Source of the DNA: a virus
IMG/VR virus record: IMGVR_UViG_3300034112_002980
Location: 1 to 22,890 of that record
DNA: 22,890 bases
Direction: 5' to 3' (one strand)
The position numbers were made by a program, and so were the translations under genes. A model generated the notes under the pieces. It did not search any database. It had not been told where the DNA came from and saw only the letters and a program-made list of their open reading frames with translations. Numbering within the stretch: position 1 is the first letter of the stretch; every line of letters starts with the position of its first letter. Shown here piece by piece: positions 1-22,890 of this stretch.

Positions 1-285
1 CAATGGCGACTACGGCTTAATCCAACCATCAGTGGCGCATGGACTGCTGCTAGTAATGGCAGGGGAAATGTGGAAGTTATGAGCAGCGGCACTTTTTCTG
101 GTGGCACTGTTATTGGAGGAGGTTTGGTCGCATCGCGCAGTAGTATTGAATTTGACCCCGAAAGCGGACTCGCCTTAGCCCTTGGCAGCACCATTGACGG
201 TACTAGCGACGTTATAGCTTTGACTATTCAATGCAGCGCCAGCGAGCAGGCTACAGGGCTGCTGGGGTGGAGAGAAGTTGTCTGA
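1..285 (+). CDS. Virion (tail or fibre-type) protein, C-terminal part
   Basis: The reading frame is open from the first base, so only the last 94 residues are visible and the start lies outside the window. The sequence is rich in Gly, Ser, Thr and Ala. It shows the pattern WRLRLNPTISG near the start, a GGTVIGGG turn, then GTSDVIALTIQ and a final LGWREVV. This beta-rich ending (a 'SDVIALTI' strand followed by a 'WRE' strand) is typical of C-terminal domains of phage tail, neck or receptor-binding proteins. Family membership is inferred from this pattern only. It is followed by a decayed gene and is probably the last complete gene of the structural module to the left. The exact virion position (tail fibre, tape, decoration) cannot be decided. 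Confidence 0.55.
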   Translation, partial: QWRLRLNPTISGAWTAASNGRGNVEVMSSGTFSGGTVIGGGLVASRSSIEFDPESGLALALGSTIDGTSDVIALTIQCSASEQATGLLGWREVV

Positions 286-313
286 AATATTTTACAGGCG
301 CCAAGGATCCGCC

Positions 314-430
314 ATGATCACTCCAGGCAAGCACGATATTGCCATTTATCAAGGAGCCACCTTTGAACTGCAAGTGTAGCATAAGGATTCTTCTGGCACA
401 CCTGCAAACATAAGTGGCTAAACGATGTAA
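314..430 (+). pseudogene. Remnant of a phage virion-associated gene with in-frame stops
   Basis: An ATG with AAGGAT nine bases upstream opens a frame reading MITPGKHDIAIYQGATFELQV. It is then interrupted by TAG (377-379). The same frame continues sensibly as HKDSSGTPANISG before TAA (419-421) and another TAA (428-430). The 'IYQGATFEL...KDSSGTP.NISGY' layout is the usual N-terminus of small phage tail or baseplate-associated proteins. The remnant stops where the next gene begins, so only about 35 codons survive. I read it as a decayed gene left at the end of the structural module. Stop-codon readthrough is less likely because both TAG and TAA would need recoding and the downstream part is missing. 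Confidence 0.5.
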
Positions 431-461
431 CTATTGATTGCGGAGAGTTTTAGGAGTAAAC

Positions 462-839
462 TTGAGCGGCAAACAGAAACTGATGGAGGATCCTTTGGTG
501 GATTGGTTGAACACTCCTGAAATCAAAGCCTTTCGTGGAGCTTGGCAAGCAGAAGAGACAAGAATGCAAGCAGAGGATCAAGCTTGGTGGGACAGCCTCA
601 ACATAGAGGAAAGAGCAAGATGCTTCAGGCAAATGATGAAGCTCATGCACAAGGCGGAAATCAAAGACAGGGGCTCCTATCGCTATGCCATGTACGATGT
701 TTTTGGCGTGGACTATTGCGACGGACTAGCTCACTACATGGAGCTACACAATGCTATTTATCGTGGCCTGGAAGCGGACAGAAGGGCCTATAGGACGGAT
801 GATGAGGATGTACTAGGCGAAGATACAATTGGCCCGTGA
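462..839 (+). CDS. Hypothetical phage protein
   Basis: This is a 125-residue soluble, acidic, helix-rich protein that I do not recognise. It contains many Trp and Met residues (WLNTPEIKAFRGAW, RQMMKLMHKAE) and no membrane segment. The chosen TTG start at 462 has AGGAG five bases upstream. The first in-frame ATG is at 483, and the frame is open back to a TTG at 438. It follows the decayed virion gene on the same strand and converges on the lysis genes, with 54 bases between stop codons. Confidence 0.6.
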   Translation: MSGKQKLMEDPLVDWLNTPEIKAFRGAWQAEETRMQAEDQAWWDSLNIEERARCFRQMMKLMHKAEIKDRGSYRYAMYDVFGVDYCDGLAHYMELHNAIYRGLEADRRAYRTDDEDVLGEDTIGP

Positions 840-893
840 GAGCCGCTCCTGCGGACAGCAGCATTAAGCCTACGATTACTTCCATCGTCTGTC

Positions 894-1301
894 CTATTCT
901 CCTTCCATTTTACTGGGAAGCTGCCAAGTGATACGGAGTTCCCCTCCCAGAGCCTTAATGTCGTCGCTAGCGTCTGGAGGTGCTTCACGCACGATCATCA
1001 CAGAAGGGACAATGGCATCGCGCAAGGGCGTAACAGTGGCTTCAGGAAATAGCTCTCGAGCCTTGTCGGCAAGCTGATTCGCCTTGGTTTCCCTTTCGTC
1101 TTTTTCCCATTGCTTCACCAAAGCAGCAGCTTGCTTGTCCACTGCTTCCATTACCACTTTCGTTTTCCACTCTGTCCAGTCGGGCCTGCAATAGGCCATG
1201 AGCATCTTGAACCAAGGCTTTCCCGCTAGCGAAGGCCACTGTCCTGCGGCCCAAAGGCCAGCTTCATAGCACAGTGCATTCAGCCAGGACTGCCGGTTCA
1301 T
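894..1301 (-). CDS. Hypothetical protein downstream of the endolysin
   Basis: This 135-residue protein has a Trp-rich N-terminal third (LWAAGQWPSLAGKPWFKML, then RPDWTEWK), a charged central helix rich in Lys and Glu, and a short C-terminal beta-like tail (ELRITWQLPS). No membrane segment is visible. It begins with ATG at 1301, 46 bases after the endolysin stop on the same strand, with AGAAGG immediately upstream. It is probably the last gene of the lysis transcript. The function is unknown. Confidence 0.6.
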   Translation of the reverse strand: MNRQSWLNALCYEAGLWAAGQWPSLAGKPWFKMLMAYCRPDWTEWKTKVVMEAVDKQAAALVKQWEKDERETKANQLADKARELFPEATVTPLRDAIVPSVMIVREAPPDASDDIKALGGELRITWQLPSKMEGE

Positions 1302-1347
1302 CCTTCTCTTTTTTCCATAAAATAAAAGAGCAATGGAAGCACGTTGC

Positions 1348-2289
1348 TTAACCTTCCTGGAAAACTGACAGAAATACTGTGCCCGCCTTGGTTAGCGGCA
1401 ATACTTTATCGCGAAGATCAATGTTAAAGATTCTGCAACAACCATGAGTTGGCACTAGCGGCTGCTTGGGTGCCCACGCGCCCGGCCAGCCATTTGCGGA
1501 CCCACCCCCGTGGAGGCAAATTCCAGAGCGTCCGTGCTTGGCCTCTTGATTTTCTAACTCAACCATGTCAAAGGTGTACCAGCCATACGCCATTAGAGTG
1601 CGGTCGTAAGCAGGGTTGCTCCCGACTCGTTCATAGTCTCTGTAAATAGCTCCCAATTTGTATAGGCCGGGAGGACAGTCAGAATTTTTAATCTTCCATT
1701 CAAAGTCGCTGTATTGTCCACGAGCCAAGCAGGGAATCTCCCATAGTAGTTTTCCTTCAAAAGAAAAAGCCTTCATTGTCTCCACTAGATCATTGACAAT
1801 CAAATGGGAGTCGCCTCTCTTGAAGCCAAAATCTTGCGGGCGTTTCTTTGGACCGATCATGGTAGAAGTGGTGGATTCGGGAGCGTATTGTTTCATGAGC
1901 CGCGAAAGTTTCGCGGGATATTCTGGGTCAGTGGCGTATTTCTGCTCCTTAAGCATGCGAGCAGCGGCGTAACGATTAGGAGCATTGTTAATGCCCTTAA
2001 ACTGCCTATAGTCTTTATACCAGCGAGTGATGAGATATTCGATGCAGGCAGATAAGCTTGGAAAATCAATGAAGCCCGCCTTGATTGTTACCCACTTCCC
2101 ATCGTAAAATTCTTGTGTAGATACCACACTGCCCCCACCTTTTAGGCCGAGGTAGTTGTGCTTGCCAGAAGTGTGTTGGCCAAAGCCGCTCTCTAAACAG
2201 CACTGAGCCGCCACAAGCTCCGGAAATCGCGCCCCGTGCTTGCGGGCAAGCTGAAAACACTCATCCCAGAACTCTTTGCTTGTGGCCAC
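1348..2289 (-). CDS. Endolysin: glucosaminidase domain plus YkuD-like L,D-transpeptidase domain
   Basis: The 313-residue product has two enzymatic modules. Residues about 1-135 match the mannosyl-glycoprotein endo-beta-N-acetylglucosaminidase (FlgJ/lysozyme subfamily 2) pattern: AAQCCLESGFGQ with the likely catalytic Glu near residue 33, then HNYLGLKG and the helical SACIEYLITRWY. Residues about 150-313 resemble an L,D-transpeptidase/YkuD fold. They include LHGGG (His about 260) and the catalytic-cysteine signature PTHGCCRI (Cys about 284), spaced as in the family's H-x(n)-[S/T]HGC motif. The expected role is cell-wall cleavage during lysis. The start is GTG at 2289 with AAGGG nine bases upstream, inside the end of the preceding small membrane gene, which suggests translational coupling. 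No signal peptide is visible, so export would need a holin. Whether the YkuD-like part cuts cross-links or is only a binding module is unknown. Confidence 0.85.
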   Translation of the reverse strand: MATSKEFWDECFQLARKHGARFPELVAAQCCLESGFGQHTSGKHNYLGLKGGGSVVSTQEFYDGKWVTIKAGFIDFPSLSACIEYLITRWYKDYRQFKGINNAPNRYAAARMLKEQKYATDPEYPAKLSRLMKQYAPESTTSTMIGPKKRPQDFGFKRGDSHLIVNDLVETMKAFSFEGKLLWEIPCLARGQYSDFEWKIKNSDCPPGLYKLGAIYRDYERVGSNPAYDRTLMAYGWYTFDMVELENQEAKHGRSGICLHGGGSANGWPGAWAPKQPLVPTHGCCRIFNIDLRDKVLPLTKAGTVFLSVFQEG

Positions 2290-2294
2290 TGGCT

Positions 2295-2438
2295 TCAGCC
2301 CTTCACGCGGAAGATAGCCTTAAGACCAGTGAGGAGCAATTGAATGAGGTTGTTCTCTTTCCAAGGAGTGTGTTGAATCACCTGATCGAGAGCAGCAATG
2401 ACAATGCCGCCAACAACGAACCACTCGACGCCAGTCAT
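2295..2438 (-). CDS. Small membrane protein, holin candidate
   Basis: A 47-residue protein begins MTGVEWFVVGGIVIAALDQV and ends in a basic tail (KAIFRVKG). One hydrophobic segment spans residues about 4-18, followed by an amphipathic LIQLLLTGLKAIF stretch. It lies six bases upstream of the endolysin start and 25 bases after another small membrane protein, so position and topology fit a holin or lysis regulator. There is no sequence motif that proves this. No clear Shine-Dalgarno sequence precedes the ATG. Confidence 0.6.
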   Translation of the reverse strand: MTGVEWFVVGGIVIAALDQVIQHTPWKENNLIQLLLTGLKAIFRVKG

Positions 2439-2463
2439 GATCGTAAAGAAAGTTTCTTAAAGC

Positions 2464-2673
2464 CTAGCGTCCAATCTCAAGCGAACGCACCCTTGTTTCC
2501 AAGCCCTTAATATTTTCTGTGAGTTGATCAAGCTTCTCTGCAATGTTCTCCACTTGCGTGGTGATCTTCACTTGCTGCTGGCCAATGCTCATCATCATGC
2601 CACCAGTGGCGAGCAGCATGCCAGCAGTAATGCTCACGGCCAAATGCGCTAGTTGTTCCTGCCAGGCATTCAT
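2464..2673 (-). CDS. Small membrane protein with coiled coil (holin or spanin-like candidate)
   Basis: This 69-residue protein starts MNAWQEQLAHLAVSITAGML. A transmembrane segment runs over residues about 8-29, rich in Ala, Gly and Met. Residues about 35-69 form a predicted coiled coil (VENIAEKLDQLTENIKGLE). This is the topology of haemolysin XhlA-type or i-spanin-type lysis accessories. It is the first gene of the leftward lysis cassette. The ATG at 2673 was preferred to an upstream TTG at 2682. The function is inferred from topology and position only. Confidence 0.6.
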   Translation of the reverse strand: MNAWQEQLAHLAVSITAGMLLATGGMMMSIGQQQVKITTQVENIAEKLDQLTENIKGLETRVRSLEIGR

Positions 2674-2758
2674 TGCACGCAAGCTTTTTGTCCATTCTAA
2701 ACAATTCCCACGCCGTTGTTTTTCTGGGTAGGCTTAAGGCAAGACAACTTATTTCGCC

Positions 2759-3244
2759 ATGGGGAAAGGAAATGAGGCCGACTTTCTTCTTTATTCCCTT
2801 TGTGAATTACGCCCTGGAGAAGCTAAGCGTCGTTTCCGAAAAAGTATTTTTGAAGACTACTTCCTGCGAGGCCCATTTGGTCACTGTGCCTGTGCCTATT
2901 GCGGCAAGTGGACGGAAAATCTGACCATCGACCACATTGTTCCCAAGAGCAAAGGCGGTCCGCATTTTTCAAAATGGAACAGCGCTCCTGCTTGCCTGTC
3001 CTGCAATGCGAGCAAGGGGAGCCTGCCAGTGTTTGAATGGTGGCGACCACAGAAGTTTTGGACGCCAGAGCGGGAAGAGAAGCTTCTTGCCTGGGTGCAT
3101 GCTCATAGCTTCATCAGTGCTCATACAGACATTGGAGAATGGGAGCAATGGATGGAGCAAACGCAGCGAATCGTGCCAGTGCATGATGAAAAGCAAAAGG
3201 CGGCTTTGTGGCCGCCTTTGTCGCAATTAAAGCTTGCTAGTTAA
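2759..3244 (+). CDS. HNH endonuclease
   Basis: The 161-residue protein carries a compact HNH/zinc domain at residues about 42-82. A first Cys pair lies in CAYCGKW, then the catalytic DHIVPKSKGG (Asp-His), Asn in KWNSAPACLSCNASKG, and the second Cys pair. This is the McrA-like HNH layout. The N-terminal 40 residues and the Trp-rich C-terminal half (EWWRPQKFW, EWEQWMEQ) are not recognised. Free-standing HNH enzymes in phages are often homing endonucleases or DNA-packaging helpers. Being a lone rightward gene between two leftward operons fits a mobile homing gene. A terminator-like hairpin overlaps its last codons. Confidence 0.85.
   Translation: MGKGNEADFLLYSLCELRPGEAKRRFRKSIFEDYFLRGPFGHCACAYCGKWTENLTIDHIVPKSKGGPHFSKWNSAPACLSCNASKGSLPVFEWWRPQKFWTPEREEKLLAWVHAHSFISAHTDIGEWEQWMEQTQRIVPVHDEKQKAALWPPLSQLKLAS
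3196..3219. terminator. Bidirectional terminator-like hairpin at the end of the HNH gene
   Basis: AAAGGCGGC (3196-3204) and GCCGCCTTT (3211-3219) are perfectly complementary, giving a 9-bp stem with a 6-base loop. The stem lies within the last codons of the HNH gene and just beyond the stop of the convergent DUF3310 gene (stop at 3237). It has A/T residues on both sides, so it can end transcripts from either direction. Confidence 0.6.
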
Positions 3245-3596
3245 TTGGCTCGAACAGTTCTGAAGGACCTTGTCTGACGGAGGGCATGGGACAAAAGCCA
3301 TCTGTGCATTCTTCTTCTAAGCCCAAACTTTCTCGCATGATGGCTAGCACTTTCGTCGCCGTGTCATTGGCCTTCACTTCTTCTGTCTCGACCATGGCAA
3401 TTAAGCGATCGAGATACCACTGAGCCTTTTTGAGGTCTTGAGCGCCATTTTTCATTTCATAGCGCCAAATGTATTTCAGAATGTTGCCCTTGAGCATGCC
3501 CTTAAAGGCTTCTCCGCTCATGGAAGCTTCGATGGCTTCGATGGCTTCGATGGCGCCGCTGGCATAGTGCGACGGGCTGTTCACGGGATCGTGCAT
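3237..3596 (-). CDS. DUF3310 family protein
   Basis: This 119-residue protein matches the DUF3310 pattern: VNSPSHYASGAIEAIEAIEA at the N-terminus, then FKGMLKGNILKYIWRYEMKN and a QDLKKAQWYLDRLI helix. The family is common in phages beside nucleotide-metabolism genes, and its biochemical role is not established. It starts two bases after the thyX stop, so the two are probably co-translated. A run of three IEA repeats reflects a threefold 9-bp DNA repeat. The C-terminal 35 residues include a Cys-containing acidic segment that is probably not part of the core domain. Confidence 0.8.
   Translation of the reverse strand: MHDPVNSPSHYASGAIEAIEAIEASMSGEAFKGMLKGNILKYIWRYEMKNGAQDLKKAQWYLDRLIAMVETEEVKANDTATKVLAIMRESLGLEEECTDGFCPMPSVRQGPSELFEPIN
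3526..3552. repeat. Three tandem 9-bp copies inside DUF3310 gene
   Basis: GCTTCGATG occurs three times in a row (3526-3534, 3535-3543, 3544-3552), encoding the repeated Ile-Glu-Ala triplet on the minus strand. It keeps the frame and could vary in copy number by slippage. Confidence 0.9.
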
Positions 3597-3598
3597 GA

Positions 3599-4312
3599 TC
3601 AGAATTGGTAGTTGTTGGTTTCAAAAGCCGCAAAGGCTTCAGGAGCGATGGGGCGAGCAAGCTCTAACAAAGCCTCGGCATAGGCCACGATTTCATACTG
3701 AGCGCCCTTGCCAATGCGAAGGCTGATGAAATGCAGCAAAGCCTGCAGCGAGCATGTCCAGACAAAACTGGTGTACATGGCAGGAGGCAGAATAGCTCGA
3801 GCCTGCTCCTTGCTCACTCCCATTGCAATCAGCTCCTCATAGGCCGCCTTGGCCGTCGCTACGCCCTGCACATAGAAGAGCCTGGCCCTTGACTGTGCGC
3901 TGGTGCTAACGGGGCCTGCAGACGCTTGACGGTTGCTCTCCGATTGTCCTAGGAACTGGTCAGGCATGTAAAACTGAGCATCTTCCGCTGAGCAATAGCG
4001 AAAGCTCTTTTCGTTCCAGCCAAGTTGATCGTCAACGTAAGTAGAAGCGACAGTGTGCTTCCACCATTGACGAGCAACAAATAAAGGCGCTTTCACCTGC
4101 CACTTGAACACCACGCCACGAAATGGGCTTGTATGGTGCTCACGAGCGAGATAGTTGAGAAGCTTTTCGTCCTTCTCATCCCATTGCTCTTTTCTGTTGT
4201 CAAAGCTTTGACGGGCATCATTTACCACGGACAAACTATTGCCCATGGAGTCGATGAGAGCCACGAGGCTCTTGCCGTCTTTAAGGGGATCAATGGAAGG
4301 GAAATTAGTCAT
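3599..4312 (-). CDS. thyX: FAD-dependent thymidylate synthase ThyX
   Basis: The 237-residue enzyme would methylate dUMP to dTMP using methylene-tetrahydrofolate, FAD and NADPH. HHTSPFRG (residues about 59-66) is the conserved N-terminal ThyX block. The signature region is present in variant form: RQWWKHTVAS (81-90), an insertion, then GWNEKSFRY (98-106), which keeps the NE-x-S-x-RY part. Lys-His replaces the usual RHR. I associate this variant with cyanophage ThyX proteins, so it is not evidence of inactivity. The C-terminal TCSLQALLHFISLRI and AYAEALLEL helices fit the family fold. Its start overlaps the end of the preceding small membrane gene by eight bases, and it is followed by DUF3310. 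With the dCTP deaminase further right it would supply dTMP for phage replication. Confidence 0.92.
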   Translation of the reverse strand: MTNFPSIDPLKDGKSLVALIDSMGNSLSVVNDARQSFDNRKEQWDEKDEKLLNYLAREHHTSPFRGVVFKWQVKAPLFVARQWWKHTVASTYVDDQLGWNEKSFRYCSAEDAQFYMPDQFLGQSESNRQASAGPVSTSAQSRARLFYVQGVATAKAAYEELIAMGVSKEQARAILPPAMYTSFVWTCSLQALLHFISLRIGKGAQYEIVAYAEALLELARPIAPEAFAAFETNNYQF

Positions 4313-4514
4313 TGGAGGTGCGATCAGTACCAGTCATCAGGCGGAAGGTAAAAGCAAGGAGCCACCACTGCCAAAAGCCGAGCGCAAAGGTCGGGAAAAG
4401 AATGGCGGCGCAAAGGCTGAGCATCCATGCACGCAGGCAAGTGATCAAAAATGCGCTGATGCTTAAACCAACAAGGCGTCCAAGCTTTGTGGCCGTTTCG
4501 TCAGAGACAGTCAT
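4305..4514 (-). CDS. Small membrane protein with two hydrophobic segments
   Basis: This 69-residue protein has two hydrophobic segments: residues about 13-27 (LVGLSISAFLITCLR) and about 33-56, which contains ILFPTFALGFWQWW. The tail is short and basic. It overlaps the preceding gene by ATGA and the thyX start by eight bases, so it is translated as part of the thyX operon. I do not recognise the family. Confidence 0.55.
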   Translation of the reverse strand: MTVSDETATKLGRLVGLSISAFLITCLRAWMLSLCAAILFPTFALGFWQWWLLAFTFRLMTGTDRTSND

Positions 4515-4885
4515 TGAGGAACGAAGGCGATGGGGCGGATGCGTTGAATTGCCACTGTACTAGAGACGAGAGTATCCTTTCGCTCCCAGGCGACCACTGC
4601 CGCTTTTCTTCCATTGCTTTTAACAAAACCTTGGAAGATGCCGAAGAGACTTGTCGGCACCATACCAGCCCCTGTGAGGGTGACCAGTACCACTCGCTCT
4701 CCAATGGTCCATGCATAGTTCTTGGGCAACTGCGGCAGTCTATGCTTTCTGCTCAGTGGGCGCAAGACTTTCTGGCAGTCCGAACCTTCTTTTTCGGCAT
4801 TCCTACCATCATCCACTGCCTTGACAAAACTCTTGCGACCATCATGCTGCTTTAGCCTAAAGACAACAAAGGAGGGCGAATGCAT
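4511..4885 (-). CDS. Hypothetical protein with SH3/KOW-like C-terminal half
   Basis: A 124-residue protein. The N-terminal half is basic and poorly conserved in appearance. Residues about 62-118 (IGERVVLVTLTGAGM, then GFVKSNGRKAAVVAW and VAIQRIRPI) resemble a small beta-barrel of SH3 or KOW type, seen in many phage hypotheticals. It is the first gene of the thyX operon. Its ATG (4883-4885, minus) shares two bases with the ATG of the divergent gene at 4884. No Shine-Dalgarno sequence is visible, so a later start is possible. The function is unknown. Confidence 0.5.
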   Translation of the reverse strand: MHSPSFVVFRLKQHDGRKSFVKAVDDGRNAEKEGSDCQKVLRPLSRKHRLPQLPKNYAWTIGERVVLVTLTGAGMVPTSLFGIFQGFVKSNGRKAAVVAWERKDTLVSSTVAIQRIRPIAFVPQ

Positions 4886-5243
4886 GAGCTTTTGTATTCC
4901 AGTGGAGATGGTCTACAATGGTCAGATCAAGCGGGGCATTATGGGACCGTTCGAGCATTCAGCAGAGCGTCAGTTTGCTTTGACAGTAAACAAACGAGCC
5001 ATTGACGAATGCTCAAGCTTGGATCAGTTGAAGCCAGTAGCAAAGAATTTGCTTGAAGGCTGGTCCACTATGAACACGGCCCTGCAAAGCATGATGCTGG
5101 AAAACATTCAGCTTCGTCAGGCGCTAGCCAAGAAAGAGCTTGATTTACGGGCAGCAGATGAACTCATGAATGAGGCCGCTGAGATTGTGCAACAATATGC
5201 GAAGCAATCAAAGAAAGCCAGGCCGAGTCTTTGGCCATGGTAG
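4884..5243 (+). CDS. Hypothetical protein with C-terminal coiled coil
   Basis: This 119-residue protein has an N-terminal beta-rich part (CIPVEMVYNGQIKRGIMGPF). From residue about 60 it has long amphipathic helices (LENIQLRQALAKKELDLRAA). The start is supported by GGAGG eight bases upstream. The frame is open further upstream but without a better start. Its start codon overlaps that of the divergent gene, and its last 80 bases overlap the convergent nuclease gene. It is not recognised. Confidence 0.6.
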   Translation: MSFCIPVEMVYNGQIKRGIMGPFEHSAERQFALTVNKRAIDECSSLDQLKPVAKNLLEGWSTMNTALQSMMLENIQLRQALAKKELDLRAADELMNEAAEIVQQYAKQSKKARPSLWPW

Positions 5244-5544
5244 AAGTTAGGAGGAAGATTGTCCAGCCGCTTGTATACGCGAGATTATATTTTTTGCAAT
5301 CGCGCTCATAACCAGAGCCAGTGACGTGGCGGCCACGACTGTAAACGCCACCTTGGATTTCGACGCCAGTGCGAGAGAGGGGGTGAGCAAAGTCAAGGCG
5401 ATACCGTTTCGATCGTTTGCTGCGGGAATAGCGCTCTTGAAAATCTTTTTCCCACGCATCAATATCAGAAAATTCTCTTTCAAGAATTAACTTTGGGAAA
5501 TGCGCTTGCCAAAGGCTGAGAAACTGATCTTCAAGAGCGCTCAC
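5164..5544 (-). CDS. Small PD-(D/E)XK/DUF559-like endonuclease
   Basis: The roughly 126-residue protein has the core of a small restriction-like nuclease: KRYRLDFAHP with a candidate catalytic Asp, then TGVEIQGGVYSRGRHVTGSG with Glu-x-Gln in the second metal-binding strand. ERDCKKYNLAYTSGWTIFLL follows. This is the layout of DUF559/Vsr-related proteins and of phage-encoded resolvase-like nucleases. It could process replication or recombination intermediates, given the nearby recombination genes. GTG at 5544 is chosen; TTG at 5547 is equally open. Neither has a convincing Shine-Dalgarno sequence. The C-terminus overlaps the convergent gene by 80 bases. Confidence 0.7.
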   Translation of the reverse strand: MSALEDQFLSLWQAHFPKLILEREFSDIDAWEKDFQERYSRSKRSKRYRLDFAHPLSRTGVEIQGGVYSRGRHVTGSGYERDCKKYNLAYTSGWTIFLLTSTMAKDSAWLSLIASHIVAQSQRPHS

Positions 5545-5554
5545 CAATTAGACG

Positions 5555-5577
5555 GCAACTAAATGCACTGTAGTTGC
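5555..5577. repeat. Inverted repeat upstream of the small nuclease gene
   Basis: GCAACTA (5555-5561) and TAGTTGC (5571-5577) form a perfect 7-bp inverted repeat with a 9-base centre. It lies 11-33 bases upstream of the nuclease start on the minus strand and could be an operator or a transcript hairpin. Confidence 0.4.
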
Positions 5578-5580
5578 TTT

Positions 5581-5605
5581 GATGAAGAAAGGGGCCGAAG
5601 CCCCT
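5581..5605 (-). terminator. Rho-independent terminator of the recombination/dcd operon
   Basis: On the minus strand AGGGGC-TTCG-GCCCCT (5590-5605) is followed by TTCTTC. This is a 6-bp GC-rich stem with a stabilising UUCG tetraloop and a pyrimidine tract. It lies about 80 bases past the dcd stop (5684) and closes the leftward operon that begins at 10111. The 136 bases between dcd and the nuclease hold no gene I can support. Confidence 0.75.
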
Positions 5606-5683
5606 CTCCCTAGCCACACCGCACCGCGCCAATCCTGACCACGGCTTGCCGCGCAACGACTGACCTTGCCATAGGAACCCATC

Positions 5684-6280
5684 TTAGCCAACCATCGACA
5701 AAGTGACTTTAGCCCCTTGGTTCTGGTAGTGGCCGGAATAAGCCTCTTCCACGGCACCATCGAGCTGGTAAAGCATCACCTGCACAATTCCTTCGTTCGC
5801 ATAGATGCGAGCGGGAAATGCCGTGGGATTGGCAATGTGCATGGTGAGATGGCCAGCCCAGCCAGGTTCAATGGGCGTCACGTTGATGACGATGCCACAG
5901 CGAGCATAGGTGGACTTTCCATCGCATAGCCCCATGATGGACGGAGGCATAGAAATCAATTCCAGGCTCACGCCAAGGCCAAAGCTATGGGGAGGCAGGA
6001 CGAACCAACTTCCATGGGGACCATGATTCAGACAAGCTTCATAGCCAGTGATTGGCATGAGCTTAGGGTCAAGCGTTGGCTTGCTTTTCCCCTTGTAGTC
6101 TTTCCCGTCGAAAATCAGGAACTGGTCAGGCGACAGGCGAATGTCATAGCCTGCCTGGGAAAGGCCATACGAGATGGCCTTGGTTCCACAGTCAAGCGAC
6201 CGTCGCTTTTCGCCTACGAAAGGAAGGAAGATGTCCAGCTCTGCGAGCTTGGCAATTTCCTTGTCGTAGAGCAGGCTCAT
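5684..6280 (-). CDS. dcd: dCTP deaminase (Dcd family)
   Basis: The 198-residue enzyme is expected to deaminate dCTP to dUTP, feeding dUMP to ThyX. Family blocks are clear: YGLSQAGYDIRL (residues 38-49), then GKSTYARCGIVINVTPIEPG (121-140), and WAGHLTMHIAN. Glu138 falls in the position of the catalytic Glu of bacterial Dcd, with the Ser/Arg pair in KSTYAR close to it. Length and motif order match a stand-alone Dcd. No separate dUTPase is visible in the window, so the enzyme may be bifunctional or the host enzyme may be used; the sequence alone does not tell. It is the last gene of the operon, three bases after the preceding stop. Confidence 0.9.
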   Translation of the reverse strand: MSLLYDKEIAKLAELDIFLPFVGEKRRSLDCGTKAISYGLSQAGYDIRLSPDQFLIFDGKDYKGKSKPTLDPKLMPITGYEACLNHGPHGSWFVLPPHSFGLGVSLELISMPPSIMGLCDGKSTYARCGIVINVTPIEPGWAGHLTMHIANPTAFPARIYANEGIVQVMLYQLDGAVEEAYSGHYQNQGAKVTLSMVG

Positions 6281-6283
6281 GGC

Positions 6284-6535
6284 TCAGAAAAGGTCGTCAG
6301 AGCCGCCTTCACGATTGTCCCAAAGACTGGCATAGCCTTTGGCGCCTTCCTTCTGGCCTTTCACCTTGACAGAGCCAGTGAAGCCAGGGGCACGGTCGGA
6401 AGTCTTGCGCTCGTTCGGCCAGACAGCCATGTCGAGGGAATAGTTGCCGCGCTCGTTGGGGCCTGCTTCCTTAAGGGCCTTCAGAACGTCAACCGTGAGG
6501 TCGATAGCAGCAGTGATTGGAGGCTTTCCAGCCAT
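6284..6535 (-). CDS. Hypothetical protein between exonuclease and dcd
   Basis: An 83-residue protein with AGGAGA seven bases before its ATG, the best Shine-Dalgarno sequence in this operon, suggesting strong expression. After an N-terminal helix (AIDLTVDVLKALKEAG) it reads NYSLDMAVWPNERKTSDRAP, GFTGSVKVKGQ, YASLWDN and an acidic end (GGSDDLF). The pattern of a charged 'K-T-x-x-x-P-x-x-x-G-S' turn before a short strand, with an acidic tail, is seen in many phage early proteins. It could be a small single-strand-binding or accessory protein, but that is speculation. The function is unknown. Confidence 0.7.
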   Translation of the reverse strand: MAGKPPITAAIDLTVDVLKALKEAGPNERGNYSLDMAVWPNERKTSDRAPGFTGSVKVKGQKEGAKGYASLWDNREGGSDDLF

Positions 6536-6582
6536 GGTGTTTCTCCTGAGGAGTGATGGAGCCCTTTGTGGGCCTGCCAATC

Positions 6583-7380
6583 TTACCCCCTATCCATGGT
6601 GAGCGCAAATGCCTTGCCTCCTGGGTAGTGGTCTTTGAAATATCTCTTAACAGTGTCTGCCGTGATGCGCTGCTGGTTGATCAGTTCAAAGCCGTCAAGG
6701 TGGACGAGCTGCAATGACGGCTCGCTTTCTTCGTTTTCGGGGTCGTAGCAGGCAATAACACACCATGCCTCATCAATGGGTTGCTGGTACATTTGCTCTA
6801 CTGCCATGGAATAGGCACCTAGCTGCCGCTTGTAGTCGGCCAGTTGGTAATCAGGCTTCTCCTTGTAGCTGGTCTTCCAATCGACCAGAGCAATGGCGCC
6901 GCCGGTCATTTGCGCCACCATGTCGAGCGTGCCTGAGTAGCCAATGCCAAGGCCAGCGTCATACCAGGCCACGGCACTCTCCACTAGCAGCGGCTCTTGA
7001 ATGCCCTCTAAGAATGGCTCTACTGCTTCAAAGTAGGGGCGCCAGTCGGGAGCTTTGTCAAGGTGGTGCTCAATATCTTCCCCATCGAAATGATCTTCCA
7101 GCACACCGTGCATCCAGGTGCCACGATTGGCTGCAAGGCGAGTGCGGCGATTGGCTTCATCAGCTCCCACACGCTTGCGCCAGTTAATCAGGGCCATCAC
7201 CTTTGCCACAGGAGCCATGGCCGAAAGGAAGGTAGTGACGGAAGGCAGGACGATACCCTCCGGCACATTGGGAAACCCTTCGTTGATGTAGTGGCGTTTG
7301 CCGTTAAGGCTGATGCGCTTCGGCTCAAACTGCTCAAACGAAGGCACGGTGGCTGCCAAACAAAGGTCTAGACAAGCCAC
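6583..7380 (-). CDS. RecB-like PD-(D/E)XK exonuclease
   Basis: The 265-residue protein has the full RecB/Cas4-type nuclease motif set: His91 in WMHGVLEDHF, Glu134 in LLVESAVAW, Asp153 in YSGTLDMVAQ and Asp167-x-Lys169 in LVDWKTS. The trailing QLGAY (residues 186-190) is the QxxxY motif. It should act on DNA ends, probably 5'-3' resection, and pairs functionally with the annealing protein encoded upstream in the same operon. GTG at 7380 is chosen because it follows the preceding stop by seven bases; the frame stays open upstream to 7431 within the neighbouring gene. It lies between a secreted small protein and an unknown 83-residue protein. Confidence 0.85.
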   Translation of the reverse strand: MACLDLCLAATVPSFEQFEPKRISLNGKRHYINEGFPNVPEGIVLPSVTTFLSAMAPVAKVMALINWRKRVGADEANRRTRLAANRGTWMHGVLEDHFDGEDIEHHLDKAPDWRPYFEAVEPFLEGIQEPLLVESAVAWYDAGLGIGYSGTLDMVAQMTGGAIALVDWKTSYKEKPDYQLADYKRQLGAYSMAVEQMYQQPIDEAWCVIACYDPENEESEPSLQLVHLDGFELINQQRITADTVKRYFKDHYPGGKAFALTMDRG

Positions 7381-7387
7381 TGTACCG

Positions 7388-7519
7388 TCAACGACTAGGA
7401 ATGCAATAGCCGCCAGAGCTGTAGTAGCCAAGCGGGCAGGAGCCGTTTTTGATGATGGGCTGGTTGCAAGCTGCAGCAGTGATGGGCAAAAAGCAGAAGA
7501 AAATGAGAACGATTTTCAT
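7388..7519 (-). CDS. Small secreted Cys-rich peptide (possible lipoprotein)
   Basis: This 43-residue protein starts MKIVLIFFCFLPITAAAC, a textbook signal sequence ending in a lipobox-like TAAAC. The mature part contains NGSCPLGYYSSGGYCIPSR. The CPxGYYSSGGYC pattern is one I associate with small secreted proteins of marine and freshwater picocyanobacteria and their phages. Its role is unknown; surface or periplasmic location is inferred from the signal sequence. It is translated through an ATGA overlap with the zinc-ribbon gene and lies directly before the exonuclease, an odd place for an exported protein. Confidence 0.75.
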   Translation of the reverse strand: MKIVLIFFCFLPITAAACNQPIIKNGSCPLGYYSSGGYCIPSR

Positions 7520-7764
7520 GGTCGGGGAAACGAAAGACTTACTTTGGGGTGGTCAATGATCGCGCCAGTGTCACGGTCCCAAGTGGTGCCGCAGTCTGGG
7601 CATTGATAGGCATAGCCTTTGTCCGTCTCCCATGACGACAGGAGAATCACGCGGCTGAACCATTTGGAGCCACCAAATAAATGGCGGCTTTCTTCTGGAA
7701 TGGGCGTGTCGTGCCAGAGACTGCCGCATTCAGGACAGTGTTGCAGCTCATCAAAACGAGTCAT
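7516..7764 (-). CDS. Zinc-ribbon protein
   Basis: An 82-residue protein with two Cys pairs, CPECG near the N-terminus and CPDCG near the C-terminus, each followed by an aromatic strand (SLWHD, TTWDRDTG). Together they make a zinc-ribbon. The two pairs are separated by about 40 residues containing a Trp-rich loop. It may bind nucleic acid or protein; the function is unknown. ATG at 7764 (or GTG at 7767) overlaps the end of the preceding gene by 14 bases. Confidence 0.7.
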   Translation of the reverse strand: MTRFDELQHCPECGSLWHDTPIPEESRHLFGGSKWFSRVILLSSWETDKGYAYQCPDCGTTWDRDTGAIIDHPKVSLSFPRP

Positions 7765-7954
7765 CACAAAATCCTCTTAGGTCGATCGGCTCAAGAAGAT
7801 GATTAACTTTGACGCGCTGAGTTATCCCGTCAAACTTGCGTTCATACCAGCGCCAAGAGCCTAGCCTGTTGACTGGACCCATCAAACTGTAGTGGCCAAG
7901 CACTGATGGCCATTCAAATCCTTGAACCCTAACCTGGATGGCTGCGTTAATCAC
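7751..7954 (-). CDS. Hypothetical small protein
   Basis: A 67-residue, Trp- and Arg-rich protein (MGPVNRLGSWRWYERKFDG) with no membrane segment or recognisable motif. The GTG start at 7954 overlaps the preceding stop by eight bases, matching the operon's habit. A GTG at 7984 in the same frame would be deep inside the preceding gene. Confidence 0.55.
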   Translation of the reverse strand: MINAAIQVRVQGFEWPSVLGHYSLMGPVNRLGSWRWYERKFDGITQRVKVNHLLEPIDLRGFCDDSF

Positions 7955-8303
7955 GGGGCATTGTCTCCAGTTCGTCAAAGGCACGGCGGACCAAGTCGTT
8001 CACCTCGGAAGACAAGCGTCCATCAGCAACAGCGGTGTCGATGGCAAGCAGCGCCTGTTCCCTTAGGCTTGGCTTCTTAGGACGGCGGGCGGCGCGGAGC
8101 TGTGCTCCCTTGGGTGCCAGAAGATACTCGTCAAGCCACTCACAACAGGCTTCTAGCTCTTGGTCAGCGCCAAGGCGAGACGCTAGCGATGCGATGGCAG
8201 ACGCCTCTGCGATTGATACAGTAAGTCCGTTATTAATGATCCATTTTTTAATTATTGCCAATGATGGAGGGTTTATGGGATGAGAATGATTCATAGCGTT
8301 CAT
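7947..8303 (-). CDS. Hypothetical protein of a picocyanophage-type family
   Basis: The 118-residue helical protein contains SRLGADQELEACCEWLDEYL followed by LRAARRPKKPSLREQALLAI. This combination I recall as recurring in picocyanobacterial phage genomes; its function is unknown. A basic N-terminal region (IIKKWIINN) precedes it. ATG at 8303 is chosen; ATG 8294 and TTG 8333 are alternatives. Seventy-two bases separate it from the annealing-protein gene, the largest gap in this operon. Confidence 0.65.
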   Translation of the reverse strand: MNAMNHSHPINPPSLAIIKKWIINNGLTVSIAEASAIASLASRLGADQELEACCEWLDEYLLAPKGAQLRAARRPKKPSLREQALLAIDTAVADGRLSSEVNDLVRRAFDELETMPRD

Positions 8304-8375
8304 CGAGAGGATTTCCGTCTTCGTCGCAGGCAATCAGGCCCGCAAAGCTTCTTGCAAGCCCGGCTGCTGCCCTAT

Positions 8376-9311
8376 CTACTTTTTTCCCTCCACATATGCC
8401 TTAGCCCATTCAATGGCAGCATCAGCTCCATCAAGACAAGCGGCACGCAGGCAATCAATTTCTTTTGCCATTGCCACCTTTGTAATCTTGATGCCTTCTT
8501 CCTTTGTCCATGAAGTGACCATGGTGCTGATGACATTGGCAAACATTTCAGCATCCTGAATGTCTTCGCCTTTTGCCAAGCCAAGGGCCTGCAGCGCATT
8601 CTTGCCCAGCATCAGGCTTGCACGCTCATCAGCTTTGCCGAGAGGATTGGCTTTGCAGAAAGTCAGCAATGCCTCTTTACCATTGAACCCTCCTTCAGAA
8701 ATGCCACCAATATCCTCCTTGGGCGAAGGTGCAGCCGTTTTGGCCGCAGGGGCAGGCTTTGGGGCTTCTTGTTGAAGAGGCAGTGATGGGGCGTCATCTG
8801 CCTTGGGAACATCCTCCCCTGCGTAGAGCTTCAGACCAAGACCAGTGAAAGTGGCAATGCATTTAACGCTGGCACGTTGGATGTTGTCGCTCACTTGACG
8901 AGCATCCAGCTCCTTCACTGCGTTGTGTTTGTTGTCCATCACGGGGAACACCAACGCAGGAGTGCGTCTAATGCCGTCCGTCAAATAAGGACGCAGCAGC
9001 CAGCAGCCCTCTCGGCCAAACACTGGCCAGCCAGCTTCCTTTTCTTCAAAGGCTACGAACACGCCAGGAAATTGTTCGTTAAGGTAGCGGAAGGCAAAAG
9101 GCCAAGACAGATAGGAGAGCCCTTTGTAGTTCTTCTCAACGTGATCGCCAATGGGAAGCTCGTAAGCTTTCTTAAAGGCTTCAGGAGAAATGTCAAGGGG
9201 CGAAAAATGGCCAAGCATGCGCTCAGTGAGCATGGCTTCGTTCACGGCAGTCACGGGAAGAGTCATGGAAGCAAAACTAGCAGGGTCGTAGGTGAGGAAG
9301 GAGTGGTTCAT
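8376..9311 (-). CDS. Single-strand annealing protein, DUF1071/Sak-like
   Basis: The 311-residue protein matches the phage single-strand annealing group that includes DUF1071. The N-terminal half has GLSYLSWPFAFRYLNEQFPG (residues about 64-83), a strand region ending RTPALVFPVMDNK, and SDNIQRASVKCIATFTGLGL with YAGEDVP. That is the family's 'inRAxxKaiAlxGLGLyiYxGEDlP' block. An Ala/Pro-rich linker (EAPKPAPAAKTAAPSP) separates a C-terminal helical domain that may contact SSB or the exonuclease. It likely binds ssDNA and anneals complementary strands in phage recombination. It overlaps the preceding gene by ATGA. Confidence 0.8.
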   Translation of the reverse strand: MNHSFLTYDPASFASMTLPVTAVNEAMLTERMLGHFSPLDISPEAFKKAYELPIGDHVEKNYKGLSYLSWPFAFRYLNEQFPGVFVAFEEKEAGWPVFGREGCWLLRPYLTDGIRRTPALVFPVMDNKHNAVKELDARQVSDNIQRASVKCIATFTGLGLKLYAGEDVPKADDAPSLPLQQEAPKPAPAAKTAAPSPKEDIGGISEGGFNGKEALLTFCKANPLGKADERASLMLGKNALQALGLAKGEDIQDAEMFANVISTMVTSWTKEEGIKITKVAMAKEIDCLRAACLDGADAAIEWAKAYVEGKK

Positions 9312-9571
9312 TTGACAATGGACGAGTCGAGCTTGTAATGATTGTCATAGAAAATGACAAGCTTCTTGGGCTTTTCGCCTTCATAAGTGGTCAGGCTCGT
9401 ACCAGGAAGAGGCCAATCTTCCACAATTCGCACATCGCTAATGCCTTCAGTGGAAGCCTCTTCATAACCCTCATCAATAGCCGTTTCTTCAAAGCAGAGA
9501 AGAATGGGCATGTCGGGGCCATGCTGGGCCTCAGCCTTGGCAAGGATTTCGCGCAGTTCGGAAACATTCAT
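9308..9571 (-). CDS. Hypothetical protein, paralogue of the next gene upstream
   Basis: An 87-residue acidic protein beginning MNVSELREILAKAEAQHGPD, then MPILLCFEE, and ending KKLVIFYDNHYK. The order 'ELxxxLxxxxxxxGDMPV...IFYD' is shared with the neighbouring upstream gene, so the two look like diverged tandem copies. The function is unknown. It is coupled by ATGA overlaps on both sides. Confidence 0.65.
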   Translation of the reverse strand: MNVSELREILAKAEAQHGPDMPILLCFEETAIDEGYEEASTEGISDVRIVEDWPLPGTSLTTYEGEKPKKLVIFYDNHYKLDSSIVK

Positions 9572-9834
9572 TTGTCGTTATAAAAGATGGTAAGGAATTT
9601 GTCGTCGAGGGTGGAAGAGCGATCGCTTGAGAGATCGATGCCAGGCAAGTTCTCCGCTGATGAACCTGCGTAAGAACTCATCACTCGCAAGGACACGCTC
9701 ATGAGGTCTTCAGCTCTGCCCAGTTCGTAGCAGTATTCAGCAGAATACGCCCCAACAGGCATGTCGCCAAATTCTGCAACGCATTGCTCTAGCAGGAGAA
9801 TCATCTCCGAAACAAAGAGAGTTTTAGTTTCCAT
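9568..9834 (-). CDS. Hypothetical protein, paralogue of the next gene downstream
   Basis: An 88-residue protein reading SEMILLLEQCVAEFGDMPVG, then an aromatic and Ser-rich middle, and ending FLTIFYNDK. It shares the GDMPV and IFYxD blocks with the following gene. ATG at 9834 overlaps the end of the RHH-like gene by 11 bases. A frame open upstream to 10107 is only a shadow of that gene. The gene contains the single HIP1 octamer of the window. Confidence 0.6.
   Translation of the reverse strand: METKTLFVSEMILLLEQCVAEFGDMPVGAYSAEYCYELGRAEDLMSVSLRVMSSYAGSSAENLPGIDLSSDRSSTLDDKFLTIFYNDK
9619..9626. other. HIP1 octamer GCGATCGC
   Basis: The palindrome GCGATCGC is the HIP1 element enriched in many cyanobacterial genomes. 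I found one copy only, which agrees with a cyanobacterial host link but is weak alone. Confidence 0.5.
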
Positions 9835-10111
9835 GGTCTCCGGGAATGGAATGGTCGATGATGCTGGGCCACACTTCGTCTTTAAGGATGTCCGCCTCGT
9901 AGAAGCTGAAGCCCCGAAGAATCCGCTCCACGGCTTCGGACTTGCTAAGTTGGGCGGCGCTTGAAATGGCCGAAAGGTGGGCATAGGCTTGGTCAGAGAG
10001 GGTAAGGTGGCGGCGGCGCTTGCCGCCTTCATAAAGGCTGATGGGCATGGTTTTGTCGAGGGCTTCCCGAGCATAGGCCCACAAAGCCCTCCTGCAAGCC
10101 CTTTCAACCAT
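9824..10111 (-). CDS. Ribbon-helix-helix-like DNA-binding protein
   Basis: The 95-residue protein is the first gene of the recombination/dcd operon. After a helical N-terminus (RRALWAYAREALDK) it has RRRHLTLSDQAYAHLSAISS followed by AAQLSKSEAVERILRGF. A basic beta-strand, a helix, a turn and a second helix with 'SKSEAVERIL' is the ribbon-helix-helix arrangement. It may autoregulate the operon from the 76-bp divergent region it shares with the primase-helicase gene. The assignment rests on the pattern only. Confidence 0.55.
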   Translation of the reverse strand: MVERACRRALWAYAREALDKTMPISLYEGGKRRRHLTLSDQAYAHLSAISSAAQLSKSEAVERILRGFSFYEADILKDEVWPSIIDHSIPGDHGN

Positions 10112-10187
10112 TAGCTTTTCTTATGGCCCACAAGCCTTGCGGCAGCAGGCTCGCGATGGCATGATGGTCTGATTCCTCCCATGCTGC

Positions 10188-12170
10188 ATGGCCTTTAACA
10201 TCCTCGACTTCCTCGAGCAACTCGAGCCCAGCAACGAGAAGGGCAAGTTTGTCTGCCCCGCATGCGGCGGCAACGACTTCACGGTGAACAAGACCACAGG
10301 CGGCTACAACTGCTGGCACGACCCCAGCTCCGCTCACAGGGCCGACATCCGCAATGTGCTGGCTCCAATGGTGCGATGGGAAAAGCCCTACAGGGAGACT
10401 GGCTCGCATCACTTCCCTTACTACAACAAACAGCGCGAAGAAATCGTTCGGGTGCATCGAGACGATTCGAGCGGCTCAAAACGCATCTGGCAAGAATTTC
10501 CCACCATCCCATCGGACGCCACCAACCAAAAGGCGCTCTTGCAGGAGATGAAAGCCGGCATTTTGCCGTACAAATATTCGGAAGCCGTTGAGGAGAGTCA
10601 GAAGACTGGCCTGCCCATCGTTGTCGTTGAAGGTGAACTCACCTGCGAAGCCTGCTGGGCTATTGGCCTGCCTGCTGTCACCTTCCTTGGCGGATCGAAA
10701 CAATATCGCACCAACGGCGACTACAGCCAGCTTTTCAAGGGACAGAAGATTGTCCTGGCTCCCGACAGGGATGAACAAGGCGTGGCCTTCATGGCAGAAA
10801 TCGCCAATGACAATCCTGGAGCATCGTGGCTGTATGCCGATCCGCGTTCGTGGGAATGGGACAATCTCCCGCCCGGAAATGGCTATGACTTAGCTGATTA
10901 CATTGAAGAAGGCGCCACAAAAGATGAACTGCTTTCTTCCATTGTCACCAAGAGCCGCCACAAGAATCAAGACGGCAAGCCCTCTTACGAGGAGATTATC
11001 TCCACGGTAGAAAATTTTGTTGGCCTCTACGCCAATGATGCTCGCATTGCTTACGAAACCAGCTCATGGTTGGAGCAGCGTGCAGTGAAGATGAATCAGC
11101 AAAACATTGACAAGATCATTGAAGAAGCAAAAGGACGCATATATGGCAGGGAGGAAATTGAAACCATTGATGCCCTGACCATTGCCAACTCTGACAAAGC
11201 TCGCGACTGGCTGATTGCTGGCATCATGCCGCTCGGCACTGTGATGCTGCTAGCAGCTTCTGGCGGCACCGGCAAGAGCACTGTCGCCTACAACTGGGCA
11301 CTGCACATTGCTCTCGGCACTCCATGGTCAGGACGACGGTGCATGAAGGGCAAGAGCCTCATCATTCAAAGCGATGAGCCTCTGGTGGATACCAGCGAGA
11401 AGCTTGGCGTGATTGGCTACGAAGATGCTGGCCTGGATCCTGGCACCATTGCATTTTGGGAAACTTGGCGCTTTGCTCACATGCGACAGTTGGAAGATTA
11501 CGTTCGCAAGCATCGCCCTTTGTTTATCACCATTGACTCCCTTACTGCTTGCCTTGCTGGCATGGACGTGGATTTGATTAAGAGTAATGCTGGCGACGTT
11601 ATTTATGGCCTGCGCGATATTGCCAACACCTACAAATGTTCCATCCTCATCCTTCACCATTTGAACAAAAGCGGAGGACTTCGTGACTCGACGAGCTTTG
11701 TTGACAACGTTAGTGAAGTGGTGAAACTTACCAAGCCTGAAAATAATTTTGATGGCAGCCAGTTCCATCTTGAATGGCTTAAGAGCAGGAGCGGCCTCAC
11801 TGGCAAGCACATGCTTCGCAGGGATGCATTGAACTATGGCTGGGAATATGCTGGCCCTCTCGGTGGAAGCCTGGAAGAGCTTGATCGCGTGGTCAACACC
11901 ATCAACATGCGCAAGCACGAACGCTTCACCAAGCAACAAGCAGCAGCAATGGCAGGAGCATTTGACATTGCTGGCACGAGCAAGATGCTGGAAGTGGCCA
12001 GAAGGCAAGGCTTGATCACCAGCAGTTTTGAAAATGGTCCCAATGGAGAAAAGCAGCGAGTGTACCATTCCTGGGAATACCAAGAGCCCGACCTTGATTT
12101 CGAGAGCAATCACTCCCCTGCCGCCCCTGCAAAAGAGAGCGACAACTCCCTTGACGACGAATTCTTTTGA
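10188..12170 (+). CDS. Primase-helicase: zinc finger, TOPRIM and RecA-like ATPase
   Basis: The 660-residue replication protein has an N-terminal zinc-binding module with Cys23, Cys26, Cys42 and His44 (CPACGG, NCWHD). A TOPRIM domain follows with Glu148 in VVVEGELTCEACW and the DxD motif Asp193/Asp195 in LAPDRDEQG. The C-terminal half is a RepA/AAA_25-type RecA fold: Walker A AASGGTGKST at 356-365, Walker B LFITID at 445-450 and the sensor-like LILHHLNKSGG. The last 80 residues resemble a winged helix. It likely primes and unwinds DNA at phage forks; primer synthesis itself is inferred. The gene stands alone on the plus strand, diverging from the recombination operon. The leader is pyrimidine-rich (GATTCCTCCC) without Shine-Dalgarno sequence, and an upstream ATG at 10181 is out of frame. 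Confidence 0.88.
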   Translation: MAFNILDFLEQLEPSNEKGKFVCPACGGNDFTVNKTTGGYNCWHDPSSAHRADIRNVLAPMVRWEKPYRETGSHHFPYYNKQREEIVRVHRDDSSGSKRIWQEFPTIPSDATNQKALLQEMKAGILPYKYSEAVEESQKTGLPIVVVEGELTCEACWAIGLPAVTFLGGSKQYRTNGDYSQLFKGQKIVLAPDRDEQGVAFMAEIANDNPGASWLYADPRSWEWDNLPPGNGYDLADYIEEGATKDELLSSIVTKSRHKNQDGKPSYEEIISTVENFVGLYANDARIAYETSSWLEQRAVKMNQQNIDKIIEEAKGRIYGREEIETIDALTIANSDKARDWLIAGIMPLGTVMLLAASGGTGKSTVAYNWALHIALGTPWSGRRCMKGKSLIIQSDEPLVDTSEKLGVIGYEDAGLDPGTIAFWETWRFAHMRQLEDYVRKHRPLFITIDSLTACLAGMDVDLIKSNAGDVIYGLRDIANTYKCSILILHHLNKSGGLRDSTSFVDNVSEVVKLTKPENNFDGSQFHLEWLKSRSGLTGKHMLRRDALNYGWEYAGPLGGSLEELDRVVNTINMRKHERFTKQQAAAMAGAFDIAGTSKMLEVARRQGLITSSFENGPNGEKQRVYHSWEYQEPDLDFESNHSPAAPAKESDNSLDDEFF

Positions 12171-12193
12171 GGAGATCGTGGCTGGCCTATAAT
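12167..12193 (+). promoter_or_regulatory. Promoter with consensus -10 TATAAT
   Basis: TATAAT at 12188-12193 is a perfect -10 hexamer. A weak -35 (TTGAGG, 12167-12172) lies 15 bases upstream, overlapping the end of the primase gene. It would drive the 60-residue gene that starts 26 bases downstream. Confidence 0.5.
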
Positions 12194-12218
12194 TATGGCT
12201 AGTTCATAGTTGGCAATA

Positions 12219-12401
12219 ATGAAAATCATTTGGGCGGACCACGATCCTTCTTGGGGGGTTTCTAACCCTGCTTGGGATGAGCCCTCTTGGGAAGAAACAA
12301 AGGCTGAAGCAGCAAAGGCCAAAGAATCTTCCCCATCGGAAATCACGGAAGAAGCCGCCCAAGAAAAAAGCTCCTGGAAGGAGCCAAAAGGATTCGGTTG
12401 A
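12219..12401 (+). CDS. Small acidic Trp-rich protein
   Basis: This 60-residue protein begins MKIIWADHDPSWGVSNPAWD. It has four evenly spaced Trp residues in its first half, then an Ala/Glu/Lys-rich, probably disordered stretch ending SSWKEPKGFG. A clear -10 box lies 26 bases upstream. It has no Shine-Dalgarno sequence. It converges on the leftward small-gene block. The family is not recognised. Confidence 0.6.
   Translation: MKIIWADHDPSWGVSNPAWDEPSWEETKAEAAKAKESSPSEITEEAAQEKSSWKEPKGFG
12364..12384 (-). terminator. Terminator of the leftward small-gene block
   Basis: On the minus strand GCTCC-TTCCA-GGAGC (12370-12384) is followed by TTTTTTC. The hairpin lies about 30 bases beyond the stop of the 35-residue gene and inside the end of the convergent gene. 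Confidence 0.6.
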
Positions 12402-12412
12402 TTGTTTATTGC

Positions 12413-12520
12413 CTACGGATAGCAATAGCCTGTGTGACTAAAAAGAGCCTGATAGAGACAGAACGCTAGAAACAGCGCGGATGCCACCTTTTTGGTGATG
12501 TCAACAAAATGGTTTTTCAT
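12413..12520 (-). CDS. 35-residue single-pass membrane peptide
   Basis: ATG at 12520 opens MKNHFVDITKKVASALFLAF, followed by CLYQALFSHTGYCYP and TAG. A positively charged N-terminus precedes one hydrophobic segment (residues about 12-27), so an inner-membrane micropeptide is plausible. It is the last gene before the leftward terminator, 15 bases after the preceding stop. No Shine-Dalgarno sequence or family recognised. Confidence 0.45.
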   Translation of the reverse strand: MKNHFVDITKKVASALFLAFCLYQALFSHTGYCYP

Positions 12521-12535
12521 AAGTTGATCGGACTA

Positions 12536-12769
12536 CTAGTCAGGAAAACATTCTGCAACTGTGATGTCTCGATCCATTTGATCCGCGTGGTAAACGCAGG
12601 CGTGACTGGGCCAACGCAGGACATTTGATCGAACCTCTTCGACTTCAATCGATGGTCGTTCGTCTTGAGCGATAGATAAACCAATGTCTTCAGCATCGTA
12701 ATCATCATCGGCTACGACGTAACCGCGATACTGAAGCGTGACCAGAAAGATCTTCTTGTTGTTTTCCAT
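12536..12769 (-). CDS. Hypothetical small protein
   Basis: A 77-residue acidic protein starting MENNKKIFLVTLQYRGYVVA, then DDDYDAEDIGLSIAQDE and SIEVEEV. A short beta-strand followed by an 'ADDxxDAE' helix start resembles a common phage family whose function is unknown. Its leader after the preceding stop is 20 bases of mainly A, C and T (CTACCTTCCTC), without Shine-Dalgarno sequence. Confidence 0.6.
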   Translation of the reverse strand: MENNKKIFLVTLQYRGYVVADDDYDAEDIGLSIAQDERPSIEVEEVRSNVLRWPSHACVYHADQMDRDITVAECFPD

Positions 12770-12789
12770 GAGGAAGGTAGTGATGTTGA

Positions 12790-13032
12790 TTACTGGGCTT
12801 CAAGCTCGTCAGCGATGGCAAGGAACTTGCGGCGAACGGCCTGTAAATTGAGACGGATTGCCTCATTGGTATAGGTCTCGTACTCGCTTAAGTTTTCGGG
12901 CACCACCTGATCCGCAGCAGCTCGCAGGGCGGCGGCGGCAAAGCCTCGTGCTACTAGCCGAAACGGAGAGTCTGGGTCGGGGCAGCCACAGGCGGCCAGC
13001 ACCGCCTGCGCGGCGGGGGAGAGGTTAGTCAT
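12790..13032 (-). CDS. Family A small protein (LSPAAQAVL), copy 1
   Basis: This 80-residue helical protein begins MTNLSPAAQAVLAACGCPD, continues AAAALRAAADQVVPE and ends FLAIADELEAQ. The same three blocks occur in the gene at 13267-13488, so these are paralogues. The family is one I associate with picocyanophage and cyanobacterial genomes; its function is unknown. It overlaps the family B gene upstream by ATGA. Confidence 0.7.
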   Translation of the reverse strand: MTNLSPAAQAVLAACGCPDPDSPFRLVARGFAAAALRAAADQVVPENLSEYETYTNEAIRLNLQAVRRKFLAIADELEAQ

Positions 13033-13274
13033 CGTAACTCCAGTACAGAACGAGCAATGTCAAGAAAAGTTTCTGGACTAAGGTAGTTCCAGTTGCTTTT
13101 GTTAAAGAGTTCAACTAGCTCTTCATCCGTCGGTTTCTGCGGCTCGGGCTGAACCAGGGCGGCTTGAGCGCGGGTCATTGCATCCGAACAGTACCCTTCC
13201 TTCAACTCCCAGGACCTGTAATGGCAACAAAGCTCTTGTAGCAACTCAGCGCACAGCGCTCGAAAGTCAGTCAT
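13029..13274 (-). CDS. Family B small protein (PEPQxPTDEE), copy 1
   Basis: The 81-residue protein begins MTDFRALCAELLQELCCHYR. The centre carries QPEPQKPTDEELVELFNKSN and the C-terminus ETFLDIARSVLELR. The PEPQ-x-PTDEE block followed by a helix and a terminal '(A)R..L' helix is shared with the gene at 13485-13772. The function is unknown. ATG at 13274 is favoured over an upstream frame extension to 13337. It overlaps its neighbours by eight and four bases. Confidence 0.65.
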   Translation of the reverse strand: MTDFRALCAELLQELCCHYRSWELKEGYCSDAMTRAQAALVQPEPQKPTDEELVELFNKSNWNYLSPETFLDIARSVLELR

Positions 13275-13488
13275 TGGGCAGAGCCTCCAGTTCAGCGGCG
13301 ATGGCGTGAATATCACGATGAAGCTCCCACATTTCAACGCTCCACTTAACGTTGATTAATTGATCCGCAACAACTCTAAGGGCGGCGGAGAGACCGTATA
13401 GGTCTTCTCCGTCAAGCGCGGCGTCACGAGCTTTCGAGCAGGCATCCAGCACCGCCTGTGCAGCGGGGGACAATGAATCGTTAGTCAT
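13267..13488 (-). CDS. Family A small protein (LSPAAQAVL), copy 2
   Basis: This 73-residue protein begins MTNDSLSPAAQAVLDACSK, then SAALRVVADQLI and IHAIAAELEALP. It matches copy 1 at the start, middle and end but differs in the loops, indicating an old duplication. ATG at 13488 forms an ATGA overlap with the preceding family B gene. The function is unknown. Confidence 0.7.
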   Translation of the reverse strand: MTNDSLSPAAQAVLDACSKARDAALDGEDLYGLSAALRVVADQLINVKWSVEMWELHRDIHAIAAELEALPND

Positions 13489-13772
13489 TGGCACCCCCAG
13501 CGGCGCAAGGCTGCGCGGATTGTGTCTCTTACTTCAGAATACAACGCGAAATACTCGCCCACATCGTCCCATAGTTGGTCAATTTCCTCATCCGTCGGCC
13601 CCTGCGGCTCGGGCTTGGTGTTCTGCTTCAGGAACTCCACCATCAAGCGATGGGCTTCACCAGCGTCAGCAATAAACTGGCCCCGATAGTGGAAGCCTTC
13701 TTTGTCGAGGCGAAGCACTTCTTCCGTTGGTGGAGAGTTGAACGTGATGCAGTTGGTGAGTTGGTCAGTCAT
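13485..13772 (-). CDS. Family B small protein (PEPQxPTDEE), copy 2
   Basis: A 95-residue protein with a distinct N-terminus (TFNSPPTEEVLRLDKEGFHY). It shares the PEPQGPTDEEIDQLWDDVG block and the RDTIRAALRRW terminal helix with copy 1. The N-terminal half was probably acquired or has diverged. AGAAAGAGA upstream may serve as a weak ribosome site. The function is unknown. Confidence 0.65.
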   Translation of the reverse strand: MTDQLTNCITFNSPPTEEVLRLDKEGFHYRGQFIADAGEAHRLMVEFLKQNTKPEPQGPTDEEIDQLWDDVGEYFALYSEVRDTIRAALRRWGCQ

Positions 13773-13784
13773 TAGTCTCTTTCT

Positions 13785-13856
13785 CTAAGCAGTGGCGATG
13801 ATATAGGTGATGCAGATGAAAAGGACAATAATGACCAAGGCTTCCCAGGGTCCCAT
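13785..13856 (-). CDS. 23-residue membrane micropeptide
   Basis: A TGATG overlap with the preceding stop opens MGPWEALVIIVLFICITYII followed by ATA and TAG. Almost the whole peptide is a single transmembrane segment. The precise overlap and position inside the operon argue for translation, though so short a frame could occur by chance. The function is unknown. Confidence 0.45.
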   Translation of the reverse strand: MGPWEALVIIVLFICITYIIATA

Positions 13857-13990
13857 CACTTGCCCTCCTTCCACTTGGCAGCATCACGCTCAGTTTGGCA
13901 GTTCTTGTCTTTGCCATAGAGCCATGCGGCAGTGCTCTGGCCGGGCTTCGGGCCGTTACGAGGAAGCTTGATCAAACGAGGTTCAGGCAT
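13856..13990 (-). CDS. Small basic protein heading the leftward block
   Basis: A 44-residue basic protein, MPEPRLIKLPRNGPKPGQST then AAWLYGKDKN and a CQTERDAAKWKEGK tail. It is the first gene of the leftward small-gene block, 22 bases downstream of a TACAAT box. No Shine-Dalgarno sequence; the leader is CTCTCAACCAACC. It is not recognised; nucleic-acid binding is possible from its charge but unproven. Confidence 0.55.
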   Translation of the reverse strand: MPEPRLIKLPRNGPKPGQSTAAWLYGKDKNCQTERDAAKWKEGK

Positions 13991-14011
13991 GGTTGGTTGA
14001 GAGGCTCGCTC

Positions 14012-14017
14012 ATTGTA
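14012..14017 (-). promoter_or_regulatory. Candidate -10 box TACAAT for the leftward small-gene block
   Basis: TACAAT on the minus strand differs from the TATAAT consensus at one base and sits 22 bases before the first leftward gene. No convincing -35 element is seen at the usual spacing. Confidence 0.4.
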
Positions 14018-14088
14018 CACCCGCGTCAACATCCTCTCGAACGCTGTGCCAATTAAACAACTGTCACAAGCCCGCTTGACTTAAGTAT

Positions 14089-14094
14089 TACAAT
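14089..14094 (+). promoter_or_regulatory. Candidate -10 box TACAAT facing right
   Basis: A second TACAAT, on the plus strand, lies six bases before the GTG of a 31-codon frame. A TTGACT occurs only seven bases upstream, too close to be its -35. With the minus-strand box it makes a divergent control region. Confidence 0.35.
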
Positions 14095-14100
14095 CGTCCC

Positions 14101-14196
14101 GTGGCTGCTCTCCGGCATCTACGCGCCTGGGGACACCAGCCCGTTTCAGTCCCTGCGGCGCTTCTGGCCAAGGAGATCAATGGGAGGAAAATTTAG
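14101..14196 (+). CDS. Possible 31-residue leader peptide or gene fragment
   Basis: GTG opens VAALRHLRAWGHQPVSVPAA followed by LLAKEINGRKI and TAG. It looks protein-like (helix, turn, helix) and lies directly after a TACAAT box, so it may be a leaderless small gene or a remnant of a larger one. There is no further support. Confidence 0.25.
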   Translation: MAALRHLRAWGHQPVSVPAALLAKEINGRKI

Positions 14197-14244
14197 TTGG
14201 ATTCTTAATAACCGTCTGTTATTGAGAATGCAAGTATCCTTCGC

Positions 14245-14293
14245 AAGCGCCATCGCGCGGGAGGCCCCCAGGCCGACCTTGTTCATGGCGCTT
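14245..14293. other. Long stem-loop in the central control region
   Basis: AAGCGCCAT (14245-14253) and ATGGCGCTT (14285-14293) pair perfectly over 9 bp. The 31-base interior contains a second GC-rich helix (GGCC-CCCA-GGCC). It lies in the 415-bp gene-poor region 13991-14405. It could be a structured RNA, a protein-binding site or a weak terminator; the downstream tract (TAATTTCC) is not a strong U-run. Confidence 0.45.
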
Positions 14294-14329
14294 TAATTTC
14301 CTTTCCATTGACTTCTTCTGAAAAATGAC

Positions 14330-14385
14330 TATTGTGGGAAGGCCGCTCGCGCAGGCGAGCCCTAGCGAGCTTGTTCAAGCGGCCT
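14330..14385 (+). promoter_or_regulatory. Leader module 1: TATTGT box and hairpin, with competing outer stem
   Basis: TATTGT (14330-14335) is followed after nine bases by GCTCGC-GCAG-GCGAGC (14345-14360), the spacing seen in the other modules. Here an alternative outer stem AGGCCGCT (14340-14347) with AGCGGCCT (14378-14385) overlaps the inner one, and a second GCGAGC copy follows at 14365-14370. The two folds are mutually exclusive, as in an attenuator. It precedes the first gene of the rightward block by about 20 bases. Confidence 0.5.
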
Positions 14386-14405
14386 GTAGTTAATCTTCTT
14401 GATCA

Positions 14406-14648
14406 ATGCCCACAGCTCCTCTCGCTCCAGACAGACTCCCTCTGCTCGAGCACAATGGAACAACGATCGAGGTGTACCAGCACCATGGTTATTCCAGGCC
14501 CGACAGAGGCCCCCTGCCTCCCAGCAGAATCCTTTACGCTGCTCGTGATCAAAATAACGAGCGCCATTGGAGAGGAAGCCTTGATGAAATCGAAAGCTTG
14601 ATTGACCGAGGCTTTGTCGTGGCAACGATTAGCGGAGGCAGTCTGTGA
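14406..14648 (+). CDS. Hypothetical small protein opening the rightward block
   Basis: An 80-residue protein starting MPTAPLAPDRLPLLEHNGTT, then IEVYQHHGYSRPD, an Arg/Pro-rich middle, and DEIESLIDRGFVVATISGG at the end. The 'EHNGxxIEVYQ' strand pair recalls small phage proteins of unknown role. It starts 20 bases after leader module 1 with no Shine-Dalgarno sequence, and its TGA overlaps the next ATG. Confidence 0.6.
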   Translation: MPTAPLAPDRLPLLEHNGTTIEVYQHHGYSRPDRGPLPPSRILYAARDQNNERHWRGSLDEIESLIDRGFVVATISGGSL

Positions 14649-14965
14649 TGGACAATGAAGAGCTGATCAGCCTCCTAAAGGAAATGGAAGCTATCAAAGC
14701 AAATCAACGCGCATTGTCCGAAAAGGAACAGCAATGCCGCGAAGATATTTTTGCTCTCATGCAAGACCTTGGCATTGACCAAGAGAAAAGCAACTATGGC
14801 AACATTCGCCTGCAGCGTAGAGCAGAAAAGGACTATGGTGAAGCCATTAAAATGCTAGAGCGCCAATTGAAAGAAGCCAAAAAACTGGCTGATGACATGG
14901 GCGACTATCAAATTAAAGGCTACAAAGAAAGCCTTGTTTACACTCCCCCAGTTGAGCTGTTTTGA
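14648..14965 (+). CDS. Coiled-coil hypothetical protein
   Basis: A 105-residue protein with a long N-terminal heptad region (LISLLKEMEAIKANQRALSE). The compact centre reads SNYGNIRLQRRAEKDYG, followed by a second helix (MLERQLKEAKKLADDMGDYQ) and KGYKESLVYTPP. The helix, strand pair, helix layout recalls Gp157-type siphovirus proteins, but no diagnostic motif is present. ATG 14648 overlaps the previous stop (TGATG). Confidence 0.6.
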   Translation: MDNEELISLLKEMEAIKANQRALSEKEQQCREDIFALMQDLGIDQEKSNYGNIRLQRRAEKDYGEAIKMLERQLKEAKKLADDMGDYQIKGYKESLVYTPPVELF

Positions 14966-15123
14966 CCGCACCATTAACCAAAGCGGAAGTCACTGCTCTT
15001 ATTGATCAAAAGATAAGAGAGCATGAAATTCGCATTGGCGTGATTAGCGGCCTTGCGGGAGTCTTGTTTATCGCAGGACTCTCTTATTTTCTTTCCATTG
15101 TTTACCTTGCTACCATCAGATGA
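14962..15123 (+). CDS. Small tail-anchored membrane protein
   Basis: A TTG start overlapping the previous TGA opens a 53-residue protein. It begins TAPLTKAEVTALIDQKIRE, a charged amphipathic helix. A C-terminal transmembrane segment follows, with GVISGLAGVLFIAGL and SYFLSIVYLA. It ends with TGA overlapping the next ATG. The tight two-sided overlap supports translation. The role is unknown. Confidence 0.55.
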   Translation: MTAPLTKAEVTALIDQKIREHEIRIGVISGLAGVLFIAGLSYFLSIVYLATIR

Positions 15124-15296
15124 GCGCCCCATTTATTCCTTTACCATTGCTCTCTGACAGAGAGTGGAAAGAGCTAAATGTGTTGCGCAAAGCCATTAGC
15201 GACAGCCCTTCAGCGGTGGTGCCAGAGCAGCAAGAGCGTTTTGCTGCATTGTTCGCTAGAAGCTTGCTTGGTAAAGGCGACAAGCCTTTAAAATGA
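15120..15296 (+). CDS. Hypothetical 58-residue protein
   Basis: ATGA overlap with the preceding gene opens MSAPFIPLPLLSDREWKELN, then a helical LRKAISDSPSAVVPEQQERF and FAALFARSLLGKGDKPLK. It is soluble and not recognised. It is translationally coupled within the four-gene run 14406-15296. Confidence 0.55.
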   Translation: MSAPFIPLPLLSDREWKELNVLRKAISDSPSAVVPEQQERFAALFARSLLGKGDKPLK

Positions 15297-15314
15297 TTTT
15301 ACTGCCCATTGACC

Positions 15315-16064
15315 ATGCCCCTTCCTGAAATTGACTTCCCGGACAAGGAGCAGCAATTGAAATATGGCGTGAAGGTGCTTCTGGAAGCTGGAATGACGCC
15401 TCAGCAAATTGAGCACATTCGCGACAGAGTGGGAGCAGGTCCGGGCAAGATTCCCTACACCAAAGAACTCACTGGATTGCGCCGGTATATGGTGCAGGAG
15501 CTTTTAGCGGCAAGTTTAAGCAACAGGCAAATTGCCGACATCTTGAAGCTAAGCAAAGAAACTGTTAGCGCCGATCGTCATCACAATCGCAACTTATGGA
15601 CTGCTGAAATCCTTAAGAGCCAAGACACTTGGCGGGCACGGCTAATCAAAGAACAAGGCGAACTCAAAGACAAAGCCCTCGAAAGCTTTGAACACAGCAA
15701 GCGCAAGAAAGTCACCACTTACAAGGAAGGGCCTGACGGCCCTGGCGAAACCATTGTGCGTATGGAAGAAAGTGCTGGCGAAAGCGGCTTCCTTGGCATT
15801 GCCCGTAGCTGTCTGGAGCAGCAGGCAAAGCTAATTGGCCTGTTTGATGTGAAGCCACAAACGGAAGAGAAGAGCGGCTACAAAGCATTCCTTGATAATT
15901 TAAGCAAGGAAGTTCGCAAAATAAAAGAAGCTGAAAGCAATAGTGAAGTTAGAGCCACTGCCATTGATGCTGAGGCTTATTTCGACGAACAAGGAGAGCC
16001 CACTGGTCCCAGCAAGCCTTTGCTATTCGCGAATAGCGAACAGGACGATGGAGAGGAAAGTTAA
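15315..16064 (+). CDS. HTH protein resembling phage small terminase subunits
   Basis: The 249-residue protein has an N-terminal helical region. A helix-turn-helix follows at residues about 55-85, reading ELLAASLSNRQIADILKLS then KETVSADRHHNRNLW. Next are a long charged helix (IKEQGELKDKALESFEHSKR), a polar loop and SCLEQQAKLIGLFDVKP. An HTH that senses 'SNRQIA' followed by a coiled-coil oligomerisation region is the usual plan of small terminase subunits. No large terminase gene is adjacent here, so it could instead be a regulator. ATG at 15315 is chosen over TTG at 15309. The leader (TTTTACTGCCCATTGACC) has no Shine-Dalgarno sequence. Confidence 0.55.
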   Translation: MPLPEIDFPDKEQQLKYGVKVLLEAGMTPQQIEHIRDRVGAGPGKIPYTKELTGLRRYMVQELLAASLSNRQIADILKLSKETVSADRHHNRNLWTAEILKSQDTWRARLIKEQGELKDKALESFEHSKRKKVTTYKEGPDGPGETIVRMEESAGESGFLGIARSCLEQQAKLIGLFDVKPQTEEKSGYKAFLDNLSKEVRKIKEAESNSEVRATAIDAEAYFDEQGEPTGPSKPLLFANSEQDDGEES

Positions 16065-16127
16065 TTATTTCTTAGCTTGACAGGCCCTCCCGCGCATCGC
16101 TACGCTTGATGGGACTGCTTTGTCTTG

Positions 16128-16601
16128 ATGAATTTTTCGTTTGATTCTGTGGGCAACTTCCTTCGTAAAGCAAAGGAAGCAAAAGCCAGCAAGCGAGCAG
16201 CAATTGACGAAGGGCTTTTTCCATTGCTCACCGACCCTTCCACCTTCGCCATTGCTCCTGACGCTGCTGACCTGCTCGAGAAAAGCCTAGAACGCTATGG
16301 GGACGAAGCTCTCAAGGCAATGGCCATTGTGGCCCTTGGCAAGTGGGTGGAGCTGCATGGCACTTGGCTCGAGCAGCACATGCTCAACGGCGCCATCCAA
16401 GAAGCCGTATTGACTGCCTGCGACATGAACAAACTCACGCAAGCCGTCAGGCTCATGGAGGACGTGGGAAGCTTTGGAGGGGACGACGACTACAGGGCAG
16501 CCATGCGTCAGCAAATCAATCAGGCCGTGCTGGAAGGGCTTGAGGAAGCTGGTAAAGAGCCTTCTGACATCTTCGACCCTTACACCGACCCGTTGCTTTG
16601 A
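16128..16601 (+). CDS. Hypothetical helical protein
   Basis: A 157-residue, mostly helical acidic protein. It has FLRKAKEAKASKRAAIDEGL near the N-terminus, DAADLLEKSLERYGDEALKA in the middle and AMRQQINQAVLEGLEEAGKE near the end. There is no membrane segment or known motif. It is preceded by 63 bases without a gene, containing GC-rich short inverted segments (CATC ... GATG). The next gene starts two bases after its stop. Confidence 0.6.
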   Translation: MNFSFDSVGNFLRKAKEAKASKRAAIDEGLFPLLTDPSTFAIAPDAADLLEKSLERYGDEALKAMAIVALGKWVELHGTWLEQHMLNGAIQEAVLTACDMNKLTQAVRLMEDVGSFGGDDDYRAAMRQQINQAVLEGLEEAGKEPSDIFDPYTDPLL

Positions 16602-16603
16602 TC

Positions 16604-16966
16604 ATGGACTCCCTCCCGCCCATGGTCACCATTTGCATTCCGCCAGTGCTGCGGAAGGAAGCAGAAGATTTAGTGGCCGAAAACCCTCCCGTGCATCCTG
16701 CCTGGCAGAAAGTGGCGCAGCGTGGCCGTCATTATTCTCTTCGCACATCCTCCATTGAAGACCTTGAAGAACTAGCCGACTGGGCCTATAGCTGGTTAAT
16801 GGAGCCTGGTATGCCCTTGGACAAGACCAAGCGACAAGCTTTTCAAAGCATCATCGCCAGAGCAGGCCGTCACGTTTTTCTGAAGCCCATTGGCAAGGGG
16901 CATTTCCTTGCAACTGGCTGGAAGCCGCCAAAGACTATAAGCAAGACTAATAACTCTGCCCCTTGA
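16604..16966 (+). CDS. Hypothetical protein
   Basis: A 120-residue protein beginning MDSLPPMVTICIPPVLRKEA. It contains a Trp-rich helix (LEELADWAYSWLMEPG) and a basic end (GRHVFLKPIGKGHFLATGWK). ATG 16622 is an alternative start. It begins two bases after the preceding TGA. No family is recognised; the C-terminal strand pair could bind nucleic acid. Confidence 0.55.
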   Translation: MDSLPPMVTICIPPVLRKEAEDLVAENPPVHPAWQKVAQRGRHYSLRTSSIEDLEELADWAYSWLMEPGMPLDKTKRQAFQSIIARAGRHVFLKPIGKGHFLATGWKPPKTISKTNNSAP

Positions 16967-16985
16967 CTCTGCCCCACTCTGCCCT
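16953..16985. repeat. Three direct copies of ACTCTGCCC
   Basis: ACTCTGCCCC occurs at 16953-16962 and 16966-16975 and ACTCTGCCCT at 16976-16985. The repeats span the end of one gene and the leader of the next, right up to its ATG. Replication slippage or a protein/RNA-binding site are both possible. Confidence 0.7.
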
Positions 16986-16987
16986 TG

Positions 16988-17359
16988 ATGATGGGCAAGT
17001 TCCTTCTCATTCCCTCCATGTCTTCCCGCATTAAAACCGAATCGTCTGGCGAAACCACTGCCTTCACTACTGACGGCAAGCTCGTCATGAACTTTGGCAA
17101 CCCTCACGTTGCATGGGGATTCTCCGTGAAAAGCCTTGAAGAATGGCTCATCACGCTTGAAGAGGCCATGTCAGTGATGCCTGTTTGCCATAGTCGCTCC
17201 ATTGAAACGCTTTATTTTTCCCTCAAGGCAGCACACAAGCGCCACCTGCAGGAGCATGAAGCAGTGATCAGCGAAGCCCCTACTGACGACGACCTCATGG
17301 CTTATCTCACTTCTTATGCTGCCGCAATGACTTGGGAAGCAATGGAAGGGAGGAAATGA
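16988..17359 (+). CDS. Hypothetical protein
   Basis: A 123-residue protein beginning MMGKFLLIPSMSSRIKTESS. It has a beta-rich N-terminal half (GKLVMNFGNPHVAWGFSVKS) and a helical C-terminal half (LYFSLKAAHKRHLQEHEAVI). Two consecutive ATG codons (16988, 16991) are possible starts. The leader consists of the threefold ACTCTGCCC repeat with no Shine-Dalgarno sequence. ATGA overlap links it to the next gene. It is not recognised. Confidence 0.6.
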   Translation: MMGKFLLIPSMSSRIKTESSGETTAFTTDGKLVMNFGNPHVAWGFSVKSLEEWLITLEEAMSVMPVCHSRSIETLYFSLKAAHKRHLQEHEAVISEAPTDDDLMAYLTSYAAAMTWEAMEGRK

Positions 17360-17532
17360 TTTCCCTGCCTGTTTGCATGCCCTGGGAGGTGACAATCAAG
17401 AACGATGGCAATGTGAATATATTGTCCATCCTCGCTCCCACTAGGGAAAAAGCTCGCATCATTGCAGAAGAGCTTTACCCTCATAGTCACTACGACATCC
17501 AGCTTCAGCCCGACTGGGACGACGCATCGTGA
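17356..17532 (+). CDS. Hypothetical 58-residue protein
   Basis: ATGA overlap opens MISLPVCMPWEVTIKNDGNV followed by an ISxLAPTREKARIIAEELYP-type helix and a Trp/Asp-rich end. A beta-alpha-beta layout 'vxIxxDGxV...A.T.EKAr.iAeelyP' is common in small phage proteins. GGAGG lies only two bases upstream, so initiation is probably by coupling. It is followed directly by a strong terminator. Confidence 0.55.
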   Translation: MISLPVCMPWEVTIKNDGNVNILSILAPTREKARIIAEELYPHSHYDIQLQPDWDDAS

Positions 17533-17675
17533 TCACTGGCTCCTTCGGGAGCCTTTTTCTTTGCCCATGAATGATCACCAGGAATGGGCTCTGTGGCATA
17601 AGCCCAATCATCATATTCTGGATCATTCCTCAGCCATCGTGCCAAACGCTCACGCTCGCGTTCTTGTTCAGTCAT
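17505..17675 (-). CDS. Small charged protein, antisense to neighbouring terminator
   Basis: A 56-residue protein starting MTEQERERERLARWLRNDPE followed by YDDWAYATEPIPGDHSW. The N-terminal Glu/Arg helix looks genuine. The C-terminal third is encoded by the complement of the terminator 17538-17562 and of the last 28 bases of the preceding gene, so it may tolerate any sequence. An upstream TATAGG (minus) could serve as -10. No family recognised. Confidence 0.45.
   Translation of the reverse strand: MTEQERERERLARWLRNDPEYDDWAYATEPIPGDHSWAKKKAPEGASDHDASSQSG
17538..17562 (+). terminator. Strong rho-independent terminator with UUCG loop
   Basis: GGCTCC-TTCG-GGAGCC (17538-17553) is followed by TTTTTCTTT. 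It starts six bases after the stop of the preceding gene and ends the transcript begun at 14330 or later. Confidence 0.9.
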
Positions 17676-18009
17676 TAGAAACTGGACAGCTTTCTATTGC
17701 GAGTCTAGCTGGCTTCCTATAGGCAAAAAAGAAGGGCCTTGCGGCCCTTCTTCCTTTGCTTGAGCTTCCGATGCCACAGCCTCCCTCCCAAAGGGGAGCA
17801 CTCCTCTCACTAGCCCATGCAATGCTAGGGACAGTCCTCGCGGAAAGTCCAGAGTGCTCAGCAGCGTCCACCCTTGCGGCGTCAGCGACGGGCCTTTCGG
17901 CCAGGACCAACTCAAGCTTGCAAATCATAGCACCACTACCAGCCACGGCAGCAAGCCTCACAATTGTGATACGGTAAACCTTGGTAGGGGCGACCCTCCG
18001 TAGTCTCAC
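17668..18009 (-). CDS. Doubtful leftward reading frame
   Basis: A 113-codon frame from GTG contains VYRITIVRLAAVAGSGAM and DAAEHSGLSARTVPS, which look mildly protein-like, and its stop overlaps the next leftward start by eight bases. Against it are a strong terminator hairpin inside the frame, leader module 2 at its start on the other strand, and a competing frame of similar length. It fills most of the 353-bp stretch 17676-18028, in which I see no other gene. Confidence 0.25.
   Translation of the reverse strand: MRLRRVAPTKVYRITIVRLAAVAGSGAMICKLELVLAERPVADAARVDAAEHSGLSARTVPSIAWASERSAPLWEGGCGIGSSSKGRRAARPFFFAYRKPARLAIESCPVSND
17729..17752. terminator. Bidirectional terminator-like hairpin
   Basis: AAGAAGGGCC (17729-17738) and GGCCCTTCTT (17743-17752) pair perfectly over 10 bp around TTGC. 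The minus strand continues with a run of T (TTTTTTGCC), the plus strand with TCCTTTGC. It can stop transcription from both sides in a region without an assured gene. Confidence 0.75.
17970..17997 (+). promoter_or_regulatory. Leader module 2: TACGGT box and AGGG-GCGA-CCCT hairpin
   Basis: TACGGT (17970-17975) is followed after ten bases by AGGG-GCGA-CCCT (17986-17997), a 4-bp stem with a GCGA tetraloop. A pyrimidine-rich leader (CACTTCTTCTTTTTCTTTCC) then runs to the ATG at 18029. Confidence 0.55.
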
Positions 18010-18028
18010 TTCTTCTTTTTCTTTCCTG

Positions 18029-18385
18029 ATGCTTTTTCGTTTTCTTCTTTCAGTTTCCGTTGCCTTAGGCGCTCTGGTGCCTGCTGCTGCGGAGGCTAAG
18101 TCTCGCTGCGGCGAAGCCAGCTTCTACGGGCACGGTGACGGCTTTGCAGGCCAGACAATGGCCAATGGTCAGCCAATGAACCCGCGAGCCATGATCACTG
18201 CCCACCCATCGCTTCCGCTCGGCACCCGCTTGAGAGTGGTGCGCAATGGTCGGAGCGTAATCGTCAAGGTGACTGATAGAGGCCCTTGGTACGGTGGTAG
18301 GATTCTCGACCTGAGCTATGGCGCTTTTGCTCGCATCGCTCACCCTGGTAGCGGCCTGGCAACGGTCTGTTATCAGGTGGTGTAG
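18029..18385 (+). CDS. Secreted RlpA-like double-psi beta-barrel protein
   Basis: The 118-residue protein has a signal peptide (MLFRFLLSVSVALGALVPAA, cleavage likely after AEA at 23) and then a single RlpA-type double-psi beta-barrel. GEASFYGHGDGFAGQTMANG is followed by TAHPSLPLGTRLRV and the conserved VKVTDRGPW and RILDLSYGAF. RlpA proteins cleave peptide-free (denuded) glycan as lytic transglycosylases or bind the septal wall. The DRGP aspartate is present. It lacks a SPOR domain and is shorter than bacterial RlpA. It has its own leader module and terminator, so it is a single-gene unit. It may help lysis, remodel the wall during infection, or act outside the cell. Confidence 0.85.
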   Translation: MLFRFLLSVSVALGALVPAAAEAKSRCGEASFYGHGDGFAGQTMANGQPMNPRAMITAHPSLPLGTRLRVVRNGRSVIVKVTDRGPWYGGRILDLSYGAFARIAHPGSGLATVCYQVV

Positions 18386-18423
18386 GCACCAAGGTGGCCT
18401 AAGGGACAATGGAGGAAACCAAG

Positions 18424-18452
18424 GGCGCTTCGCATGGGGCGCCTTTTTCTTT
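18424..18452 (+). terminator. Terminator of the rlpA-like gene
   Basis: GGCGC (18424-18428) pairs with GCGCC (18439-18443) across a 10-base loop and is followed by TTTTTCTTT. It lies 38 bases beyond the stop. Confidence 0.7.
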
Positions 18453-18540
18453 GGGCCTAGCCAGCTTTGTAACGAAAAGCAACTGAGCTCTTGCGAGATC
18501 CGGCTGGCTCGTTATCGTGCGCAGGCATCGCCTCTTAACC

Positions 18541-18705
18541 ATGCAAAGCATCATGCTGCCGCTGCTCACGCTCGCAAGCCTGCTGGCCTTAGCCACGCTA
18601 CCCGTGCAGCAGCAAGACGACCTCACCGCCCTCCGCAAGTGCATGGCACTCCACCCCGAACGCTACTGCAGGCTCACGCATGCCCCTAGTACAGTTGCAC
18701 CATAA
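18541..18705 (+). CDS. Small secreted protein
   Basis: The 54-residue protein starts MQSIMLPLLTLASLLALATL, a signal sequence or membrane anchor. A short mature part follows with two Cys residues (TALRKCMALHPERYCRL). A disulphide-bonded exported peptide is plausible. A GTG at 18517 is an alternative start. Upstream lie TATCGT (18513-18518) and AGGC-ATC-GCCT (18523-18533), an imperfect version of the leader module. The function is unknown. Confidence 0.5.
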   Translation: MQSIMLPLLTLASLLALATLPVQQQDDLTALRKCMALHPERYCRLTHAPSTVAP

Positions 18706-18750
18706 GCAACGCTAATAGGTAAAGGGCTTCCCAAAAGGCTCTCGATGGGC

Positions 18751-18779
18751 AATCATAGTTTCAACGGGGCGCGAGCCTC
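18751..18779 (+). promoter_or_regulatory. Leader module 3: AATCAT box and GGGGC-GCGA-GCCTC hairpin
   Basis: AATCAT (18751-18756) is followed after nine bases (AGTTTCAAC) by GGGGC-GCGA-GCCTC (18766-18779). All five pairs form, one as G-U. A pyrimidine-rich stretch ending TTCCCTCCC leads to ATG 18799. The hexamer is a poor -10, so this copy is recognised mainly by the hairpin and the flanking TTTCAAC. Confidence 0.5.
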
Positions 18780-18798
18780 ACCATTCATCTTCCCTCCC

Positions 18799-19077
18799 AT
18801 GGACAAAACCGCTTCCGTTAAAGCTTTTATCCGCGATGCAGGCGCAGCAATCGTCTCCGTGCAGTTCGTTAAGGCTGATGGCACCCTGCGCAAACTGCAG
18901 TTCAATCCTCTCGACTCCTGCGAAATCAAGGGTACTGGCCATGCCCTCAAGAAGCCCGGCATCGTTCGCTGCCGCGACTTCACCATTGCCCGCAACAAAG
19001 GCCAAGGCGCTTGGCGCTCGTTTGATTGCGAGCGTGTGGTGAGCATCAAAAGCAATGGCAAAGAGCTGGTGTTCTGA
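18799..19077 (+). CDS. Small SH3-like hypothetical protein
   Basis: A 92-residue protein starting MDKTASVKAFIRDAGAAIVS. The core reads VQFVKADGTLRKLQFNPL, then GIVRCRDFTIARN, WRSFDCERVVSIKSNGKEL. 'F.K.DGTLR...' followed by a strand ending 'RSF..ERVVsI...G' is the pattern of small phage SH3-like proteins (DUF2693-type); the assignment is tentative. It follows leader module 3 with a Py-rich leader and no Shine-Dalgarno sequence. Confidence 0.6.
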   Translation: MDKTASVKAFIRDAGAAIVSVQFVKADGTLRKLQFNPLDSCEIKGTGHALKKPGIVRCRDFTIARNKGQGAWRSFDCERVVSIKSNGKELVF

Positions 19078-19079
19078 CC

Positions 19080-19262
19080 ATGGCAGTTCTTGAGCGCGAC
19101 AACTGCTGGAGCCTGTGGGCCTTGACTGACGGCCGTTGGAACATTCTTGATTCCGGCGCCGATCGTAATGCCCTCGAGCGCCAAGCCCGAAGCCTGCAGG
19201 CCGTGTTTGCCACCAAGACCTTCATGGTGGTGCAGGGCACACAGAGCCCAGGGCGTTTGTAA
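19080..19262 (+). CDS. Hypothetical 60-residue protein
   Basis: A small protein beginning MAVLERDNCWSLWALTDGRW, then NILDSGADRNALERQARSLQ and FATKTFMVVQGTQ. Two short strands, a helix and a final strand suggest a compact fold, with a 'W.LwaL.DGrW...' start. It begins two bases after the previous stop and is followed by a terminator hairpin. It is not recognised. Confidence 0.55.
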   Translation: MAVLERDNCWSLWALTDGRWNILDSGADRNALERQARSLQAVFATKTFMVVQGTQSPGRL

Positions 19263-19273
19263 ACAATTGTTGC

Positions 19274-19296
19274 GGAGGGGCTGACCAGGCCCCTCC
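19274..19296 (+). terminator. Hairpin upstream of leader module 4
   Basis: GGAGGGGC (19274-19281) pairs with GCCCCTCC (19289-19296) over 8 bp with a 7-base loop. There is no U-run; the next module's box starts six bases later. It lies 12 bases after the preceding stop. Confidence 0.6.
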
Positions 19297-19302
19297 TGCC
19301 TG

Positions 19303-19331
19303 TACATTACTTGCAACGGGCCGCGAGGTCC
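19303..19331 (+). promoter_or_regulatory. Leader module 4: TACATT box and GGGCC-GCGA-GGTCC hairpin
   Basis: TACATT (19303-19308) is followed after nine bases (ACTTGCAAC) by GGGCC-GCGA-GGTCC (19318-19331), five pairs including one G-U. The leader CACCATTCCTCAGAATC runs to ATG 19348. Confidence 0.55.
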
Positions 19332-19347
19332 ACCATTCCTCAGAATC

Positions 19348-19566
19348 ATGAAGCATTATCCCTCTTACGAGGCTCGCCTAGAAGCCGACCGGCAAGCCCA
19401 GCATTCTGGCTATGGCATCAGGAAGTTCCATTGCGCTGACGGCACCATCAAATGGGAAGCCTATGGCTGGGAGCGCCTGACCGAGCTTTCTACGCACGAC
19501 ACCTCCTACGGCTTGTTCGACCACAAGTGGGAAGCTGAATACTATTTCAACTCCATCGTTCATTGA
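19348..19566 (+). CDS. Hypothetical 72-residue protein
   Basis: A protein rich in aromatic and charged residues: MKHYPSYEARLEADRQAQHS, then GYGIRKFHCADGTIKWEAYG and HKWEAEYYFNSIVH. The 'DGTIKWEAY' strand and final helix look like a small alpha/beta fold. It starts 17 bases after leader module 4 and is followed two bases later by the next gene. The function is unknown. Confidence 0.6.
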   Translation: MKHYPSYEARLEADRQAQHSGYGIRKFHCADGTIKWEAYGWERLTELSTHDTSYGLFDHKWEAEYYFNSIVH

Positions 19567-19568
19567 TC

Positions 19569-19859
19569 ATGAAATATATTTCTCGCGAAGAACTCTTGGC
19601 CGTAGGCGCTTCACCCTCTTGGGCCGATGCCACTGTTTTCACTGGCAAGCTTTATGATCAAGCCTTTTCTCAAAGCTGCCGCAATGGCAGCAGCGCTGGC
19701 GGCTTTGCCTCTGGGGAGTTCAATGGAAAGGAAGTAAGCTGCTGGATTGTTCCTCGGTGCATGGGCGGCGGTCGCTGGAGCAGCACCACGCTCTGGAAGG
19801 TCAATGGCAAGCGAGTGGCACAGAAGAAGCTGGTCGATGCCGTTTGTGAAGCTTTGTGA
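19569..19859 (+). CDS. Hypothetical 96-residue protein
   Basis: Begins MKYISREELLAVGASPSWAD. It has a Ser/Gly-rich centre containing two Cys (SQSCRNGSSAGGFASGEFNG, VSCWIVPRCMGGG) and the ending NGKRVAQKKLVDAVCEAL. Four Cys in total could bind metal, but they do not form a standard motif. It is co-transcribed with the previous gene (two-base gap) and followed by a UUCG-loop hairpin five bases after its stop. Confidence 0.6.
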   Translation: MKYISREELLAVGASPSWADATVFTGKLYDQAFSQSCRNGSSAGGFASGEFNGKEVSCWIVPRCMGGGRWSSTTLWKVNGKRVAQKKLVDAVCEAL

Positions 19860-19864
19860 CAAGC

Positions 19865-19880
19865 AGGGGCTTCGGCCCCT
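19865..19880 (+). terminator. UUCG-loop hairpin upstream of leader module 5
   Basis: AGGGGC-TTCG-GCCCCT (19865-19880) has the same stem and loop as the minus-strand terminator at 5590-5605. It is followed by CTCGCCTG and then TATTGT. Confidence 0.65.
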
Positions 19881-19888
19881 CTCGCCTG

Positions 19889-19916
19889 TATTGTTCCTTT
19901 GTCCGGCGGCGACGCC
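19889..19916 (+). promoter_or_regulatory. Leader module 5: TATTGT box and GGCG-GCGA-CGCC hairpin
   Basis: TATTGT (19889-19894), ten bases, then GGCG-GCGA-CGCC (19905-19916), all pairs Watson-Crick. The leader CTTTCCTCTTCTCCC is pyrimidine only and runs to ATG 19932. Confidence 0.6.
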
Positions 19917-19931
19917 CTTTCCTCTTCTCCC

Positions 19932-20192
19932 ATGGCAACCATTCCTACTGTCCATCTCAACGGCACTGGCTTCACTGAGCTGCGCGACGGTTACGCCGCT
20001 GCTTACGACGCCATTGACAAGGCCATTGACGCCTTGGCGAAGGCGGAACTTAACGGAAGGGATTTTTATCCGCAGGCCCCTGGCGCCTACTACCAGGCTC
20101 GTGCTGAACGCGACGATGCCTTTGACCAGCTTCGCGCTGTTCAGTCTTATGTGGGCGAGATGCTCGCTGGCATTTGTGATCAGCGGCGCTGA
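19932..20192 (+). CDS. Hypothetical helical protein
   Basis: This 86-residue protein begins MATIPTVHLNGTGFTELRDG. Helices follow (YAAAYDAIDKAIDALAKAEL), then a conserved-looking NGRDFYPQAPGAYYQARAER and VQSYVGEMLAGICDQR. The 'NGtg...L...Y..A..Ai..a......NgRDfYp' pattern recurs in phage small proteins of unknown role. It is a single-gene unit between two hairpin-promoter modules. Confidence 0.65.
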   Translation: MATIPTVHLNGTGFTELRDGYAAAYDAIDKAIDALAKAELNGRDFYPQAPGAYYQARAERDDAFDQLRAVQSYVGEMLAGICDQRR

Positions 20193-20220
20193 TTGTGACG
20201 ATAAGCAACAGTGATCGTTC

Positions 20221-20244
20221 AGGGGCTGGCAACAGCCCCTTTTT
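20221..20244 (+). terminator. Rho-independent terminator upstream of leader module 6
   Basis: AGGGGCTG (20221-20228) pairs with CAGCCCCT (20233-20240) around GCAA and is followed by a T-run (TTTTT including 20240-20244). It is a standard terminator 28 bases after the preceding stop. Confidence 0.85.
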
Positions 20245-20248
20245 GTCG

Positions 20249-20278
20249 TATTGTTCTCTCAGTCGGGCAGCGATGCCT
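20249..20278 (+). promoter_or_regulatory. Leader module 6: TATTGT box and GGGCA-GCGA-TGCCT hairpin
   Basis: TATTGT (20249-20254), ten bases, then GGGCA-GCGA-TGCCT (20265-20278), five pairs with one G-U. ATG 20285 follows after six bases (CCTCTC). A second in-frame ATG at 20273 is buried in the stem. Confidence 0.6.
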
Positions 20279-20284
20279 CCTCTC

Positions 20285-20812
20285 ATGACCATCACCCTTG
20301 ATTCCTTCCCCTCTGTTGATCGCTACGGCTTTCCCTTGCAAGTGTGCGGACGTTGCGGCGGCTCTGGCGAGCACAGCTACAACCAGCTCCATGGCAGCGT
20401 TTGCTACGGCTGTGATGGCCACGGCGTGCGCCACACCAAGAAGGCCCACAAGGAATTTCAAGATTGGGCTTATGCCCTTAAGCGCCAGCGTGAAGCCATT
20501 GGCCATTCTTTGCAAGTGGGTGATGAACTGGCCATCCTTGAGGCTATAGGAGTGATGAGTACCAAAGTGGTTGGCTGGCATTCCATTGCTTCTATTGAAA
20601 TCACCGACCAAGAATGTGGCTGGAGCATCACTCGCGCTCCTGATGGCACCGAACTGCGCACTCCCACTTGCTGGACCATCATCATCACCTTTGACGATGG
20701 TGAGCGGGTGGAGGCCTCCACTAACAGCGTCTTCCGTAGGAAGGGCTGGGTGGATCCAGCTCCCTATGTAGAGCGCAGCCAAGTGAAGCGTCGCATCAAA
20801 TCTAAAGTGTGA
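20285..20812 (+). CDS. DnaJ-type cysteine-rich protein
   Basis: The 175-residue protein has an N-terminal zinc-binding half-module like the DnaJ central domain. CGRCGGSG (Cys21, Cys24) and CYGCDGHG (Cys40, Cys43) are two CxxCxGxG repeats. After a charged linker helix it has a beta-rich C-terminal half (VGDELAILEAI, VVGWHSIASIEI, CWTIIITFDDGE) and a basic tail (QVKRRIKSKV). No J-domain is present, so it is not a chaperone of DnaJ type; a DNA- or protein-binding role is possible. It is a single-gene unit starting seven bases after a leader hairpin. Confidence 0.7.
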   Translation: MTITLDSFPSVDRYGFPLQVCGRCGGSGEHSYNQLHGSVCYGCDGHGVRHTKKAHKEFQDWAYALKRQREAIGHSLQVGDELAILEAIGVMSTKVVGWHSIASIEITDQECGWSITRAPDGTELRTPTCWTIIITFDDGERVEASTNSVFRRKGWVDPAPYVERSQVKRRIKSKV

Positions 20813-20823
20813 AGCATTGTTAC

Positions 20824-20844
20824 AGGCCCCTTTCCCAGAGGCCT
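20824..20844 (+). terminator. Hairpin upstream of leader module 7
   Basis: AGGCC (20824-20828) pairs with GGCCT (20840-20844) across an 11-base loop; no U-run follows. It is weaker than its counterparts, but the spacing of nine bases to the next TATTGT is the same. Confidence 0.5.
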
Positions 20845-20853
20845 CTCTTGCTC

Positions 20854-20882
20854 TATTGTTCTTTCAACGAGCCGAGAGGCTC
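20854..20882 (+). promoter_or_regulatory. Leader module 7: TATTGT box and GAGCC-GAGA-GGCTC hairpin
   Basis: TATTGT (20854-20859), nine bases (TCTTTCAAC), then GAGCC-GAGA-GGCTC (20869-20882), a perfect 5-bp stem with a GAGA tetraloop. ATG 20903 follows after 20 bases. Confidence 0.6.
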
Positions 20883-20902
20883 ACTACCACGTTCTCAAGA
20901 TC

Positions 20903-21079
20903 ATGCAAACCGTCGCTCTCTTCCGGCTCTTTGAACAAACCCCCGATGGGGCCATTCGCCAGTGTGGCTTCACTGGCCCAGACCATGAAGAAGCCCTGCT
21001 CTGGCAAAAGGAAATGCAGCAGTGTTTCCCGGCCAATCGCCACTGGATACGACCAGTGTTCAATCATGCAGGTGCCTAA
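20903..21079 (+). CDS. Hypothetical 58-residue protein
   Basis: MQTVALFRLFEQTPDGAIRQ followed by CGFTGPDHEEALLWQKEMQQ and CFPANRHWIRPVF. A strand, a helix and a final strand, with the helix start 'tgpdheEAllWqkEM', suggest a compact fold typical of cyanophage small proteins. It heads the last rightward operon after leader module 7. It is not recognised. Confidence 0.6.
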   Translation: MQTVALFRLFEQTPDGAIRQCGFTGPDHEEALLWQKEMQQCFPANRHWIRPVFNHAGA

Positions 21080-21227
21080 TCACCAGCACAACAGCGGCAA
21101 GCCTCCCAAGCGGAGGCTTAAGCCGCAAGCCCTCAGGGCCGCTAAAGCCCGCAGACAAGCCCTTCTCAACCAGCTCCATCATGCAAGACGCAATCAACAT
21201 CCTGGCCATCAGCAACAGAGGCCGTAG
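21066..21227 (+). CDS. Possible small, very basic protein
   Basis: ATG 21066 opens a 53-residue frame, MQVPNHQHNSGKPPKRRLKP followed by QALRAAKARRQALLNQLHHA. It is rich in Arg, Lys, Gln and His, as in nucleic-acid-binding peptides. It overlaps the previous gene by 14 bases and the next by 47. It fills the otherwise empty 101 bases between them, which supports it. Composition bias could also arise by chance. Confidence 0.45.
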   Translation: MQVPNHQHNSGKPPKRRLKPQALRAAKARRQALLNQLHHARRNQHPGHQQQRP

Positions 21228-21369
21228 CCGCATTGGCACCACCATCACCACTGCCATTGTCGAACAAAATCATCACGACAAGCTTTTCATCGTGCTGCCG
21301 CAGTTTAATCAATGTCGATGGATAAAGAAAACAAACGATCCTGATTTTCGCATTATCGGAGAAGACTAA
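21181..21369 (+). CDS. Hypothetical 62-residue protein
   Basis: MQDAINILAISNRGRSRIGT, then TITTAIVEQNHHDKLFIVLP and RWIKKTNDPDFRIIGED. It is beta-rich and basic in the middle. TAATG overlap links it to the next gene. The start lies inside the overlapping basic frame. The leader (CAACCAGCTCCATC) has no Shine-Dalgarno sequence. It is not recognised. Confidence 0.55.
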   Translation: MQDAINILAISNRGRSRIGTTITTAIVEQNHHDKLFIVLPQFNQCRWIKKTNDPDFRIIGED

Positions 21370-21542
21370 TGATTCGTTCAGTGTTTTATTTTGCTTCTGA
21401 AGATGGCTACGAAGATTATGCCCTCACCATTGAAGAGCGTGATCAGCTAAAGACCATCTACGAAGCTGCTGGCACCTCGTTCATCATCAAGGAACTGCCA
21501 AGCGACGAAGAAGACGACGAGCCCCTTTACGAACCTTTCTAA
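21369..21542 (+). CDS. Hypothetical acidic 57-residue protein
   Basis: MIRSVFYFASEDGYEDYALT, then an IEERDQLKTIYEAAGTSF helix and a very acidic end (ELPSDEEDDEPLYEPF). TAATG overlap with the previous gene. An acidic tail of this kind is common in small phage proteins that bind host factors or DNA-binding proteins, but nothing specific is visible. Confidence 0.6.
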   Translation: MIRSVFYFASEDGYEDYALTIEERDQLKTIYEAAGTSFIIKELPSDEEDDEPLYEPF

Positions 21543-21545
21543 ACC

Positions 21546-21872
21546 ATGAAAACCACTATGCGCCCCAAGGCAAGAGCGACCGTCCGCACCTTTCAAGACA
21601 ACAGCCCCTACTTTCCTGCAACGAAGGGCTGCTACCAAGCAACGAGCCTTAAAGAGCTTCTGTTCCACACCAGACTGGCTATGGAAGACCGGGAAGATAC
21701 CATTGCCATCTTTGATGCAGAAGGCTCTTGCAAGGGCCTCTGGAAGCTTTCCACAGAAGGGCATGTGGACAGCGCTGGTGATAGCATTGTCGACCACGAA
21801 GGCTACGAGCTGATGCGCCCTGATACGAAGGAGCAATGGATGTGGAACAAGCTTGTGGAGGAAGTTAAATAA
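21546..21872 (+). CDS. Hypothetical 108-residue protein
   Basis: MKTTMRPKARATVRTFQDNS at the N-terminus, a helix (TSLKELLFHTRLAMEDREDT), then IAIFDAEGSCKGLWKLS and a C-terminal EGYELMRPDTKEQWMWNKLV. The central strand-turn-strand 'IAIFDAEGxCkGLW' looks like a conserved core. It starts three bases after the previous stop and overlaps the next gene by TAATG. The family is unknown. Confidence 0.6.
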   Translation: MKTTMRPKARATVRTFQDNSPYFPATKGCYQATSLKELLFHTRLAMEDREDTIAIFDAEGSCKGLWKLSTEGHVDSAGDSIVDHEGYELMRPDTKEQWMWNKLVEEVK

Positions 21873-22285
21873 TGGGCACTAACTATTTCTTGCATGCTCC
21901 TGCTTGCGAGCATTGCGGCAAAGAGCCGGAAGAGCCCCTGCACCTTGGCAAAAGCTCGGCAGGATGGTGCTTTGGCTTGCACGTGTACCCCGAAAAAGAT
22001 TTACACAATTGGGGCGATATATGGAGCCATATTCATTACAGGGTGGAAGAAAAAGATTATGAAATCAGAAACGAGTATGGAGATTCCATTGATCCTGCTC
22101 TTTTCTTTTCCATTGTTTGGGATAGAAAAGGACGGTCAGAAAAGCTTTTCGACAAGAAATGGTTAGCAGCCAATCACGCTACGATTGGCCCTTGTGGGCT
22201 TGCCAGGCATGCCTTGTATCCTGGCCATTGCATTGGCCATGGTGGCGACGGCCCTTTTGACTACATTATTGGAGAATTCTCGTGA
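21872..22285 (+). CDS. Conserved phage/bacterial protein beginning MGTNYF
   Basis: The 137-residue protein begins MGTNYFLHAPACEHCGKEPE and continues PLHLGKSSAGWCFGLHVYPE. The MGTNYY...CxxC...HIGKSSxGWCF pattern is a widespread phage and bacterial family of unknown function. The two Cys of CEHC, a GWCF Cys and several His could hold a metal. The C-terminal half (HCIGHGGDGPFDYIIGEFS) is Gly/His-rich. Strong family resemblance, no known activity. Its TGA overlaps the next GTG. Confidence 0.75.
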   Translation: MGTNYFLHAPACEHCGKEPEEPLHLGKSSAGWCFGLHVYPEKDLHNWGDIWSHIHYRVEEKDYEIRNEYGDSIDPALFFSIVWDRKGRSEKLFDKKWLAANHATIGPCGLARHALYPGHCIGHGGDGPFDYIIGEFS

Positions 22286-22437
22286 TACTGGTTGATTATT
22301 TCTCTGAAGCCTGCTGCAAGGGCACTGAACTCGTGGAAGGCTGGTATTGGTATGAAGACGATGGGGAAGAAGTGGGAGGGCCGTATGAAGATCAAGAACA
22401 GGCGATTGAAGCGGCAAACAATGGGAAAGGCTGGTGA
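22282..22437 (+). CDS. Small acidic protein ending the rightward block
   Basis: GTGA overlap opens a 51-residue protein, MILVDYFSEACCKGTELVEG then WYWYEDDGEEVGGPYEDQEQ and AIEAANNGKGW. 'GWYWYEDDGEEVGGPYEDxExAIEAAN' is a typical phage minidomain: a strand pair followed by a helix. It is the last gene before the repeats at the right edge. The function is unknown. Confidence 0.6.
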   Translation: MILVDYFSEACCKGTELVEGWYWYEDDGEEVGGPYEDQEQAIEAANNGKGW

Positions 22438-22532
22438 GAACTGGCCAGTGTTGTAATTACTAAAAAAAAATGGAACTCGCCAGCTCGGTATAGTAAATTG
22501 TGGGCAAATGTCCCGGCCAAGGTTGTATTTAG

Positions 22533-22593
22533 GGTCCGGCTGCGAGTGTAACTGAGGTCCGGCTAGTGCTGTGTAACGCGCGCGGGCCCGGCT
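22533..22593. repeat. Short dispersed repeat GGTCCGGCT
   Basis: GGTCCGGCT occurs at 22533-22541 and 22557-22565, with a variant GGCCCGGCT at 22585-22593. Spacings are 24 and 28 bases. The copies mark the transition from phage-like sequence to the tandem repeats. The 95 bases before them (22438-22532) hold no gene; a 9-A run (22462-22470) and TATAGT (22489-22494) are the only marks seen. Confidence 0.6.
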
Positions 22594-22602
22594 GCGCGCC
22601 TA

Positions 22603-22777
22603 TACGCGCGCACGCGCACCCACGCGCGCACGCGCGCCCACGCGCGCACGCGCACCCACGCGCGCACGCGCGCCCACGCGCGCACGCGCACCCACGCGCG
22701 CACGCGCACCCACGCGCGCACGCGCGCCCACGCGCGCACGCGCACCCACGCGCGCACGCGCGCGCACGCGCGCACGC
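22603..22777. repeat. 18-bp tandem repeat of alternating CG/CA steps
   Basis: About 9.7 head-to-tail copies of the 18-mer CACGCGCGCACGCGC[A/G]CC. The variable base follows the order A,G,A,G,A,A,G,A,G. The first copy starts TA instead of CA, and the ninth ends CG instead of CC. Purine-pyrimidine alternation over most of 170 bp favours Z-DNA. Open frames through it encode only Arg-Ala-His-Pro repeats and are not genes. Confidence 0.9.
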
Positions 22778-22790
22778 TGAGCTGTGACGG

Positions 22791-22890
22791 GCTTGTGGGC
22801 GTCGTTGGGCGTCGTTGGGCGTCGTTGGTGCTTGTGGGGGCTTGTGGGGGCTTGTGGGGGCTTGTGGGGGCTTGTGGGCGTCGTTGCGTG
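22791..22890. repeat. 10-bp-period G-rich repeat at the window edge
   Basis: Two related decamers, GTCGTTGGGC (three copies) and CTTGTGGGGG (four copies, then a variant), run in register to the last bases. The plus strand is G-rich towards the edge. No gene is present. It may continue outside the window. Confidence 0.85.

Follow-up and report, generated by a model that had tools for sequence, protein, structure and literature searches.

Here, we have analysed a 22,890-nt stretch of viral DNA (IMG/VR record IMGVR_UViG_3300034112_002980; hereafter the window) and show that six of its plus-strand genes are preceded by copies of one module, in which a TATTGT-like hexamer is followed after 9-10 nt by a hairpin with a G[AC]GA loop, a C/U-rich leader and the start codon. 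Among IMG/VR relatives, and in Synechococcus phage S-CBS4, which is in culture, the same module stands before small genes. Our preferred reading, for which we judge the case about evenly poised, is that its sequence would combine a promoter with a 5'-terminal hairpin guarding the mRNA against 5'-dependent decay, a specific partner of the loop being suggested besides.

Module copies in the window

The features discussed below are as follows.

14336..14390, plus strand: candidate for a separate structured RNA, not a module; outer stem GGCCGCT/AGCGGCC, conserved core
17970..17997, plus strand: module 2; TACGGT, 10 nt, hairpin AGGG(GCGA)CCCT at 17986-17997, then an RlpA-like gene, ATG 18029
18751..18779, plus strand: module 3; AATCAT (degenerate), 9 nt, hairpin GGGGC(GCGA)GCCTC at 18766-18779, gene ATG 18799
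19303..19331, plus strand: module 4; TACATT, 9 nt, hairpin GGGCC(GCGA)GGTCC at 19318-19331, predicted +1 A19315, gene ATG 19348
19865..19880, plus strand: terminator-like stem-loop before module 5 (AGGGGC TTCG GCCCCT), with similar ones upstream of modules 4, 6 and 7
19889..19916, plus strand: module 5; TATTGT, 10 nt, hairpin GGCG(GCGA)CGCC at 19905-19916, predicted +1 G19901, gene ATG 19932
20249..20278, plus strand: module 6; TATTGT, 10 nt, hairpin GGGCA(GCGA)TGCCT at 20265-20278, predicted +1 A20261, gene ATG 20285
20854..20882, plus strand: module 7; TATTGT, 9 nt, hairpin GAGCC(GAGA)GGCTC at 20869-20882, predicted +1 A20866, gene ATG 20903

The initial annotation had described seven like units. 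Six of them form one family, with hairpins at the coordinates it gave and the loops it counted (GCGA in five, GAGA in one), but the copy at 14345 belongs to a different, larger RNA element. The hairpin at 14345-14360, with a GCAG loop, was rejected as a member of the family, its surroundings folding best into an RNA of ~50 nt whose outer stem is long; the conserved core of this element was found again in other contigs with different outer stems. The claimed spacing of 9-10 nt holds if, besides TATTGT, the hexamers TACGGT, TACATT and, in module 3, the degenerate AATCAT at 18751 are admitted, and for module 3 our script chose TAGTTT at 18756 instead.

Model R1 matched module 7 (E 2.2e-8) and module 4 (E 1.6e-5), both of which are in its seed together with modules 5 and 6; it matched module 3 with E 7.7e-4, only from model position 12, and gave no match to module 2 at E up to 1. 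Among homologous leaders, whose families F1-F4 were picked because modules precede them, a hairpin was found in 18/24 for module 3, 4/10 for module 4, 19/32 for module 5 and 5/6 for module 7, and a G[AC]GA hairpin in 8 of 10 distinct leaders for module 2; the gene family of module 6 is absent from these and from the later counts of homologous leaders. Rfam families gave no matches in the window at the gathering score.

Upstream of the modules, the product of 15309-16064 is named 'Rnase E' by PHROG (E 9.4e-12) and by the S-CBS4 annotation; Pfam gives it only a sub-threshold HTH, and no solved structure backs the name.

Hexamer, stem and loop

That the hexamer is a -10 element had been proposed conditionally, and its sequence surroundings argue that it very probably is one of the sigma70 type. 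Of the 116 copies, 12 carry a -35 element, with at least five of six matches to TTGACA, at a spacing of precisely 17 nt; one more lies at 13 nt, one at 14 nt and none elsewhere among the spacings scanned (10-25). At the predicted +1, 109/116 copies have A or G, and CA or TG occupies -1/+1 in 96/116, a purine following a pyrimidine. By sequence, the copies have the hallmarks of sigma70 promoters, namely a -10 of the form TAnnnT and, where a -35 is present, TTGACA at 17 nt. The hexamer-to-stem distance is 9 nt in 73/116, and the stem-loop is predicted to lie 3 nt from +1 in 73/116 and 2-4 nt in 105/116, a tightness that is partly built in, because the selection of copies required a spacer of 7-13 nt. 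These results support the proposal of a promoter joined to a hairpin at the probable 5' end.

The stems covary with pairing kept, as had been claimed: pairing is maintained in relatives for which the search tolerated mismatches, and the G-U wobble is strand-specific. At sites picked by loop and hexamer only, 3.89 of 5 positions pair, compared with a mean of 2.58 and a maximum of 3.17 in 10,000 permutations of the arms. A pattern with no hexamer in it picked out 69 distinct viral sites: all 69 are fully paired, 67 have an ORF start and 63 have TAnnnT where it would be expected, versus 7, 2 and 0, respectively, of 19 cellular chance sites. These two results carry the pairing argument, because the pair counts from the alignment come from rows chosen for pairing. 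At the pair position where the pattern admitted both, G-T occurs 15 times and A-C never, and among hairpins preselected for pairing, 5'G-3'U wobbles number 89 and U-G wobbles 4. In only 69 of the 116 predicted leaders do the designated pairs have a probability above 0.8, and for one hairpin the energy is positive. An operator palindrome bound by a repressor or activator at the DNA level would account for an inverted repeat with a 4-nt centre at a near-fixed distance from the -10. However, one strand keeps G-T without A-C, and the centre is conserved while the arm sequence varies; this wobble asymmetry disfavours the palindrome, which we rejected as extremely improbable.

The initial annotation had asked whether equally good hairpins occur in shuffled sequence, and the answer depends on the loop. 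In the window, a TATTGT-like hexamer (at least 4/6 of TATTGT, a cut-off below which modules 3 and 4 fall, outside the count) with a G[AC]GA hairpin at module spacing occurs four times on the plus strand and never on the minus strand, whereas 100 dinucleotide shuffles of the plus strand gave a mean of 0.06 and a maximum of 1. Hairpins with any tetraloop at this spacing are barely more frequent (17) than in the shuffles (mean 10.35, maximum 16), so that the significance comes from the loop. The shuffles thus often yield hairpins of a kind that GC-rich intergenic sequence could produce by chance, but not those with G[AC]GA, which moreover recur in relatives; chance was rejected for the family, as an explanation with next to no probability, and could still account for single weak copies. 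We likewise rejected a host-derived element, since none of the 19 distinct cellular sites carries the hexamer in a pattern search; the cellular matches lay in 21 stretches, none titled cyanobacterium and one titled only 'bacterium'.

The loop had been called GNRA-type, which proved too broad: it is G[AC]GA. Where no condition was placed on the loop, G[AC]GA accounts for 29/40 in loci retrieved by protein search together with S-CBS4, for 55/56 in homologous leaders and for 98/106 at exact TATTGT sites; in the last two sets, many loci had been retrieved through a pattern that itself specified this loop. A more permissive scan, of loci retrieved by protein search, covered 66 sites, many of which look like in-gene hexamers, and gave 18 hairpins, 13 of them with G[AC]GA; the printed total of 47 loci probably counts alignment rows too. 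At loop position 2 the A/C exchange is common, and the GNRA-preserving G-to-A change at position 3 is rare (GCAA in 1/56 and 3/106). The terminator-like hairpins upstream mostly have other loops.

Distribution among relatives

Across 15 complete records, matches with E <0.03 are confined in each record to a single stretch no longer than 4.3 kb, and records hold 1-7 copies, mostly in one gene cluster. From 164 distinct copies the script retained 95, and removing 12 by hand (the rlpA-type rows, with module 2, among them) left 83, of which five rows were taken out of alignment A2 beforehand as mis-registered. The copies are kin, and counts of them are of non-independent events. An upstream hairpin with at least five G-C pairs was found in 114/164 copies, ending 6-11 nt before the hexamer in 103 of the 114; with a terminator-like hairpin just upstream in most copies, many units look insulated from the preceding gene. 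The module hairpin itself is an add-on, as six plain homologous leaders with a good hexamer are hairpin-less. Among the 121 homologous leaders, 55 lack a hexamer that matches at 5/6 or better, and the ten called hairpin-less include one rlpA leader with a misplaced hexamer and three near hairpins (two U3, one U7), which leaves the six.

Relative to the script, model R1 recovered 3/5 copies in S-CBS4, 2/4 in L132 and 5/6 in the window, and divergent forms can escape it. At E up to 1 it found no module in S-CBS2 (whole, in two stretches), S-CBS1 (first 30,000 of 30,332 bases), S-CBS3 (33,000 of 33,004), KBS-S-2A (40,000 of 40,658) or P-SSP7 (44,900 of 45,176). In a literature search, no paper's title or abstract opening described the element.

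Proposed function and its rivals

We propose that each module would act as a host-type sigma70 promoter from which the transcript begins about 3-4 nt ahead of the G[AC]GA hairpin, the predicted mRNA reading 5'-AAC or GTTC, hairpin, a C/U-rich leader of ~16 nt lacking a Shine-Dalgarno (SD) sequence, and AUG. The structured 5' end would most likely slow RNase E and RNase J, the latter a 5'-3' exonuclease, both of them nucleases favouring free 5' ends. A specific partner, which is suggested by the strict loop preference, could additionally read the loop; plain protection of the 5' end does not explain that preference. Cyanobacteria possess both RNase E and RNase J and are without close RppH homologues (PMC10989914), which makes the 5'-dependent decay route there uncertain and counts against the proposal.

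Protection of this kind is reported for E. coli ompA and phage T7 gene 10, where a 5' stem-loop guards the mRNA from RNase E, and the stem-loop can form from a 21-bp piece of the T7 phi10 promoter (PMC2254391). The module would be alike in having a stem-loop at what is predicted to be the mRNA 5' end, but that source describes the protection as sequence-independent, unlike the loop preference found here at the frequencies given above. Those systems also differ in having no repeated cassette with a preferred loop, and T7 has its own polymerase and gene 10 a strong SD. For phage P-SSP7 in Prochlorococcus, antisense RNA has been proposed to shield phage transcripts from RNase E (PMC9692554), which is alike in that a cyanophage mRNA would withstand the host enzyme, but the route is antisense RNA and the phage is T7-like, with no R1 match in the stretch searched.

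The same hairpin could instead be an operator, in which a phage or host RNA-binding protein reads the G[AC]GA loop, perhaps with the G-U pair, and switches the module genes as a group, at the level of translation or stability. We consider this possible, if on the unlikely side: the loop is strongly preferred despite varying stems, its position 2 varies where position 3 rarely does, and the 1-7 copies per record gather mostly in one gene cluster, but the binding protein is purely putative, shared descent of cassettes could keep the loop uniform, and the extreme 5' end would be an unusual place for a translational operator. That the 5' hairpin is a viral mRNA tag, through which a dedicated RNA-binding protein has the tagged messages recognised, protected or switched on together, unlike untagged host messages, seems to us rather unlikely and is offered tentatively.

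The leader raises the question of whether hairpin and C/U-rich stretch mainly serve SD-less translation, as an S1-type landing strip held open by a hairpin at its edge. An SD-like core at -18..-4 occurs in 1/116 module leaders, compared with 20/94 other S-CBS4 genes (94 of the 105 annotated, module genes and about seven at the ends omitted); the last 15 nt of the module leaders are 73% C+T, and the hairpin lies less than 13 nt from AUG in only 5/164 copies. However, promoters with short leaders and no hairpin occur, and the hairpin, ~16 nt upstream of AUG, stands at a variable distance from it (SD 3.7 nt, here the standard deviation), whereas its distance from the hexamer takes, in part by selection, the single value noted above in 73/116; we therefore regard a mainly translational role as decidedly doubtful. 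Lambda N acts through terminators at nut sites, in which boxB is a small GNRA-like hairpin in the phage leader RNA, with a pentaloop and a boxA partner. The module has a comparable small hairpin, a weak and visual likeness, and its spacer loosely recalls boxA, but its loop is a tetraloop, the -10 and initiator explain the spacer better, and the terminator-like hairpins upstream of 114/164 copies point to insulated units and not read-through. A nut- or put-type antitermination site whose nascent hairpin modifies RNA polymerase is accordingly very improbable.

Cluster K mycobacteriophages carry Start-Associated Sequences (SAS), which are 13 bp long, conserved and linked to the sites where translation starts, and Extended Start-Associated Sequences (ESAS), which have a consensus of their own and consist of two 17-bp inverted repeats (PMC3203893). 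These resemble the module in being rare in hosts and in recurring before some genes, of differing families, that lie in the genome's non-structural half. They differ in that the module, in place of a fixed sequence at the translation start, has a hairpin of variable stem and preferred loop upstream of the leader, with no SD after it.

Returning to the promoter with a protective 5' hairpin, the module would be a compact cassette running from promoter to start codon that a cyanophage lineage with S-CBS4 as a cultured member has reused before unrelated genes. In cyanobacteria, where RNase E and RNase J are present and a close RppH homologue is not, it would give a direct handle on phage mRNA survival, and it could serve as a short 5' leader when genes are expressed in these organisms.

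Module copies in the window and its phage affinity

The primase/helicase of S-CBS4, a cultured Synechococcus phage carrying modules, is 56.7% identical over its full length to that of the window, and the two gene orders are alike as judged by eye; the window, which is an entire 22,890-base IMG/VR virus record, was therefore treated as a putative S-CBS4-like cyanophage. Megablast of the window against 50,697 phage records and an Rfam search at gathering scores gave no match, and a tRNA search found none.

The module comprises a TATTGT-like hexamer (very probably the -10 element), a 9-10 nt spacer, a G[AC]GA hairpin, a C/U-rich leader and an ATG. Among the seven hairpins to which the initial annotation had assigned this architecture, six are as described, and the copy at 14345-14360 was rejected as a member and excluded from module counts because it is part of a larger predicted fold with a long outer stem and its core recurs in other contigs with unrelated outer stems. 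A hexamer matching TATTGT in at least 4/6 positions, with a G[AC]GA hairpin at module spacing, occurs at 4 sites on the + strand (excluding modules 3 and 4, whose hexamers are weaker) and at 0 on the - strand. Shuffled sequence holds a mean of 0.06 such hexamer-hairpin combinations versus the 4 observed on the + strand.

Features of the window
14336-14390: separate structured RNA candidate, with homologues in loci L004, L018, L019, L032, L064, L127, L128 and L130
15309-16064: HTH protein; its PHROG match and S-CBS4 homologue are both named 'Rnase E'
17970-20882, + strand: modules 2-7
20285-20812: module-6 gene, product with weak, sub-threshold matches to zinc-ribbon or DnaJ-type CxxC proteins
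22580-22790 and 22795-22890: CGCGCGCACGC-type and CTTGTGGGGG/GTCGTTGGGC repeat arrays that close the contig and may be an assembly artefact or low-complexity terminal sequence

The candidate at 14336-14390 has a conserved core, CGCGCARGCGAGCCC..AGCGAGCTT, inside a compensatorily changing outer stem (e.g. GGCCGC/GCGGCC, GCGCC/GGCGC, GCACCG/CGGTGC). Its core pattern matched 13 viral stretches, the collected loci contain 9 distinct sequences of the candidate, and the best Rfam match of the window copy has an E of 0.87. The 'Rnase E' label of the 15309-16064 product is probably a misnomer; Pfam gives a sub-threshold LuxR-type HTH and nothing else. Only the RlpA-like gene among the six module-following window genes has a Pfam match above cut-off, and the PHROG matches of the other five are of unknown function.

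Occurrence in viral and cellular sequences

Two protein searches supplied 12 and 13 loci from relatives, in which homologous and other small genes are preceded by the module. In S-CBS4, five copies were found by script, all within the last 4 kb of the record. A module model whose seed includes window modules 4-7 gave 1-7 matches (E up to 0.5) in each of 15 records of 43-74 kb including S-CBS4. Within any one record, those with E <0.03 are confined to a single stretch no longer than 4.3 kb; weaker matches lie elsewhere in two records (G007 and G014). With E up to 1, it had no match in the searched stretches of S-CBS1, S-CBS2, S-CBS3, KBS-S-2A and P-SSP7.

The best control of this study is the comparison with cellular sites. 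A pattern of the spacer end and hairpin, leaving out the hexamer and permitting mismatches at two pairs, returned 95 matches in 68 viral stretches, representing 69 distinct sites. TAnnnT stands at the expected position in 63 of these, 67 are followed by an ORF start at 10-23 nt, and all 69 have five standard pairs although mismatches were tolerated. Of the six sites lacking TAnnnT, those in L038 and L049 resemble chance hits, and the other four, of module-3 type or similar, carry a degenerate hexamer. Run on 84,980 species genomes, this pattern returned 21 stretches, with no cyanobacterium among their titles, and 19 distinct sites, of which none has TAnnnT, 2 have an ORF start and 7 are fully paired. 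At the pair open to both, the viral sites have G-T 15 times and A-C never; A-C occurs in 9 cellular sites.

Hairpin pairing, loop and promoter

When leaders were picked by the following gene, 54/82 distinct leaders of the window-gene families carried a G[AC]GA hairpin with 4 or more base pairs (8/10, 18/24, 4/10, 19/32 and 5/6 per family), where shuffling would give 0.00-0.14 leaders per family. So did 37/39 leaders of four further families, which had been selected for having modules in front of them. Several hairpin-less leaders sit directly after another gene, as judged by eye. Among 85 sites selected by loop and hexamer only, the 36 distinct arm pairs are complementary at 3.89 of 5 positions versus 2.58 with arms re-dealt (maximum 3.17 in 10,000); five have only 0-1 paired positions, apparently because an overlapping loop match shifted their register. 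A 78-row alignment, preselected for pairing and thus illustrative only, has both-side changes at all five pairs (78 cells in total) and a covariation score of 0.656 versus 0.286 when shuffled. Wobbles in the wider module set, itself selected for pairing, are 5'G-3'U in 89 cases and U-G in 4; upstream terminator-like hairpins have 35 and 23. This asymmetry and the G-T and A-C counts at the viral sites point to an RNA hairpin rather than a DNA element.

With the loop left free, the protein-fetched loci and S-CBS4 held 40 distinct sites with hexamer, hairpin and ORF start, 29 of them G[AC]GA, a count made before any pattern search and free of pattern-fetch bias. Two larger counts are inflated, many loci having been fetched by a pattern containing G[AC]GA: a good hexamer was found in 66/121 homologous leaders, 56 of them with a correctly placed hairpin (G[AC]GA 55, GCAA 1), and exact TATTGT with initiator and ORF start has a hairpin at 106/144 sites (G[AC]GA 98, GCAA 3). 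A hairpin under stability selection alone should drift among GCAA, GAAA and UUCG-type loops. The loops of 101 strong upstream hairpins include GCAA 12, GAAA 12, UUCG 8 and GCGA 2, and GAGA is absent from the 30 loops listed; one terminator-like GAGA hairpin was seen in L018.

The promoter was described from 116 copies with at least 5/6 matches to TATTGT and a spacer of 7-13 nt. A -35 element (at least 5/6 TTGACA) lies at exactly 17 nt in 12 copies, several of them related sequences; among the other spacings from 10 to 25 there is one each at 13 and 14 and none elsewhere. The predicted +1, seven bases past the hexamer, is a purine in 109 copies (A 88, G 21) and C in 7, the -1/+1 dinucleotide is CA in 84 and TG in 12, and the predicted 5' end ahead of the stem reads AAC in 64 copies and GTTC in another 10. 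Spacing from hexamer to stem (9 nt in 73/116; mean 9.21, SD 0.94) is tighter than the hairpin-to-AUG distance (16.5 +/- 3.7 nt), partly through the spacer limits, which do not account for the peak at 9. Hairpin energy averages -7.2 kcal/mol and runs from -13.8 to 0.3; in 69/116 leaders the designated pairs have a probability above 0.8. Between hairpin and AUG, the composition is C 0.42, T 0.31, A 0.20 and G 0.08 (164 copies); SD-like cores occur in 1/116 module leaders versus 20/94 other S-CBS4 genes.

The script detected no hairpin in 10/66 leaders with a good hexamer. Inspection showed six of these to be plain and 15-19 nt long; the others are near misses or have a misplaced hexamer. The hairpin is evidently dispensable for the promoter. 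TATTGT-like promoters without a hairpin precede homologous genes at L018 16129 and similarly in L033, L043, L006 and L081, with TTGTT-type starts and leaders of 15-19 nt. These natural promoters could be used as controls.

The module as a putative expression cassette

Each ingredient of the module has a precedent. In the literature searched, as far as the sources were available, we found no description of a repeated promoter-hairpin cassette whose stem covaries and whose loop is preferentially G[AC]GA. Read most simply, the module would serve as an expression cassette, in which the neighbour's terminator would be followed by a sigma70 promoter, a 5' hairpin, an open C/U-rich strip and the AUG.

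The 5' stem-loops of ompA and T7 gene 10 mRNA are reported to protect against RNase E independently of sequence (PMC2254391). Both RNase E and RNase J occur in cyanobacteria, which lack a close RppH homologue (PMC10989914). A cyanophage increases host RNase E in Prochlorococcus, and antisense RNAs are proposed to protect the phage transcripts there (PMC9692554). Unlike those sequence-independent stem-loops, the hairpins here prefer a G[AC]GA loop, the main point for which plain 5' protection does not account. The leading rival is that a specific partner reads this loop, and it may act together with protection. As a protective element, the 5' hairpin could be another answer to shielding phage transcripts from host RNase E.
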